Source: Bacillota bacterium (GTDB lineage Bacteria > Bacillota > SHA-98 > UBA4971). Taken from it: DNA of 64,000 nt. Every line of letters starts with the position of its first letter. Within the stretch, counting starts at the first letter, position 1. The notes beneath the pieces were generated by a model. The model did no database searches. It worked only from the letters and a program-made list of their open reading frames with translations, and had not been told where the DNA came from. A program made the position numbers and the translations under genes. The stretch spans positions 27,069 to 91,068 of the forward strand of contig JAAYXB010000039.1 of NCBI GenBank assembly GCA_012516125.1, given 5' to 3'. Positions 1 through 64,000 of this stretch are shown piece after piece.

Positions 1-2
1 AC

Positions 3-668
3 ATGGAGCGGAGGAGCCTCGAGAAGCTGGAGGACACGGAGCTCGTGCGCAGGGGCACGGCGTACATCGAGGGCATAGCCCGAGTGTTCGAAGCCAGGAA
101 CTACCTTGCCATGGCCGCAGCTCTCGCAACCAGCCTCGTGTCGTACGCGCTTCCCCTCCCTCAGGGAATGGCCGTCGTCGCGGGCATTGCGTGCGGGCTT
201 TTCACCGCCGCTGTCATCAGCGGCGTCCTCGGGCGCAGGGTCGTCGGGGACATCGCCGTCGTGCGGAAAGGGCGCATCCGGTTTGACGGGCCGTTCCTTT
301 CGGTGGACGGGATCGTGCTGGCGAACATCGGCCTCGCGGAAGCGCGGTCCATCATCGAGACGCAAGGGATTGGGGTGGTGGTGGAGCCGAAGGACGATAA
401 TGCCCGGGCGACCCTGGCGAACGTTGGCCAGAGACAGGCCATAGTGCATGACGTGGCGAGCATAATGGGTGCGAGAGTTGACGTGAGCGAGCGTGACTTC
501 ACGCCGCTTATGCGCCTCGATATCACCACCGGCAGGGCGGGCTTGGTCATAGTGCCCATTGAGAGAGATGTCGAGGCGCTCCTGGAGGTCGTGAGGAGGG
601 TGCCTGTCATCGAGACATCAGTCCGCAAGCCTCTAGCCACGCGGGCGGGCCGCATCGCCGCGGACTGA
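3..668 (+). CDS. YIEGIA family protein (possibly 5' truncated by window)
   Basis: ORF contains the YIEGIA motif (RGTAYIEGIARVFEARNYLA), membrane segments. Confidence 0.75.
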   Translation: MERRSLEKLEDTELVRRGTAYIEGIARVFEARNYLAMAAALATSLVSYALPLPQGMAVVAGIACGLFTAAVISGVLGRRVVGDIAVVRKGRIRFDGPFLSVDGIVLANIGLAEARSIIETQGIGVVVEPKDDNARATLANVGQRQAIVHDVASIMGARVDVSERDFTPLMRLDITTGRAGLVIVPIERDVEALLEVVRRVPVIETSVRKPLATRAGRIAAD

Positions 669-736
669 TTCGGTCGTTGCACATCGGCCCTGAGACACAG
701 GAAGACATCAGAACGCACAAAGGCTGGGCTGGAAGC

Positions 737-928
737 ATGGATGTAACGCTGGAACATGTAATCGCAGCGATCGTCACAACAAGGCGCGACAGGGCCGGAG
801 GCGGGGCCCCGATATTCTTCGCCGATGATGATGAGGATCTGCACAGGACGGCTGTCTACCTGGCCAAGATCCTGGATGGCGTGGCGCACGACCTTGGTGG
901 CGGCACATTCATCGTGGTTAAGCACTAA
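737..928 (+). CDS. Small protein, likely capping-complex subunit for YIEGIA
   Basis: Small acidic ORF directly downstream of YIEGIA; MDVTLEHVIAAIVTTRRDRAGGGAPIFFADDDEDL. Confidence 0.6.
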   Translation: MDVTLEHVIAAIVTTRRDRAGGGAPIFFADDDEDLHRTAVYLAKILDGVAHDLGGGTFIVVKH

Positions 929-1068
929 GCTCGTTTTCCGCAGTAGAAACGTCTTCCCAGCTAAAGGGCGCAATGGTTGCATGCCGCAAAACAGTTGGAG
1001 GACCCCGGCAACTGGCCTTTTAGCAGGTCATTTCTCAATTTGGCCGCGCTCCTAATGCGGAAAGTGGG

Positions 1069-1267
1069 CTAAGTGAGGGTGCAGAAATGCTGCCGACTTT
1101 TGGGAGGGGTTGCCGGTGATTGCACGAGGGGTGTCAAAATCCGGCCACTGGCCAGACGGGCCGGATTTTGGCGAAGCGCGCCCCGCTTGGGGCGCCGTCC
1201 CCGAGTGCAACACCGGCAACCCGGCAACTACTGGAAGAGGGGCGAGAACTAACGCACCCTCACTTAG
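1069..1267 (+). repeat. Dispersed nested inverted repeat, long form, copy A
   Basis: CTAAGTGAGGGTGC...GCACCCTCACTTAG outer arms; GGGTTGCCGGTG...CACCGGCAACCC inner arms; CAAAATCCGGCC/GGCCGGATTTTG and GCGCCCCGCTTGGGGCGC hairpins. Confidence 0.95.
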
Positions 1268-1324
1268 GAGCGTGGAGCGCGGCGTTCCACCACGGCCGGG
1301 CTGATGGACGGAGGGTGCCCCCGG

Positions 1325-1795
1325 ATGAAGGTGATCTACCACTGTTACGGAAGCTCACACTCATCGGTTGTAGCGGCAGCCATTCACCTCGGGTGGCTGC
1401 CTTCTGATAGGATACCCGAGCCTCGCGAGATCCTGGGGCTGCCGCACTACGATAAGACGAACCCGGACCAGATCGGCACCTGCTTCTTTATGGGCACCGA
1501 CGAAGCCGGGAGGGAAGTGTATATCATCGGCATGGGCACCGCCAAGGGTGTGGTAAAGCGGGCCGTGGAAAGCATCTTCCGGATTTGCGGGGTATCGCGG
1601 GATGAGTACGTGTTGGTGGATACCCTGCCGGAGGTCGGCCTCGTGACCAAGATCGGCGGCTTCCTCTCGAGAGCGGTGGGCCTCATCGGGGTGGGGCGGC
1701 CGCTCACCGTGTGGGGGATGAGACACTCCTACCCGAAATTCGTGCAACTGGTGCGGGAAGTCAAGCGGCGTCTTGACGGCGGCGCGGCCGGGTGA
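1325..1795 (+). CDS. DUF3189 family protein
   Basis: MKVIYHCYGSSHSSVVAAAIHLGWLP N-terminus. Confidence 0.75.
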   Translation: MKVIYHCYGSSHSSVVAAAIHLGWLPSDRIPEPREILGLPHYDKTNPDQIGTCFFMGTDEAGREVYIIGMGTAKGVVKRAVESIFRICGVSRDEYVLVDTLPEVGLVTKIGGFLSRAVGLIGVGRPLTVWGMRHSYPKFVQLVREVKRRLDGGAAG

Positions 1796-1876
1796 ACCCG
1801 GCCTTGCGCGGTCGCACAGCGGGCAGTCACAGCGGTCGGGAGCGGCCGGTCGCAGCAGCGGAGCGGCCGGTCGCAG

Positions 1877-1905
1877 TTGACACTCAAAATGGGGTGTGGT
1901 ACACT
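1877..1905 (+). promoter_or_regulatory. SigmaA-type promoter upstream of prsA-like gene
   Basis: TTGACA-N17-TACACT. Confidence 0.75.
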
Positions 1906-1959
1906 GATCCCGTCCTTTGATGCCCGCAGCGGGCCCAACCGAAAGGAGAGAAACCAGGG

Positions 1960-2865
1960 GTGAAGAGCAAGAGGTCGCTTACCGCAGTCATAGCCATAGT
2001 GGTTCTTGGCCTCGTAGCCATCGGTGCTGTATGGACGTACTCTGATCTCAGGGCTGTCGCCAAGGTGAACTCCACGTCCATCACCTGGAAGGAGTTTCAC
2101 TCCGCACTGGAAAAGCAGTCCGGCAGGCAGCTCCTGGCCAAGATGATCCGCGAGGAGCTTATGAAGCAGGGTGCTGCCAGGTACAACATCCAGGTGACCG
2201 ACGAAGACGTGGCCGCCGAGGTTGATGAGCTCAAGGCGCAGTTTGGCTCCGACGCCGGCCTGGAGCAGGCGCTTTCCCAGTACGGGATGACCCTCGACGA
2301 TCTCCGCGACCAGATCCGGACCAACCTGTTGCTCGAGGCGATCGCGTCGAAAGACGTAACGATCAACGACGACGAAGTGAAGAAGTACTACGAAGAGCAC
2401 AAAGACGAGTTCAAGGAGCCCGAGCAGGTAAGGGCACGCCATATTTTAGTCAAAGATGAAAAGACGGCAAAGGAAATAGAGAAAGAACTGGCCGGCGGTG
2501 CGGACTTCGCGGAGCTCGCCAAGGCGAAGTCGGAGGACCCCGGCTCGAAGGATAAGGGCGGAGACCTTGGCTACTTCGAGAGAGGAGCCATGGATCCAGC
2601 TTTCGAGAAGGCCGCGTTTGCCCTGAAGATAGGCGAAACCAGCGGCCCTGTGAAGTCCTCGTTCGGGTATCACATCATAAGAGTGGATGACAGGAAGCCT
2701 GAGCGGATCCCGCCTCTCGAAGAGGTCCGCAGCGAGGTCGTGAAGCGGCTCAAGCGCGAGAAAGCCAAGCCCGCGTCGACCGTGATAAGTGAACTCAAGG
2801 ATGCAGCGCAGATCAAGATCAATGACAAGGCTCTCCAGGATGCTCTCTACGACATCATTTACTGA
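1960..2865 (+). CDS. Foldase/parvulin-type peptidylprolyl isomerase (PrsA/SurA-like)
   Basis: N-terminal TM, SurA_N-like region, parvulin domain VRARHILVKDEKTAKEIEKELAGGADFAELAKAKSEDPGSKDKGGDLGYFERGAM. Confidence 0.9.
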   Translation: MKSKRSLTAVIAIVVLGLVAIGAVWTYSDLRAVAKVNSTSITWKEFHSALEKQSGRQLLAKMIREELMKQGAARYNIQVTDEDVAAEVDELKAQFGSDAGLEQALSQYGMTLDDLRDQIRTNLLLEAIASKDVTINDDEVKKYYEEHKDEFKEPEQVRARHILVKDEKTAKEIEKELAGGADFAELAKAKSEDPGSKDKGGDLGYFERGAMDPAFEKAAFALKIGETSGPVKSSFGYHIIRVDDRKPERIPPLEEVRSEVVKRLKREKAKPASTVISELKDAAQIKINDKALQDALYDIIY

Positions 2866-2971
2866 GCCGGAGTAGCGGAGTAGGTTGCGCTCATCTTCAC
2901 GAGGACGGCATGCGAGGAGGGCATATGTCCCTCCTCTTCTTGTAGCTCTTCTTGTAGAATACATCGCCCTT

Positions 2972-3067
2972 CTAAGTGAGGGTGCAGAAATGCTCCCGAC
3001 TCTTGGGAGGGGTTGCCGGTGACTCAAAGAGAGAAAGACAGGTAGGAATTAATGAGGCCTCACTTGG
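2972..3067 (+). repeat. Dispersed nested inverted repeat, short degenerate form, copy B
   Basis: ctaagtgagggtgcagaaatgctcccgactcttgggaggggttgccggtgactcaaagagaga...cctcacttgg. Confidence 0.9.
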
Positions 3068-3101
3068 AGAGTGGGCCGGGGTGGGAGTGTTCACGAGGAA
3101 C

Positions 3102-4463
3102 ATGTCAGGGCGTTCGGCGCGCGGTGCCGTCATCACCCAGGTGAAGCCAGGAAGCATCGCGGATGAGGCCGGCATCATGCCGGGGGACAGGCTCATAAGT
3201 GTGAACGGCAGGCCGGTGCGAGACGTGCTCGAATACCGATTTCTCTGCGCTGAAGAGGAGCTTTCCCTTGTGATCGAGAGGCCGGATGGGGATGTGCTCG
3301 TCGTGGAAGTGACGAAGGACTACGACGAGCCTTGCGGCCTCGAGTTCGGCGATGCCATCTTCGACGGCGTGCGGCGGTGCCGGAACCGATGCGTCTTCTG
3401 CTTCGTGGACCAGCTCCCGCGCGGAGTGCGAAGGACCCTCCGCGTCAGAGACGACGACTTCAGGCTCTCGTTCATGACGGGAAGCTACATTACCCTCACG
3501 AACCTCACGGAGGAAGACTACGACCGCGTGGCGTCCATGAGGCTGTCTCCCCTCTACGTATCAGTACACTCGACGAACCCCGTAACACGTGGGCAACTTC
3601 TTGGCAGGAAGGGTCCATGCGGCGTGATGGACGGCATTGCAAGGCTTGTCGGGGCCGGGATCGTCGTCCACACACAGGTCGTGCTCTGCCCAGGGCTGAA
3701 CGACGGTGTCGAGCTTGAAAGGACCGTCCGTGACCTTTCGTCGCTTTTCCCCGGGGTCAGGTCGTGCGCGGTGGTTCCGGTCGGCCTGACGAGACACAGG
3801 CGGGGGCTCCCCCCGATCGCCCCGGTCAGCCGGGAGGATGCCGCACGGGTGGTAGGAGACGTGGAGAGGTGGCAGGAAGAGTTCCTCGAGAGGTTTTCGT
3901 CAAGGTTCGTGTTCGCCTCCGACGAGCTGTACCTCCGGGCCGGAAAGGTCGTCCCGAGCCGTGAGGCGTACGAGGGTTTTCCGCAGATCGAAAACGGTGT
4001 TGGCCTCTTGCGGGACTTCATCGACCAGCTCGAGGAGATAAAGGAAAGCGGAAAGCTGCCGCGTGAAGTGAAAGCTTCCGCAAGGCTTGTCGCCATCACA
4101 GGAGAGGCTGCGTACCCGGTGATAGATGAGGCCTGCAGAGTGCTTTCGCGCGTGAGGGGGCTTTCGTGCCGGGCGCTTCTCGTCAAGAACAGGTTCTTCG
4201 GGCCGCGCGTGAGCGTTGCCGGCCTCCTGACCGGGCGGGATATCGCGAGAACCTATCTCGCCCCGGTCGGCCGGGGAGGGTGCGACGCTGTGATAATCCC
4301 CAGTGTGTCGCTGAAGGTGGACGAGCCCAGGTTCCTCGACGATATGACCGTGGGCGAGCTTGAGCGACTTTGCGGCGCGCCGGTGGATGTGGCCGAGCCC
4401 ACCCCCGCTTCCCTCGCGGCGTGTGCGTTGAAGAGAGGTGGCTGCGTGTGGGAGCCCCGGTAG
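3102..4463 (+). CDS. DUF512 domain protein: PDZ domain plus radical-SAM-like CX3CX2C
   Basis: PDZ-like VITQVKPGSIADEAGIMPGDRLISVNG; CRNRCVFCFVDQLPRGVRRTLRVRDDDFRLSFMTGSYITLTNL. The ORF upstream of 3102 is repeat copy B, so 3102 is the likelier start. Confidence 0.88.
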   Translation: MSGRSARGAVITQVKPGSIADEAGIMPGDRLISVNGRPVRDVLEYRFLCAEEELSLVIERPDGDVLVVEVTKDYDEPCGLEFGDAIFDGVRRCRNRCVFCFVDQLPRGVRRTLRVRDDDFRLSFMTGSYITLTNLTEEDYDRVASMRLSPLYVSVHSTNPVTRGQLLGRKGPCGVMDGIARLVGAGIVVHTQVVLCPGLNDGVELERTVRDLSSLFPGVRSCAVVPVGLTRHRRGLPPIAPVSREDAARVVGDVERWQEEFLERFSSRFVFASDELYLRAGKVVPSREAYEGFPQIENGVGLLRDFIDQLEEIKESGKLPREVKASARLVAITGEAAYPVIDEACRVLSRVRGLSCRALLVKNRFFGPRVSVAGLLTGRDIARTYLAPVGRGGCDAVIIPSVSLKVDEPRFLDDMTVGELERLCGAPVDVAEPTPASLAACALKRGGCVWEPR

Positions 4464-5770
4464 TTGCCATCGTCGGCAGGCCGAATGTGGGAAAATCCGC
4501 GCTTTTCAACAGGATGGTCGGGACGCAGCATGCGATCGTTGAGGAAACGCCCGGCGTCACGCGCGACCGCATATACGGCAACGTGGAGTGGCGCGGGCGG
4601 AAGTTCGTCCTGGTGGACACGGGCGGCATAGAGACGGGCGAGAGCCGCGACCTCATCCGGGAGATGACGACGGCCCAGGCTAAGCTCGCCATCGACGAGG
4701 CAGACCTCATCCTGTTCGTCGTGGACACGAAAGCTGGGCTCATTCCGCAGGACCGGGACATAGCTGACATGCTGAGGCGATCGGCCCGTCCCGTGGTCTT
4801 GGTGGCGAGCAAGGCCGAGGGCGCCCGGCGGAGTGACTACGTGGAGTTTTACGCTCTTGGGCTCGGAGATCCCGTCCCCGTATCGTCGATCCACGGCACC
4901 GGCATAGGAGACCTCCTGGATGCGATCATCGTGCATCTGCCTGCGCCTGCGGGGGATGAAGAGGACCTTGAGACCGAGCGGGCCGTGAGGATCGCCGTCG
5001 TCGGGAGGCCCAATGTGGGCAAGTCGTCGCTGGTCAACGCGATCCTGGGAGAGGAGAGGTCCATTGTGAGCCCCGAGCCTGGGACGACCAGGGATGCGCT
5101 TGACACGCCGTTCACGTGGCGGGGCCGGAGGTTTGTCGTCATCGACACGGCCGGTATGCGCAGGAAGGCGAGGGTGAAAAGCCCAATCGAGCGCTACAGT
5201 ACGCTCCGGGCGGTGAGGGCCGTCGAGAGGTGCGACGTGGTGCTCGTGGTGCTCGACGCATCGGAGGGGCTCGCCGCCCAGGACGTGAGGATAGCGGGAT
5301 ACGCCGACGAGGCTGGGCGCGCCTCCGTCATAGTACTGAACAAATGGGATCTTGTCGAGAAAGAGGAAGGTGCAAAGGCCAGACTGGAGAAGATCATCGA
5401 CGTGGACCTGGTTTTCCTTTCGTATGCACCGAGGGTGTTCGTGTCCGCTCTCACTGGTGCAGAAGTCTTGAGACTGATGGAAACGGTCGAGAAGGTCGCG
5501 GACAACCACGCCCGCCGGGTGACGACATCGGTGCTCAACGAGGTGTTGGAGGAGGCCCAGATGAGGGTCGAACCGCCGCACGACAGGGGGCGTCAACTCA
5601 AGATCTTCTATGGGACACAGGTGGGGGTGAGGCCGCCTGCATTCTCGCTCTTTGTGAACGATCCGGGCCTGGTTCATTTCTCGTACAGGCGCTACCTCGA
5701 GAACAGGCTGCGCGAAGCCTTCGACTTCGAGGGGACCCCGGTGAGGCTTAGCTTCCGCCGGAGAGGATAG
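4448..5770 (+). CDS. der: Ribosome biogenesis GTPase Der (EngA)
   Basis: Two GTPase domains (GRPNVGKSALFN and GRPNVGKSSLVN), KH-like C-terminus; GTG start. Confidence 0.95.
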   Translation: MGAPVVAIVGRPNVGKSALFNRMVGTQHAIVEETPGVTRDRIYGNVEWRGRKFVLVDTGGIETGESRDLIREMTTAQAKLAIDEADLILFVVDTKAGLIPQDRDIADMLRRSARPVVLVASKAEGARRSDYVEFYALGLGDPVPVSSIHGTGIGDLLDAIIVHLPAPAGDEEDLETERAVRIAVVGRPNVGKSSLVNAILGEERSIVSPEPGTTRDALDTPFTWRGRRFVVIDTAGMRRKARVKSPIERYSTLRAVRAVERCDVVLVVLDASEGLAAQDVRIAGYADEAGRASVIVLNKWDLVEKEEGAKARLEKIIDVDLVFLSYAPRVFVSALTGAEVLRLMETVEKVADNHARRVTTSVLNEVLEEAQMRVEPPHDRGRQLKIFYGTQVGVRPPAFSLFVNDPGLVHFSYRRYLENRLREAFDFEGTPVRLSFRRRG

Positions 5771-5791
5771 TAAAGGATCGGAGGAGAGGCC

Positions 5792-6391
5792 ATGGGTTGG
5801 GGAAGGCTCGTTCTGCTGGTGGTCCTGAGCTACTGTCTTGGCTCCGTCCCCTTCGGGTATCTGGTCGGGAAAGTCTGGAAGGGCGTGGACGTGAGGCGGC
5901 GCGGGAGCGGAAACATCGGGGCCACAAACGTGCTGCGCGTCCTAGGTCCGGGGCCTGCCCTCGTCGTCCTCGCAGGCGATGTGGGGAAGGGGGCGCTCAG
6001 CGTTTATCTGGGCCAGGGGGCCGCCGGCACGGTTGGCGCTGCGGCGTGCGGCATCGCCGCGGCCGTCGGGGGAGCGTGGTCCGTTTTCCTTTGCTTTGGG
6101 GGAGGCAAGGGCATGGGAGTCGGCAGTGGCATAGTACTTGCCAGCATGCCTCTGGTTGCGCTGGTCCTCGCCCCCATATGGGTGGTGCTCGTGGCGCTCA
6201 CACGCTACGTCTCCCTCGGGTCGGTCGTGATCTCGGCGCTCGCGCCGCTGGTGGCGTACGCCCTAGGGATGCCCGGAGAGTACATATTGCTCGCGGCCGC
6301 CGTTGGGGCGATCGCATTGGTGAAGCACGGCTCCAACATCAGACGGCTTGTGGTGGGTCGGGAGCGGAAACTTGGAGAGCCCGCGGACTAG
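5792..6391 (+). CDS. plsY: Glycerol-3-phosphate acyltransferase PlsY
   Basis: GSVPFGYLVGK, RRRGSGNIGATNVLR, GGGKGMGV motifs. Confidence 0.93.
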   Translation: MGWGRLVLLVVLSYCLGSVPFGYLVGKVWKGVDVRRRGSGNIGATNVLRVLGPGPALVVLAGDVGKGALSVYLGQGAAGTVGAAACGIAAAVGGAWSVFLCFGGGKGMGVGSGIVLASMPLVALVLAPIWVVLVALTRYVSLGSVVISALAPLVAYALGMPGEYILLAAAVGAIALVKHGSNIRRLVVGRERKLGEPAD

Positions 6392-6422
6392 CGGCGACGG
6401 AGATGGGGGGAGCGTAACTTCG

Positions 6423-7454
6423 GTGAAGCGCGCAGGCATCATAGGCGCGGGAGGATGGGGCACGGCCCTCTCGATGCTCCTCGCGCGCAAAGGATACCGC
6501 GTCGATCTCTGGGCGCGCGAAGAAGAGGTGGCGCGCGAGATCTCAAACTTACGCACGAACGAGACGTTCCTGCCGGGGGTTGCGATCCCCGAGGGCGTCA
6601 TCGCCACGACCGACGTGGGAGAGGTGGTCCGCAGCAACACGCTTCTTTTCGTTCCCGTTCCATCTCAGCACATGCGGGAGGTCATTCGTGCTGCCAGGCC
6701 GCACCTCACGAGGGACCATGTCATCATCCACGGGGGCAAGGGGATCGAGGAGGGGTCGCTCCTGCGCCTGTCCCAGGTGATCACGGAGGAGCTTCCCCCC
6801 GAGCTTCACGACAACGTCGGGGTGATTTCCGGCCCGAGCCATGCCGAAGAGGTCGCGCGGGAGGTGCCCACCGCCATCGTGGCCGCATCGGTTGACGAGA
6901 GGGTGGCGAAGCTGGCACAGGAGACCCTCATGTGCCCGACCATGCGTGTCTACACAAGCCACGACGTTATCGGCGTGGAGCTTGGGGGCGCCCTGAAGAA
7001 CGTGATCGCCCTCGCCACCGGCATAGCCGATGGGCTTGGGTTCGGCGACAACACCCGGGCTGCCCTCATGACCCGGGGTCTTGCGGAGATCGCGCGCCTG
7101 GGGATTGCGCTGGGAGCGAACCCGCTTACGTTTGCAGGGCTGTCCGGGATGGGGGACCTTGTTGTGACGTGCATGAGCATGCACTCGCGCAACCGCCGGG
7201 CGGGGATGGAGATAGGGCGAGGCCGGAAGGTGGAGGAGGTGCTGACCTCCACGCGGATGGTGGTAGAGGGTGTTCCCACCACGAGGGCTGCAGTGGCGCT
7301 GGCGCGCCGCGTAGGAGTGGACATGCCAGTGGCGGAGAAGTTGCATGAGATCCTTTTCTCTGGACTGGACCCGATGCAGGCGGTGACCGACCTCATGACC
7401 CGTGACCCACAGGCGGAGACCTCGTCCATGTTTGCGAAGGACTTGCGCATCTGA
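6423..7454 (+). CDS. gpsA: NAD(P)H-dependent glycerol-3-phosphate dehydrogenase
   Basis: GAGGWGTALSMLLARKG, ISGPSHAEEVAREVPTA, ELGGALKNVIALATG. Confidence 0.95.
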   Translation: MKRAGIIGAGGWGTALSMLLARKGYRVDLWAREEEVAREISNLRTNETFLPGVAIPEGVIATTDVGEVVRSNTLLFVPVPSQHMREVIRAARPHLTRDHVIIHGGKGIEEGSLLRLSQVITEELPPELHDNVGVISGPSHAEEVAREVPTAIVAASVDERVAKLAQETLMCPTMRVYTSHDVIGVELGGALKNVIALATGIADGLGFGDNTRAALMTRGLAEIARLGIALGANPLTFAGLSGMGDLVVTCMSMHSRNRRAGMEIGRGRKVEEVLTSTRMVVEGVPTTRAAVALARRVGVDMPVAEKLHEILFSGLDPMQAVTDLMTRDPQAETSSMFAKDLRI

Positions 7455-7523
7455 GACCAGGGGGGAGGGGAGGCCGGCTTCTTCGGCGGCGGAAGGGCCA
7501 CCGCGAGGCCGGCGCAACGAGAC

Positions 7524-7886
7524 ATGAAACCCGGTGTGAACTGGCCTGTCACGATTACTACCCTTGCGGTGGCTGGCGTCGCAGCGTGGTGGACCTTCCG
7601 GGACGCGCGCGGGCGGGACGCCAATCCCCTGCTCTGGGCGGCGGGCATCGTGATAAGCGCGCTGATGGTGGGATATGTCGGCATCCCGATAGTCTTTGGC
7701 GCATACCTGCTTCTCAGGCCGCGTGGAGCACTTCTGGTATGCCCGCACTGCAAACGCAGGTACATTTACAATCTGGCTTTCTGCCCACACTGCGCGAAGC
7801 CCGTCAAGAAGGAGTGCCTGAGGTGCCACGACACGATGCCGCTCGACGCGGATACGTGCCCACACTGCGGGATGAAGGCCCTCTGA
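7524..7886 (+). CDS. Membrane protein with C-terminal zinc ribbons
   Basis: TM segments followed by CPHC/CPHC/CLRC/CPHC pairs. Confidence 0.7.
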   Translation: MKPGVNWPVTITTLAVAGVAAWWTFRDARGRDANPLLWAAGIVISALMVGYVGIPIVFGAYLLLRPRGALLVCPHCKRRYIYNLAFCPHCAKPVKKECLRCHDTMPLDADTCPHCGMKAL

Positions 7887-8115
7887 GTTTTGTGATGGCG
7901 GGAGGAATCGCCCGCGGGGCGTCGAAAGATTAACGCGCTCCCCATTCATGCTCCTTTCAGGTACCGCGCAGTCGCAATATGCTTTAAGGAAGGGCGCCGG
8001 CCCGGTGGTCGCGGTGCGGTGTTGAACGAGCGAGAGAGGCTTAATTTCTCCTGTGCCGGCCCCCTGGCGGGTGTGGCGAGCCAGTCTGGGCCGGACCCTC
8101 CGGTGGGGTACGGAG

Positions 8116-9012
8116 GTGATCCCGGTGCTCGAGAAAACCGATAGGATCGACGTCCTCATCCATCAGCTGACTCGCCTCGAAGAAGACTTGGACAAGCTCG
8201 ACGGCGAGGGGCGCGAGCAGACCAGGGCCGAGGTTGCGGCCGTCCGGGGTCAGATCGTCGATGTCCTCATCACCGCGCTTCGGGAGGGCGACGTGTTCGC
8301 CCGACGCGGCGCCGCGTACGGTCTCAGCAAGCTGCCGGAGGCGCGTGCGGTTGATGTCCTGATATATGCTCTCGAGGACCTGGACGACTCCGTTCGAAGC
8401 TGGGCAGCGGAGGCTCTGGGGACGATCGGAGATGAGCGAGCGCTTGCGCCCCTCGTGAGGGCCCTTAAGGAGGAGAACCCTTACGTTGCCTATAGCATTA
8501 CCCATGCGATAATGAAGTTCCCCAAGGACAAGGTGGCGCGGGCGGTTATGACGGCTCTCGACAGCCCCGACAGGAACGTCCGCCGGAGGGCGGCAAAGCT
8601 TCTCGGGGAACTCAAGCACAAAAAGGCGGTGCCTCGTCTTGCGGCCCTGCTCGGCGACGCCGATCCGCAGGTGAGGTACGAGGCCGTCGAGGCCCTGCGC
8701 AAGGTGGGGGATATTAGGGCTCTCGAGTGCCTTATCGCCGCTCTCGCTGACGAGTCTACCGACGTAAGGTACGGCGCCATTCAGGCGCTGCGGGCGCTGG
8801 GCGACCGGAGGGCGGTGGAGCCTCTGGTGCGGGTGTGCATGGAGAACGAGGATCTTCGCTTCTACGCGCTCCAGGCGCTGAAGGAACTGTGCGGTGAGGA
8901 CGCTGTGAGGCCCGTCCTCGAGGCGCTTGAGCACTTGAGGAGCGTTGTCCATGCGGTGGCCATGCGTGTGCTGAACGAACGCGACCAGGGCGTCCAGAGG
9001 GCGAGTGGCTAG
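8116..9012 (+). CDS. HEAT-repeat protein
   Basis: Tandem HEAT-like units (VDVLIYALEDLDDSVRSWAAEALGTIGDERALAPLVRAL ...). Confidence 0.85.
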   Translation: MIPVLEKTDRIDVLIHQLTRLEEDLDKLDGEGREQTRAEVAAVRGQIVDVLITALREGDVFARRGAAYGLSKLPEARAVDVLIYALEDLDDSVRSWAAEALGTIGDERALAPLVRALKEENPYVAYSITHAIMKFPKDKVARAVMTALDSPDRNVRRRAAKLLGELKHKKAVPRLAALLGDADPQVRYEAVEALRKVGDIRALECLIAALADESTDVRYGAIQALRALGDRRAVEPLVRVCMENEDLRFYALQALKELCGEDAVRPVLEALEHLRSVVHAVAMRVLNERDQGVQRASG

Positions 9013-9124
9013 AAACCCCCGGCGGGGGCCATCATGTGCGAATAGCAAGTCGCAGGTCCGCGTGGCGGCGCGTGGGTTCCGGCCGTGATCCTGGGCCCGG
9101 GACGCACCGCCGCCTCTCGTTCTC

Positions 9125-9153
9125 TTTCCGAGAAGGGGATGGTGTGCTATAAT
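9125..9153 (+). promoter_or_regulatory. Putative promoter, strong -10 only
   Basis: TATAAT at 9148-9153; weak TTTCCG at -35 with 17-bp spacer. Confidence 0.45.
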
Positions 9154-9249
9154 TCAGTTCAACCAGCGTGCAGGTGGCCGCACGCTGTGGCGGTAGGTCC
9201 GGAGAATGTTGCCGGAGGTCGGCGACCGGCCGCGTCAGGAGGTGGTGAT

Positions 9250-9915
9250 ATGATTCCTCAAACCGAAATGGTGCTGCGCCTTGTCCTGGCGGTGGTGTTC
9301 GGTGGACTTATCGGGTTGGAACGGGAGAGCCACAAGCGCCCCGCAGGGTTCAGGACACATATCCTTGTGTGCGTCGGCTCCGCGCTCGTCATGATGATCT
9401 CCCAGTATGCGTTCGTCGGCTTCACCCGGGTGATACAGTACGACCCCGGGCGGATCGCGGCTCAGGTTGTGAGCGGCATAGGATTCCTCGGTGCGGGAAC
9501 GATCCTCAGAGAAGGTGCGACCATCAAGGGCCTCACCACCGCGGCGAGCCTGTGGGTGGTGGCCGGCATCGGGCTTGCCGTCGGCACCGGCTTCTATCTC
9601 GCAGGCGCCATGACTTGCGGCATCGTGGTGGTCGTGCTCATCGCCCTGGACCGTTTCGAGCGCAGGTTCATCTACACGAAGCGAGACACCCTCTTCGTCC
9701 AGATGCAGGATCGGCCGGGCCAGCTCGGCGCCATCGCCACAGTGCTCGGCAAGTACGGCGTGAGCATCAAGGATGTGGAGATGGAGACCCTGGAGGCCGG
9801 GCATGAGGCATCCCTTCACCTTGCGCTCGAGGTGCCGTTCTCGGTGCGCAAGGACAGGCTCCTTGATGAGATAGCCGCGGTCGAGGGGGTATACCGGGTC
9901 GGATATGAGGAGTGA
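9250..9915 (+). CDS. MgtC/SapB family protein with C-terminal ACT-like domain
   Basis: LAVVFGGLIGLERESHKRPAGFRTHILVCVGSALVMM; IGFLGAGTILREG. Confidence 0.9.
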   Translation: MIPQTEMVLRLVLAVVFGGLIGLERESHKRPAGFRTHILVCVGSALVMMISQYAFVGFTRVIQYDPGRIAAQVVSGIGFLGAGTILREGATIKGLTTAASLWVVAGIGLAVGTGFYLAGAMTCGIVVVVLIALDRFERRFIYTKRDTLFVQMQDRPGQLGAIATVLGKYGVSIKDVEMETLEAGHEASLHLALEVPFSVRKDRLLDEIAAVEGVYRVGYEE

Positions 9916-9919
9916 TGGC

Positions 9920-10723
9920 ATGGCAGTGAGGATACTCGTGACAAACGACGACGGGATCCTGGCAGACGGCATTCGCGTTCTCGCTGCCGAGCTTGCCACA
10001 CTCGGAGAGGTTGTGGTGGTCGCTCCCGACAGGGAAAGGAGCGCCACGGGGCACGCCATCACGGTGCTCCGCCCTTTGAGGGTCGAGAAGGTTACCATTC
10101 CCGGGGTGAATGCCGAGGCCTGGGCCGTGGACGGGACGCCGTCGGACTGCGTGAAGCTGGCAGTCGAGGCGTTGCTCGAAAGGAGGCCCGATGTGGTCGT
10201 GTCGGGGATCAACCGAGGCCCCAACCTGGGCACTGATGTGCTCTATTCGGGCACGGTTTCGGCGGCGGTGGAGGGAGCGATCTGTGGGCTGCCTTCGATG
10301 GCGCTCTCGATAGCGGCCTTCGAGAACTGCAACTACGAGTTTTCGGCGAAGTTCGGGGCGAGGATGGTCTCGAAGGTGCTGGAGAAAGGCCTTCCCCCCG
10401 ACACACTCCTCAATATCAACGTGCCTTCAGTTGACGAGGAGGATATAGCCGGTGTCGCCATCACCAGACTCGGGGCGCGAAAGTGGAAGGACGTATTCGA
10501 CCGCAGAGTAGACCCCAGGGGGCGGACGTATTACTGGATGGCAGGGGACGTGGTGGATTGCGACGAAGATGAGGACACTGACGCAGTGGCGATACGAAAC
10601 AACCTCGTCTCAATCACCCCGATCCACCTCGACCTTACGAGGTACGACCTCATCGACGAGTTAAAGAAGTGGGGCATCGGCGTGACCTCTTCGCATTCTC
10701 CCGGCGGGCGGCATACTATATAG
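9920..10723 (+). CDS. surE: 5'/3'-nucleotidase SurE
   Basis: ILVTNDDGILADGIRVLA, APDRERSATGHAIT, SGINRGPNLGTDVLYSGTVSAA. Confidence 0.95.
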   Translation: MAVRILVTNDDGILADGIRVLAAELATLGEVVVVAPDRERSATGHAITVLRPLRVEKVTIPGVNAEAWAVDGTPSDCVKLAVEALLERRPDVVVSGINRGPNLGTDVLYSGTVSAAVEGAICGLPSMALSIAAFENCNYEFSAKFGARMVSKVLEKGLPPDTLLNINVPSVDEEDIAGVAITRLGARKWKDVFDRRVDPRGRTYYWMAGDVVDCDEDEDTDAVAIRNNLVSITPIHLDLTRYDLIDELKKWGIGVTSSHSPGGRHTI

Positions 10724-10747
10724 AAGAGTCGCTTCCCGACCGGGGGT

Positions 10748-10969
10748 ATGACCGTGGGTCTTGCCTGGATGCTGAGGTGTGCGGCCATTCTCTCCCTCGT
10801 CATCATCCTCGAGATGGCCTGGGTAATCTACGCCCACAGATCCCAGGCGCTGCCGCGCGAGGTCATGTCGGTCGCGGTTGGCGTCGTGGCCGCAACTGCC
10901 GTCCTGTATGTGGCCTTGCTATCGTTCATTGCGGTGAGGGTGATGGCACCGCTGATATACGGCCTGTGA
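10748..10969 (+). CDS. Small membrane protein of unknown function
   Basis: 73-aa ORF with two hydrophobic segments between surE and ddl. Confidence 0.5.
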   Translation: MTVGLAWMLRCAAILSLVIILEMAWVIYAHRSQALPREVMSVAVGVVAATAVLYVALLSFIAVRVMAPLIYGL

Positions 10970-11070
10970 ACGTTCCGGTTGCAGCCCCGCATAGAAAGGC
11001 GCATGGAAAGGAGAGGAAGCGCGCCCGCGCTCGCGCGCGGCGGGCGGCCAGGGCGCGCCCGGTCACGACC

Positions 11071-12018
11071 ATGAAGAGAAGAGTTGCCCTGGTACAGGGC
11101 GGGAAATCCGCCGAGAGAGAGATATCGTTGCGCACCGGAGAGCAGGTGGGCGTTGCGCTGAGGCGCAAGGGCCACGAGGTGATCGCCCTCGACCTCGATG
11201 ACGGGCTCGTCCCGGCCCTCCAGAGAGAAAAGCCTGATGTGGTCTTCATCGCGCTTCACGGCAGGTACGGTGAGGACGGCTGCCTGCAGGGACTTCTCGA
11301 GATACTGGGCATCCCTTACGTCGGGTCTGGGGTCCTCGCCAGCGCGCTCGCCATGGACAAGATCATGTCCAAGAAACTCTTCCGGCTGGAAGGGCTTACC
11401 TGCCCTCGCAGCATTACCGTGATAAGAGATGGTCTTGACCGGATCGACGAGGGCAAACTTGTCCAGACGGTTGAAGAAGCCCTGGGGTTTCCGGCCATCG
11501 TGAAGCCCAACAGGGAGGGGTCCACGATCGGGCTTACCCTCGTAAGGGAGCCGGGCAGCCTTTGGGACGCCCTCGCCCGCGCCTTCGAGTACGATCCGGA
11601 GGCACTGGTGGAGGAGTACGTCGAGGGAACCGAAATCACCGTGGGCGTCCTTGGCAACCGTGAGCCGTGGGCCCTTCCGGTGATCGAGATCGTGTCCGCC
11701 ACCGGCCTCTATGACTATAAGGCTAAGTACACAAAGGGTATGAGCGAGCACATCATCCCCGCTCGCGTGGCGCAGGACACGTATAAGGCGGCGCAGGACG
11801 CCGCCGTGAGGGCCCACAAGGCCCTCGGCTGCCGGGGCATGTCCCGCGCGGACTTCATCGTCGGGCCGGGCGGCGTGCCGTACATCCTCGAGGTGAACAC
11901 CATCCCCGGAATGACCGAGACGAGCCTTCTTCCAGATGCCGCCAGGGCGGCGGGCATTGAATTCCCTGACCTTGTTGACATGCTCATCGACTTCGCCCTT
12001 GAGCCTGCCACTAAGTGA
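11071..12018 (+). CDS. ddl: D-alanine--D-alanine ligase
   Basis: QGGKSAEREISLRTG, ALHGRYGEDG, KPNREGSTIGLT, EVNTIPGMTETSLLP; stop codon lies in repeat copy C. Confidence 0.95.
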   Translation: MKRRVALVQGGKSAEREISLRTGEQVGVALRRKGHEVIALDLDDGLVPALQREKPDVVFIALHGRYGEDGCLQGLLEILGIPYVGSGVLASALAMDKIMSKKLFRLEGLTCPRSITVIRDGLDRIDEGKLVQTVEEALGFPAIVKPNREGSTIGLTLVREPGSLWDALARAFEYDPEALVEEYVEGTEITVGVLGNREPWALPVIEIVSATGLYDYKAKYTKGMSEHIIPARVAQDTYKAAQDAAVRAHKALGCRGMSRADFIVGPGGVPYILEVNTIPGMTETSLLPDAARAAGIEFPDLVDMLIDFALEPATK

Positions 12019-12135
12019 GAGTGCAGGAATGCCCCCGACCTTTGGGAGGGGTTGCCGGTGTTGCACTCTCTCTTTGAGTCACCGGCAACCCCCAGATGTT
12101 GGCAAGGTCGGACCAACTAACGAACCCTCACTTAG
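12011..12135 (+). repeat. Dispersed nested inverted repeat, short form, copy C (core inverted relative to copy H)
   Basis: ctaagtgagagtgc...GTTGCCGGTG-TTGCACTCTCTCTTTGAGT-CACCGGCAAC...ccctcacttag. Confidence 0.95.
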
Positions 12136-12205
12136 CGCCGCGCTCGGTACAAAGTATTTCTGAATCACGGCGAGAGAACAGCACGGCTTTCATCACCTTC
12201 GGTAT

Positions 12206-12236
12206 GGGCCCCACGAAAAAAGTGGGGGCCTGTTTT
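12206..12236 (+). terminator. Rho-independent-like terminator
   Basis: GGGCCCCAC-GAAAAAA-GTGGGGGCC followed by TGTTTT. Confidence 0.6.
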
Positions 12237-12840
12237 CCGTTTCCAGCAGGAGATTCCAGCAGCGCGTCGAATCACTTCCTTAAGTTCGTTCATACATGCT
12301 AGAAAGCTCGGGCGGATCGGATGACGGCGGCGAAGCGTCTGCCTCGCACCTTGCCCTGTGTACAGGGTTGCCCAGTCGTCCGTCCAGACGGGCATCGCGC
12401 CGGTTGCCGGCGTGCGAGCGTGTGTGCGCCCGCGGCGAGCCTTGAGCACGCCCCTTTCCGCGTCTCTGGGCCTGCGGATATCCTGGCTCCGTGGCTATGC
12501 GGAGGTGCGGAGGGAGTTCTGCTGCCAGGTTCATTCAGCCACACAAGAAAGGAAGGCGCAAGTCGCGTGTGCGTGGGCCGGCAGCATCTGAGCTCCTGGG
12601 CATGTGGTCGAACGGGCCGGGGCGGTGCCGCTGCGAGGCGCGGAGGGGTGCCGGGAAACAGGAGAGGGGGGTGAGCGGCTGCCGGAATGGCGCTCGGCAA
12701 GCGCGCGGCTGTCCCGGACCTTAGTCGGTCAGGAAAGCTACCGGGAAAGGTCCTGGAGAGCCTGACAACCGGTCATGGGGCATCGTTGGAAAAGTTCCAG
12801 TGCGGAAGTCTCCATGCGAATCCAGAAGGAGGTTCTCAAG

Positions 12841-14097
12841 GTGCGTAAAGCCATCCTGATCGCTCTGTGCATGGTTGTGCTCGTCGCCGCCTGCGGCCTT
12901 GGAGTGTCCGCAAAGGAGACACTCAACGTCATCTACATGGCTCAGGCGGGGTACCAGCCCGATGACATCCGTGACATGGCCGACCTCTTCGAGTTCCTGA
13001 CGGACACCAAGGTCAACATCACCTTCGTGAAGTACGACGAGCAGCACGAGAAGATCGTCGCCTCTGCCGTGGCACCCGTGGCCACGTACGACGTCATACT
13101 CCTCGACCTCATCTGGACTGCGGAATTCGCTTCGAAGAAGATGGTTGTGCCCCTCGATGACAAGATCACACCTGAGATGCGGAAGGACATAGCCCCGGCC
13201 ATTATGGACGCCTTCGTGTTTGACGGCAAGACGTGGGCCATGCCGTTCCTCGCCAACTTCCAGTTGTTCTTCTATAACGCCGACATGATCAAGAAGGCAG
13301 GCTTCGGCGGCCCGCCGAAGACCCTTGAAGAAATGGTCGAGCAGATGAAGGCCATGAAGGCCAAGAACATCGTCAAGTACCCCTGGACCGACTCATGGAA
13401 CCAGAAAGAGGGCCTTGTCTGCGAGTACGTGTGGCTCACCGGGGCGTTTGGCGGCGACACGTTCGATGCCAGCGGCAAGCCTATCTTCAACGAGGGCCCC
13501 GGCGTCAAGGCGCTTGAGTTCATGGTGAGCCTTCTCAAGGAGGGTCTCGCCAACCCGAAGTGCCTGACCAACGACGAGACCGCGGCGAAGGACGACTTCA
13601 TCTCGGGCAACGCTGCCTTTACCACGAACTGGACGTTCCAGTACGCCCTGATGAACGACCCGGCGGTGTCGAAGGTCGTCGGCGCAGGCGAGATGGGGCT
13701 CATCCCGGTATCCAGTACCGTGGCTGACAAGAAGAAGACGGCGTCTGTCAGTGGCTTCCAGGGTGCTGCTATCATGGCCAACTCCCGTAAGAAGGATCTG
13801 GCCTGGAAGTACGTGAAGTTTATAACGAGCCCGCTGGTGCAGAGGTCCTATCTGCAGGAGATGCCTGTGTGGACTTCGGTCCAGAAGAGCGCGTACGCTA
13901 ACATGATGGACGAGACGATGGCGGTTAAGAGCGAACAGATCGCTGCCGTGCACCACAGGCCGAAGGTGCCGCCGTATCCCGAGGTGTCCTCCATCCTGCA
14001 GAGGTACATCCACCTGGCGCTCCAGATGAAGATGGAGCCGAAGGCGGCGCTGGATAAGGCAGCCGAGGAGATCAAGGCCGTGCTGGCGAAGAAGTAG
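12841..14097 (+). CDS. Carbohydrate ABC transporter substrate-binding protein (paralog 1)
   Basis: Signal peptide, SBP_bac_1-like fold; GTG start after AAGGAGGT. Confidence 0.88.
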   Translation: MRKAILIALCMVVLVAACGLGVSAKETLNVIYMAQAGYQPDDIRDMADLFEFLTDTKVNITFVKYDEQHEKIVASAVAPVATYDVILLDLIWTAEFASKKMVVPLDDKITPEMRKDIAPAIMDAFVFDGKTWAMPFLANFQLFFYNADMIKKAGFGGPPKTLEEMVEQMKAMKAKNIVKYPWTDSWNQKEGLVCEYVWLTGAFGGDTFDASGKPIFNEGPGVKALEFMVSLLKEGLANPKCLTNDETAAKDDFISGNAAFTTNWTFQYALMNDPAVSKVVGAGEMGLIPVSSTVADKKKTASVSGFQGAAIMANSRKKDLAWKYVKFITSPLVQRSYLQEMPVWTSVQKSAYANMMDETMAVKSEQIAAVHHRPKVPPYPEVSSILQRYIHLALQMKMEPKAALDKAAEEIKAVLAKK

Positions 14098-14103
14098 GCG
14101 CTT

Positions 14104-14302
14104 CTAAGTGGGGGTGCAAAAATGCTTCCGACTTTTGGGAGGGGTTGCCGGTGATTGCACGAGGGGTGTCAAAATCCGGCCACTGGCCTGACCGGCCGGA
14201 TTTTGGCGAAGCGCGCCCCGCTTGGGGCGCCGTCCCCGAGCGCAACACCGGCAACCCGGCAACTACTGGGAATTGGGCAAGGACCAACGCACCCTCACTT
14301 AG
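14104..14302 (+). repeat. Dispersed nested inverted repeat, long form, copy D
   Basis: Near-identical to copy A including both inner hairpins. Confidence 0.95.
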
Positions 14303-14344
14303 CGGCCGTGCGCGAGGGCCGCGGCAGCAGATGGCGCGGCCCTC

Positions 14345-14416
14345 AGTCTCTCTTTGAGTCACCGGCAACCCACCAGATGGTGGCAAACGGGGAGGAACTG
14401 ACGAACCTTCACCTCG
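14345..14416 (+). repeat. Right half of short-form repeat, copy E
   Basis: agtctctctttgagtcaccggcaacccaccagatggtggcaaacggggaggaactgacgaaccttcacctcg matches the right half of copy C. Confidence 0.8.
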
Positions 14417-14453
14417 CGCGAGTTGGGAAGGGGTTCCACGGGGGTAACGCGAG

Positions 14454-15404
14454 ATGTCTTTACGAAGACGTGATTCCGACGGAAGAAGGCTGGCATGGGG
14501 GCTGCTTGCCCCTAGCACCGCCCTGATAGTCGCCGTGGTCATCGGTCCCCTCCTCTTCGCGCTCTACCTCAGCTTTCAGGAGGCAGAGCCGACGGTGGGC
14601 GGGATAAACATGAGGTTCGTCGGGCTTGCCAATTACGTGCACTACTTCGTCCGTTCGGACCTCTTCTGGCCGGCGGTGCGCGTGACGATCTACTTTACCG
14701 TGGTCTCTCTCGTCATCGAGCTTGTGCTTGGGATCGCCATGGCGCTGGTGCTGAACGAGAAGTTCGCAGGCAGGTCGTTCGTGCGCGCGATCATTTTGCT
14801 CCCATGGGCCGTTCCCACCGTGGTGAACGCGCGAATGTGGGAGTGGATATTCGCGGGTTCCAAGTTCGGCGCGCTGAACGGGCTCATGAAGGTGCTTCAC
14901 GTGTTCCCGCCGACCTACGACCGGGTCTGGCTGGGGTTTGACGTGCCGTTTGAGGGCGTTCCGATACTGGGGCCTTTCTTGAAGTGGATGGGCGTCACGC
15001 GAGCGCTCAACATGATTATTCTCGCCGATACGTGGAAGGTGACGCCGCTCGTGGTGCTTCTCGTGTTGGCAGGCCTGCAAACGATTCCCGACAGTTTGTA
15101 TGAAGCGGCCACGGTGGACGGTGCGGGCTTCTGGCGGAAGCTCACTCACATAACGCTGCCGCTGCTCAAGCCGGTGCTCCTCGTCATCCTGGTGCTGCGC
15201 ACCATGGAGCTTTTCCGTGTGTTTGACATCATTTACATCATAATGCAGTATTCCATCAGAGTGCTGGGCGTGCTCACCTATGAAGTAGGCATGAAGTTCC
15301 TGCATTTCGGCAGCGGTGCGGCGCTGTCGTTCCTGGTGGCCCTGTTCATACTCGGGCTCGCTCTCATATACATTCGCCTCTTTTACACGGAGGAAGGTTA
15401 CTAG
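14454..15404 (+). CDS. Carbohydrate ABC transporter permease (MalF/UgpA-like)
   Basis: Multiple TM helices; binding-protein-dependent permease EAATVDGAGFWRKLTHITLPLLKP. Confidence 0.9.
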   Translation: MSLRRRDSDGRRLAWGLLAPSTALIVAVVIGPLLFALYLSFQEAEPTVGGINMRFVGLANYVHYFVRSDLFWPAVRVTIYFTVVSLVIELVLGIAMALVLNEKFAGRSFVRAIILLPWAVPTVVNARMWEWIFAGSKFGALNGLMKVLHVFPPTYDRVWLGFDVPFEGVPILGPFLKWMGVTRALNMIILADTWKVTPLVVLLVLAGLQTIPDSLYEAATVDGAGFWRKLTHITLPLLKPVLLVILVLRTMELFRVFDIIYIIMQYSIRVLGVLTYEVGMKFLHFGSGAALSFLVALFILGLALIYIRLFYTEEGY

Positions 15405-15471
15405 AGCCGAGACCGTCTGTGCCACGATGCGGTCGGGCGGGCCTGGATAGACGAAACCCGGGGGGATCGAT

Positions 15472-16377
15472 GTGAACTTCCCGCGAAGGAAAGGCAAAAT
15501 GCTGCTCTGGCTGCGGCGCGCGGCGCTTTACCTCGCGGTAGCGTCCATTGTGGTCTGGACGCTGGCGCCCGTTGCGTGGCTCGCTATCTCAAGTATCACG
15601 CCTTACAACGAGCTCATATCCGACCGGGCGACCCACTGGCTTCCTCGCCACCCGACCTTCGCGAACTTCAAGGTCATGTTCAACCTTTCGAGCGAGGTCG
15701 GCGAGCGGTTCGTGTACGCCATCCGAAACAGCATGATCGTGGCAAGCTCCGTGACCGCGATATGCCTCGTGGCCGGCACGCTCGCAGCGTATGCCCTGGC
15801 GCGGCTGCCCGTGAGGGGGAAGAAGGCCCTCGTGCTGTCCCTCATGTCCATAAGGATGCTTCCGACCATCGCTCTTGTGATACCGTTTTTCGTGATCGTA
15901 TCGTACATCGACTACGGGTTCATGGGCATTGGGTCTTCGTTCCACCTCTTCGATACAAAGCTCAACCTTGTCATTCTCTACACCACCTTTATCCTGGGGT
16001 TCGTCATCTGGATTATGCGGGGCTTTTTCCTCACAATCCCGATGGAGCTGGAGGAGGCCGCCCGCATCGACGGATGCACGAGGCTGCAGGCGCTCCGTCA
16101 CGTCGTGCTGCCGCTTTGCGCGCCGGGCCTGGTGGCCACCGGCATACTCTCCTTCCTGCTGGCCTGGGACGAGTTCCTCCTGGCCCTCATTTTCACCAGG
16201 TCCAACAACGCTATCACGTTGCCCCTTTTCATCGCAGAGCTGGGGAGCCAGTACATAACCGCCTATGATCAGATATCCGCAGCAGGGATCATGGCTGCGA
16301 TTCCGCCCGTGGTCCTGGCCCTTCTCTTCCAGAGGTTCATCGTACAGGGACTGACATCAGGGAGCGTGAAGGGATGA
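15472..16377 (+). CDS. Carbohydrate ABC transporter permease (MalG/UgpE-like)
   Basis: EAARIDGCTRLQALRHVVLPLCAPG EAA loop, six TM helices. Confidence 0.9.
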   Translation: MNFPRRKGKMLLWLRRAALYLAVASIVVWTLAPVAWLAISSITPYNELISDRATHWLPRHPTFANFKVMFNLSSEVGERFVYAIRNSMIVASSVTAICLVAGTLAAYALARLPVRGKKALVLSLMSIRMLPTIALVIPFFVIVSYIDYGFMGIGSSFHLFDTKLNLVILYTTFILGFVIWIMRGFFLTIPMELEEAARIDGCTRLQALRHVVLPLCAPGLVATGILSFLLAWDEFLLALIFTRSNNAITLPLFIAELGSQYITAYDQISAAGIMAAIPPVVLALLFQRFIVQGLTSGSVKG

Positions 16378-16379
16378 CC

Positions 16380-16493
16380 CTCGTTAGTTCCTCACACTTT
16401 GTCAGCATCTGGGGGTCGCCGGTGTTGCACACTCTCTCTCTTTGAGTCACCGGCAACCCCAAAAGCCGGAAGCATTCCTGCACTCTCATTTAG
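16380..16493 (-). repeat. Dispersed nested inverted repeat, short form, copy F (reverse orientation)
   Basis: Reverse complement reads ctaaatgagagtgcaggaatgcttccggcttttggggttgccggtgactcaaagagagagagtgtgcaacaccggcgaccccc. Confidence 0.85.
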
Positions 16494-16592
16494 GGGTCGT
16501 ACCTGTGTTTGGGGTAGGGCTTGTGACCCTTCAGGCCTGCCGCATCGCATCCTGTGCGGGTTTTCTGAAGGACTTTTGCTCCTGTACGAAGA

Positions 16593-17951
16593 ATGTATTA
16601 TCACCGTCAGGTCTCCAACACGGGCGGTGGACGAGGTTTCGGCTCACCGTGGCCCGCGGAGGAAAAGCCGCCGGAGGAAAGGAGCGCAAGGGCGTTGGCA
16701 GGGATCTCTCGCCTTCGGGCCTGGACGGTTCCAAAAGGCAACCAGAAGCTCGTAAAAACCATCAATCGCAATATCGTGCTGAATATCGTCAGACAGCACG
16801 GGCCCATCTCGCGCGCCGACGCCGCCAGGATGAGCCAGCTTTACCCGGCCACGGTCTCATCCATCGTGAACGAGCTCATCGCCGAGGGATTCGTTCGCGA
16901 AGTAGGGCTCGGCGACTCTACCGGCGGCAGGCAGCCGGTAATGCTCGAGCTGAACCGCGGGGTCTATGTGGCGTGCGGCGCATCCATAGAGGTGGGGCGG
17001 GTACGGGTGTGCCTCACAGACCTGGATGCCCGGGTGCTCGCCAGGGCCGAGCGGCCTCTCTCGTGGCAGGAGGGTCCGCGCAAGAGCCTCCCCGCTATCG
17101 CCTCCGCCATTCGCGAGATCATCGAGTCGGGCCGGGTGCCGCCCGAGAAGGTCCTCGGCATCGGCGTGGTTTACCCGGGGCCGGTCGACACATCCACAGG
17201 AGCCATCCAGGCGTCGCCGCACATGCCTGGATGGGGCGGGTTCTCCCTCAGGGCGGCTCTGGAGGACGAGCTCGATCACGAAGTGCTTGTGGATAACGAC
17301 GCAAACGCTGCTGCCTGGGGTGAGAAGTGGTTTGGCGCGGCAAAGGGGCACTCCAGCTTCCTCTACGTCATGGCCGACTACGGCCTCGGGGGCGGGATAG
17401 TCATCGACGACAGGCTCTATCGGGGGCGCAACGATGGGGCTGGCGAGATCGGCCACATGACCGTGGACATTGACGGCCCGCAGTGCAAGTGCGGCAATTT
17501 CGGGTGCCTTGATGTCATGGCATCGGGTACCGCCATCGCCCGAAAGATGATAAGCGACATCAAGCGGGGCGCCGAGACGCTGTGCAGAGACCTCGTGGGC
17601 GGGGACATCGAGGCCATCACTATGGACACCGTGCTTGAGGCCGCGGCAATGGGGGACCCACACGCCCGGGCGATAGTCGAGGAGAGCGGCCGGTACGTCG
17701 GCATCGGCCTCGCCAACCTCGTCAACTGCTTCAACCCTGAGCTTATCGTCCTTGGGGGGCAGCTTGCCCTCCGCAGCAGCCTGTTCTTCACAAGCGCCAG
17801 GGAGACCGCGAGACGCCGCGCCTGGCCTGTTCTGGGCAAGGATCTCGACGTGGTTCTCTCGGCGCTCGGGCACGACGCGTGCGTCATCGGTGCGGCGAGC
17901 CTGGTGCTGACGAAGGTGTTCGAGTCGCCGAGCATCAGGGCGTACGCTTGA
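16593..17951 (+). CDS. ROK family transcriptional regulator (XylR/NagC-like); start uncertain
   Basis: wHTH NIVLNIVRQHGPISRADAARMSQLYPATVSSIVNELIAEGFV plus ROK domain; CKCGNFGCLD zinc motif. Confidence 0.88.
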   Translation: MYYHRQVSNTGGGRGFGSPWPAEEKPPEERSARALAGISRLRAWTVPKGNQKLVKTINRNIVLNIVRQHGPISRADAARMSQLYPATVSSIVNELIAEGFVREVGLGDSTGGRQPVMLELNRGVYVACGASIEVGRVRVCLTDLDARVLARAERPLSWQEGPRKSLPAIASAIREIIESGRVPPEKVLGIGVVYPGPVDTSTGAIQASPHMPGWGGFSLRAALEDELDHEVLVDNDANAAAWGEKWFGAAKGHSSFLYVMADYGLGGGIVIDDRLYRGRNDGAGEIGHMTVDIDGPQCKCGNFGCLDVMASGTAIARKMISDIKRGAETLCRDLVGGDIEAITMDTVLEAAAMGDPHARAIVEESGRYVGIGLANLVNCFNPELIVLGGQLALRSSLFFTSARETARRRAWPVLGKDLDVVLSALGHDACVIGAASLVLTKVFESPSIRAYA

Positions 17952-17959
17952 GGGCATCT

Positions 17960-18010
17960 CTAAGTGAGGGTGCGGGGATTCTCTCGATTTTGGGCGGGGT
18001 TGCCGGTGAC
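17960..18010 (+). repeat. Left half-element, copy L
   Basis: ctaagtgagggtgcggggattctctcgattttgggcggggttgccggtgac. Confidence 0.8.
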
Positions 18011-18059
18011 CCGGACAGAAAGTTCTGTGAAGAATCGCTGGGCCCGCGCGAGGGTTCCG

Positions 18060-19325
18060 ATGCGCGCCGCCGGTCTCGTCCTCGCGGCCATCCTCCTTGT
18101 TGCCTCCGTCGGCGTGTGGTCCTTACGTGTTGCGGCCGGTTCTCAGGTGAGGCTGAACGTGATCTACATGGCCCAGGCAGGCTACCAGCCCGAGCACTTC
18201 GAGGAGATGACGCGGGAGTTCACGAAGGAGACCGGTATCGATGTCGCGGTCAACTTCGTTCGCTACGACGAGGAGTATCAGAAGATCGTCACATCCGCCA
18301 CATCGCCTGTGGCCACGTACGACGTGGTGCTGGTGGATCTCATCTGGGTCGCGGAGTTCGCGGAGAAAGGCTACGTGGTCCCGCTTGACCAGGGCCTTGC
18401 CGCTAAGGCGAGGCAGGACATCTCTCCCACCATCCTCAACGCCTTCGAGCACCGTGGCCGAATCTGGGCCATGCCCTTCCTGGCGAACCTCCATTTTCTC
18501 TTTTACAACGCGGACATGCTGGGGCGTGCCGGTTTCGGCGCGCCGCCGGGGACCGTCGAAGAGATGGAAGCCCAGATGCGGGAACTAAAGCGCAAGGGAA
18601 TAATCGAGTATCCCATGATCGCCTCGTGGAACCAGAAGGAGGGTCTCGTCTGCGAATACGTATGGCTCGTCGGGGCGTACGGCGGCGATATCTTTGACTT
18701 GCGCGGCGAGCCGGTCTTCAATCGGGGACCGGGGGTGCTCGCCCTCGAAGCGATGGTGCGGTGGGTGCGGGAGGGCCTTGTGAACCCGCTTGCTCTCACC
18801 GCGGACGAGCTTGTGGCGAAGGATGTCTTCATCGCCGGCAGGGCGGCGTTCGTGCCCAACTGGACGTTTCTGTGCGGCCTTATGAACGACCCCGCTGTTT
18901 CGCACATCGCCGGCAAGGCCAGGATGGCACTGCTGCCGGTGGCGCGGGCGGTGCGCGATAAGTCCGGCCGGGTCTCGTCATCCGTCAGCGGGTTCCAGGG
19001 GCTTGCCGTGATGGCCAACTCTTCCCATAAGCAGGAGGCGTGGAGGTACGTCGAGTTCATGACAAGCCCTGCGGTCCAGGGCAGGTTCCTGGAGGAGGTG
19101 CCGGTGTGGACCTCCCTTCAGATGAGCCCTGATGCCCGGGCGAAAGACCCGTCACTCGATATCAAGCTGGAGCAGATGCGGTGGCTGCACCACCGCCCCA
19201 AGCTCGCTAGATACCAGGAGATTTCCGCGATCATGCAGAGGTTCATCCACGCCGCGCTCGAGGGAACGATGTCGCCACAAGAGGCGCTGGACGCGGCGGT
19301 GGAGAGGATACACCGCCTGCCCTAG
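18060..19325 (+). CDS. Carbohydrate ABC transporter substrate-binding protein (paralog 2)
   Basis: Colinear similarity to 12841-14097 (LNVIYMAQAGYQP, SWNQKEGLVCEYVWLVGAYGGD, LMNDPAVS). Confidence 0.87.
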   Translation: MRAAGLVLAAILLVASVGVWSLRVAAGSQVRLNVIYMAQAGYQPEHFEEMTREFTKETGIDVAVNFVRYDEEYQKIVTSATSPVATYDVVLVDLIWVAEFAEKGYVVPLDQGLAAKARQDISPTILNAFEHRGRIWAMPFLANLHFLFYNADMLGRAGFGAPPGTVEEMEAQMRELKRKGIIEYPMIASWNQKEGLVCEYVWLVGAYGGDIFDLRGEPVFNRGPGVLALEAMVRWVREGLVNPLALTADELVAKDVFIAGRAAFVPNWTFLCGLMNDPAVSHIAGKARMALLPVARAVRDKSGRVSSSVSGFQGLAVMANSSHKQEAWRYVEFMTSPAVQGRFLEEVPVWTSLQMSPDARAKDPSLDIKLEQMRWLHHRPKLARYQEISAIMQRFIHAALEGTMSPQEALDAAVERIHRLP

Positions 19326-19414
19326 AGCGCGGGGCGGTTCGGTTCGCGCCGCTGGAGGTGGCCAGGCTGGACTACGGAGGGTGTCGGGTGAGTGCCGGTC
19401 GAGGAAAACCTGGC

Positions 19415-21043
19415 ATGCGTGTGACGGAGCGGGTGCGTCTCGGCTTTGCCGCGATCGTTTGGTCCACGTTCGTCCTGAGCCTTCTCACCTTCTATGCCAT
19501 ATCCCATCTCACGGCGGCCCTTCACCAGATCAACACGTGCGACGTCCCGGCCATCCAGCTCAGCGGCGAGATCTCGAAGAAGATATACCAGACCACAGGG
19601 AACGTGTACCTGACCATCGCCGGCGGCGGCAAGGTGGCGCGGCCCGAGGACCAGCTCAACGAGGTGAAGATGCTGCTGGGCAGCCTCGAGGAGCTTCTCC
19701 GGCGGCACCCCAGCCGAAACGTCCGCGCCATCCTGCCGATGCTCGATGATATCGCCGATGCGGCAGGGGAGTACACGAGCGTGCTCGTGAGCATGCAGGC
19801 TGAAAAGGACCCGGAGAGGATGTATATGCTCCTGCGGGCGCTGTCCGGGAAGGGCGAATGGCTCATCAGCCGCTCGGAGCACATGCAGCTTCGGATATGG
19901 GAGCAGATAGGTCCCCGGATGGCGCGGACGGAGCGGCTGTCCATGCTGCTCAAGGCGGGAGTGGCGCTTGCCTTTGCCTTCGCCTTCATATTCGGCCTCC
20001 TTGTCTCAGGGGTCATCACAAAGACCCTCGTCGACGTGTCGCGCGGCATCCGCAGGGCCGCTGAGGCCGCGCATGGCGAAAGCGAGCGGTCCGCGCGCCT
20101 GTCCGCGGGCATGAGGGCATCGGCGGGCACGACCCAGGCGGCGCTCGAGGCGGTTCTCCGGGCCTTCCACGGCGTCGTGGAGACGAGCAAGGTCTGCAGC
20201 GAAGCATCGCAAACGATAGCTGCCCGGATGGAGGTCGGCGCAGATGCCGCCCGGATGCTCGCCGACCGCACACAGGTGACGGCGAGGGCCGCCGAGAAGA
20301 CGAAGTCCACCGTCTCGTCGCTCGGCCGCAGAGTCACCCTGGCGAGCGCGGTGATACGCGAGACCATCCTCATGGTGGACTGCAACGTGAGAACTGCGAC
20401 GGAGGCGAGCTGCCACGTGGACGCGCTCCAGGAACAGATGGACCGTATTGACGCAGTGCTGCAGGGGATCACGAACATCGCGGACCAGGTAGGGCTCATC
20501 GCCCTGGATGCCCGTATAGCGTCGGCGCGGTCCGGCGACGCGGGTCGCGACTTCGGCAGGGTTGCCCAGGAGATCGGGAGCCTCGCCGAGATGAGCGCAA
20601 GCGCGGTGGAAGAGGTCAAGAAGCTGATGGAGGGGATAAAGGCATCCACCCTCGACGTGGTGAAGTCGTTGGGCGCCTCGGTCGAGCGCGTGCGGGGGCT
20701 TTCCCGCCAGTCCTCACGGGTGGAAGAGGTGTTTCGGGCGATACAGGCGTCCTTCGACGAGATCCTCAGCCTCATGGACGAGGTGGAGGACGCGGCGGGC
20801 AAGGGCGCAAGCGAGGCCAGGCTGGTTCAGGATGCTATGGCGGAGATCCTGGAATCGGCCCGGCATGTGGCGCGACAGGCCGGGGAGCTCGCCGGCGAGA
20901 TGCAGGAGCTCGCCGAGAGCGCTCAGGAGGCTATAGGTGCGAGCGAGGCTCTGGTGGACGGAATCACTGGCCAGGCGAGGTCCGCGGAGGAGCAGTCGCG
21001 GCTTGCACGAGAGGTGCTGAAGGAGGTCGAGACGCTCGCCTGA
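19415..21043 (+). CDS. Methyl-accepting chemotaxis-like protein with divergent signalling tip
   Basis: Two TM segments, periplasmic helical domain, tip-like ITNIADQVGLIALDARIASARSGDAGRDFGRVAQEIGSLAEMSA. Confidence 0.8.
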   Translation: MRVTERVRLGFAAIVWSTFVLSLLTFYAISHLTAALHQINTCDVPAIQLSGEISKKIYQTTGNVYLTIAGGGKVARPEDQLNEVKMLLGSLEELLRRHPSRNVRAILPMLDDIADAAGEYTSVLVSMQAEKDPERMYMLLRALSGKGEWLISRSEHMQLRIWEQIGPRMARTERLSMLLKAGVALAFAFAFIFGLLVSGVITKTLVDVSRGIRRAAEAAHGESERSARLSAGMRASAGTTQAALEAVLRAFHGVVETSKVCSEASQTIAARMEVGADAARMLADRTQVTARAAEKTKSTVSSLGRRVTLASAVIRETILMVDCNVRTATEASCHVDALQEQMDRIDAVLQGITNIADQVGLIALDARIASARSGDAGRDFGRVAQEIGSLAEMSASAVEEVKKLMEGIKASTLDVVKSLGASVERVRGLSRQSSRVEEVFRAIQASFDEILSLMDEVEDAAGKGASEARLVQDAMAEILESARHVARQAGELAGEMQELAESAQEAIGASEALVDGITGQARSAEEQSRLAREVLKEVETLA

Positions 21044-21062
21044 CGACAACATCCTCCGAAAG

Positions 21063-21078
21063 TGTGACAAGGGTCACA
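21063..21078. promoter_or_regulatory. Perfect CRP-type palindrome TGTGA-N6-TCACA
   Basis: TGTGACAAGGGTCACA upstream of 21147 ORF. Confidence 0.55.
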
Positions 21079-21146
21079 TCGCCGGGCCGCCCCAACGTTT
21101 AACATGTAAAGCAGAAGAAGACCTGCAGTAACCAAAAGGAGGGATC

Positions 21147-22013
21147 ATGATGACGCTTCTCAAGAGGACGGTTGTGGTGCTTGTGGTGGCTGCTTTCATG
21201 CTGGGCGGGACGGCGTACGCCATAGACAACGCGAACCCCGATGATGAGTGCGTTGCATCCAGCGCGTTCATCGCAAACATCATCGAGGGGTTCCCCGAGC
21301 TTGCCCTCACGGCCGACGCGATCCAGGCACTGAGAGACGCAGGCTACGGCTGGGGGGAGATAGTGATAGCGTGCAGCATCGCGGTGAACTCCGGCAAGAC
21401 CCTGGACGACGTGATAGCGCTTGCAAGCGAGGGCGCGGGATGGGGCGAGATCGCGAAGGGGCTTGGCGTCCCGACCACGGCGTTCGGCCAGTATGTACGG
21501 GAGATCATCGGCAAGGGCGGCGCGAAAGTGAGGGCACAACACGGCCGCAAGCAGCTTGATGATGCCGCGGCCATGGACATGGTGCGGGACCGCTTCGGCC
21601 TGGAGGAGGACGATGTCCAGGCGCTGGGTGCCATGGGCCTGGACGCGCAGGACATCCTCTGCGCTGTGAGCATTGCTGCCGGTGCGGGCGATGCATCAAG
21701 AGTCAGGCTGGTCCTGGAGCTTCGCGCAAAGCAGCAGAGCTGGCTTCGCATCGCCGAGGCTGTCGGAGTCGGCAAGGACGGCATGGTCGAGAAGGGCGTG
21801 GCCATACGAAACCGCGTCGAGTTCAGGAATGCGCTCAAGGAACAGATAAGAGAACAGGTCAGGTCTGAGAAGAAGGCCGACAAAGAAAAGGGCAAGCCGG
21901 AAGACCCGGGGAAAGGCAAGAGCTCCGGAGGTAGCGGCAGTGGAGCAGGCAACCCCGGTGGCCCGGGCCAGGGCGGGCCGGGCGGCAACGGCCGCGGCGG
22001 CAGTGGTAAGTAA
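21147..22013 (+). CDS. Secreted protein of unknown function with duplicated GW/QxI repeat and Gly/Ser/Pro-rich tail
   Basis: Signal peptide MMTLLKRTVVVLVVAAFMLGGTAYA; RBS AGGAGG; C-terminal low-complexity tail. Confidence 0.75.
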   Translation: MMTLLKRTVVVLVVAAFMLGGTAYAIDNANPDDECVASSAFIANIIEGFPELALTADAIQALRDAGYGWGEIVIACSIAVNSGKTLDDVIALASEGAGWGEIAKGLGVPTTAFGQYVREIIGKGGAKVRAQHGRKQLDDAAAMDMVRDRFGLEEDDVQALGAMGLDAQDILCAVSIAAGAGDASRVRLVLELRAKQQSWLRIAEAVGVGKDGMVEKGVAIRNRVEFRNALKEQIREQVRSEKKADKEKGKPEDPGKGKSSGGSGSGAGNPGGPGQGGPGGNGRGGSGK

Positions 22014-22045
22014 ACCAAACCCGGGGCTTGGTGCGTCGCGCAGAG

Positions 22046-22078
22046 CGCCCCGGCTTCGCGTATAGCGAGCCGGGGCGT
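22046..22078. terminator. Hairpin between convergent genes
   Basis: CGCCCCGGCT...AGCCGGGGCG followed by TTCTCGTT. Confidence 0.6.
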
Positions 22079-22152
22079 TCTCGTTGCACAAAGGGTGCGA
22101 GCTCAGAGCGGCGCGGACTCGCGAAGACCGCCCAGGCGAGAGGTCGCTGGGG

Positions 22153-23103
22153 TCAGTCTGCCTTCCCGGCGGCGTCCGCTGCCTGCGGGATCGTGCTGCC
22201 GCCGCGCTCGTCGGCAGCGGAGGCTCCCGACCCGGCCTGCGATCCCAGAACCAGCCTGGGGTCGATGGCGTCGCGAAGGCCATCTCCCATGAAGTTCACG
22301 CTGAGCACCGCGAGCAGTATGAACAGGCCGGGGAACACCGTGAGCCACCACGGCTGGCCCCAGTCGCCTCCGGCGCCCAGGATGTAGTCCATGGCTCGCT
22401 GGAGCATGTTTCCCCACGAAGGAGTGGGGGGCTGTATCCCGAGCCCGAGGTAGCTCAAGGCCGACTCGGCGAGGATGGCGGAGCTGACCCCGAGCGTGGC
22501 CGCGACGATTACGATGGGTATGAGGTTCGGTAGCATGTGACGCACAAGTATCCGCAGCGTGCCTGCGCCGGCCGCCCGGGCCGCCTCCACGAACGGCTGC
22601 TCCCGGAGGGAGAGGGTAACCCCTCTCACGAGGCGTGCCGTGGACATCCAGCCGAATATGGTGAGGATCACTATGATGTTCGTGAGCCCGCTCCCCAGGA
22701 ACATGGCCCCGATGAGCAGCACGGGGATGGTGGGCACCGAGAGCATCATGTCGGTGAACCTCATGAGGAGGCTATCGACCCACCCCCCGGCGAAACCCGA
22801 CACGAGGCCTATCGCAGTGCCGAGCAGGGCCGACGACGTGGCCGCGGCGATTCCCACGAAGAGCGAGATGCGGCCGCCGTACATGATCCGAACGAACACG
22901 TCGTGCCCGAGCTCGTCCGTGCCGAAAGGGTGCGCCCTCGACGGCGGGGCGAAGAGGCTCTCAAGGTCCATGTCCTCAATACCGTAGGGGCTTATAAGCG
23001 GCACAAAGGCTGATGCGAGCACGAGCGCGACGAACACGGCGAAGCCCGCCACCGCCAGCTTGTGATGCCGGAGTCTCTTCCACACGCCTGCCCAGTAGCT
23101 CAT
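22153..23103 (-). CDS. Peptide-type ABC transporter permease (DppC/OppC-like)
   Basis: PFGTDELGHDVFVRIMYGGRISL; permease loop. Confidence 0.92.
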   Translation of the reverse strand: MSYWAGVWKRLRHHKLAVAGFAVFVALVLASAFVPLISPYGIEDMDLESLFAPPSRAHPFGTDELGHDVFVRIMYGGRISLFVGIAAATSSALLGTAIGLVSGFAGGWVDSLLMRFTDMMLSVPTIPVLLIGAMFLGSGLTNIIVILTIFGWMSTARLVRGVTLSLREQPFVEAARAAGAGTLRILVRHMLPNLIPIVIVAATLGVSSAILAESALSYLGLGIQPPTPSWGNMLQRAMDYILGAGGDWGQPWWLTVFPGLFILLAVLSVNFMGDGLRDAIDPRLVLGSQAGSGASAADERGGSTIPQAADAAGKAD

Positions 23104-24068
23104 GAGTAGCTCACCCGCGGGTCCACCACGGCATAGAGGACGTCGGCTACGAGGTTCGAGGCAATCGTGAGCACTGCCAGGAGCATGAGGCAGCAGAGCG
23201 CAAGGTTGTAGTCGCTCCCGATCACGGCCTGGTACATGAGGCGTCCCATGCCCGGCCAGGAAAAGATCGTCTCTACGACCACAGCCCCTCCAAAGAAATA
23301 GGGGATGTCCAGTGCCGCTATCGTGAGCACCGGTATGAGGGCGTTGCGCAGGGCGTGCTTGAGGAGCACACCCTGCTCGCCCAGACCCTTAGCCTTCGCC
23401 GTGCGGATGTAGTCCATTCCAAGCACCTCGAGAAGGCTGGTCCGCACGTACCTGACCCAGTACGCCACCTGCACCAGGCCGAGCACCGTCATGGGAAGGA
23501 TGAGGTGCCTTATCCTGTCCACGAGGAGCGCGCCGGCGGTCCCGTGGGTGAGCTCTGCCACGCCCCCGATGGGTAGCCACTTGAGCTGCACCGCGAAGAG
23601 CATGATCGTCAGGAAACCGAACCAGACCGGGGGCATCGAGAGGGCCAGGAACGCCGCGAAGGTAACAGCATAGTCGAAGATACTGTACTTGCGGGCCGCC
23701 GAGATGATCCCGATGGGAAGAGCGACGAGAAGGCCGAGGAGCCACGCACTTACGGTGAGGAGAAGCGTGTTCGGCATCCTCGATACCACGAGGTCCTTCA
23801 CCGGCACCTTATATGTGCTGGAGTAACCCCAGTCGCCCTGGAGGACGCTCTTCAGCCAGTAAAGGTATCTCACAGGAAGAGGATCGTCCAGGTGATAGTA
23901 CGCCCTGAGCCTGGCGATGGCCTCAGGTGAGACGGCGCGGGGGTTCTCCATGCGCATGGTGAGGAGCGGGTCCCCGGGCGCCAGGGCGATGAGGCTGAAC
24001 ACTATGGCCGATATCAGTAAGAGGAGAGGGATCGCGCCTGCGACCCTCCTTACTATGTAAGCTGCCAC
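23100..24068 (-). CDS. Peptide-type ABC transporter permease (DppB/OppB-like)
   Basis: MAAYIVRRVAGAIPLLLLISAIVFSLIALAPGDP; DYIRTAKAKGLGEQGVLLKHALRNALIPVLT. Confidence 0.92.
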   Translation of the reverse strand: MAAYIVRRVAGAIPLLLLISAIVFSLIALAPGDPLLTMRMENPRAVSPEAIARLRAYYHLDDPLPVRYLYWLKSVLQGDWGYSSTYKVPVKDLVVSRMPNTLLLTVSAWLLGLLVALPIGIISAARKYSIFDYAVTFAAFLALSMPPVWFGFLTIMLFAVQLKWLPIGGVAELTHGTAGALLVDRIRHLILPMTVLGLVQVAYWVRYVRTSLLEVLGMDYIRTAKAKGLGEQGVLLKHALRNALIPVLTIAALDIPYFFGGAVVVETIFSWPGMGRLMYQAVIGSDYNLALCCLMLLAVLTIASNLVADVLYAVVDPRVSYS

Positions 24069-24333
24069 TGCTAACCGGCCGCCTGCCCGGCGAGGATCGC
24101 CGGGCAGGCGGCCCAGTCCTCCTCTCTACTAGACTGTGACCTGCGGGGCTGCTACGGTTTTTGCAGAGGCTTGCGACGCGGACGGCGCTTGAAGCGGGGC
24201 GCCTTGGCAAGCCACGATCTCGACAAGCCACGATCTTGTCCTCAGGCGAGTAGCCACATTCCGATGCCTCCTTGTGCAGGCGCCGGCAAATCCTAACCTG
24301 CCGGAAAACCGCAGCGAACTCCCGAGTCCACAT

Positions 24334-25728
24334 TCAGACGGCGTCCCCTCCCAGGATATGCCTGGCGAAGAGAAGCCCACTTGCAAGCTGCACACGAACA
24401 AGGTTGCGGATGGGGACGACGCGATAGTTGAGCTCAGCCTCGAGGGCGCTGCACTCGCGCGACAGGTTCTCATCGAGCTCGCGCTCGATCTCACTGAGGG
24501 CGCGCGACCTCTCGGGGTCGGACGAGCGGGCAAGCTCCTCGCGGCACAGCCGCCAGAGCATCCCCACCGAGAGCTGGTTATAGAACTTGCGCACTACGAG
24601 GCTGTCGAAGGCCTCGGCGCCGGTGGCGGGGCGAAGGAGGTCCTCCGATGTCGTGGCCCACTTACGCTCGGCCTCAAGGGCGGCGGGGATATGTTTGAGA
24701 TTGTCCTCGATGGCGATGGCGAAGGGCGACGCCGCATCCTGGAGCAGGGGGCGCACCTTTGCATAAGTCTCACGGATGTAGCCCCATGCCTTTTCGCTTG
24801 CATCAAGGCTTTCGAGCACGGTGTCCCGGCGGCTCCGGTTGGTCGGGGAGGTGTCCTCGATCCTCGGGTCATAGTAATAGGGCAGCTCGCACACGAGAGC
24901 GAAAGTGCCCGCCACCGCATGCGCATACTCGTCGCTTCCTGCGCCGCCCGATATGAGGGAGGCGGGATCCTTGCCCGCATGCTTCTCGTAATAGTCGTAC
25001 GTGTCCTTGACGCCGAAAAGGCCGTAGATGGCCTCGTCGAACTTCGTGCAGTAGGGAACCTCTGGCTCTCCGAGGGAGAGCGGGATCCCGTGTCGTCTGG
25101 CGACCCTGTGAAGCTCGCTGTGGAGGTACGGCACGGCATGGGTGACGTACCAGTAGGCTCCGCCGAAGCCAGCGTTGTGCAGGGAGTACAGGAACGCTGG
25201 CTTCCCGCTATCGATGACGTTCATGAGGCACCTGGTCTCGGGCAGCGGCCGCGAGAAATGGAGGGTCTTGTAGTCTATCGGGAACGTCCACTCAACCTGC
25301 TGGAATCCCGGGGGCCTGTAGAAGTTGCGTACGTAGGTTTCGATGTTGAAGGGACCCGCGAACCATCCCTCGTTGAGCCGCGTGCCGTCGGGGTCTATGC
25401 ACTTCACGATGTACCAGGTGTAGTCGAGCTCCCGCTGCAAGTCCTGGTCGGCCGCAAGCCTCTCCGAGAAGTAATCGAGCATCATGGCGCCTATCGGCTC
25501 GTTCGGGTGCGGGCAGCCGAACATGAGGGCCACCTTCCTGCCGGACCCTATCCTGAGGGCGCGGATGGGCCTTCCCGAGCGGGAGGAGCCGAGGTCCACA
25601 AGTGTCACGGTTTCGGGGTGGCGGCGGGCAAGGTCGCCTGCACGCGCGTCGAGCTCATCAACGGTGAAGAACCGTTCATATTCCGGCACGCTTTCTAAGA
25701 CGTCCTCGAACAGCTCATGCCATGTCAA
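24334..25728 (-). CDS. M14-family zinc carboxypeptidase-like protein
   Basis: GSSRSGRPIRALRIGSG...FGCPHPNEPIGAMML (HxxE equivalent HPNE). Confidence 0.82.
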   Translation of the reverse strand: MTWHELFEDVLESVPEYERFFTVDELDARAGDLARRHPETVTLVDLGSSRSGRPIRALRIGSGRKVALMFGCPHPNEPIGAMMLDYFSERLAADQDLQRELDYTWYIVKCIDPDGTRLNEGWFAGPFNIETYVRNFYRPPGFQQVEWTFPIDYKTLHFSRPLPETRCLMNVIDSGKPAFLYSLHNAGFGGAYWYVTHAVPYLHSELHRVARRHGIPLSLGEPEVPYCTKFDEAIYGLFGVKDTYDYYEKHAGKDPASLISGGAGSDEYAHAVAGTFALVCELPYYYDPRIEDTSPTNRSRRDTVLESLDASEKAWGYIRETYAKVRPLLQDAASPFAIAIEDNLKHIPAALEAERKWATTSEDLLRPATGAEAFDSLVVRKFYNQLSVGMLWRLCREELARSSDPERSRALSEIERELDENLSRECSALEAELNYRVVPIRNLVRVQLASGLLFARHILGGDAV

Positions 25729-25857
25729 GACGATGCACCTCCATGCTGCACGCGAGAGGTGAGGGTCCCTGGCGGGACCCTCACCGCGACTTGCGATTTC
25801 ATCGCATCTTGAATGCCCAGCGTAACGGGTACCCTGCTGAAACAGGCCTTTTCGGGG

Positions 25858-28176
25858 TCATTCCTGGAGATACCAGTTATAGATCGCCCAGCCGAGGCCG
25901 TTATCGTAGCCGGAGCTAAAGTTCTTTATGCTCTTCTTCGCGAAGTGGTTGGCTGGGGGCGAGAGGAGCGGAATGTGTGGAAGCTCCTTTGTCCAGAGAG
26001 CCAGGTGTCTTGCGAAGAGATCTTTCTTTTTCGCGGGGTCCAGCGTCGCCGCTGCCTCAGCCACCAGCCTGTCGTTCTCAGGGTTAGACCAGCCGCACTG
26101 GTTCGTGCCGCTCCAGGAGTTCGCCTCGGACGGTATGCCGGACGAGCTCCAGTAGTCCGCGGCCTCGTCGGACACACCGTAGCCCCAGCCCACCCAGCAC
26201 ATGTCGAACTGACGGTGCGGGGCAAGCTCACCGATGACGACACGCGCGGGCTTGTTGTCGATGTCCACGGCGATGCCGACGTCCTTCAGCATCTTTTGTA
26301 CGAGCTGCTCCGACATCTCGACTTCCTTGGATCCTGCCACCCCGAGGAGAGTGAACTTGAACTTTATCCCGTCCTTCTGGAGTATCCCGTCAGGCCCGGG
26401 CTTCCAGCCGGCCTCAGCGAGGAGGGCTCTGGCTTTCGCAGGGTCGTAGGGGTACTTGTGGACCCTTGGGTCGGCAAGGGCGTCGCGCATGGCGTGAAGC
26501 GGCGTGATCCAGGCGTGTGCTACCTGTGCCTCGCCGGAGTACACCACCGCGTTTATCGCGGTCCGGTTGATGGCGTAGAGGATCGCCTGGCGCACCCTCA
26601 CGTCTGAGAACGCCGGGTGAGGTTTCGAGAGATCCTTCGGATCCCAGAAGTTGAGAGCTATGGAGTCATATGCGACAGTGGGTGTGAAGGTCACGTTGAA
26701 TTTGTCGCCGTGCTCCTTCGCGAGCTTGAGGGCGTCGCGAAGCTCCAGCGTGTACCTGCCGAAGTCTATGTCGCCGCGCAGCACGGCGGCGTTGATGACG
26801 CTGGAGTCGGGGATGATCTTTATCATGATCTTGTCTATGTTTGGCCTGCCCATGTAGTAATCGTCGAACGCTTCAAGGAGTATGTACTCACCCTGCTTGT
26901 ACTCCTTGAACTTGTACGGGCCGGCCATTATGGGGTTGTTGTTGACCTCCTGGACGAACCTGTTCCAATCGCCGGTCTTCTTTGCCTTCTGGTAGAGGGG
27001 CTCGAACACGTGCTTCGGGAGCTGGAACCAGCCATAGTAGTATGAGTACACCGACGATCCGAGGCGCGCGTTGCTCTGGACCTTGTCGAGGTATATTTTG
27101 AAGGTATACTTGTCGAGCAACTCGGCCCTGGTGACCATCTTCTCGAAGTAGTTCGAGGCGATGGGCACATCCGCGTCTTGCATAACCTTAAGCTGGAAGA
27201 GAGGGTCTTCCGCTGTGACTTCGACGCCGTCGTGCCACTTCATGCCCTTGCGTAGCTCGAAGGTGACCTCCATCTTGCCATCGGGCTTCACTTTGATGAG
27301 ACCGTTCTCGAGGGAGGGCAGGCGCTTTATCATGCGCGGGAAATAGAAGCCGTTTTCGTCGGTGATGGTGTTGCCGTCACCGATGATGTTGTCGATGGTC
27401 CACGTGGCTCCTGAGGATGTCACGAGGGTGTTGAAGCCCGCAGGCTCTGCCGTGAACGCCGTAACGATAGTTCCACCGCGCTTCGGCGGGTACATCATCA
27501 TGTAGAGCGCTTTGGCGGCCTCACGCCTGGTCGCGCCGGCGAGAGGAGCAGAAAGCCGCCCATACCTGTACCCCAGGAGCTGATGGTTGGACCTGTAGGC
27601 CAGGGTCATCGCTCCTATAGCGTACGCGGGAACTTTGTCCTCGTCGTTCGCGAGGAGAACTGGTTCCTTGATCTTTGCGGCTTCCTTCGAAAGCCCGAGA
27701 GCGTTGATGGCCCACACGGCGAGGTCCGCGCGCTTTATCGGGTCGGCAGGCGCGAACTTCTTGCCGGAAGCCACGGGAATGATCCCGCGCTTTACGAGTG
27801 CCTCCACGTAGGGGTAAGCGGGGCTCGTCGCGGGAAGGTCCACGAAAGTGGGTGAGTTGGGCTTCGTGGGTTCGATCTTTCGCGCCTTTGCGAGGGCCAC
27901 CGCGAAGTCCGCGCGGCTTATGGTTTCGTCCGGCCGGAACGAGCCGTCCTTTGCGGGGGCGAGTACGCCGAGCTCAACTACCTTTGCGATGGCCTCGAAA
28001 TCGCGGTCGTCGGCCTTAACGTCTTTGGGAAGAGCGGGCTTTCCGGCCGCGAGCGTGCCCGCACCCATGAGTGTGAAGGAAAGCAGTATCAGTAGAAACG
28101 CCGCAACCTGTGCCGCATAGTGATACCGTCGTGCTACCATGGTCCTCATCTCCTCACTTCTTGTGTTGTCGTCCAC
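25858..28176 (-). CDS. ABC transporter family-5 (peptide-type) substrate-binding protein with N-terminal SLH domains
   Basis: Signal peptide; SLH-like FEAIAKVVELGVLAPAKDGSFRPDETISRADFAVALAKA and PYVEALVKRGIIPVASGKKFAPADPIKRADLAVWAINALGL; then SBP_bac_5. Confidence 0.87.
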   Translation of the reverse strand: MDDNTRSEEMRTMVARRYHYAAQVAAFLLILLSFTLMGAGTLAAGKPALPKDVKADDRDFEAIAKVVELGVLAPAKDGSFRPDETISRADFAVALAKARKIEPTKPNSPTFVDLPATSPAYPYVEALVKRGIIPVASGKKFAPADPIKRADLAVWAINALGLSKEAAKIKEPVLLANDEDKVPAYAIGAMTLAYRSNHQLLGYRYGRLSAPLAGATRREAAKALYMMMYPPKRGGTIVTAFTAEPAGFNTLVTSSGATWTIDNIIGDGNTITDENGFYFPRMIKRLPSLENGLIKVKPDGKMEVTFELRKGMKWHDGVEVTAEDPLFQLKVMQDADVPIASNYFEKMVTRAELLDKYTFKIYLDKVQSNARLGSSVYSYYYGWFQLPKHVFEPLYQKAKKTGDWNRFVQEVNNNPIMAGPYKFKEYKQGEYILLEAFDDYYMGRPNIDKIMIKIIPDSSVINAAVLRGDIDFGRYTLELRDALKLAKEHGDKFNVTFTPTVAYDSIALNFWDPKDLSKPHPAFSDVRVRQAILYAINRTAINAVVYSGEAQVAHAWITPLHAMRDALADPRVHKYPYDPAKARALLAEAGWKPGPDGILQKDGIKFKFTLLGVAGSKEVEMSEQLVQKMLKDVGIAVDIDNKPARVVIGELAPHRQFDMCWVGWGYGVSDEAADYWSSSGIPSEANSWSGTNQCGWSNPENDRLVAEAAATLDPAKKKDLFARHLALWTKELPHIPLLSPPANHFAKKSIKNFSSGYDNGLGWAIYNWYLQE

Positions 28177-28503
28177 TGTCGCGTCCTTTGCTGTGGCGAC
28201 GCAAGCGCGTCACCCGTTTGTTTCAGAAGAAGTATACCTGCCACACTTCCCTCCTTGTGTGCCGGTTTTCAAAGTTTTCTGCCGAATGCCTTCGCGGCAC
28301 TCCCGGGTGCGCGCCGCCTGAACCTCCGGGCATTGCGCTACCCCGGACTAATTGTGCAGTTATTCGCTACGATGCAGCGTGTTCCTTCACGGCTAATCGG
28401 ATTTTTCGTTGAGGATGTCCGGTTCTGAAGGAAGATTCTAGGTAAGGCACCTCGAACAATACCGCTGCGTTTAAGGCGGCCTGTGAACAACTCGCGACGC
28501 CAT

Positions 28504-29031
28504 TCAGAACGTCTGCTCCACAAGGAAGACGTCAAGCTCCTGGATGCCGAAGTTGAGCGCCTCCTCGTGGGTCGTCATGAATATGTCGATACGGTTGCCT
28601 CTTATAGCACTCCCGGTGTCCTCCGCCCTGTACACCCCGAGACCCTCAATGTACACCCAGGTGCCTATGGGGATGACCTGGGGATCAACAGCGATCGTAC
28701 GCTCAGGTGTCGCGGGAATCCCTGAGCTCGTGATGCCGAAAGCGGGGTGATCCTTCGTCTTGCCCGTGCATATCGGGCAGTTGTCGTACGCCGTTGCAGT
28801 GACGCGGATTTTCCCGGTAACGGTTATCGGGACGATCCTGTCGTTCCCGTGCCCGGGGTCGCTATCCTGAGCAGGACGGTTGCTGGGAGGGTGGTTACAT
28901 GCCCAAGCCTTCGTGCAGCTGTCAAGATGCGGCGAGCTGACAGTATCCGGTCCGGGCACGTGTGTGCTGGTGTTGGACTCACCGTCTGCGACGGAGCATG
29001 CCGCACGGCTCTCCATGGTAACCGCACCCAC
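28504..29031 (-). CDS. 3D (Asp-Asp-Asp) domain protein
   Basis: ITVTGKIRVTATAYDNCPICTG...AVDPQVIPIGTWVYIEGLGVYRAEDTGSAIRGNRIDIFMTTHEEALNFG. Confidence 0.8.
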   Translation of the reverse strand: MGAVTMESRAACSVADGESNTSTHVPGPDTVSSPHLDSCTKAWACNHPPSNRPAQDSDPGHGNDRIVPITVTGKIRVTATAYDNCPICTGKTKDHPAFGITSSGIPATPERTIAVDPQVIPIGTWVYIEGLGVYRAEDTGSAIRGNRIDIFMTTHEEALNFGIQELDVFLVEQTF

Positions 29032-29454
29032 CTGGGTAGGGTTGCAGTGCGCCGTGAGGGGCCCTCCGGTTCAAAGCGCAAGCGACATGGCCCAGGCAAG
29101 TGCGCCTGAGATAATCCTCTTGAAAATAGGCATAGGCGCGTTGCGGCAGGCCCGCCCGGCCTCGCGGGTGGGCGGCGTGCTTGCCGGTCTCACACCTCCA
29201 TACGCATAACAAGATGTCGTTTCACGAATTATGATCCCCGCTAGGCTTTCGGCTGACACAGGGAACTTGGTGAAGAGCTTCCTGCACGCGGTCACAGACA
29301 TGTGTCTTTTGCATTGCACGATTATTCACTCGATTATTTGAAGGAAATGGGCCATATAGAGAGAACTACACACATAGTGCCCAAATATAGGCGCCAGGGG
29401 TGTGGGTCTTGAGGGTCTACAGGCGGTTGTAAGTCTAGGCGGGGGTGCCGGTGC

Positions 29455-31002
29455 TTGCCAAGCGACGCCCCGCGAATGGCGGGAAGTGGTGTCGTGAACA
29501 CTGACAGGGTTCCCAACCGGGTCGAGGACGAGGGCAACTCAAGAGAACTCCTGGAGAACCTGCGCGTGATCCTTGACTCCATCGACGAAGGCATTCATGT
29601 AGTGGACAGGAACGGGGTGACCGTTCTCTATAACAAGGTGGCTGCGCAGCTCGACAACCTCAAAGAGGAGGAAGTCGTCGGCAAGCACATCCTCGACGTC
29701 TTCCCGTCACTATCGCGCGAGACGAGCACCCTGCTGCAGGTCTTGCGCACAGGGCAGCCTATATGCAACAGAGAGCAAACGTTTACTACCTACAAGGGGG
29801 ACGAAATAACCACCCTCAACTCCACGCTTCCTGTGAAGGTTGACGGGAAGCTGGTCGGAGCTGTGGAGGTCTCCCGCAACATCACGCTCATGCGGGAGAT
29901 GGCCCACCGCATAGTTGACCTTCAGGTGGAGCTTTTCGGCCGCCGCGAGGGAAGGCGCGAAACCGAGTCCGAGGGTGCGCGCTACACCTTTCGCGACATA
30001 GTTGGGGAAAGCGAATGCATTCTCGAACTCAAGCGTAAGGCGGCGCGGGCCGCCGCGAGCTCGTCCTCGGTGCTCGTGCACGGTGAGACGGGCACGGGCA
30101 AGGAGCTGTTCGTGCAGGCTATCCACAACGCAAGCCCACGGGCGCGTGGCCCGTTCGTAGCCCAGAACTGCGCCGCGTTTCCAGAAGGGCTCCTTGAGGG
30201 CATTCTGTTTGGAACGACGAAAGGCAGCTTCACGGGCGCCCAGGACAGGCCGGGGCTGTTCGAGCTTGCCGATGGAGGCAGCATTTTCCTGGACGAAATC
30301 GACTCCATGCCCGCAAGCCTCCAGGCGAAACTCCTCAGGGTGCTCTCGGAGAAGTGCGTCCGGCGGGTCGGGGATACAAAGGTGCGCAGGGTAGACGTCC
30401 GCGTGATGGCCGCTATGTCGCGGCCCCCGCTCGATGCAGTCGCCCAGGGCATGCTGCGCGAAGATCTGTACTATCGTCTGAACGTCATTTCCCTCGGCAT
30501 ACCGCCCCTCCGTGAGCGGCGCGAAGACATCCCGCTCCTCACGGCGCACTTCATCGCCAGGTTCAACGCGCAACTCATGATGAACGTGAAAGGAGTCTCG
30601 GACGAAGTTGCGCACCTGTTTTCTGTTTACGACTGGCCCGGCAACGTGCGCGAGCTTGAGCACGCCGTAGAGGGCGCTATGCACCTTCTTGACGGCGACA
30701 TCATCATGCTCGAGCACCTTCCTGACAATCTGAGAAACCTTGCCACGCACAGAGAGAGCAGGCTTGCTGCCGCGAACCTGCGCGCCGGCGGCACCGCTCC
30801 TCGTGTTCCAGTCGAGTTCCAGGGGAACTTCCGTCTGGCAGTGGCAGATATCGAGAGTTTGCTCGTAAAGAATGCCCTGGCGGACGCAGGCGGCAACATC
30901 TCCAGGGCCGCGCGGGCCCTCGGCATACCGCGCCAGACCCTGCAGTACAGGCTCAAGAAGCTCGGCATCGACCCGAAGACGGCTCAAAGCGGAAAACCTT
31001 AA
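29455..31002 (+). CDS. Sigma54-dependent transcriptional activator (PAS-AAA+-Fis HTH)
   Basis: PAS-like N-terminus; GETGTGKELFVQAIHNAS; GSFTGAQ; DGGSIFLDEI; Fis-type HTH NISRAARALGIPRQTLQYRLKKLGI; start uncertain. Confidence 0.92.
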   Translation: MPSDAPRMAGSGVVNTDRVPNRVEDEGNSRELLENLRVILDSIDEGIHVVDRNGVTVLYNKVAAQLDNLKEEEVVGKHILDVFPSLSRETSTLLQVLRTGQPICNREQTFTTYKGDEITTLNSTLPVKVDGKLVGAVEVSRNITLMREMAHRIVDLQVELFGRREGRRETESEGARYTFRDIVGESECILELKRKAARAAASSSSVLVHGETGTGKELFVQAIHNASPRARGPFVAQNCAAFPEGLLEGILFGTTKGSFTGAQDRPGLFELADGGSIFLDEIDSMPASLQAKLLRVLSEKCVRRVGDTKVRRVDVRVMAAMSRPPLDAVAQGMLREDLYYRLNVISLGIPPLRERREDIPLLTAHFIARFNAQLMMNVKGVSDEVAHLFSVYDWPGNVRELEHAVEGAMHLLDGDIIMLEHLPDNLRNLATHRESRLAAANLRAGGTAPRVPVEFQGNFRLAVADIESLLVKNALADAGGNISRAARALGIPRQTLQYRLKKLGIDPKTAQSGKP

Positions 31003-31144
31003 GTCATCAGGAGTTGGAAAGAGGGATGCCGGCGCAGGTTTCCTTCTGTCTGGCTAACCGGTAAGCGCATGGAACCTCTGGGAAACAGGGGCACCTTCGC
31101 CGCAGTATGCGCACATTTTGGCACGGCCATAATACCTGTAGAAC

Positions 31145-32689
31145 GTGGAGGAACGGCGGGAGGTGCCCGTTTTGAAGGGATACCTGGATCTTGTCATTCA
31201 TGATGGCAACCGTCCACTTGTGGAGGCGCTGGAGGCTTCAGTCGTATCACTCCTCGCGGGCCGACCCCTCCACGTTCACGTGGAGGGGCTTCGCGGCACA
31301 GGCAAGACCACGATCATACGCGCCATGAGGGACGTGCTTCCTCGTATCCGGAGGATCAAGGGCTGCCTGTACAACTGTGACCCAAGGAACCCTCATTGCC
31401 CGGCGCACCGGGAACTCTCTCCGGAAGCCATCGAATCCCTGGGCACCGAGGAGGTGCCCGTGCCGTTCCTGGAGGTATCGCATGCCGCGAAAATCGGCAC
31501 CGTGGTGGGAAGCATCGACCTTGCCCGGATTGCCGATCCTTCACGGCCCGAGGCCGCGCTCCTGCCCGGCGTGCTCCCGCGAGCGCACAGGGGCGTGGTG
31601 TTCGTGGACGAGATCAACAGGCTCGCCGATACCTCGCCTGAGCTCACCGATGTGCTTCTCGACGTGATGGGCACGAAGCCCGGCCGGCTACAGGTGGAGG
31701 AGACGGGCCTGCCCGCGTTCGAGATCCCCATTACATGTGCCATATGGGCGGCAAGCAACCCAGACGAGGAACCCGGTGCGCTCGAGGATATAAGGCGCCA
31801 GCTTTCCGACAGGTTCGACTTCACCGTCAGCATGGCAAGGCCGCAGGACCAGTCCACCGTAAAGCGCATTCTCCTCGATGACGAGGCCCGGTCGCTCCGG
31901 ACACTTGCGTCCGCCCCCAAGCGCGCCGAGGCCTGCTGCGCCTCGGCCCTCGACGCGCTTCGTAACAGGATGCTGGGGCGAGCCGCGGCACTTCCCAGCG
32001 TGACCTTGCCCGACGACCTCGCATCGCTCCTCGCCGAGGTGTACGTGAGCTTCGGCATGGAGAGCCTGCGAGCCGTGGAGGCTATCTCCCTCGGCGCCCG
32101 CGCGCGCGCCGCGCTCGACTCGAGGGCGCATGCGTCCCTTGACGACATAAGGACTGTGCTTCCCTTCGCCCTTCGCCATAGGGTGGATGCGTCCACTCTC
32201 ATAAACATCGGGAAGTTCCTCGACGAGTACGAATCCAGGTGCGGGCGGCGCCGTGAGCCTGACCCGCCCAGGGACGACACCACTGAGGGCGCGCCGAAGC
32301 AAACCCCCGAGGAAGCCCGTCACAGGGACAGGGATCTCGGGGCCGGGGCTGGTGAGCCTGTCTCCCGGCCCGACAGCCTCTGGGACAGGCTCATGAGGGG
32401 CATGGGCTTCGCGAGGCCGGACGCCAGAAGGGGCGGGTCGGCAGGCGATGGCCGCGGCGGCGGCACGGGCGCAGTGCCTCCCCGGGCCTCGGCCTCCGCA
32501 GCGGGGTCAGCGGGCGCCGGTGCGGCAGACCGCGGAACTGGCCAGGGGACGGGCTACGGGAGCGGCGGTGCTGGCATATCCGACCCGACCGACGTGCCGC
32601 TCTCAGCGCCTCCGGCCAGGGCAAGGCCTCTTGCCCAGCTTGCCGGCGGTGAGGTGGTGTTCACCGAGGAGGACCTGAGGTTCCGATGA
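31145..32689 (+). CDS. MoxR/magnesium-chelatase-ChlI-like AAA+ ATPase
   Basis: GLRGTGKTTIIRAM, GVVFVDEINRL, WAASNPDEEPG. Confidence 0.85.
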   Translation: MEERREVPVLKGYLDLVIHDGNRPLVEALEASVVSLLAGRPLHVHVEGLRGTGKTTIIRAMRDVLPRIRRIKGCLYNCDPRNPHCPAHRELSPEAIESLGTEEVPVPFLEVSHAAKIGTVVGSIDLARIADPSRPEAALLPGVLPRAHRGVVFVDEINRLADTSPELTDVLLDVMGTKPGRLQVEETGLPAFEIPITCAIWAASNPDEEPGALEDIRRQLSDRFDFTVSMARPQDQSTVKRILLDDEARSLRTLASAPKRAEACCASALDALRNRMLGRAAALPSVTLPDDLASLLAEVYVSFGMESLRAVEAISLGARARAALDSRAHASLDDIRTVLPFALRHRVDASTLINIGKFLDEYESRCGRRREPDPPRDDTTEGAPKQTPEEARHRDRDLGAGAGEPVSRPDSLWDRLMRGMGFARPDARRGGSAGDGRGGGTGAVPPRASASAAGSAGAGAADRGTGQGTGYGSGGAGISDPTDVPLSAPPARARPLAQLAGGEVVFTEEDLRFR

Positions 32690-34551
32690 GCACCTTCGAT
32701 TGTCTTGCAGTCCTCCGCTATGACGCCCCCCGACTCGTCCGGGTGATGCAGAGCGAATTCCGGATGGGTAGGGGCCTCCGAATCGGTGAGACCACGGTCG
32801 TGAGCAAGCGGGTCCACGTGATTCACCCTGCAAGCCCCGGCGAGATCAAGGTCCTCGTGAACCAGGACGCCGGGGCATGTTTCTATTCGAGGCGCCGGAG
32901 GGATGAGATCCTCCACATAGACGTGTTCCACGAGGTTGCTGAAGTGGACCACCGGAGGGCGGCCGACGCTGTGAAGCGCGCCGTGTACAGGTTCTACCAG
33001 GACCTCCTCCTCGACCGGGCGCGAGGCCTCTTCTTGCCGCAGCCCGGCGAGCTTCTCAACCTCATGGACATCCAGACGGGCACAGGCGGTGGGAGGGTGG
33101 GCGGCACCCTCAACTACGGCAGGAAGCTCTCGCTGCGCAAGGCCCACTGCAACCACGTGCACATCGCCGCGATGCTTCCCGACAACTGCCTTCTCGTGCT
33201 CTTCTACTTGGTGCTGGCTCTTGAAGAGGAGATAGCGAGGCAGGGCGTGGAGATCCGGAAGGTGGAGAGGCTCACGCACCAGGAGGCCGCGGGCAGGGCC
33301 GACCTCTCGCCTTACTCCAGCATGTTTGACTCCTACCTCAACGAGTCGGGAGTTGCGGGCCATGGGCACGACTGGGAGCGGCTGCCAAGGGAGGCGCAGA
33401 TAGAGGCGGTTTCGTCCATGGCCGAGGAGTTCGGGGGAAGGGCGAACATGGCCCGCCTTCTCGACCTGCTGCCGACCTTGGGCGCCATCCCGCCCGACAT
33501 CCGGTCCGATGCAGGCGATCTCGACGAGGTCATCGAACGCCTGTCCAGCTTCGATCTCTTGACCCGTGAGCGGGGGCAGCTCACGCTCACCCTCAAAGGA
33601 AGGGAGGTCCGCAATATCCTTGCCACGTGCGCGTCGGAGGTTGAGGCGGGCATAAGGCGCCTCATAAGGAGAATGCCCATCGTTCCACAAATCCCTCGCT
33701 ACGAGGAGGGGCGGTTCGGGCCGAAGGCCAACCACGAGCGGCCGAGGGTTTCGAAGAACGTCAGGCCCCCGAAGGAAGGGGAGTGGTGTGACGAGATCGC
33801 CGTGCCCGAGACCGTGCTCGCGGCGCTCTCCAGGGCCTGCCTTGAGAGAGGCGGCCTGACTCCGGCCACGGCCACGGCCACGGCCACGACCACGACCACG
33901 GCCATGAAAGCGGCCACGACAACGGCCGCGGCCGCGCCACGCCTCAGGCGCGGGGATATCAGGTTGTATCGGAAACGCCCTGCCAGGCCGCCCGAGGTCT
34001 GCCTTCTCATCGACGCCAGCGCGAGCATGGTCGGGCGGCGCATCCGCGCCGCCAAGTACCTCATCCGTCACCTCGCCACCGCCTGCCAGGTGAGGGTCAC
34101 CGTCCTCACGTTTCAGGAGCGCGATGTGCGGGTCCAGATAGCGTCCACAAGGAGCAGGAAGGTCATAGAGGAAGGGGTTCGGCGCATCGAGCCGGCGGGG
34201 CTCACACCCCTTGCCGCCGGCATCACGGAAGCGCTGGATTTCATCCGCTCGAAGAAGCTCAAGGACGTGCTGCTCGTCCTCATCACCGACGGTATCCCCA
34301 CGATGAACCGCTGGACTGCAGATCCCGCCCGGGATGCCCTCACCGCAGCGAAACGCATAGCCGAGGAGAAGGTGCCGTTCATGTGCGTTGGCCTCCAGCC
34401 CAACAGGGACTTCCTCAAGAAGCTGGTGGACATAGCCTGGGGCAAGCTGTACGTGGTTGATGAGTTCGATAAGGACGTCCTCATAAGCCTTGTGAGGTGT
34501 GGCAGGAAAGAGAGCGCGAGGGGAGGATTTTCGCCGTCACGTGCCGAATAA
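32686..34551 (+). CDS. VWA-domain protein (ChlD/CoxE-like partner of AAA+ ATPase)
   Basis: VCLLIDASASMVGRRI (MIDAS DxSxS), LITDGIPT. Confidence 0.85.
   Translation: MSTFDCLAVLRYDAPRLVRVMQSEFRMGRGLRIGETTVVSKRVHVIHPASPGEIKVLVNQDAGACFYSRRRRDEILHIDVFHEVAEVDHRRAADAVKRAVYRFYQDLLLDRARGLFLPQPGELLNLMDIQTGTGGGRVGGTLNYGRKLSLRKAHCNHVHIAAMLPDNCLLVLFYLVLALEEEIARQGVEIRKVERLTHQEAAGRADLSPYSSMFDSYLNESGVAGHGHDWERLPREAQIEAVSSMAEEFGGRANMARLLDLLPTLGAIPPDIRSDAGDLDEVIERLSSFDLLTRERGQLTLTLKGREVRNILATCASEVEAGIRRLIRRMPIVPQIPRYEEGRFGPKANHERPRVSKNVRPPKEGEWCDEIAVPETVLAALSRACLERGGLTPATATATATTTTTAMKAATTTAAAAPRLRRGDIRLYRKRPARPPEVCLLIDASASMVGRRIRAAKYLIRHLATACQVRVTVLTFQERDVRVQIASTRSRKVIEEGVRRIEPAGLTPLAAGITEALDFIRSKKLKDVLLVLITDGIPTMNRWTADPARDALTAAKRIAEEKVPFMCVGLQPNRDFLKKLVDIAWGKLYVVDEFDKDVLISLVRCGRKESARGGFSPSRAE
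33866..33910 (+). repeat. Short (CACGGC/CACGAC) hexanucleotide-like tract inside VWA gene
   Basis: ccacggccacggccacggccacgaccacgaccacggcc encodes TATATATTTTTA. Confidence 0.8.
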
Positions 34552-34642
34552 AAGAATATTCTCGGAGCGGCAGCGCGCCTGGTCCGGACCGCACGCCATT
34601 CGGCCCCAACTTCCGGGTCGGCGGCCCGCTTCGCAACGGGAG

Positions 34643-35143
34643 ATGAGCCTGTTGCAGGTCGTAACCGTCCTTGGCCTCGCTTTTGCGCTGCTCGTCGCTG
34701 TGTTCGCCATCCAGAACTCCACGCCTGTCACCGTCACGTTCCTCAAGTGGCGCCTCGTCGACGTCTCCCTGGCCCTCGTGATCCTCGGCTCCGCCGCCGC
34801 GGGCGCGATGGTGGTGGGCTTACTCGGCGCTGTGAGGGAAATAGGCCTGAGGCTCAGCCTGAGGTCCTTTCGGGGGAAGGCCGAGAGACTCGCCCATGAG
34901 CTTGAAGTCACGAGAGAGAAGGCCGCAAGCCTCGAGGACGAGGTCGCGAGGCTGGAGAGCGAGGCGCGCGCAAAGGCGCGTGAGCTCGAGGCCGCAAGGC
35001 AGCGCGTCGAGGCCCTCGAGGTGGAGCTGGAGGCTACACAGGCCATGGAGATCCTCCCGAGAGCCCAGGATGAAGCCAAGGCTGAAGCCGAGGCCGGGGC
35101 GGGCGACGGCGTCAACCACCCCGGACCCAGGTCCGAGGCTTGA
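34643..35143 (+). CDS. LapA-domain membrane protein with coiled coil
   Basis: ALLVAVFAIQNSTPVTVTFLKWRL, then long charged helix. Confidence 0.8.
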   Translation: MSLLQVVTVLGLAFALLVAVFAIQNSTPVTVTFLKWRLVDVSLALVILGSAAAGAMVVGLLGAVREIGLRLSLRSFRGKAERLAHELEVTREKAASLEDEVARLESEARAKARELEAARQRVEALEVELEATQAMEILPRAQDEAKAEAEAGAGDGVNHPGPRSEA

Positions 35144-35291
35144 TGGCTCACGGTTGACCAGCCTCAATGCCTGACCGAGACCCGGCCGCCGCAAGACCCG
35201 GGCGTTGCTCTGGGGGAGGTTCACTGGGAGAGGTTCATGTGAACGCGCCGCAGGCACTTCCCTGGGCTAGCCAGGAGGTGCCCGTTTTGTT

Positions 35292-35297
35292 TATAAT
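35292..35297 (+). promoter_or_regulatory. Putative -10 element upstream of recJ
   Basis: TATAAT in TTGTTTATAATGCTATAGG; no convincing -35. Confidence 0.4.
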
Positions 35298-35392
35298 GCT
35301 ATAGGTGCGTCCAACGCGAGCGCGGAAGGACGCCCCAGGACATGGTAGCAGCTTCCGACCGCCGGTGCGGGAGAGCCGACGGCGACGAGACA

Positions 35393-37150
35393 ATGTGGAG
35401 GAAGAGAGCATTGGCGGGTTGCGTGTGGACCGTGACGGGCCTTTCTCCCGACGCGGAGGAGAGAAGCCGCATTCTTGCAAAGGAACTCCAGGTTGCCCCG
35501 CTTGTGGCGAGGGTGATGTTGCTTCGGGGTCTCGACCACCCTGCGGCAGCCCGGGACTTCCTCAGGGCCGACCTGGAGGACCTTCTCGACCCGTTCCTCC
35601 TACCCGACATGGAGAAGGCCGTGGTCCGGGTGCTCCGGGCGGTACGGGATGGCGAGAGGATAAGGATATACGGTGACTACGACGTGGACGGCATCACGTC
35701 CACGTGCGTCCTGCTAAACGTGCTGAAGGCATTCGGTGCCGATGTGGACTACTACATCCCCGGGCGCCTCGACGAAGGCTACGGGCTTAACCTGGATGCC
35801 ATCGAAAAGGCGGCGTCTTCCGGCATCTCGCTTCTCATCACCGTGGACTGTGGAGTTACCGCAGTGGAGGAGGTCGAGCTTGCGCGCAGGCGCGGGATAG
35901 ACGTCATCGTGACCGACCACCACGAGCCTGCAGAGGTCCTCCCGAGGGCACATGCGCTGGTGAACCCGAAGCGGAAGGACTCCAACTATGCGTTCGCCGA
36001 CCTCGCTGGAGTGGGGGTGGCCTACAAGCTGGCCTCGGCGCTCCTGCGCGCCCGTGCCGGCACCCTGGACGCGCCTGCGCCCTCCGACGAGCTGCTCGAG
36101 CTTGTCGCCCTCGGCACCATCGCTGATGTGGCGCCGCTCACCGGTGAGAACAGGATCTTCGCGAAGCACGGCCTTGTCAGGCTGAATGCCACGTCGAATG
36201 TGGGTCTTCGGGCCCTCATCGGGGTATCGGGGCTTGCCGGCCGCGAGATAGGAGTCGGCGCCGTGGGCTTCTTCCTGGGCCCACGTCTCAACGCCGCCGG
36301 GAGGCTTGGGGACGCGTCGCTTTGTGTGGACCTTCTCACCGCGTCGTCCCCGGAAAAGGCGGCCCACATCGCCTCCCTGCTCGACAGGGCGAACCAGGAA
36401 AGGCAGTCCCTGGAGCAAGCCATACTGGAGGAAGCCGCTTCGATGGTGAAGACAACGGCAGACGGAGAGGCAGAGGACACCGTCCTGGTGCTGGCGGGCG
36501 ACGGCTGGCACGCCGGAGTGATAGGCATAGTCGCCTCGCGCCTCGTCGAGCGGTTCTGGCGTCCGGTCATACTGATAAGCATGGACGGCGACGAAGGGCG
36601 CGGGTCGGGAAGGAGTATAGACGCGTTCGACCTGTACGGCGGTCTTGTCCAGTGCGCGGACCTTCTGAAGGAGTTCGGGGGGCACCGCCACGCCGCGGGG
36701 CTTTCCATATCACGGGACGCCGTGGACGCCCTTCGTGAACGCATGAACCAGGTGGGCCGAAGCGTCCTCGCCCCGGAGGACCTCGCGCGAAAGGTCGTGT
36801 GCGATCTCGAGGTGCGATTTGGCGAGATCGATATTGCAGCCGCCGAGGGTGTCGGCATGCTCGCCCCGTTCGGCGTGGGGAACCCCGTTCCGACCTTCCT
36901 ATCAAGGGGTGTGAGGCTCGTCGAGTATCGCGGGGTCGGGGCTGAGGCAAAGCACCTCAAGATGAAACTGGCTCAAGACGGAGTGGTGCTCGATGCGATC
37001 GGGTTCGGCCTCGGCGACATGGCACCCGTGCTTTTCACGAGGGGCGCGAGGGAAGTTGACGTCGTATACACCATTGAGGTCAACCAGTGGAACGGTGCAA
37101 GGCAGGTGCAACTCAACGTAAAAGAGTTGCGGGAGGCTGTAAGAAGCTGA
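35393..37150 (+). CDS. recJ: Single-stranded-DNA-specific exonuclease RecJ
   Basis: IYGDYDVDGITST, ITVDCGV, VTDHHEP, GPRLNAAGR. Confidence 0.95.
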   Translation: MWRKRALAGCVWTVTGLSPDAEERSRILAKELQVAPLVARVMLLRGLDHPAAARDFLRADLEDLLDPFLLPDMEKAVVRVLRAVRDGERIRIYGDYDVDGITSTCVLLNVLKAFGADVDYYIPGRLDEGYGLNLDAIEKAASSGISLLITVDCGVTAVEEVELARRRGIDVIVTDHHEPAEVLPRAHALVNPKRKDSNYAFADLAGVGVAYKLASALLRARAGTLDAPAPSDELLELVALGTIADVAPLTGENRIFAKHGLVRLNATSNVGLRALIGVSGLAGREIGVGAVGFFLGPRLNAAGRLGDASLCVDLLTASSPEKAAHIASLLDRANQERQSLEQAILEEAASMVKTTADGEAEDTVLVLAGDGWHAGVIGIVASRLVERFWRPVILISMDGDEGRGSGRSIDAFDLYGGLVQCADLLKEFGGHRHAAGLSISRDAVDALRERMNQVGRSVLAPEDLARKVVCDLEVRFGEIDIAAAEGVGMLAPFGVGNPVPTFLSRGVRLVEYRGVGAEAKHLKMKLAQDGVVLDAIGFGLGDMAPVLFTRGAREVDVVYTIEVNQWNGARQVQLNVKELREAVRS

Positions 37151-37159
37151 CGCTTGTTG

Positions 37160-37165
37160 TATAAT
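37160..37165 (+). promoter_or_regulatory. Putative -10 element upstream of rel
   Basis: TATAAT in CTTGTTGTATAATTGG. Confidence 0.4.
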
Positions 37166-37270
37166 TGGTGGTATAAGAAGAGCAGCCGGTAGGCGTCCGT
37201 CAGATATTGCAGCGGCTCGGGGCCCCGCCGGGTCTTGCGGCGGAAATGCTACCGGTTGCAGGTGGTTGAG

Positions 37271-39451
37271 ATGGAGCAAGGCATAGACGAGGTCCTGGAA
37301 AGAATAAAGCGATATGCTCCTGAGGCCGACCTCGACGGGGTGAGGAAGGCTTACGAGTTCGCCGCGCAGGCCCACGCCGGGCAGCGGCGCGACTCGGGGG
37401 ACTCTTTCATTTTTCATCCCCTCGGGGTTGCGGCGATCCTCGCCGAGCTCGAGATGGACGTCACAACGATCGCCGCGGGCCTGCTCCACGACGTGATCGA
37501 GGACACGCCCGTTACCCTCGACCAGATCAGGGCCGAGTTCGGGCGCGAGGTGAGCCTGCTCGTTGACGGCGTTACGAAGCTGGGCAGGCTGCCCTTCATG
37601 TCCCGAGAGGAACAGCAGGCAGAGAACCTGCGAAAGATGTTCCTGGCGATGGCCCAGGACATCAGGGTAGTCCTCATCAAGCTAGCCGACAGGCTGCACA
37701 ACATGCGCACCCTGGGGCATCTCCCCTGGGACAGACAGGCGAGGATAGCCCGGGAGACGCTGGAGATATACGCGCCGCTTGCCCACCGCCTCGGCATGTG
37801 GAGGGTGAAGTGGGAGCTTGAAGACCTGGCCCTGAGGTACCTTGAGCCCGGCGAGTATTACAAGCTCGTCGAGAAGGTCGCGAGAAAGCGAAAGGAACGG
37901 GAGGGCCTCATCGAGCAGGCCAGGGCCGTGCTCAAGAAAACCCTTGACGAAGCCCATATCCCTTGCGAGCTACAGGGGCGTGCGAAGCACTTCTACAGCA
38001 TCTATGAGAAGATGCGGCTGAAGGGCAAGGCCTTCGAGGAGATATACGATCTCATCGCAATCAGGGTCATAGTGAACAGCGTGAGAGACTGCTACGCAGT
38101 CCTCGGGATAGTCCACTCGCTGTGGAAGCCGATGCCCGGCCGGTTCAAAGACTACATCGCAATGCCGAAGTCCAACATGTATCAGTCGTTGCACACGACG
38201 GTCATCGGGCCTGCCGGGGAACCTCTCGAGATACAGATCCGCACCTGGGACATGCACCGTACCGCCGAGTACGGTATCGCAGCCCACTGGAGGTACAAAG
38301 AAGGCACCCGCACCGTCAGCGAGTTCGAGGAGAAGCTCTCGTGGCTGCGTCAACTCCTCGAGTGGCAGCGGGACATGAAGGACGTCCACGACTTCATGGA
38401 AACCCTGAAGATCGACCTCTTTAAAGACGAGGTCTTCGTGTTCACTCCGAAGGGCGACGTGAAGAACCTCCCCGCGGGGTCCACCCCGGTGGATTTCGCC
38501 TACAGCGTCCACACCGACATCGGCCACCGCTGCACCGGAGCCAGGGTCAACGGCAGGATGGTGCCCCTGGACTATCAGCTCACCAACGGCGACATCGTGG
38601 AGATAATCACCTCGAAGGGGCCAGGAGCCCCCAGCCTCGACTGGCTTGCCTTCGTCAAGACCTCGAAGGCTCGCAACAAGATCCGGCAGTGGGTGAGGGA
38701 GGTGCGCCGCGAGGAAGCGGTGCCGCGCGGGCGGGACCTCATCGAGAAGGAGCTTCGCCGCCAGGGCCTCGAGGTCCACGATAACCTCAAGGAGGATAAG
38801 CTCCTGATCGCCGCGAAGCGCCTGGGATTCACCGACCCGGAGGACCTGCTCGCTTCCGTTGGCGACGGCAAGGTGTCGCCCGCCATGGTGGTGGCGCGGC
38901 TTGCTCCCGAGAGACTTGCCCTCGAGAAAGAGGAGAAGGAGCCGACCCAGCTCGTTCCGAGGAGAAAGCGTGCGTCGGGACAGGGGGTCAAGGTGAAGGG
39001 CGTCGACAACGTCCTCGTGAGAATGGCCAGGTGCTGCAACCCCGTGCCAGGGGACGAGATCATCGGCTACATCACGAGGGGGAAGGGCATCTCGGTGCAC
39101 AGGCGCGACTGCCCGAACATCGCGTGGCTCCGGAGTTCCCCCGAGCGAAACATCGAGGTGGAGTGGGAGTTCGGCGAGGACAACTCTTATCCTGTCGAGC
39201 TTGAGATCGAGGCCCACGACAGAGTGGCGCTCCTTTCCAACATCATGTCGGCCATCACCGAGCTTCGCGCCAACATCAGCGCGGTGAACGCGAGGACGAC
39301 GAAAGACCACATGGCCGTCGTGAACATGGTGGTCGAGATCACAGGCATAGATCACCTGAATTCCATCATGAACAGGGTGAGGCGCGTCCACGGAGTTACC
39401 GACGTGCACAGGGCCCACCACGCGAGCGTGCAACAGCTACAGTCGGTGTAG
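37271..39451 (+). CDS. relA: RelA/SpoT bifunctional (p)ppGpp synthetase/hydrolase
   Basis: HD domain (LLHDVIEDT), synthetase ([22 protein letters not shown]), TGS and ACT domains. Confidence 0.95.
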
Positions 39452-39459
39452 GCGGGAAC

Positions 39460-39909
39460 ATGAGAGCGGTGGTACAACGGGCTAAATCAGCGCGGGTTAT
39501 CGTGGACGGCGAGACTGTGGGGCGGATAGGCCCGGGGCTTGTCGTCTTTCTTGGTGTGGGCACGGATGACTCCAGGGACGACGCGCGATACCTCGCTGAG
39601 AAGGTGGCAAATCTCCGCGTCCTCGACGACGAGGCGGGGAAGATGAACCTCTCGTGCCTGGACCTGGGCCTGCCGGTCCTTGCGGTCTCGCAGTTCACGC
39701 TGTACGGCGACTGTCGAAGAGGACGGCGCCCCAGCTTCACAGAGGCCGCACCGCCGGAGAAGGGCCTTGAGCTGTACAGCGCGTTCGTGGAGGAATTGCG
39801 CAGGACAGGCCTTACTGTTGAGACAGGCAGGTTCCAGGCAGTCATGGCGGTGTTCGTGGAGAACGACGGCCCTGTGACCATCCTGCTGGATAGCAAGAAG
39901 CAATTCTGA
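39460..39909 (+). CDS. dtd: D-aminoacyl-tRNA deacylase
   Basis: [51 protein letters not shown]. Confidence 0.95.
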
Positions 39910-39966
39910 TGCCCGCGCGGCGGACCGTCGCGAGGTTCGGGGGGCAAGGGAGGCCACAAGAGCGCT

Positions 39967-40581
39967 GTGATCATCAGGACGGTGCGTGTGGGCGCGCTAG
40001 ATACCAACTGCTACATCGTGGGATGCGAGAAATCCCGCAAGGCGCTTGTGATCGACCCCGGCGCTGAGCCGGAGAGGATCGTGGCGGCGCTCCGGGCGGA
40101 CAACTTTGAATGCGAAGTGATCGTGAACACCCACGGCCACATGGATCACATCGCCGCAAACGGCGCCGTGAAAGCGGCCACCGGCGCTGCCATCGCCATA
40201 CACACCCAGGACGCGCGGGCGCTCGTCGATCCGTCGATGAACCTCTCGATCCTTGCCGTGCCGGGGGCACGGGGGATCGAAAGCCCCCGGGCCGACAGGC
40301 TTCTCGCCGAGGGCGACGAAGTTGTGGCCGGATCCGTGAGGCTCCGTGTGGTCCACACGCCTGGGCACACTCCAGGGAGCATCTCGCTGGTGGGCGATGG
40401 AGTCGTATTCTCCGGCGATACGCTGTTCGCTGACGGAGGGATCGGGCGCACGGACTTTCCGGGGGGATCGTATGACTCCCTTGTGAAATCTATCGAGGAG
40501 AAGCTCTTCTCCCTCCCCGACGAGACCGTCGTGTACCCGGGACACGGTCCTTCCACAACGATCGGCAGGGAGAGATGGTGA
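39967..40581 (+). CDS. MBL-fold metallohydrolase
   Basis: NTHGHMDHIAANGAVK; HTPGHTPGSISL; FSGDTLF. Confidence 0.9.
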   Translation: MIIRTVRVGALDTNCYIVGCEKSRKALVIDPGAEPERIVAALRADNFECEVIVNTHGHMDHIAANGAVKAATGAAIAIHTQDARALVDPSMNLSILAVPGARGIESPRADRLLAEGDEVVAGSVRLRVVHTPGHTPGSISLVGDGVVFSGDTLFADGGIGRTDFPGGSYDSLVKSIEEKLFSLPDETVVYPGHGPSTTIGRERW

Positions 40582-40675
40582 GGCCCTGCAGGCCCTGGGC
40601 GCAGGGTCGGGACGTGATTGACAGCGGCAGCGGAGGTCAGGTAGAATCACAGCGTACTGCGAAGGATTGGGGGAG

Positions 40676-41896
40676 ATGCTTTTGTTCCGGGGCTTTCGGG
40701 GGAAGAAGAGCTCGAGGCTGACGAAAGCGGTCATTATAGTCATATCGGTGACTTTTGTCGGAGGGCTTGCATATACCGGAACCGTCTTCATGAGGCGCCC
40801 GTCCGCAGGTGAGCTTGGAATCATCGCGAGCGTCAACGGCAAGAGGATCGGCTGGGAGCTCGTGGACCGCAAGTTCAAGGACGCCCTTCTGGCGGAATAC
40901 GAGAACACAGGCAGAGTCCTTCCGGAGACGAGGGGGCCCATTCGGGCGTCGGTGGTCGACCAGATCATAAATACCGTCCTCATCAGCGAGGCCGTGAAGA
41001 AGGAGAAGATCCAGGTCCCGGCAAAGCAAGTTGAGGACGAATTCAAGAGGCAGAAGGACGCTTTCCCCAGCGAGGAGGCGTTCCGCAACGCCCTCAAAGA
41101 GAATGACCTGACGGTAGATGACGTCAAGAGGCAAATCCGGGACAGTCTCGCTGTGCAGACACTCTTCGCGCTCGTGAAATCGAAGGCCTCTGTGTCGGAG
41201 GATGCAATCAAGCAGGCATACGCTGAGGAAACGGGCAAGCCTGCGGAAGGAAAGGATTTCGAGGACAAGCGAGCCGGGATAGAAAGCCGGCTGAGGGCCG
41301 CGGCGGAGCAGGAAGCCCTCGTTACGTGGCTTGACGGCCTCAGAAAGGAGGCTAAGATAGAGATATACGACCCCGAGATCCGGGCCGTGAAAAAGCTCCA
41401 GGAGAAAGCGTACGACGAAGCCATCGCCGAGTATGGGGAGGCCATCAAGAAGGAACCTGACAACGCTTATCTGTACGTGGGGCTCGCTCAGGCACACCTC
41501 GGCAAGAAGGACGTTGCCGGGGCCACGCAGGCTCTCGAAAAGGCGAGGGACCTGTACCCAGAGGAACCGTACATCAGGCTCCTCCTGGGCACCGTGTACC
41601 GCGATGCGGGCGCTCGTGACAAAGCAAGGCAGGAGTTCAAGACAGCCTCCGAGCATGGCGGGCTCGACATCCTCCTGCACATTCGTCTCCAATCGCTCTT
41701 TAAGAGCATGGGCCTGGATGACGACGCCAGGGCGGAGCAGGCGAAGGTCGCCGAGATCCGGGACCTCCTGGAGCGCAGGAACAAGGCAACGAACGCTCCC
41801 GTGGGGGCTGGTACCGGTTCCCAGGGCAGCCAGGGCAGCAACGCACCTGCTGAAAAGAATGCTGCCGGGAGCGGTCAGGCCGAGGCCAAGAAGTAA
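40676..41896 (+). CDS. SurA-N-terminal-like chaperone domain fused to TPR repeats
   Basis: TM anchor; ASVNGKRIGWELVDRKFKDAL...VSEDAIKQAYAEE; TPR YDEAIAEYGEAIKKEPDNAYLYVGLAQAHLGKKDVAGATQALEKARDLYP. Confidence 0.75.
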   Translation: MLLFRGFRGKKSSRLTKAVIIVISVTFVGGLAYTGTVFMRRPSAGELGIIASVNGKRIGWELVDRKFKDALLAEYENTGRVLPETRGPIRASVVDQIINTVLISEAVKKEKIQVPAKQVEDEFKRQKDAFPSEEAFRNALKENDLTVDDVKRQIRDSLAVQTLFALVKSKASVSEDAIKQAYAEETGKPAEGKDFEDKRAGIESRLRAAAEQEALVTWLDGLRKEAKIEIYDPEIRAVKKLQEKAYDEAIAEYGEAIKKEPDNAYLYVGLAQAHLGKKDVAGATQALEKARDLYPEEPYIRLLLGTVYRDAGARDKARQEFKTASEHGGLDILLHIRLQSLFKSMGLDDDARAEQAKVAEIRDLLERRNKATNAPVGAGTGSQGSQGSNAPAEKNAAGSGQAEAKK

Positions 41897-41918
41897 GTGA
41901 GAGGGCGCCGGTGTTGCG
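41894..41918 (+). repeat. Collapsed remnant of repeat, copy G'
   Basis: taagtgagagggcgccggtgttgcg directly abutting copy G. Confidence 0.6.
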
Positions 41919-42115
41919 CTAAGTGGGGGTGCAGAAATGCTTCCGGCTTTTGGGAGGGGTTGCCGGTGATTGCACGAGGGGTGTCAAAATCCGGCCACTG
42001 GCCGGACGGGCCGGATTTTGTCAAGGCGCCCCGCTTGGGGCGCCGTCCCCGAGTGCAACACCGGCAACCCGACAACTACTGGAAACGGGGCAAGGACTAA
42101 CGCACCCCCACTTAG
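41919..42115 (+). repeat. Dispersed nested inverted repeat, long form, copy G
   Basis: ctaagtgggggtgc...gcacccccacttag; compensatory G/C changes in outer stem; both inner hairpins. Confidence 0.95.
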
Positions 42116-42251
42116 TGGTGCGCTCCGCGGACGGTGCCCCCGACAGGGGCGCCTCGAGGCAATGTCTTGAGGCAATTTGGTAGTGGCAAGTGCTGGAGAA
42201 ACGGTGGGCGTTTTGAGCCCGCCCTGAGAAAGAGATGGAGGAGGCCGGCCG

Positions 42252-43538
42252 ATGGCCGAGTTGAAAGCGCCGAGGGGCACTGCTGACGTCCTTCCCGACG
42301 AGTCAGACTTGTGGATCCGCGTCGAGGGGGTCGTGCGCCAGGTATGCCGCAACGCGGGATACGGCGAGATCCGCACGCCCATCTTCGAGCACACGGAGCT
42401 GTTCGAGCGCGGGGTGGGCGCGGTCACGGACATCGTCGAAAAAGAGATGTATACGTTTCTGGATAAGGCCGGGCGGAGCATAACGTTGCGCCCGGAGGGC
42501 ACAGCTCCATGCATGCGGGCATACCTGGAGCACAATCTGAAGTCCCGCCCCCAACCGGTGAAGGTGTATTACATCGGCCCCATGTTCCGCTACGAGCGGC
42601 CGCAGTCAGGAAGGTTCAGACAGCACACACAGTTCGGCGTGGAGGCCATCGGATCGCCCGACCCGGCCCTCGATGCCGAGGTCGTGTCCATACTTGTGGA
42701 CGTATACAGACATCTTGGCCTTTCGGGCTTTGTGGTGCATCTCAACACCATCGGATGCCCGCGCTGCCGTCCTCGCTACAAGGAGGCTCTCGTAAAAGCG
42801 GTGGCGGGACGGGTGGAGGAGCTTTGCTCTGATTGCCGTCGAAGGCTGGAGCGCAACCCGCTCCGCGTCCTTGACTGCAAGAACGAAGCGTGCCGGGAAA
42901 TCTCCGGGAACGTCCCCACGATATTCGAGTTCCTGTGCGACGAATGCAGGAGCCATTTCGAAGGCGTGACGACGTATCTCGAGGCCCTCGGGCTTGCGTA
43001 CGAGATCGACCCCCGGATCGTGCGTGGACTTGATTATTATACCAAGACTGTGTTCGAGGTGGTCCATGCCGAGCTGGGCGCCCAGGACGTGCTGGGCGGG
43101 GGAGGCAGATACGACGGCCTCGCCGAGGACCTCGGCGGCGAGCACACGCCGGGGGTGGGGTTCGCGGCGGGCATCGAGAGGGCCGTTATGGTGCTCAAGG
43201 CCACCAGGGGCGACTCTCCCGGGGCGGAGGCGGGGACCGGCATCCGGGTTTTCGTCGCGACGATGGGTGCCCCGGCCAGGGTCGAGGGATTCCGGCTGGT
43301 GAAGGCCCTTCGGGAGCGCGGCGTGCCCTGTGACCTCGACTACATGGAGCGGAGCCTCAAGGCCCAGATGAAGCACGCGAACAGGTGCGGAGCGCTGAAG
43401 GTCGTCATCCTCGGGGAAGAGGAGCTGAAGACTCGGGCGGCGACGGTGAAAGACATGTCCACGGGCGAGCAATCCCAGGTCGCTCTCGAAGGGCTGGTGC
43501 AGGTTCTTTCAGGTGACGGGCCGGGCACGGCCACGTGA
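42252..43538 (+). CDS. hisS: Histidyl-tRNA synthetase
   Basis: APRGTADVLPDE, RYERPQSGRFRQHTQFGVEAIG, GLDYYTKTVFEV. Confidence 0.95.
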   Translation: MAELKAPRGTADVLPDESDLWIRVEGVVRQVCRNAGYGEIRTPIFEHTELFERGVGAVTDIVEKEMYTFLDKAGRSITLRPEGTAPCMRAYLEHNLKSRPQPVKVYYIGPMFRYERPQSGRFRQHTQFGVEAIGSPDPALDAEVVSILVDVYRHLGLSGFVVHLNTIGCPRCRPRYKEALVKAVAGRVEELCSDCRRRLERNPLRVLDCKNEACREISGNVPTIFEFLCDECRSHFEGVTTYLEALGLAYEIDPRIVRGLDYYTKTVFEVVHAELGAQDVLGGGGRYDGLAEDLGGEHTPGVGFAAGIERAVMVLKATRGDSPGAEAGTGIRVFVATMGAPARVEGFRLVKALRERGVPCDLDYMERSLKAQMKHANRCGALKVVILGEEELKTRAATVKDMSTGEQSQVALEGLVQVLSGDGPGTAT

Positions 43539-43697
43539 CGGACGGGAAACGGGAGCCCGCCTTCACCACTTCTGCTCTGTTCATGATGCAAGCGAAACGC
43601 CTCGTGACGAGCCCGGCGCGCCCGGTCGCGGGGGCGGCGCCGGGCGAGGTTTATCGCGAGTAGCCGTTAGGCATTGATTGTCAGCCACCGGGCATCG

Positions 43698-43824
43698 CTT
43701 AGTGGAGGTGCACAAAATGCTCCCGACTTTTGGGAGGGGTTGCCGGTGACTCAAAGAGAGAGTGCAACACCGGCAACCCGGCAGCTGCTGGAAGACGGGC
43801 GACGACCAATGCACCATTACTTAG
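43698..43824 (+). repeat. Dispersed nested inverted repeat, short form, copy H
   Basis: cttagtggaggtgc...GTTGCCGGTG-ACTCAAAGAGAGAGTGCAA-CACCGGCAAC...gcaccattacttag. Confidence 0.93.
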
Positions 43825-43925
43825 GAGCCATTTCCTGTCGGTTGCAGGCCGTCGGTTGCCAGCTGTCAGCCGTTGAATTCCAGACGATTAGCGACTTGAT
43901 TTGGGCGCATGGAGAAGTGAGGCTT

Positions 43926-45740
43926 ATGCAGAAAAGGACGCACATGGCAGGGGAGCTTTCAGAGGGTGTCGTTGGGTCAAAGGTCACACTGGCCGGTTGG
44001 GTTGCGAGGCGCAGGGACCTCGGAGGCCTCGTGTTCATTGACCTCCGGGACCGCTCTGGGATCGTGCAGGTCGTGTTCAACCCCAGGATCGCGCCGGAGG
44101 CCCACGACAGGGCGGAGAGGCTGGGGAGTGAAGACGTGGTCCTGGTCTCGGGCACGGTCGAGAGGCGCCCGCCTGGAACCGAGAACCCCTCTATCCCCAC
44201 GGGGACCGTCGATGTTGTGGCCGACGCCATCGAGGTCCTTTCGAAGTCGAAGACGCCCCCATTCTATATCACCGAGGATCTCGACGCCGACGAGCTTCTG
44301 CGGCTTCGATACCGGTATCTCGACCTTCGCAGGCCTGACATGCAGCGCAATCTCATCTTCAGGCACAGGCTTACCATGGCTGTGCGGAGGTTCCTCGACT
44401 CCCGAGGGTTCATTGAGGTCGAGACTCCGATGTTCATCAAGAGCACGCCCGAGGGGGCGCGGGACTACGTGGTGCCGAGCCGGCTCAATCCCGGGAAGTT
44501 CTACGCCCTGCCACAGTCGCCGCAGCTTTTCAAGCAGCTCCTCATGGTAGCTGGCTTTGACCGCTACTTCCAGATCGCACGGTGCTTTCGGGACGAAGAC
44601 CTCCGGGCCGACCGCCAGCCGGAGTTCACGCAGATAGACATCGAGATGTCCTTCGTGAACCGCGACGATGTGCTGGCTCTCACGGAGGACATGATGGCCG
44701 CATCTATCGAGGAAACCCTGGGGGTGCCCGTGGCCACGCCCTTCCCGAGGCTGTCCTACGCCGAGGCCATGGAGAGGTACGGGTCGGACAAGCCCGACAC
44801 AAGGTTCGGGATGGAACTATGCGACATTGGAAAGGCGGTCGAGGGGTCGGGATTCAGGGTGTTCCGCGAGGCCGTGGCGGGGGGCGGCAAGGTGGCCGCC
44901 ATAGTGGCGCCCGGATGCGGAGGGTTTTCGCGTCGCGAGGTCGCGGAGCTCGAGGACATGGCGAAGGAGTTCGGGGCGCAGGGGCTTGTGTCAATTGCCG
45001 TGTCGAGGGGCGAGGAAGGCGGGCTCGACTTCCGCTCGGCCGTCCGCAAGTTCCTTTCAGAAGAGGAGCTTCGGGAGATCGTCCGGCTGACCGGCGCGGA
45101 TGATGGCGACCTCATTCTGATCTCGGCCGGCCCCAGCCCCGTGGTGCAAAACGTCCTGGGCAGGCTGCGCTTGCACCTGGGCTCGAGGTTGGGCCTCATC
45201 CCCGGGAATAAGATGGCGTTTGTGTGGGTTGTTGATTTCCCGCTCCTTGAGTTCAGCGAGGAAGAGGGAAGGATCGTGGCAGTGCACCACCCGTTCACTG
45301 CTCCTCTGGATGAGGACCTCTACTTCCTGGAGACAAATCCTCTTGCGGTTCGCGCCAACATGTACGACCTCGTCATGAATGGGGTGGAACTCGGAAGCGG
45401 GAGCATCAGAGCGCACCGGCGCGACGTGCAGGAGAGGATATTCCGGGCGCTGGGTCTTGGACCGGAGGAGGTGCAGGAAAAGTTCGGGTTCCTGCTGGAG
45501 GCGTTCGAGTACGGCGCCCCGCCGCACGGCGGCATCGCGCTGGGGTTCGACAGGGTGGTGATGCTCCTTGCGGGGCGCAAGACCATCCGCGATGTCATCG
45601 CATTCCCCAAGACGCAGCGCGCCATATGTCCGATGACAGGCGCACCAGGGCCCATTTCCCGGGAGCAGCTCGAGGAGCTTCACATAGAAGTGGTGAACGG
45701 GGAGAGAATAGACCCTGCAAGCAACGCGCGGGAATCTTGA
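43926..45740 (+). CDS. aspS: Aspartyl-tRNA synthetase
   Basis: LRYRYLDLRRPDMQRNLIFRHR, FRDEDLRADRQPEFTQIDIEMSF, GIALGFDRVVMLL. Confidence 0.96.
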   Translation: MQKRTHMAGELSEGVVGSKVTLAGWVARRRDLGGLVFIDLRDRSGIVQVVFNPRIAPEAHDRAERLGSEDVVLVSGTVERRPPGTENPSIPTGTVDVVADAIEVLSKSKTPPFYITEDLDADELLRLRYRYLDLRRPDMQRNLIFRHRLTMAVRRFLDSRGFIEVETPMFIKSTPEGARDYVVPSRLNPGKFYALPQSPQLFKQLLMVAGFDRYFQIARCFRDEDLRADRQPEFTQIDIEMSFVNRDDVLALTEDMMAASIEETLGVPVATPFPRLSYAEAMERYGSDKPDTRFGMELCDIGKAVEGSGFRVFREAVAGGGKVAAIVAPGCGGFSRREVAELEDMAKEFGAQGLVSIAVSRGEEGGLDFRSAVRKFLSEEELREIVRLTGADDGDLILISAGPSPVVQNVLGRLRLHLGSRLGLIPGNKMAFVWVVDFPLLEFSEEEGRIVAVHHPFTAPLDEDLYFLETNPLAVRANMYDLVMNGVELGSGSIRAHRRDVQERIFRALGLGPEEVQEKFGFLLEAFEYGAPPHGGIALGFDRVVMLLAGRKTIRDVIAFPKTQRAICPMTGAPGPISREQLEELHIEVVNGERIDPASNARES

Positions 45741-45790
45741 AATCTCTTCGGCCCTGTGGTATTATTGCTGTGGCACATAAGTGAAGAGCC

Positions 45791-45984
45791 GAAGACCCTA
45801 CCGTGTGCGATGTGGTGCTGGTAACTTCTGTTCCAACACCATATGAAAGGGAGCCCGGGCTCCGGGTGCGGCGCGTATGCCGCGGTGGTGCGGACACGCA
45901 AAACATCTGGGAGGGCACCCACCTGCAGGGCGCAGGGATATGAGATGTTACCGGTAAGACGGCACGGTGGGGTCTTCTTTTTCG
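45791..45984 (+). ncRNA. ssrS: 6S RNA
   Basis: Closing stem GAAGACCC...ACCGTG / CACGGTG-GGGTCTTC, about 190 nt, internal bubble region, U-rich 3' flank; TATTAT about 30 nt upstream; lies between aspS and rarA, a known 6S neighbourhood in Bacillota. Confidence 0.82.
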
Positions 45985-46316
45985 TTTTTGCGTTTTGTTT
46001 TTGCGCGGTAGCACACGACGTCGTCATCGGCGTGCGTCCCCGAAGCGCGTGGTTTATCGTGTGCAGGCGTGGCCAGGTCGCAAGGAGTTTACCGGTCTGG
46101 CGCGAGGACTGGTTGGTTCCTTGCTACTTTCAAACGCTACGGGCTCAAAGAGGTAATCATGCATTCGAGTTCGTCCTCAAGCCCCGGCGGCAGATTGCAG
46201 GATCGGCACAAATGTGTAACAATGGAAATGGGGAACACACGCTCGCCCCGCAGCGCGTCGGCCCCATCTTCGGAGCGGCAATCCACAGGCCCATGGAGGT
46301 GGACCGAGACGTGGAT

Positions 46317-47654
46317 ATGGACATGTTCAGTCACAAGGCGGAGGAGACGTTGAAACGCGATGCGCCGCTTGCCGCGCGGATGCGCCCGAGGACCCTCGAC
46401 GAGTTCGTCGGGCAGGAGCATATCGTGGGTCCTGGCAGGTTGCTACGACGGGCCATCGAGGCCGACCGTCTCACGTCCATAATCCTCTACGGGCCACCAG
46501 GGACCGGCAAGACCACGCTTGCGAGGGTCATCGCTGGCATGACGAAGTCCCACTTCGAGCAGGTCAACGCGGTCACTGCAGGTGTGGCCGACATAAGACG
46601 GGTGGTCGCCGAGGCCGAGGAAAGGCTCGGCATGCACGGGAAGAGGACCATCCTTTTCATCGACGAGGTGCACAGGTTCAACCGCTCGCAGCAGGACGCC
46701 CTTCTCCCTGCCGTGGAGAACGGGACCGTCATCTTCATCGGGGCCACCACGGAGAATCCCTTCTTCGAGGTCAACGCGCCTCTTGTGTCGCGGTCGCGGG
46801 TGTTCCGCCTGGAGCCGCTCAGTGAGAGGGACATAGCCATCATCCTCCGCCGCGCCCTCGAGGATCGTGAACGGGGTCTCGGGGAGTTTTCTGTGGAGGT
46901 GGACGATGACGCCTTCAACCACATCGTCAGGATGGCGAACGGTGATGCCAGGTCCGCGCTCAACGCCATCGAGCTTGCTGTGCTCACCACGCCCCCAGAC
47001 GAACGAGGAGTCCGCCACATCACACTGGAGGTCGCGGAGGACTCCATCCAGCGCCGCGCGCTCGTTTACGACCGGGACGGCGACGCGCACTATGACACGA
47101 TATCGGCGTTCATTAAGAGCATGAGGGGATCGGATCCCGACGCCGCAGTTTACTGGCTTGCCAGGATGGTCGCGGCAGGAGAGGACCCTGAGTTCATCGC
47201 GAGGCGAATAGTGATCCAGGCGGCTGAGGACGTGGGGTGCGCCGACCCTCACGCCCTTCTCGTGGCATGCGCTGCGGCGTGGGCCGTGAAGTTCGTGGGC
47301 TGGCCCGAGGCTAAGCTGCCGCTTGCGCAGGCGGCCATTTACGTGGCTACGGCCCCCAAGAGCAACTCCGCCTACGTCGCCATCGGGAAGGCCATGGAGG
47401 ACGTGGAGAAAGAGCGGTCGGGCGAGGTGCCAGTGCACCTGCGGGATGCGTCATATAAGGGCGCTGCCCGGCTCGGCCACGGTGCTGGCTACAAGTACCC
47501 CCACGATTTCCCGGGGCACTTCGTGCGACAACAGTACCTGCCTGATGTTTTGGCTGGCAGGGTGTATTACGAGCCATCGTCAAACGGCTACGAGAAGCAG
47601 ATCGCAGAGCGCCTTGCAAAATGGCGCGGCGCACGCGAGCGCCCTATCCGCTAG
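46317..47654 (+). CDS. rarA: Replication-associated recombination protein RarA
   Basis: APLAARMRPRTLDEFVGQEHIVGPGRLLRRAIE; GPPGTGKTTLARVIA. Confidence 0.94.
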   Translation: MDMFSHKAEETLKRDAPLAARMRPRTLDEFVGQEHIVGPGRLLRRAIEADRLTSIILYGPPGTGKTTLARVIAGMTKSHFEQVNAVTAGVADIRRVVAEAEERLGMHGKRTILFIDEVHRFNRSQQDALLPAVENGTVIFIGATTENPFFEVNAPLVSRSRVFRLEPLSERDIAIILRRALEDRERGLGEFSVEVDDDAFNHIVRMANGDARSALNAIELAVLTTPPDERGVRHITLEVAEDSIQRRALVYDRDGDAHYDTISAFIKSMRGSDPDAAVYWLARMVAAGEDPEFIARRIVIQAAEDVGCADPHALLVACAAAWAVKFVGWPEAKLPLAQAAIYVATAPKSNSAYVAIGKAMEDVEKERSGEVPVHLRDASYKGAARLGHGAGYKYPHDFPGHFVRQQYLPDVLAGRVYYEPSSNGYEKQIAERLAKWRGARERPIR

Positions 47655-47747
47655 AGTGGCTGCACAGGTGCAGGATATGAGGCAGTTGCGGCAGACGTGG
47701 CAGGCGGGCGGTCGCGCGACTCGTCGGCGATCGCTAAGGCCGCGGCG

Positions 47748-47776
47748 TTGACAGGGCCTGTTGGCCGTGCTATAGT
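47748..47776 (+). promoter_or_regulatory. SigmaA-type promoter of the Rrf2/Fe-S operon
   Basis: TTGACA-N17-TATAGT. Confidence 0.8.
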
Positions 47777-47850
47777 GTTGCTGGAATCCCAACAAGTTTA
47801 GTCGGAATTCTTCTTCCCGGGCGCGACCCGGACAAAGGCAGGTGAGGTTC

Positions 47851-48360
47851 GTGAGGCTGTCCACTCGAGGGAAGTACGGGGTGCGAGCCATGTACGATCT
47901 AGCCCTTCATTACGGCGAGGGTCCCGTCCCGCTCAAGGCCACGGCTGAGCGGCAGATGGTATCGGAGCACTACCTCGAGCAGCTCATGGCGGGCCTCCGG
48001 CGCGCGGGCCTCGTGACGAGTTCAAGGGGAGCCCAGGGTGGCTACGAGCTTACGAGGTCTCCGGCGGACATCACCATCGGCGACATAGTCAGGGTGCTGG
48101 AGGGGCCCATCGACCCCGCGGAGTGCGTTGCCGAAGGCGACCCGGTGGAGGCGTGCGAGCGGGCGGACGAGTGCACGATGCGGCTCGTATGGAAGAAGCT
48201 CAAGGACTGCATCAACAGGGTGCTCGACTCCATCAGCCTGAAGGATTTATGCGATGAGACCGCGGCTCTCATGAGCGACTCGTGCGGGTCGTGCAGGGCC
48301 GGGCCCGACTGCACACGAGGTCTCGGAGAGAGGGCTGGAACGGCGCGCAGGACACCCTAA
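47851..48360 (+). CDS. Rrf2 family transcriptional regulator (IscR/CymR-like)
   Basis: MRLSTRGKYGVRAMYDLALHYG; QMVSEHYLEQLMAGLRRAGLVTSSRGAQGGYELTR; several Cys. Confidence 0.9.
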   Translation: MRLSTRGKYGVRAMYDLALHYGEGPVPLKATAERQMVSEHYLEQLMAGLRRAGLVTSSRGAQGGYELTRSPADITIGDIVRVLEGPIDPAECVAEGDPVEACERADECTMRLVWKKLKDCINRVLDSISLKDLCDETAALMSDSCGSCRAGPDCTRGLGERAGTARRTP

Positions 48361-48575
48361 ACCGCCGGTAAACATAGGGCAGGGTGGCAACACTATGGGA
48401 TAGCGAAAGCCCCACGCCACTCAAGGCAGGTAGGGATTATCAAGGGTTGTCGGCACAGCTGGGAGTGAGTGAGCCCCGTTGCAGGCTTGCGAGGTCTGGC
48501 GACAACACCGGCAGCTCAGGGAGAGCGTAACCGATCTCGGACCTTAGTACCCTCATGAGCGGGAGATGATCTGAC

Positions 48576-49802
48576 GTGAAAACAGTATACTTGGATAACG
48601 CAGCCACCACCAGGCCCCGCCAGGAAGTGGTCGAGGCCATGCTGCCGTACCTGGGCGAGAAATACGGCAACCCGTCCAGCATATACGGCATAGCTCGGGA
48701 GGCCAGGGCAGCCCTGGACGAGGCACGCGAGAAGGTCGCGGCGACCCTCGGGGCGGACGCGCGGGAGATCATATTCACAGGCAGCGGCACCGAGGCCGAT
48801 AACACCGCGATAAAGGGGGTCGCGTTCGCGAACCGCGACAGGGGCGACCACATCATAACGTCGGCAATAGAGCACCACGCGGTCCTCGACAGCGTGAAGC
48901 GCCTGGAGAACCGCGGCTTCCGGGCTACGTACCTCCCGGTGGACTCCTACGGCATGGTTGATCCGGCCGACGTGGAGGCCGCGATAACCGATAAGACCAT
49001 CCTTATCTCGATAATGCACGCTAACAACGAGGTGGGCACCATCGAGCCTATTGAGGAGATCGCGAAGATCGCGAGGAAGCACGGCGTGTACTTCCACACC
49101 GATGCCGTCCAGACCACCGGGCACATACCTGTTGACGTGAACCGCCTGGGCGTAGACCTGCTATCCCTTTCGGCGCACAAGTTCTATGGGCCGAAGGGCG
49201 TTGGGGTGCTCTACGTGAGGCGGGGCGTGCGGATGGAGCGGTACATCGACGGCGGCGGCCAGGAGCGCAACAGGAGGGCTGGCACCGAGAACGTGGCAGG
49301 CATAATCGGGCTTGCGAAGGCGCTCGAGCTTGCAGTGGCCGAGATGGAGCATGAAATGGAACGGGTCTCCCGACTGCGCGACCGCCTCATTAGAGGCGTT
49401 ATGGACCGCATCGGGCATGTGAGGCTGAACGGTCACCCGACGCAGCGGCTGCCCGGCAATGCCAGCTTCTGCTTCGAGTTCATAGAGGGGGAGTCGCTCC
49501 TCCTGAACCTCGACATGCTGGGCGTGTGTGGGTCGAGCGGGTCTGCGTGCACCTCGGGGTCCCTTGAGCCGTCTCATGTGCTTCTTGCCATGGGTATCCC
49601 GCACGAGGTGGCTCACGGTTCGCTCAGGCTCACACTGGGCCGCTACAACACAGAGGAGGACGTCGACTACGTCCTCGAGCATCTGCCCGGGATAGTCGAG
49701 AAGCTGCGCGCCATGTCGCCGTTCGGTGCGGAGGCGAGCTTCGGCGGCGATTCCTGCGGCAAGTGTGAGGAGGCGCCGCAGCCTGTCGCGGAGCGAAGGT
49801 AG
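48576..49802 (+). CDS. nifS: Cysteine desulfurase NifS/IscS
   Basis: [55 protein letters not shown]. Confidence 0.95.
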
Positions 49803-49870
49803 CTGCGCTGCGTCGCGGGGAGAGCGAAGGCGGCTAATCTTGGGGAGTTGCGAAGTGGAGAGGAGAGGGG

Positions 49871-50293
49871 ATGACGCACATGTACTCGCAGAAAGTCATG
49901 GACCATTTCACGAACCCCAGGAACGTGGGAGAGGTAGAGGACCCTGACGGCGTCGGGATGGTGGGCAACCCCATCTGCGGCGACGTCATGAAGCTGTCGA
50001 TAAAGGTTGAAGGTGACAGGATAGTCGACGCGAAGTTCAAGACCTTCGGCTGCGGGGCGGCCATCGCCACCAGCAGCATGGTGACGGAGCTTGTGAAGGG
50101 TAAGACTCTGGAGGAGGCCATGGAGATATCCAATAAAGCCGTGGCGGAGGCTCTCGACGGTCTTCCCGCCAACAAGATGCACTGTTCTAACCTGGCGGCG
50201 GACGCGCTCCACAAGGCCATCGAGGACTACCTTGCGAAGAAGCGCGCCCCGGCCTCCGAGAACGATAAGAAGCGAGCAGCGGGCGAAGGTTGA
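49871..50293 (+). CDS. nifU: Fe-S scaffold protein IscU/NifU-like
   Basis: DHFTNPRNVGEVEDPDGVGMVGNPICGDVM; FKTFGCGAAIATSSM; MHCSNLA. Confidence 0.95.
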   Translation: MTHMYSQKVMDHFTNPRNVGEVEDPDGVGMVGNPICGDVMKLSIKVEGDRIVDAKFKTFGCGAAIATSSMVTELVKGKTLEEAMEISNKAVAEALDGLPANKMHCSNLAADALHKAIEDYLAKKRAPASENDKKRAAGEG

Positions 50294-51462
50294 TGAGCGG
50301 CGCAGGTCACGAGGCGGGGTCCGGGCAGAGGCGCGTGCTCGTCGCCATGAGCGGCGGGGTGGATAGCTCCGTCGCCGCGGCCGTGCTCAAGGAGAGGGGC
50401 TTCGATGTCATCGGCGCGACCATGCAGATATGGCCAAGGTCCCTCCCCTTCGGCGACCGCGAGGGCGGGTGCTGCTCCCTTGGTGCGGTGGAGGACGCGC
50501 GTCGCGTTGCGGCCATGCTTGGTATCCCGTACTACGTCCTCAACTTCCAGGAGAAGTTCGAAGAGGAGGTCATATCCTACTTCGCGCGCGAGTACGCGTG
50601 CGGCCGTACGCCAAATCCCTGCATAAGGTGCAACCAGCGGATCAAGTTCGGGCACCTCATGCGCAAAGCGAGGGAGATAGGGGCCGCGTTCATCGCGACA
50701 GGGCATTATGCGAGGATCTGCCGCGACCCCGACACCGGGCGGCATCTGCTTCTCAAAGCAAGGGATCCACGAAAAGACCAGACGTACGTCCTGTACTCGA
50801 TGACCCAGGACGAACTTGCCCACACGCTCTTTCCGGTAGGCGACTTCACAAAGGACGAGACCCGCAGGATAGCTGCGTCTCTCGGGCTTCCCGTCGCGGA
50901 GAAGCGCGAAAGCCAGGAGATATGCTTCATACGCGACGACGACTATAGGAAGTTCCTGCGTGAGTATCTCCCGGAAGCCCGAAAACCGGGGCCCATCTTC
51001 GACCTTGAGGGGAATGTCCTCGGCGAGCACGAGGGGATCGCGTTTTACACGATAGGCCAGCGCAAGGGCCTCGGGATCGCCTCGACGGAGCCATTCTATG
51101 TGGTCGATCTCGATCCCGGGAGGAACGCCGTGATAGTCGGCCGTGCCGGCGACGTTATGGCAGAAGGTCTCGTCGCCACGGACCTCAACTGGATACCCTT
51201 CGACCGGCTCCAGGAACCGATCAGCGTGGAGGCCAAAATCCGGTACTATACGCCCGCTGTGGGCGCGACCGTGGCACCCGTGGCGGCACAGCCGGGCGAC
51301 CAGGGCGTCCCAGGCGACCCTGACCCGAACGAGGTCGAGGTGCGCTTCGCAAGCCCGCAGAGGGCCGTGACGCCCGGGCAGTCGGTGGTGTTCTATGACG
51401 GGGACGTCGTTGTGGGCGGTGGGATCATCTCGAGGCGGCTGTGCGGCACGTCCCGAGTATAA
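50293..51462 (+). CDS. mnmA: tRNA 2-thiouridine(34) synthase MnmA
   Basis: AMSGGVDSSVAAAVL; NPCIRCNQRIKFG; ATGHYARI; KDQTYVLY. Confidence 0.95.
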   Translation: MSGAGHEAGSGQRRVLVAMSGGVDSSVAAAVLKERGFDVIGATMQIWPRSLPFGDREGGCCSLGAVEDARRVAAMLGIPYYVLNFQEKFEEEVISYFAREYACGRTPNPCIRCNQRIKFGHLMRKAREIGAAFIATGHYARICRDPDTGRHLLLKARDPRKDQTYVLYSMTQDELAHTLFPVGDFTKDETRRIAASLGLPVAEKRESQEICFIRDDDYRKFLREYLPEARKPGPIFDLEGNVLGEHEGIAFYTIGQRKGLGIASTEPFYVVDLDPGRNAVIVGRAGDVMAEGLVATDLNWIPFDRLQEPISVEAKIRYYTPAVGATVAPVAAQPGDQGVPGDPDPNEVEVRFASPQRAVTPGQSVVFYDGDVVVGGGIISRRLCGTSRV

Positions 51463-51600
51463 GCGCGCGGGCGCAGGCGGGGGCGCGGGCGGTTGGCCGG
51501 TCCCCCCGACCCGGGCTGTACCATGGCGGACCCCAATGCTCGGGGCCATTTTTCTTGTGTCCCGTGGGTATACTAACCTCCTGAAAGGGAGGCATTTGGC

Positions 51601-51864
51601 ATGAACAGGTTCTGGAGATCCATCATAGCCGGAAGCGCAGCAGGCGCCGCAATCGGAGCCTACTTCTACTTCAGGTCACGCGGGGCGCGCGCCCGGACGC
51701 TAATGGGGACCGCTTCCGACGAGATGCGCGCGGCCCGTTCGGCCCGCGCCATGGTGACGAAGGCCGCGGGGCGCATGGTTACACAGGTCGGCAGGAGCAT
51801 CATCAACGCAGGCGAGAGAACCCGCGCCGCCGGGAGGCGCCTCCGGCTCGGCAGGGCCGACTAG
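51601..51864 (+). CDS. Small YtxH-like/hypothetical membrane-anchored basic protein
   Basis: MNRFWRSIIAGSAAGAAIGAYFYFRSRG. Confidence 0.5.
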   Translation: MNRFWRSIIAGSAAGAAIGAYFYFRSRGARARTLMGTASDEMRAARSARAMVTKAAGRMVTQVGRSIINAGERTRAAGRRLRLGRAD

Positions 51865-51870
51865 GAGGTG

Positions 51871-51894
51871 CCGGGGCGCCGGAGGGCGCCCCGG
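51871..51894 (+). terminator. Strong perfect hairpin downstream of 51601-51864
   Basis: CCGGGGCGCC-GGAG-GGCGCCCCGG; no U tract. Confidence 0.45.
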
Positions 51895-51958
51895 TGTGCC
51901 GCCGTCCCTGCAGGCGAGCGGGCGGAGCGGACGGCAAGTAAAGGGATGAGCCTCGCGC

Positions 51959-53029
51959 ATGCCTGAGAACAACGCGGACGGGAATGCCACGCCTTGCGGG
52001 CGCGAAAGGGTGCTTCGGCTCCTTCCCTGGCTTCTGCACATTCCGCTCATTCTGGCGGCCGCGCTGTTCCTGTTCCGGGTGAGAGCCGTACTCACACCGT
52101 TCCTGCTTGCTCTGGGCCTTTCGTATCTCATGAACCCCCTTGTCACCTACCTGGAAAAGCGAGGGGCGCCTAGAGGTGTCGGCACGCTCGTCGTGTACGT
52201 CGGCTTCACGCTCTTCATTGCGCTTGTGGGGGTATATCTGTTCCCCAGGTTCTTTTCCCAGCTCGAAATGCTCGCCGAGGTCATCCCGGAGCAGGCCCAG
52301 CAGATCCAGATGAGGATCGTCGCGTTCTACGCGAGGTTCAACAGGTTCAACATACCCGAACCCCTGAAAGGTGCCGTGGACGATGGCATCCGAAGGACGG
52401 AGGCCGCGCTTGCGGACTTCGTCCGCCGCATGGTGAGCGCCGTCCCCGGGCTTCTCCCCAAGATGACCATGCTCATTCTCGTGCCGGTGCTGGCATTCTA
52501 CTTCACCATGGATTTCCCCAAGATCAAGATGTGGCTTCTATCGTGGATACCTTCCCGGTGGCGCAGCGAGGTGGTGGGCCTTCTCATCGAAATGGACCAC
52601 GCTCTGGGGTCGTTCATCAGGGGGCAACTTCTCGTGTCGGCAGTGGTGGGAGGGCTCATTTTCGTGGGCCTGTCCATCATCGGCATAGACTTCGCGCTCG
52701 TGATCGGGATTGTCGCGGGCCTTTTCAACATCATACCCTACTTCGGTCCCGTCATAGGGGCCATCCCCGCAGTCATCTTCGCCTTCCTGAAATCGCCGGT
52801 GCTCGTGGTTTATGTTATCATCCTCTTTGTGCTCGTGAACCAGTTTGAGAGCGCTGTCGTAGGTCCGAACATCCTCGGGGAACAGGTGGGCCTGCACCCT
52901 GTCGCGGTGATCTTCGCGATCCTTGCCGGCGGCCACCTCTTCGGCGTCGTCGGCATTCTCCTGGCCGTGCCGATGGCAGCCATCGTCAAGGTTGTCCTCA
53001 GGTACCTGCACGAGAGGCTTGTACCGTGA
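51959..53029 (+). CDS. AI-2E family transporter (PerM-like)
   Basis: Multiple TM helices; FVLVNQFESAVVGPNILGEQVGLHPVAVIFAILAGGHLFGVVGILLAVP. Confidence 0.9.
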   Translation: MPENNADGNATPCGRERVLRLLPWLLHIPLILAAALFLFRVRAVLTPFLLALGLSYLMNPLVTYLEKRGAPRGVGTLVVYVGFTLFIALVGVYLFPRFFSQLEMLAEVIPEQAQQIQMRIVAFYARFNRFNIPEPLKGAVDDGIRRTEAALADFVRRMVSAVPGLLPKMTMLILVPVLAFYFTMDFPKIKMWLLSWIPSRWRSEVVGLLIEMDHALGSFIRGQLLVSAVVGGLIFVGLSIIGIDFALVIGIVAGLFNIIPYFGPVIGAIPAVIFAFLKSPVLVVYVIILFVLVNQFESAVVGPNILGEQVGLHPVAVIFAILAGGHLFGVVGILLAVPMAAIVKVVLRYLHERLVP

Positions 53030-53287
53030 CGGGTAGTGTTCGAAGGCGGCCCATCGATGTCGGGCCAAAAACGTAGCCGGATCTGTCTCTCAGGGGCGCA
53101 CTCTCTGTGAAGCCCTTGACAACATCAAAAGAGACTCTCGGCTTGGCCGGACCCGGCAACCGGGGGCGCCCAACCGGGATGGGCGGAGGAATCGTCCAGG
53201 TTGCAGCATAGCCCCGGTTTTCTCGGTCCCGTGCCGGCGGTGTTCGCGCTGGCCGCGCCGACAGTGTCCGCGCTGGCGGGGTTCGCG

Positions 53288-53316
53288 TTGACACCCCCAG
53301 TGCGATTCGCTATGAT
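53288..53316 (+). promoter_or_regulatory. SigmaA-type promoter of alaS
   Basis: TTGACA-N17-TATGAT, 32 bp upstream of the GTG start. Confidence 0.75.
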
Positions 53317-53348
53317 AAAGGTAACTTGGATCTGGGAGGACGTGGGCT

Positions 53349-56033
53349 GTGCAGGCTGAACCAGGCATACGGGCTTTCACCACCAGCGAGATACGCGACA
53401 TGTTCAGGGAGTTCTTCGTTGGGAAAGGGCACAAGCCCCTGCCCAGCGCCTCGCTCATACCCAGGAATGACCCGACGCTCCTTCTCACGGGGGCTGGAAT
53501 GGTGCCGTTCAAGCCTTACTTCCTCGGCACCGCGAAGCCAGAGTCGCTGCGCGTAACCACGTGTCAGAAATGTGTGCGGACCCTTGATATCGATAACGTC
53601 GGCAAGACCGCCCGGCACCTCACCTTCTTCGAGATGCTGGGCAACTTCTCGTTCGGCGACTACTTCAAGAAAGAGGCGATCCCCTGGGCCTGGGAGTTCG
53701 TCACGGAGCACTTGGGCCTGCCGGAGGACAGGCTGTGGGTGACCATATACCTCGACGATGACGAGGCCTTCGAGATCTGGAACAAGGATGTGGGGGTACC
53801 TGCCGAGCGCATAAAGCGGTTCGGCAAAAAAGACAACTTCTGGGAGATCGGCGTCGGTCCCTGCGGCCCGTGCTCCGAGATCCACGTCGACCGCGGCGAG
53901 AGGTTCGGGTGCGGGAGGCCCGAGTGCGAGCTTGGCTGCGATTGCGACAGGTTCATGGAGATATGGAACCTCGTATTCATACAATTCCACCACGATGAGG
54001 CGGGCAACTATATCCCCCTCGAGCGGAAAGGCATCGACACCGGTATGGGGCTTGACCGTGTGGCCGCCGTCATGCAGGGCGTGCCCACCGTGTTCGACAC
54101 CGACGCCGTGGGACCCATCACGCGCGCGGTCGCCGAACTGGGTGGCGTCACCTACGGCAAGAAAGAGGAGCGGGAGGGGGAGGCCGGACGCGAGCGCGAC
54201 GTGTCGGTCAGGATCATCACGGACCACGCGCGGGCCGTGACCTTCCTCGTGGCCGACGGGGTGCTGCCAGCCAACGAGGGCAGGGGCTACGTGCTGCGAA
54301 GGCTCATAAGACGCGCCGTGCGCCACGGGAGGCTCCTCGGCATCACGCGTCCGTTCCTCGCTGACGTGGCGGACGTCATAACCTCGGTGATGGGCGACGT
54401 ATACCCAGAGCTTGTGGAAAGGCGCGACCACATACGAAAGACCCTGTCCACCGAGGAGGAGCGGTTTCTCGGCAGACTCGACCAGGGCACGAACATACTT
54501 CAGGACCTCATCGCGGACCTTCGCAGGGCTGGCAAGACTGAGATCCCCGGGGAGGACGCGTTCAGGCTTTACGACACATATGGGTTCCCCACGGAGCTCA
54601 CGCGCGAGATAGCAGAGGAGAGCGGTATGACCGTGGACGAGGCGGGATTTGCCGCTGCCATGAAGGAGCAGCGCGAGCGGGCGCGGGCGGCGCGGCACGA
54701 CCTGGGTTACATGGGCGACCTCTCGACGGCAAAGGCGCAGGCGCTCGCGGGACTTTCTACACGGTTCGTGGGGTACGAGACGACCTCTGCGGACGCGAAA
54801 GTCCTTGGTCTCTTCGTTGACGGCGAGCCTGTGAGCCGCGCGGACACCGGCCAGAACGTCGAGATCGTGCTCGACAGAACGCCCTTCTACGGCGAGGCCG
54901 GCGGGCAGGTGGGCGATTCGGGCACTATCACGGGGCCGGCGGGAAAGGCCGCGGTCACGACCACGGTGCGGGCCTCTGAGGCTATCATCATGCACAATGC
55001 CACCATCGAGGACGGCGGCATCGCGGTGGGCGACGTGGTGAAGGCCGCGGTGGACAGGGAGCGGCGCCTCGCGATCGCGCGGAACCACACGGCGACGCAC
55101 CTCTTGCACGCCGCGCTCCGGAACGTGCTCGGAGACCATGTGTTCCAGTCGGGGTCTCTCGTTGCCGACGACAGGCTCAGGTTCGACTTCTCTCACCACT
55201 CGGCGGTGACAGATGACGAGATCCGCAGGGTCGAGGACATGGTCCTGGGCTGGGTACTCGCGGACGTGCCGGTCGAGCCTGTGGAGATGTCACTCGAGGA
55301 GGCCAGGGCCACGGGTGCTATGGCGCTCTTCGGCGAGAAGTACGGCGAGCGGGTGCGCGTGGTGAAGATAGCCGATTGCAGCCACGAGCTGTGCGGCGGC
55401 ACGCACGTGGGCCGCACCGGCGAGATCGGGCTTATGAAGATAGTGTCCGAAGGGGCAGTGGCCGCGGGGGTTCGACGGGTGGAGGCTGTTACGGGGAAGA
55501 TGACGCTTGAGCTTTTGAGGTCTCAGCAGGGGTTACTCGAGAGCGCGGCGGAAATGGTCCGAAGCCGTCCTGATGAACTCCCTCAGAAAGTGGCAAGGCT
55601 CGCTCAGGAGCTTCGTGCACGCGAAAAGGAGATAGAGTCGCTGAAAGCGAAGATGGCGTGGTCCCAGGTGGACGCGCTGTTCGGTGGGGCCGCCGAGATC
55701 GACGGCGCCAAGATCGTGGTGGCTGAGACGGAGGGCCTCGACGCGGCAGCGCTGCGGGAGCTGGCTGACACGGTGCGGGCGCGGCTCACATCAGGCGCGG
55801 TGGTGCTCGGGTCCCGCTGCGACGGGAAGGCGCTCTTTGTGGCGACGGTTACGAAGGACCTCATAGACAGGGGCCTGCGCGCCGGGGACGTCGTCAAAGT
55901 TGCGGCTGAAGTTGCGGGCGGAGGCGGCGGGGGACGTCCCGACATGGCCCAGGCGGGTGGCAAGGACGTGACGAAGCTAAAGGAGGCGCTCGGGAAGGCG
56001 AGGGCCAGGATAGAGAGTGTGCTGTTGCACTGA
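53349..56033 (+). CDS. alaS: Alanyl-tRNA synthetase
   Basis: GAGMVPFKPYF, HTATHLLHAALRNVLG, CGGTHVGRTGEIG. Confidence 0.96.
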   Translation: MQAEPGIRAFTTSEIRDMFREFFVGKGHKPLPSASLIPRNDPTLLLTGAGMVPFKPYFLGTAKPESLRVTTCQKCVRTLDIDNVGKTARHLTFFEMLGNFSFGDYFKKEAIPWAWEFVTEHLGLPEDRLWVTIYLDDDEAFEIWNKDVGVPAERIKRFGKKDNFWEIGVGPCGPCSEIHVDRGERFGCGRPECELGCDCDRFMEIWNLVFIQFHHDEAGNYIPLERKGIDTGMGLDRVAAVMQGVPTVFDTDAVGPITRAVAELGGVTYGKKEEREGEAGRERDVSVRIITDHARAVTFLVADGVLPANEGRGYVLRRLIRRAVRHGRLLGITRPFLADVADVITSVMGDVYPELVERRDHIRKTLSTEEERFLGRLDQGTNILQDLIADLRRAGKTEIPGEDAFRLYDTYGFPTELTREIAEESGMTVDEAGFAAAMKEQRERARAARHDLGYMGDLSTAKAQALAGLSTRFVGYETTSADAKVLGLFVDGEPVSRADTGQNVEIVLDRTPFYGEAGGQVGDSGTITGPAGKAAVTTTVRASEAIIMHNATIEDGGIAVGDVVKAAVDRERRLAIARNHTATHLLHAALRNVLGDHVFQSGSLVADDRLRFDFSHHSAVTDDEIRRVEDMVLGWVLADVPVEPVEMSLEEARATGAMALFGEKYGERVRVVKIADCSHELCGGTHVGRTGEIGLMKIVSEGAVAAGVRRVEAVTGKMTLELLRSQQGLLESAAEMVRSRPDELPQKVARLAQELRAREKEIESLKAKMAWSQVDALFGGAAEIDGAKIVVAETEGLDAAALRELADTVRARLTSGAVVLGSRCDGKALFVATVTKDLIDRGLRAGDVVKVAAEVAGGGGGGRPDMAQAGGKDVTKLKEALGKARARIESVLLH

Positions 56034-56169
56034 GCGGGAGGCTCTTTTGGGGTGTGCGCCGGAGGAGAAAGCCGAAGGATGGAAGAGACACTGGGCGAAG
56101 CTAACGCTGGTGCGCCAATGCCGATGAGCTGATGGTGGGGAGCTATGCCAGGGGGAGCGTGACGCCGCA

Positions 56170-56427
56170 ATGAAGGGTCCCTTTGATGAGACTCAGACGT
56201 TTCGGGTTGTTCCTGAGGATGTGGTCAGCGTCAGGGCACTGCTCCTCGAGGTTTACCAGGCCTTGAAGGAGAAGGGGTACAACCCGACAAATCAGATCGT
56301 CGGGTACCTCATGTCCGGGGACCCCACGTACATAACGAGCCACAGGGGTGCCCGCAACCTCGTCCGCAAGCTCGAACGGGATGAGATCATCGAGGAGCTT
56401 GTCAGGTATTACCTCGAGGGAAGATAA
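56170..56427 (+). CDS. ireB: IreB family regulatory phosphoprotein (UPF0297)
   Basis: [52 protein letters not shown]. Confidence 0.93.
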
Positions 56428-56429
56428 GC

Positions 56430-57713
56430 GTGCTGTGGTCGGCGCGAGCTTTCAGGACAGAGACAGTGAAGGGCGCCGGGCGCTTTGGTGTGCAGACGGT
56501 AAGACGAACTGGTTCGGCGGGTTCGGTGCGGGGCGGCTTCGGCGCGAGGCCCGGGCGCGGGCTTGCCGCGATGATGGGCCCGCCCGCCCTTTTGATCTTT
56601 GCAACGCTTTATGCGCTTTGGCCTCGGGCCACGGTCGTGGTCTCGCCCGCGGTGTCGGGGGCGCGCCACAAGGTTGTGATAGAGGCGTCCACGGCGGCCG
56701 CAGGGGTTGACGTGGAAGGCGGCCTGGTGCCGGCGCGCGCGATGGAAGACGCTTTCACCGTGTCTGTCACGGTGCCAGTGTCGGGGTCGGTGCGCTCCGG
56801 GGCCACCAGGGCGCGGGGGGCTGTGGTTTTCATCAACGAAGGGTCGGAACCTGTCAGCGTGCCCAAGGGCACGGTGGTTGCCACGGCGGGGGGCGTGAGG
56901 TTTCGCACCCTGACAGGTGTTGTGGTTCCCGCGTCCACTGTGAAGCACTTCACGAACGTAGCAGTCGACGCAGACCCGGGGACGGCGAAGGTAGACGTGG
57001 AGGCTGAGGAACCCGGGACGAACGGGAACGTTGCCGCGGGCCGCATCACGGTTGTGGTGGGCGCGGCTCGTGGTGGCCTCAAGGCCGTGAACCCTGAACC
57101 ACTGACGGGCGGCGAGGACAAAATAACGCCTGCGGTCTCTCCGGTCGATCTCGTGACTGCCAGGAAGCGGCTCGCAGCCGAGGCGGCGAGGGTGGCCGCG
57201 CGGCGGCTTGCTGAGAAGTCACCGGCGAACCTTCGCGTGCTCGGAGAGACCATTGCCGTGCAACAGGAGGAGCCTGTTTTCAGCCAGGCTCCTCTTACTC
57301 CGTCGGCGGAACTGCGTGCGTCGTGCCAGGCGAGCGCAAGCGTGCTTGCAGTGAAAGAGGCGGATCTGCTGAAGGCCGCGAGGGGGCGGTTCTTGCTGGA
57401 ACTCGGGGCGGACGCTGCCCGGGTGGTCTCGCCTGAGGTCGAGGTCGAGATATGGAGGGCAAGGAGGATGGACGCTGAGACCGCGGCTGTTGAGATGGTT
57501 GCCAGCGCCCGGGTCGCAGCGTGCGTGGAGCCGGACGAGCTCGCGCGTGAGCTTGCCGGCAAGAGCGTGCAGGAGGCGAAGGCTCTGCTCGCTGCACGGC
57601 CCGGGGTGAGCGGGTTTTCGATATACCCCGATGAGGGCGATGAGCGCCGCCTGCCCCGGTTCCCCCGGTGGATCCGTGTAGTCGTGGGGCGCCCGGAGGG
57701 GAACCGCAGCTGA
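56430..57713 (+). CDS. Membrane-anchored protein with baseplate J/gp47-like domain
   Basis: GAVVFINEGSEPVSVPKGTVVATAGGVRFRTLTGVVVPASTVKHFTNVAVDADPGTAKVDVEAEEPGTNGNVAAGRI. Confidence 0.6.
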   Translation: MLWSARAFRTETVKGAGRFGVQTVRRTGSAGSVRGGFGARPGRGLAAMMGPPALLIFATLYALWPRATVVVSPAVSGARHKVVIEASTAAAGVDVEGGLVPARAMEDAFTVSVTVPVSGSVRSGATRARGAVVFINEGSEPVSVPKGTVVATAGGVRFRTLTGVVVPASTVKHFTNVAVDADPGTAKVDVEAEEPGTNGNVAAGRITVVVGAARGGLKAVNPEPLTGGEDKITPAVSPVDLVTARKRLAAEAARVAARRLAEKSPANLRVLGETIAVQQEEPVFSQAPLTPSAELRASCQASASVLAVKEADLLKAARGRFLLELGADAARVVSPEVEVEIWRARRMDAETAAVEMVASARVAACVEPDELARELAGKSVQEAKALLAARPGVSGFSIYPDEGDERRLPRFPRWIRVVVGRPEGNRS

Positions 57714-57791
57714 GCGCGGGTGCACAGAGGGCGGTAAGGCGGAGCATCCCGTGTGGGGGCAGAGTCTTGCAGCGATTCTGCAAGAGGTACA

Positions 57792-57906
57792 GGGCTGCCG
57801 GTGCTTGCACGACAGGGCGTCGGAATTCGGTCACTTGCTTGCGTGCCGAATTCCGTCGAGGCGCTCCGCTTGGGGGGCCGTCCGCGGAGTGCAACAGCGG
57901 CAACCC
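57792..57906 (+). repeat. Diverged long-form core, copy I (outer arms not detectable)
   Basis: gctgccggtgcttgcacgacagggcgtCGGAATTCGG...CCGAATTCCGtcgaggcgctccgcttggggggccgtccgcggagtgcaacagcggcaaccc. Confidence 0.8.
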
Positions 57907-57956
57907 GCCGAGAAGTGGCAGTGATTCCTAAGCTTGCGCCAGGTGACGTAAAGGGC

Positions 57957-58952
57957 ATGGCAGGGACAGCGGTATGCAGCCTCGAGCGCAGGGCGCTCGG
58001 CAAGACGGGACTCGTTGTGTCAAGGATATGCTTCGGAACCCTGACGATGGGGCCACTCCAGGCGAAGCTGTCCATTAAGGAGGGGGCATCGCTTATACGG
58101 ACCGCCATGGACGCCGGAGTGAACTTCATCGACACAGCCGAGCTTTACGGCACATACGAGTATATCCGCGAGGCGATCTCCGGGAGGGGCGGCATGCACA
58201 GCCGGGACCGGGATTCAGTGGTGATCGCCTCCAAGTCCTATGACTACACGTATGAGGGGATGCGGCAGACGGTCGAGCGGGCGCTTCAGTCCATGGGCAT
58301 AGATTACATCGACATCTTTCTGCTGCACGAGCAGGAGTCGGCGCTCACGCTGAAAGGACACCAGGAGGCGCTGCGGTACCTGGCTCGCGCACGCGAGGCG
58401 GGGAAAGTGCGGGCGATTGGTGTATCCACTCACCACGTCGCGTGCGTCAGGGCGGCCGCTGCGATGCCCGAAATAGACGTGATTCATCCCCTCCTCAACC
58501 GGTCGGGCATCGGGATAGCCGACGGGACGGCGTCGGATATGCTGGAGGCGGTACGGGAGGCACACGATGCCGGCAAGGGCGTCTACTCCATGAAAGCGCT
58601 GGGCGGTGGCGCGCTGCTGGACGACGTGGAGGGCTCGCTTGGGTGGGTGCTCGCCCAGCCATGCGTGGATTCGATCGCCGTGGGCATCAAGACCCTAGAT
58701 GAGCTTCGCATGGACCTCGCGGTTTTCGAGGGTCGGCGCCCCGACGACGCCCTCCGCGAGCGGACGCGGCAGAACAAGGCGCTCATCATCGAGCCATGGT
58801 GCACCGGCTGCGGGACGTGCGTTGCGAGGTGCACGCACGGGGCGCTCAGGATTGCGCCAGAAACGGGCCGCGCGGCCGTAGACACGGCCCGGTGCGTGCT
58901 GTGCGGCTATTGCCAGGCGGCGTGCCCGGAGTTTTGCATGAAGGTGGTTTAG
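57957..58952 (+). CDS. Aldo/keto reductase with C-terminal ferredoxin-type 4Fe-4S domain
   Basis: LGKTGLVVSRICFGT, FIDTAELYGTYEYI; CTGCGTCVARCTHGALR and CVLCGYCQAACPE. Confidence 0.9.
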   Translation: MAGTAVCSLERRALGKTGLVVSRICFGTLTMGPLQAKLSIKEGASLIRTAMDAGVNFIDTAELYGTYEYIREAISGRGGMHSRDRDSVVIASKSYDYTYEGMRQTVERALQSMGIDYIDIFLLHEQESALTLKGHQEALRYLARAREAGKVRAIGVSTHHVACVRAAAAMPEIDVIHPLLNRSGIGIADGTASDMLEAVREAHDAGKGVYSMKALGGGALLDDVEGSLGWVLAQPCVDSIAVGIKTLDELRMDLAVFEGRRPDDALRERTRQNKALIIEPWCTGCGTCVARCTHGALRIAPETGRAAVDTARCVLCGYCQAACPEFCMKVV

Positions 58953-58966
58953 CTCGCTTGAGGATC

Positions 58967-59488
58967 ATGGGTCTTGATGTGGGCACGAAGACCATCGGCG
59001 TGGCGCTCTCCGACCCAACGGCGGCCTTCGCGCAACCGGCCGGGGTGGTCCGGAGGACGTCGCGGAGGGATGACCTGGCGAGGCTGATATCGCTTATACG
59101 CGATAATGCGGTTGGCCAGGTAGTCGTAGGCCTGCCGAAGAACATGGACGGCTCGCTCGGCGAAAGCGCCGCGCGGGCAAGGCAGCTCGCGGAAGCCCTC
59201 GAGGGGCAGGCAGGTGTGGCAGTGGTCCTCTGGGACGAGCGACTTTCCACGGTGTCGGCGCAGCGAGCGCTCATCGAGGCTGATGTCTCCCGACGCCGGC
59301 GCAAGGGCCTTGTGGATTCGGTTGCGGCCGCCATAATCCTCCAGAGTTACCTCGACAGCCGCCGCGGGGCCGGTGGAAGCAGCGAGCCAGGCGATGGAGT
59401 GCCGGACCCCGGAGGGTCAGAGGGCGATACGCCGGGGAGAGAAGCGCCGGAGGGCGAGGCCGATGCGCCGCCGACCGGGGGCGCATGA
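58967..59488 (+). CDS. ruvX: Holliday junction resolvase-like RuvX (YqgF)
   Basis: MGLDVGTKTIGVALSDPTAAFAQP; WDERLSTVSAQRALIEADVSRRRRKGLVDSVAAAIILQSYLD. Confidence 0.93.
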   Translation: MGLDVGTKTIGVALSDPTAAFAQPAGVVRRTSRRDDLARLISLIRDNAVGQVVVGLPKNMDGSLGESAARARQLAEALEGQAGVAVVLWDERLSTVSAQRALIEADVSRRRRKGLVDSVAAAIILQSYLDSRRGAGGSSEPGDGVPDPGGSEGDTPGREAPEGEADAPPTGGA

Positions 59489-59538
59489 AAGGGTCTCTCC
59501 GTGGGGAGCATAGCGGCTGACAACGAGCGACGCGGGCA

Positions 59539-60000
59539 TTGACCCGGCGACCCAAGATGGATACACTCGGATGTGAAAGAGAGGTGGCCCAAGTGCCAGA
59601 GATTGACGACGTTGTGACCCTTGTGTACGAGGACGGCGAGGAAGAGACCTTTTCCGTGGAAGATGTTATGGAGCTTGACGGCAACACCTACGTTATCCTG
59701 GTGCCGGAGGATGCGGACAGCGAGGCGGAGGACGACGAGGAGGTTGAGGCGTGCATCTTCCGGGTCGAGACCGACGAGGACGGCGAGGAGGTCCTGGTTG
59801 ACCTGGACGACGACGAGTATGAGAAGGTAACCAGCGCGATTTGCGCGGACCTCGATGAGGTCTGCGACGAGGACGAGGACGAGGACGAGGAAGAGGAAGA
59901 GGACGAGGACGAGGACGAGGACGAGGAAGACCTCGATCTCGACGAAGATGAGGACGACCCATTCGACTCCGAGGATGACGAGGACGAAGACAAAGACTAG
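59539..60000 (+). CDS. DUF1292 domain protein with long Asp/Glu tail; start uncertain
   Basis: DDVVTLVYEDGEEETFSVEDVMELDGNTYVILVPED; tail DEDEDEDEEEEEDEDEDEDEEDLDLDEDEDDPFDSEDDEDEDKD. Confidence 0.85.
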   Translation: MTRRPKMDTLGCEREVAQVPEIDDVVTLVYEDGEEETFSVEDVMELDGNTYVILVPEDADSEAEDDEEVEACIFRVETDEDGEEVLVDLDDDEYEKVTSAICADLDEVCDEDEDEDEEEEEDEDEDEDEEDLDLDEDEDDPFDSEDDEDEDKD

Positions 60001-60054
60001 TATCAGGAACGTGATGGTGTGAGAGGCGGGGTCCAGGGAAGACAGGGCAGGACA

Positions 60055-60075
60055 GGGGGCGTTTTCGCCCCCTTT
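60055..60075 (+). terminator. Terminator-like hairpin between DUF1292 gene and mltG
   Basis: GGGGGCG-TTTT-CGCCCCC-TTT. Confidence 0.5.
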
Positions 60076-60225
60076 GGCTGGAATGCGAGGGCAAGGGCAA
60101 AGAGGGGCACCGGGGCCGACGCAGGTGCCCAAACCGCGGGGACGGGCACGGACGCGACCGCCGCTATGGACGTGGCCGCTGTGGACGTGGCACAAGCCAG
60201 TGTCGGTACCGACGTTGCCACCAGG

Positions 60226-61257
60226 ATGAGGTCTAGAGTCAGGGCGAGGCGGATAGCGGCTTTCGTGTCTGCCCTCGTCCTGCTTTGCCTTGTGTGGGCC
60301 CTTTTCCTTGTCCTTCCTTTCGGCTCCGGGGAGGCAGTCCCTGTGCGCATCGAGCGCGGGCTCACGTCGTCTGGGATCGGCAAGGTTCTGGCGAGACAGG
60401 GGCTCGTTCGGTCGCAGGTGGCGTTTGAGGCCGCAGCGCGGCTTGCGGGCGTCCAGGACCGGCTGAAAGCAGGGACCTACCGGCTGAGCTCGCGCATGGG
60501 GACCTTCGGCATCCTCCGCGCCCTGGCGGAAGGCCGGGTGGAGCGCGTGAGATTCACCGTGCCGGAGGGGTATAACCTCGCCGAGATCGCGAGCTTGCTG
60601 GATGGGAAAGGGCTTGCCTCCCGAGAGAGGTTCCTGTCTCTTGCTAAGGGCGAAGTGCACGGCTTCCGCGTCGAGGCGGGGGGCAGGGAGTTCTCAGGAA
60701 ACCTGGAGGGCTACCTTTTCCCTGACACGTACGAGATCGAGTCCGGCCTTTCCGAGGAGACCATCATCGCCGCGATGGTGAGGCGCTTTGCCGAAGTGGT
60801 GCTCCCCGAATTCGCCAGGGACGACGTGGCTGAGGCCGCGAAGGCCCTGGGCCTGCACGGAGTCGTGACCATCGCCTCCATGGTTGAGAAGGAGGCCCGC
60901 ATTCCCGAGGACAGGCCCGTTGTGGCCGCGGTGTTCTATAACAGGCTGAAAAGGCGCATGCCGCTTCAGTCGTGCGCGACTGTCCAGTATGCCCTCGGGA
61001 CCTGGAAGGAGCGCCTCTCTTACGACGACCTTAAAGTAGAGTCGCCCTACAACACCTATCTCGTGCCGGGCCTGCCGCCTGGCCCCATCGCGTCGCCGGG
61101 GCTTTCGTCGATCCGCGCGGCGCTCCACCCGGCCGAGGTAGACTATCTCTATTTCGCCGCCGATGAACATGGTGGTCACATCTTCAGCCGCACCTTCCGC
61201 GAGCATCAGCGGGCCCTCGCCCTGCTGCGCCGCCAGGACAAAGTGGGAGTTCGTTAG
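60226..61257 (+). CDS. mltG: Endolytic transglycosylase MltG
   Basis: FTVPEGYNLAEIASLL, EGYLFPDTYEI, VTIASMVEKEARIPEDRPVVAAVFYNRLKRRMPLQSCATVQYALG, PYNTYLVPGLPPGPIASPG. Confidence 0.94.
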   Translation: MRSRVRARRIAAFVSALVLLCLVWALFLVLPFGSGEAVPVRIERGLTSSGIGKVLARQGLVRSQVAFEAAARLAGVQDRLKAGTYRLSSRMGTFGILRALAEGRVERVRFTVPEGYNLAEIASLLDGKGLASRERFLSLAKGEVHGFRVEAGGREFSGNLEGYLFPDTYEIESGLSEETIIAAMVRRFAEVVLPEFARDDVAEAAKALGLHGVVTIASMVEKEARIPEDRPVVAAVFYNRLKRRMPLQSCATVQYALGTWKERLSYDDLKVESPYNTYLVPGLPPGPIASPGLSSIRAALHPAEVDYLYFAADEHGGHIFSRTFREHQRALALLRRQDKVGVR

Positions 61258-61352
61258 ATCCCCCAGTTTGCCACCACCTGGCGGGTTGTCGGTGGTTGAA
61301 CGAGGGGAGCCAAAATCCGGCTACTTGGCCGACGAACCGGATTTTGGCGACC
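61257..61352. repeat. Partial long-form repeat, copy K
   Basis: ggttgtcggtggttgaacgaggggagCCAAAATCCGGctacttggccgacgaaCCGGATTTTGGcg; left flank resembles a reversed right arm (cf. copy E). Confidence 0.8.
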
Positions 61353-61472
61353 GGTGACGTGCGTCACCGTTCCCGGCCGATTCGTTCCCTCCGTCACGCG
61401 TTCTTCATGAAGAGTTCCCCACGTCATGCATTTGTGCCTGATCCGTGACAAGCATCATCACTGCCGCCCTAT

Positions 61473-63407
61473 TTGTTCCGTGCGTCACGGGTCCCCCGGG
61501 AACAGCGCGGTCAAGGGTCACCAGGGGCAGGAGTCGCCCTACCTGTGAAGCCCGCCGGCCCGCCGGGCCCGCGAGGCCGGGCGGCATTGCGATTCACGGG
61601 TTTCGCGCCGGACGACATAGCAGGGCGGCGACGGGGAACGCTACATCCGTGGGGCAGGTTCTTCTTTTCTGCCCCAGTGCGGCGAGAGACGACGGGAGGG
61701 GATCCGGCGTTGGCGGAGGAAAGCGCGCACCGCGTCCGCGGCCTTGCATGCATCTTCCTTGTAACCTTTTTCGTCCTGGCCGCCAGGATGGCGCACGTCC
61801 AGCTCGTGATCGGCGACGACCTGGCCGAGCGGTGCCGCGACCAGCGCGCTGTATCGCTCACCGCGGTCCCGGTGCGGGGGGCAATCTATGACCGCAACAT
61901 GCGCATGCTGGCCGGCGAGTTCCGAAGGCGCGCCATTGTGGTGTTTCCGGAGTTCGTGAAGGCCCGCGAGGCCGTCGCGCGCATGGTGGCGAGGCTGACA
62001 GGCGGGTCGTGGGAAGATGTCCTGTCTCGCCTGGGCTCCCCGGCGCCACTTTACGTCGCGGCCGGGGCGATGCCGTCGCTTGCCGACGGAATCGACACTG
62101 AGACCCTGGGCGAGGCCCTCCGCGACCCCGGAGTGGTGGTCGTGGAGCAGCCTGTGCGCTACCACCCGGATGCTATCGGGGCGCATGTCATCGGGTACCT
62201 TGACCCTTCGGGCACGCGGGGAATATCGGGCGTCGAGAGGCTTCTCGACCGCTACCTCAGGGGGGGAGGCCCGGGCGAGGTGACCGTCTTCGCAGACGCG
62301 AGGGGAACTCCGATGCGCGGCCTGGGTGTGCGGTGGCTGCCTGGCGAGCCGGCTGCTGCCAGTGTGAGGCTGACCATCGACCGGGACATCCAGGCTTTGG
62401 TGGAGGACGTTATGGACGACGCGGTCGAGCGCGGAGCGGTGGTCGTGATGGACCCGAGATCGGGCGACGTGCTCGCCATGGCGAGCCGGCCCGCCTTTTG
62501 GCCCGATAACATCGCGACGGCCGCCCGAGACCCGGCGTCACCCCTCGTCAACAGGGCGATCATGGCGTATCCCCCTGGCTCCGTGTTCAAGGTCGTGGTG
62601 GCCGCGGCCGCCATCGAGAGCGGGACGGCTTCACTGCACGACACGTTTCACGACCCAGGATACGTGGACGTCGGGGCCGCGCGGTTCAGGTGCTACACGC
62701 ACGAGGAGGGCGGGCACGGCGACATCACTTTCATCGACGCCATGGCATACTCCTGCAACACTGCTTTTATCGACGTGGGCCTTCAGACAGGTGCCGAGCG
62801 ACTGGTGGGTCTCGCGGAGCGGCTGGGGCTTGGCGCGACGACGGGGGTTGCGCTTCCCGGAGAGCAGGCGGGCGTGATTCCGGATGCCCGGTCAATGTCG
62901 CCCCAGGACATTGGCAACCTGGCCATAGGCCAGGGGCGGCTTACCGTGACTCCGCTGCAGGTCGCCACGGTGATGTCGGCTGTGGCAAACGGTGGGTTCC
63001 TGCGGCGGCCGAGGCTCGTGATGGAGATCATGCCGAACGACATGTCGGACGACCCCGCGCTTGCCCGCAGCATCAAACCGGCCGAGCCGGTGCGGATCCT
63101 TTCGGAAGACACCTGCCGACAGCTCACATTCATGCTCGAGGCCGTCACAAGGTGGGGTACGGGGACCGCGGCATGGGTGGCGGAGGGCGGATCGTGCGGC
63201 AAGACCGGGTCCGCCGAGACTGGGAAGGTAAGCGAGGGCGGATCCCCCGTCTCCCACGCCTGGTTCGCAGGCTTCGCTCCGCTATCCGACCCCCGGCTCG
63301 TCATCGTCGTCTTCGTCGAGGAAGGCATGTCAGGCGGCAGGGCCGCCGCGCCCGTCTTCGCCCGCATCGCCCGCCGCGCCCTCGGGCTTTATCCCGCATC
63401 GAGATAG
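61473..63407 (+). CDS. Penicillin-binding transpeptidase (class B PBP); start uncertain (possibly near 61711)
   Basis: RGAIYDRNMRMLAGE; PPGSVFK (SxxK); YSCNTAF (SxN); KTGSAET (KTG). Confidence 0.9.
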   Translation: MFRASRVPREQRGQGSPGAGVALPVKPAGPPGPRGRAALRFTGFAPDDIAGRRRGTLHPWGRFFFSAPVRRETTGGDPALAEESAHRVRGLACIFLVTFFVLAARMAHVQLVIGDDLAERCRDQRAVSLTAVPVRGAIYDRNMRMLAGEFRRRAIVVFPEFVKAREAVARMVARLTGGSWEDVLSRLGSPAPLYVAAGAMPSLADGIDTETLGEALRDPGVVVVEQPVRYHPDAIGAHVIGYLDPSGTRGISGVERLLDRYLRGGGPGEVTVFADARGTPMRGLGVRWLPGEPAAASVRLTIDRDIQALVEDVMDDAVERGAVVVMDPRSGDVLAMASRPAFWPDNIATAARDPASPLVNRAIMAYPPGSVFKVVVAAAAIESGTASLHDTFHDPGYVDVGAARFRCYTHEEGGHGDITFIDAMAYSCNTAFIDVGLQTGAERLVGLAERLGLGATTGVALPGEQAGVIPDARSMSPQDIGNLAIGQGRLTVTPLQVATVMSAVANGGFLRRPRLVMEIMPNDMSDDPALARSIKPAEPVRILSEDTCRQLTFMLEAVTRWGTGTAAWVAEGGSCGKTGSAETGKVSEGGSPVSHAWFAGFAPLSDPRLVIVVFVEEGMSGGRAAAPVFARIARRALGLYPASR

Positions 63408-63775
63408 CCGAGCACCGACGGCGGTCTCCACGCTCCGACCCGCAGAACGATCGCTCCGAGGTTACCGAATCTGCTTCGGTTGCGATAGAGGAGGTGGCGG
63501 AAAAGCGGCGAATTCACGAAGAGCACTCTCTTTGTGCGGTCACGCGCTGACCACTTTCGTGGAGCTTGGCCTGAGGGCTTCACAGAAGGCCCAATCTGAC
63601 ATGGTCGTCGCCGCTGAACACGTAATCCATACGCGTGCAGATGCCCTTCGGTTTGGCGAGGAGAACCTGTACATAGACGGCGCTGCTCCATTTGCAGGGC
63701 CTGCGCGCCTCGAGGAACTCGAAAAAGCAATCAGAGACAGCCTTGCGGCCAAGCGTCTGCTGCAGGATCTTGCCG

Positions 63776-63862
63776 GAGGCTGGCGCTCCGCTCCCGGGTA
63801 TGGATATGGTGGTTATGGGGGATGTGCCGGCAGGCGCCGGGCTCAGCTCGTCCGCGGCGCTA
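63776..63862 (+). pseudogene. Galactokinase fragment ending at repeat copy J
   Basis: EAGAPLPGMDMVVMGDVPAGAGLSSSAAL, the GHMP-kinase motif, then repeat sequence. Confidence 0.7.
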
Positions 63863-64000
63863 AGTGAGGGTGCATTAGTCCTCGCCCCTCTTCCAGTAGT
63901 TGCCGGGTTGCCGGTGTTGCACTCGGGGACGGCGCCCCAAGCGGGGCGCGCTTCGCCAAAATCCGGCCCGTCCGGCTAGGCAGCCGGATTTTGACACCCC
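63860..64000 (-). repeat. Dispersed nested inverted repeat, long form, copy J (reverse orientation, truncated by window end)
   Basis: ctaagtgagggtgcattagtcctcgcccctcttccagtagttgccgggttgccggtgttgcactcggggacggcgccccaagcggggcgcg... reverse complement of copy A. Confidence 0.95.

What the first reader, a model, noticed from the sequence alone, without database searches (positions are those of the whole stretch)
57792..57906. Copy I conserves hairpin structure with different sequence (covariation)
The long-form stem CAAAATCCGG/CCGGATTTTG is replaced in copy I by CGGAATTCGG/CCGAATTCCG at the equivalent position, between the same flanks (GCACGA... and ...CTCCGCTTGGGG...GAGTGCAAC). Copy G also has paired changes in the outer stem (GTGGGGGTGC with GCACCCCCAC versus GTGAGGGTGC with GCACCCTCAC). 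Paired changes suggest selection, or a replication mechanism, acting on base pairing in DNA or RNA.
Basis: partly seen in the sequence, partly recalled or inferred. Interest (0 to 1): 0.65.

Follow-up and report, generated by a model that had tools for sequence, protein, structure and literature searches.

The report
Paired mutations in hairpin transposon copy
The hairpin with "matched" mutations is an old, decaying copy of a small jumping DNA element (an IS630-type MITE) present in at least 150 places in this Bacillota genome; the matched changes are real across the family, but they look more like the two hairpin arms copying each other in DNA than like selection on an RNA.

Summary
The sequence observation is correct. 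Copy I (57792-57907) has stem CGGAATTCGG/CCGAATTCCG where other long copies have CAAAATCCGG/CCGGATTTTG; three of ten pairs changed on both sides and none on one side. The "copy G" outer-stem example is real sequence but not covariation: across 55 full elements the two sides do not associate (p=0.43). Copy I is a diverged member of an interspersed family (at least 150 covariance-model hits in this genome, also in sister species and another family of the class). An orthologous empty site shows insertion at CTAG with TA duplication, and IS630 transposase elements in the same class share the ends, so this is an IS630-type MITE with a foldable three-way-junction core. Paired changes exceed expectation family-wide in P1, P3 and P4, but no single pair is significant under a strict tree-based null. 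G.T equals A.C among one-sided changes: no sign of RNA-strand selection. Against its ortholog in a sister species copy I has 13 one-sided and no compensatory changes: it is decaying. Core inversions between arms, homogenised arms and clustered double changes point to inverted-repeat template switching/recombination in DNA as the likeliest source of pairing. New member of a known kind.

The parts
57792..57907 (+). Copy I core: P1 stem, tandem GA/GA internal loop, P2, three-way junction with hairpins P3 and P4
   Evidence: CM R1 hit 113.1 bits, E 7e-22; BLASTN to copies at 1107, 14142, 41957
57821..57830 (+). P3 5' arm CGGAATTCGG
   Evidence: sequence, inverted repeat
57846..57855 (+). P3 3' arm CCGAATTCCG
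   Evidence: sequence, inverted repeat
57860..57879 (+). P4 hairpin GGCGCTCC-GCTT-GGGGGGCC, with one mismatch and one wobble relative to copy E
57711..57942 (+). Inferred full extent of the degenerate element: left end CTGAGCGCGGGTGC, right end GTGATTCCTAAGCTTGCGCCAG (compare consensus CTAAGTGCGGGTTC ... GTGATTTCTGAACTCGCACTTAG); starts at the stop codon of the upstream gene. Ends inferred by eye
   Evidence: orthologous locus has the copy in G004 (L235) and lacks it in G001, G002, G003, G005
1069..1267 (+). Full long-form element (199 nt), CTAAGTG...CACTTAG
14104..14302 (+). Full long-form element
41919..42115 (+).
63860..64000 (-). Long-form element cut by the window edge
43694..43824 (+). 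Short-form element (same ends and P1 stem, no P2/P3/P4 core)
12011..12135 (+). Short-form element

Best explanation
Copy I is an old, decaying member of an IS630 (Tc1/mariner-type) MITE family. Intact elements are about 125 nt (short) or 199 nt (long), sit in CTAG targets as C-TA-[AGT...ACT]-TA-G, and carry between the ends a palindromic core (P1 stem, P2, hairpins P3 and P4 around a three-way junction). Shown: family membership, abundance, TA duplication at one clean empty site, matching ends on IS630 transposase elements in the same class, more Watson-Crick double changes than expected. Inferred: the arms of the stems stay complementary mainly because replication template switching or recombination between inverted-repeat arms rewrites one arm from the other (and sometimes flips the core), so a new stem sequence such as that of copy I arises in paired steps and is then copied by transposition as a subfamily. 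After insertion the individual copy drifts; nothing indicates that copy I is used as an RNA. My confidence in the MITE identity alone is about 0.9, in the arm-copying mechanism about 0.55.
For: Paired change: 12/1.2, 11/1.5 and 5/0.9 observed/expected double changes in P1a, P3, P4. DNA-level arm rewriting: core inverted relative to both outer arms in 9 distinct elements against 77 normal, 2 with both arms of one type; four clustered double changes in one stem of one copy (L140:2572-2686) and adjacent doubles in L133; no G.T over A.C preference, 91:89; one-sided changes dominate between orthologs, and for copy I 13 one-sided, 0 compensatory of 41 pairs. Published mechanism: PMC8794818 and the abstract of PMC8604942 (arm homogenisation and spacer inversion).
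Against: The tandem GA/GA internal loop is kept in 73 of 93 cores, and the three-way-junction architecture persists in two families of the class, which arm copying alone does not explain. The 9 inverted cores may descend from as few as two inversion events. No intact cognate transposase was found in the own genome, and the right end of the G014 element was not seen.
Confidence: 0.7

Rival explanations
1. The core is a functional RNA (or strand-specific ssDNA) structure under selection in the propagating elements, so stems change by compensatory mutation.
For: Excess of Watson-Crick double changes in P1, P3, P4; GA/GA loop kept in 73 of 93 cores; 3 cores with tandem GA in P4 (CGAC/GGAG), which copying one arm from the other cannot make.
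Against: G.T and A.C equally frequent on internal (24:18) and terminal (67:71) branches; no significant single pair; orientation to neighbouring genes near random (own 28:13 upstream p=0.03, G004 16:14, others 21:14); orthologous copies drift; no Rfam match near threshold.
Confidence: 0.2
2. The copy-to-copy difference is only subfamily replacement: different MITE subfamilies inserted independently, so copy I was never converted from the common stem and no compensatory event happened at this locus.
For: Copy I's closest relative is another dispersed copy, L002, 86-87%; at the same CTAG site sister species can hold different subfamilies or orientations (L010/L262, L050/L166, L008/L182); CTAG is rare (25 in the window) and about a dozen elements occupy such sites.
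Against: Compatible with the main explanation at this locus, but does not explain how the subfamilies' paired differences arose.
Confidence: 0.5
3. REP/REPIN-like hairpin element moved by a Y1 (HUH) transposase without target duplication.
For: Abundant, palindromic, intergenic; compensatory changes also reported for REPINs (PMC3116915).
Against: TA duplication at CTAG, inverted terminal repeats and IS630 elements with matching ends.
Confidence: 0.03
4. The paired differences are chance.
For: No single pair passes the strict test; the TIR example is chance.
Against: Helix-level excess of double changes, 0 of 2000 shuffles in P1a, P3 and (Watson-Crick doubles) P4.
Confidence: 0.03

Closest known systems
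IS630/Tc1-mariner insertion sequences (IS630, ISY100)
   Same: TA target duplication; CTAG preference as reported for IS630 (Tenzen and Ohtsubo 1991, title cited in PMC2170065); DDE_3 transposase elements in the same class with CTAAGT...ACTTAG ends
   Different: The window's elements carry no transposase; only relicts were found in the own genome
RUP of Streptococcus pneumoniae (IS630-Spn1-type MITE)
   Same: Short non-autonomous element, IS630-like ends, tightly folded with paired TIRs, about 110 copies (PMC3049150)
   Different: RUP is 107 bp and AT-rich; this family is 125-199 nt, GC-rich, with a three-way-junction core
Correia (NEMIS/CREE) elements of Neisseria
   Same: High-copy MITE; inversion of elements reported (title cited in PMC10969869)
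   Different: Unrelated sequence; Correia transcripts are cut by RNase III at the TIRs (PMC10969869), which is not known here
REPINs
   Same: Dispersed hairpins with common compensatory changes (PMC3116915)
   Different: RAYT-associated, different insertion signature

Membership tests
IS630/Tc1-mariner-type MITE | TA target-site duplication | tested here: met
   One clean filled/empty pair, L051:2088-2285 against L215; 68 of 105 near-full copies retain CTA...TAG
IS630/Tc1-mariner-type MITE | Terminal inverted repeats | tested here: met
   AGTGRGGGTGC/GCACCCYCACT in the main subfamily; weaker in others (little beyond AGT in some)
IS630/Tc1-mariner-type MITE | Ends shared with an autonomous IS630 element | tested here: met
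   G015 element bounded CTAAGT...ACTTAG, G014 and G016 left ends alike, shared GCCACTTTnCCAGG; the likeness is to divergent subfamilies and confined to the ends
IS630/Tc1-mariner-type MITE | No coding capacity, <500 nt, many copies | tested here: met
   125-199 nt; at least 150 core hits
IS630/Tc1-mariner-type MITE | Mobilised in trans by the cognate transposase | not testable with these tools
   Only relicts in the own genome
Structured non-coding RNA family | Significant covariation beyond phylogeny, pair by pair | tested here: not met
   No pair E<0.05 over all pairs; helix-level excess only
Structured non-coding RNA family | G.U tolerated over A.C on the transcribed strand | tested here: not met
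   91 G.T against 89 A.C
Structured non-coding RNA family | Expressed transcript | not testable with these tools
   no expression data
REPIN/RAYT | Insertion without target duplication | tested here: not met
   TA duplication
REPIN/RAYT | Associated RAYT (Y1) gene | not tested
   RAYT genes were not searched

The most novel reading that the evidence does not exclude
The three-way-junction core, kept with its GA/GA loop in two families of the class while the outer ends diverge, is a folding unit that the element itself needs (as extruded DNA or as RNA), for instance for mobilisation or for protecting host transcripts, and the paired changes reflect selection on it.
Probability: 0.2. Interest if true: 0.6.

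Novelty: new member of a known kind. Interest (0 to 1): 0.4.

Why it matters
It is a worked example in which textbook 'compensatory' changes in a repeated hairpin need not mean a functional RNA: the same family shows inverted cores, homogenised arms and clustered paired changes, as predicted by template switching between inverted-repeat arms. Interspersed MITE families with hundreds of copies and sister-species orthologs make that mechanism testable, and they warn against reading covariation in repeats as RNA selection. The CTAG occupancy also suggests target-site saturation.

Tried and rejected
Known RNA family: no Rfam match at gathering threshold and only weak chance-level hits. Phage, plasmid or viral spread: none for the long form or a core pattern. 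IS630 locus in the own genome as the current source: only a broken fragment, which does not carry the MITE ends. RNA orientation bias relative to genes: not convincing. Structure-naive RNAalifold on the gappy MAFFT alignment gave almost nothing, so the structure was taken from copy E and checked pair by pair. Outer-stem example of copy G: rejected as covariation.

Full report
OBSERVATION. Copy I is homologous to the long repeats over 57792-57907 (E=1e-22, 80%) and folds far better than shuffles (z=-5.1). Against copy E (41957-42071), stem P3 of copy I has four Watson-Crick-preserving double changes (three in the quoted 10-bp stem) and two one-sided changes near the loop; elsewhere copy I has lost pairs (two in P1, two in P2, one in P4). 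The second example, the outer stem of 'copy G', is true as sequence, but over 55 distinct full elements the 5' A/G and 3' T/C do not associate (p=0.43).

WHAT IT IS. The window is G000:C22:27069-91068 of a 3.24 Mb Bacillota genome. Full elements are mostly 197-200 nt with a short form of about 125 nt that lacks the inner core.

MOBILITY. Copy L051:2088-2285 has an empty orthologous site in G004 with 97% identical flanks; the junctions read C-TA-[AGTG...CACT]-TA-G in place of C-TA-G. Of 105 distinct near-full copies, 68 still read CTA and TAG at the two ends. IS630-family transposase elements in the class begin CTAAGT and share the subterminal GCCACTTTnCCAGG with divergent MITE left ends; the G015 element is bounded CTAAGT...ACTTAG. 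The own genome holds only relicts of that transposase. ISY100, studied in vitro, inserts almost only at TA with TA duplication (PMC2170065), and the CTAG preference of IS630 is stated in the title of Tenzen and Ohtsubo 1991 cited there. I therefore file the family as an IS630-type MITE.

COPY I ITSELF. Its locus carries the element in G000 and G004 (90% identity over the region) and lacks it in G001, G002, G003 and G005, where the intergenic space is shorter (26 bp in G001). The ends are degenerate; I place them near 57711 and 57942 by eye. Copy I against its ortholog: 13 of 41 scored pairs differ on one side, none on both; element identity 0.81, flank identity 0.83. So this copy evolves like its neutral surroundings.

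IS THE COVARIATION REAL? Tested on 93 distinct cores aligned by MAFFT without structure. (a) A G-test with APC and a null simulated on the FastTree tree with column rates kept (own script, 60 simulations, not R-scape): no pair reaches E<0.05 over about 6200 column pairs; the best structural pair, 36-57, has E=2.3, which is about 0.017 if only the 45 proposed pairs are tested (the second figure is my arithmetic). (b) Event counting on the same data: Watson-Crick double changes on one branch are 12 against 1.2 expected (P1a), 11 against 1.5 (P3), 5 against 0.9 (P4), 5 against 1.0 (P1b, p=0.03), with P2 not significant; a tree from unpaired columns gives the same for P1a, P3 and P4. So pairing is retained above chance at helix level. 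Recombination among copies could inflate the event counts, because a hairpin swapped as a unit counts again.

SELECTION OR DNA MECHANISM? One-sided changes from Watson-Crick pairs go to G.T and A.C equally (24:18 internal, 67:71 terminal), which does not fit a transcribed, selected RNA. Orthologous copies mostly show one-sided changes. Nine distinct elements have the core inverted relative to both outer arms against 77 normal, and two have both arms of one type. Double changes are clustered in some single copies: four in P1a of L140:2572-2686, two adjacent ones in P4 of L133. Arm homogenisation and spacer inversion are the published outcomes of template switching between inverted repeats (PMC8794818; abstract of PMC8604942). 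Against a purely mutational account: the GA/GA loop is kept in 73 of 93 cores and three cores have tandem G.A in P4, which arm copying cannot produce.

SITE SATURATION. CTAG occurs 25 times in the window where base composition predicts 215, while about a dozen elements sit in such sites. This makes independent hits on the same site likely and can explain three orthologous sites at which G004 holds a different subfamily or the opposite orientation (L010/L262, L050/L166, L008/L182).

VERDICT.

Noticed in passing
45792-45977: 6S RNA gene, the only Rfam gathering-level hit in the window (91.9 bits).
   Followed up: no
whole window: CTAG is strongly depleted (25 against 215 expected from composition, 59 from a second-order estimate); roughly a third of the CTAG-derived sites carry an element.
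   Followed up: partly
L106:1456-1643, L092, L147, L119 and others: Core inverted between the outer arms in 9 distinct elements; L117 and L163 have two arms of the same type.
   Followed up: partly
L050/L166, L010/L262, L008/L182: The same insertion site holds different MITE subfamilies or opposite orientations in sister species.
   Followed up: partly
L249:1031-1130 (-): Hairpin CCCTGCTA...TAGCAGGG directly before the Shine-Dalgarno and start codon of the IS630 transposase gene; it may shield the gene from read-through transcription.
   Followed up: no
59710-59994: Run of GAG/GAC repeats (would encode an acidic low-complexity stretch).
   Followed up: no
many contig ends of G000: Many contigs end inside copies of this repeat, so copy number is probably underestimated because of assembly breaks.
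   Followed up: no
61283-61401: Chimeric copy: the P3 half matches the long form (84% over 68 nt), but the 3' half is unrelated.
   Followed up: no
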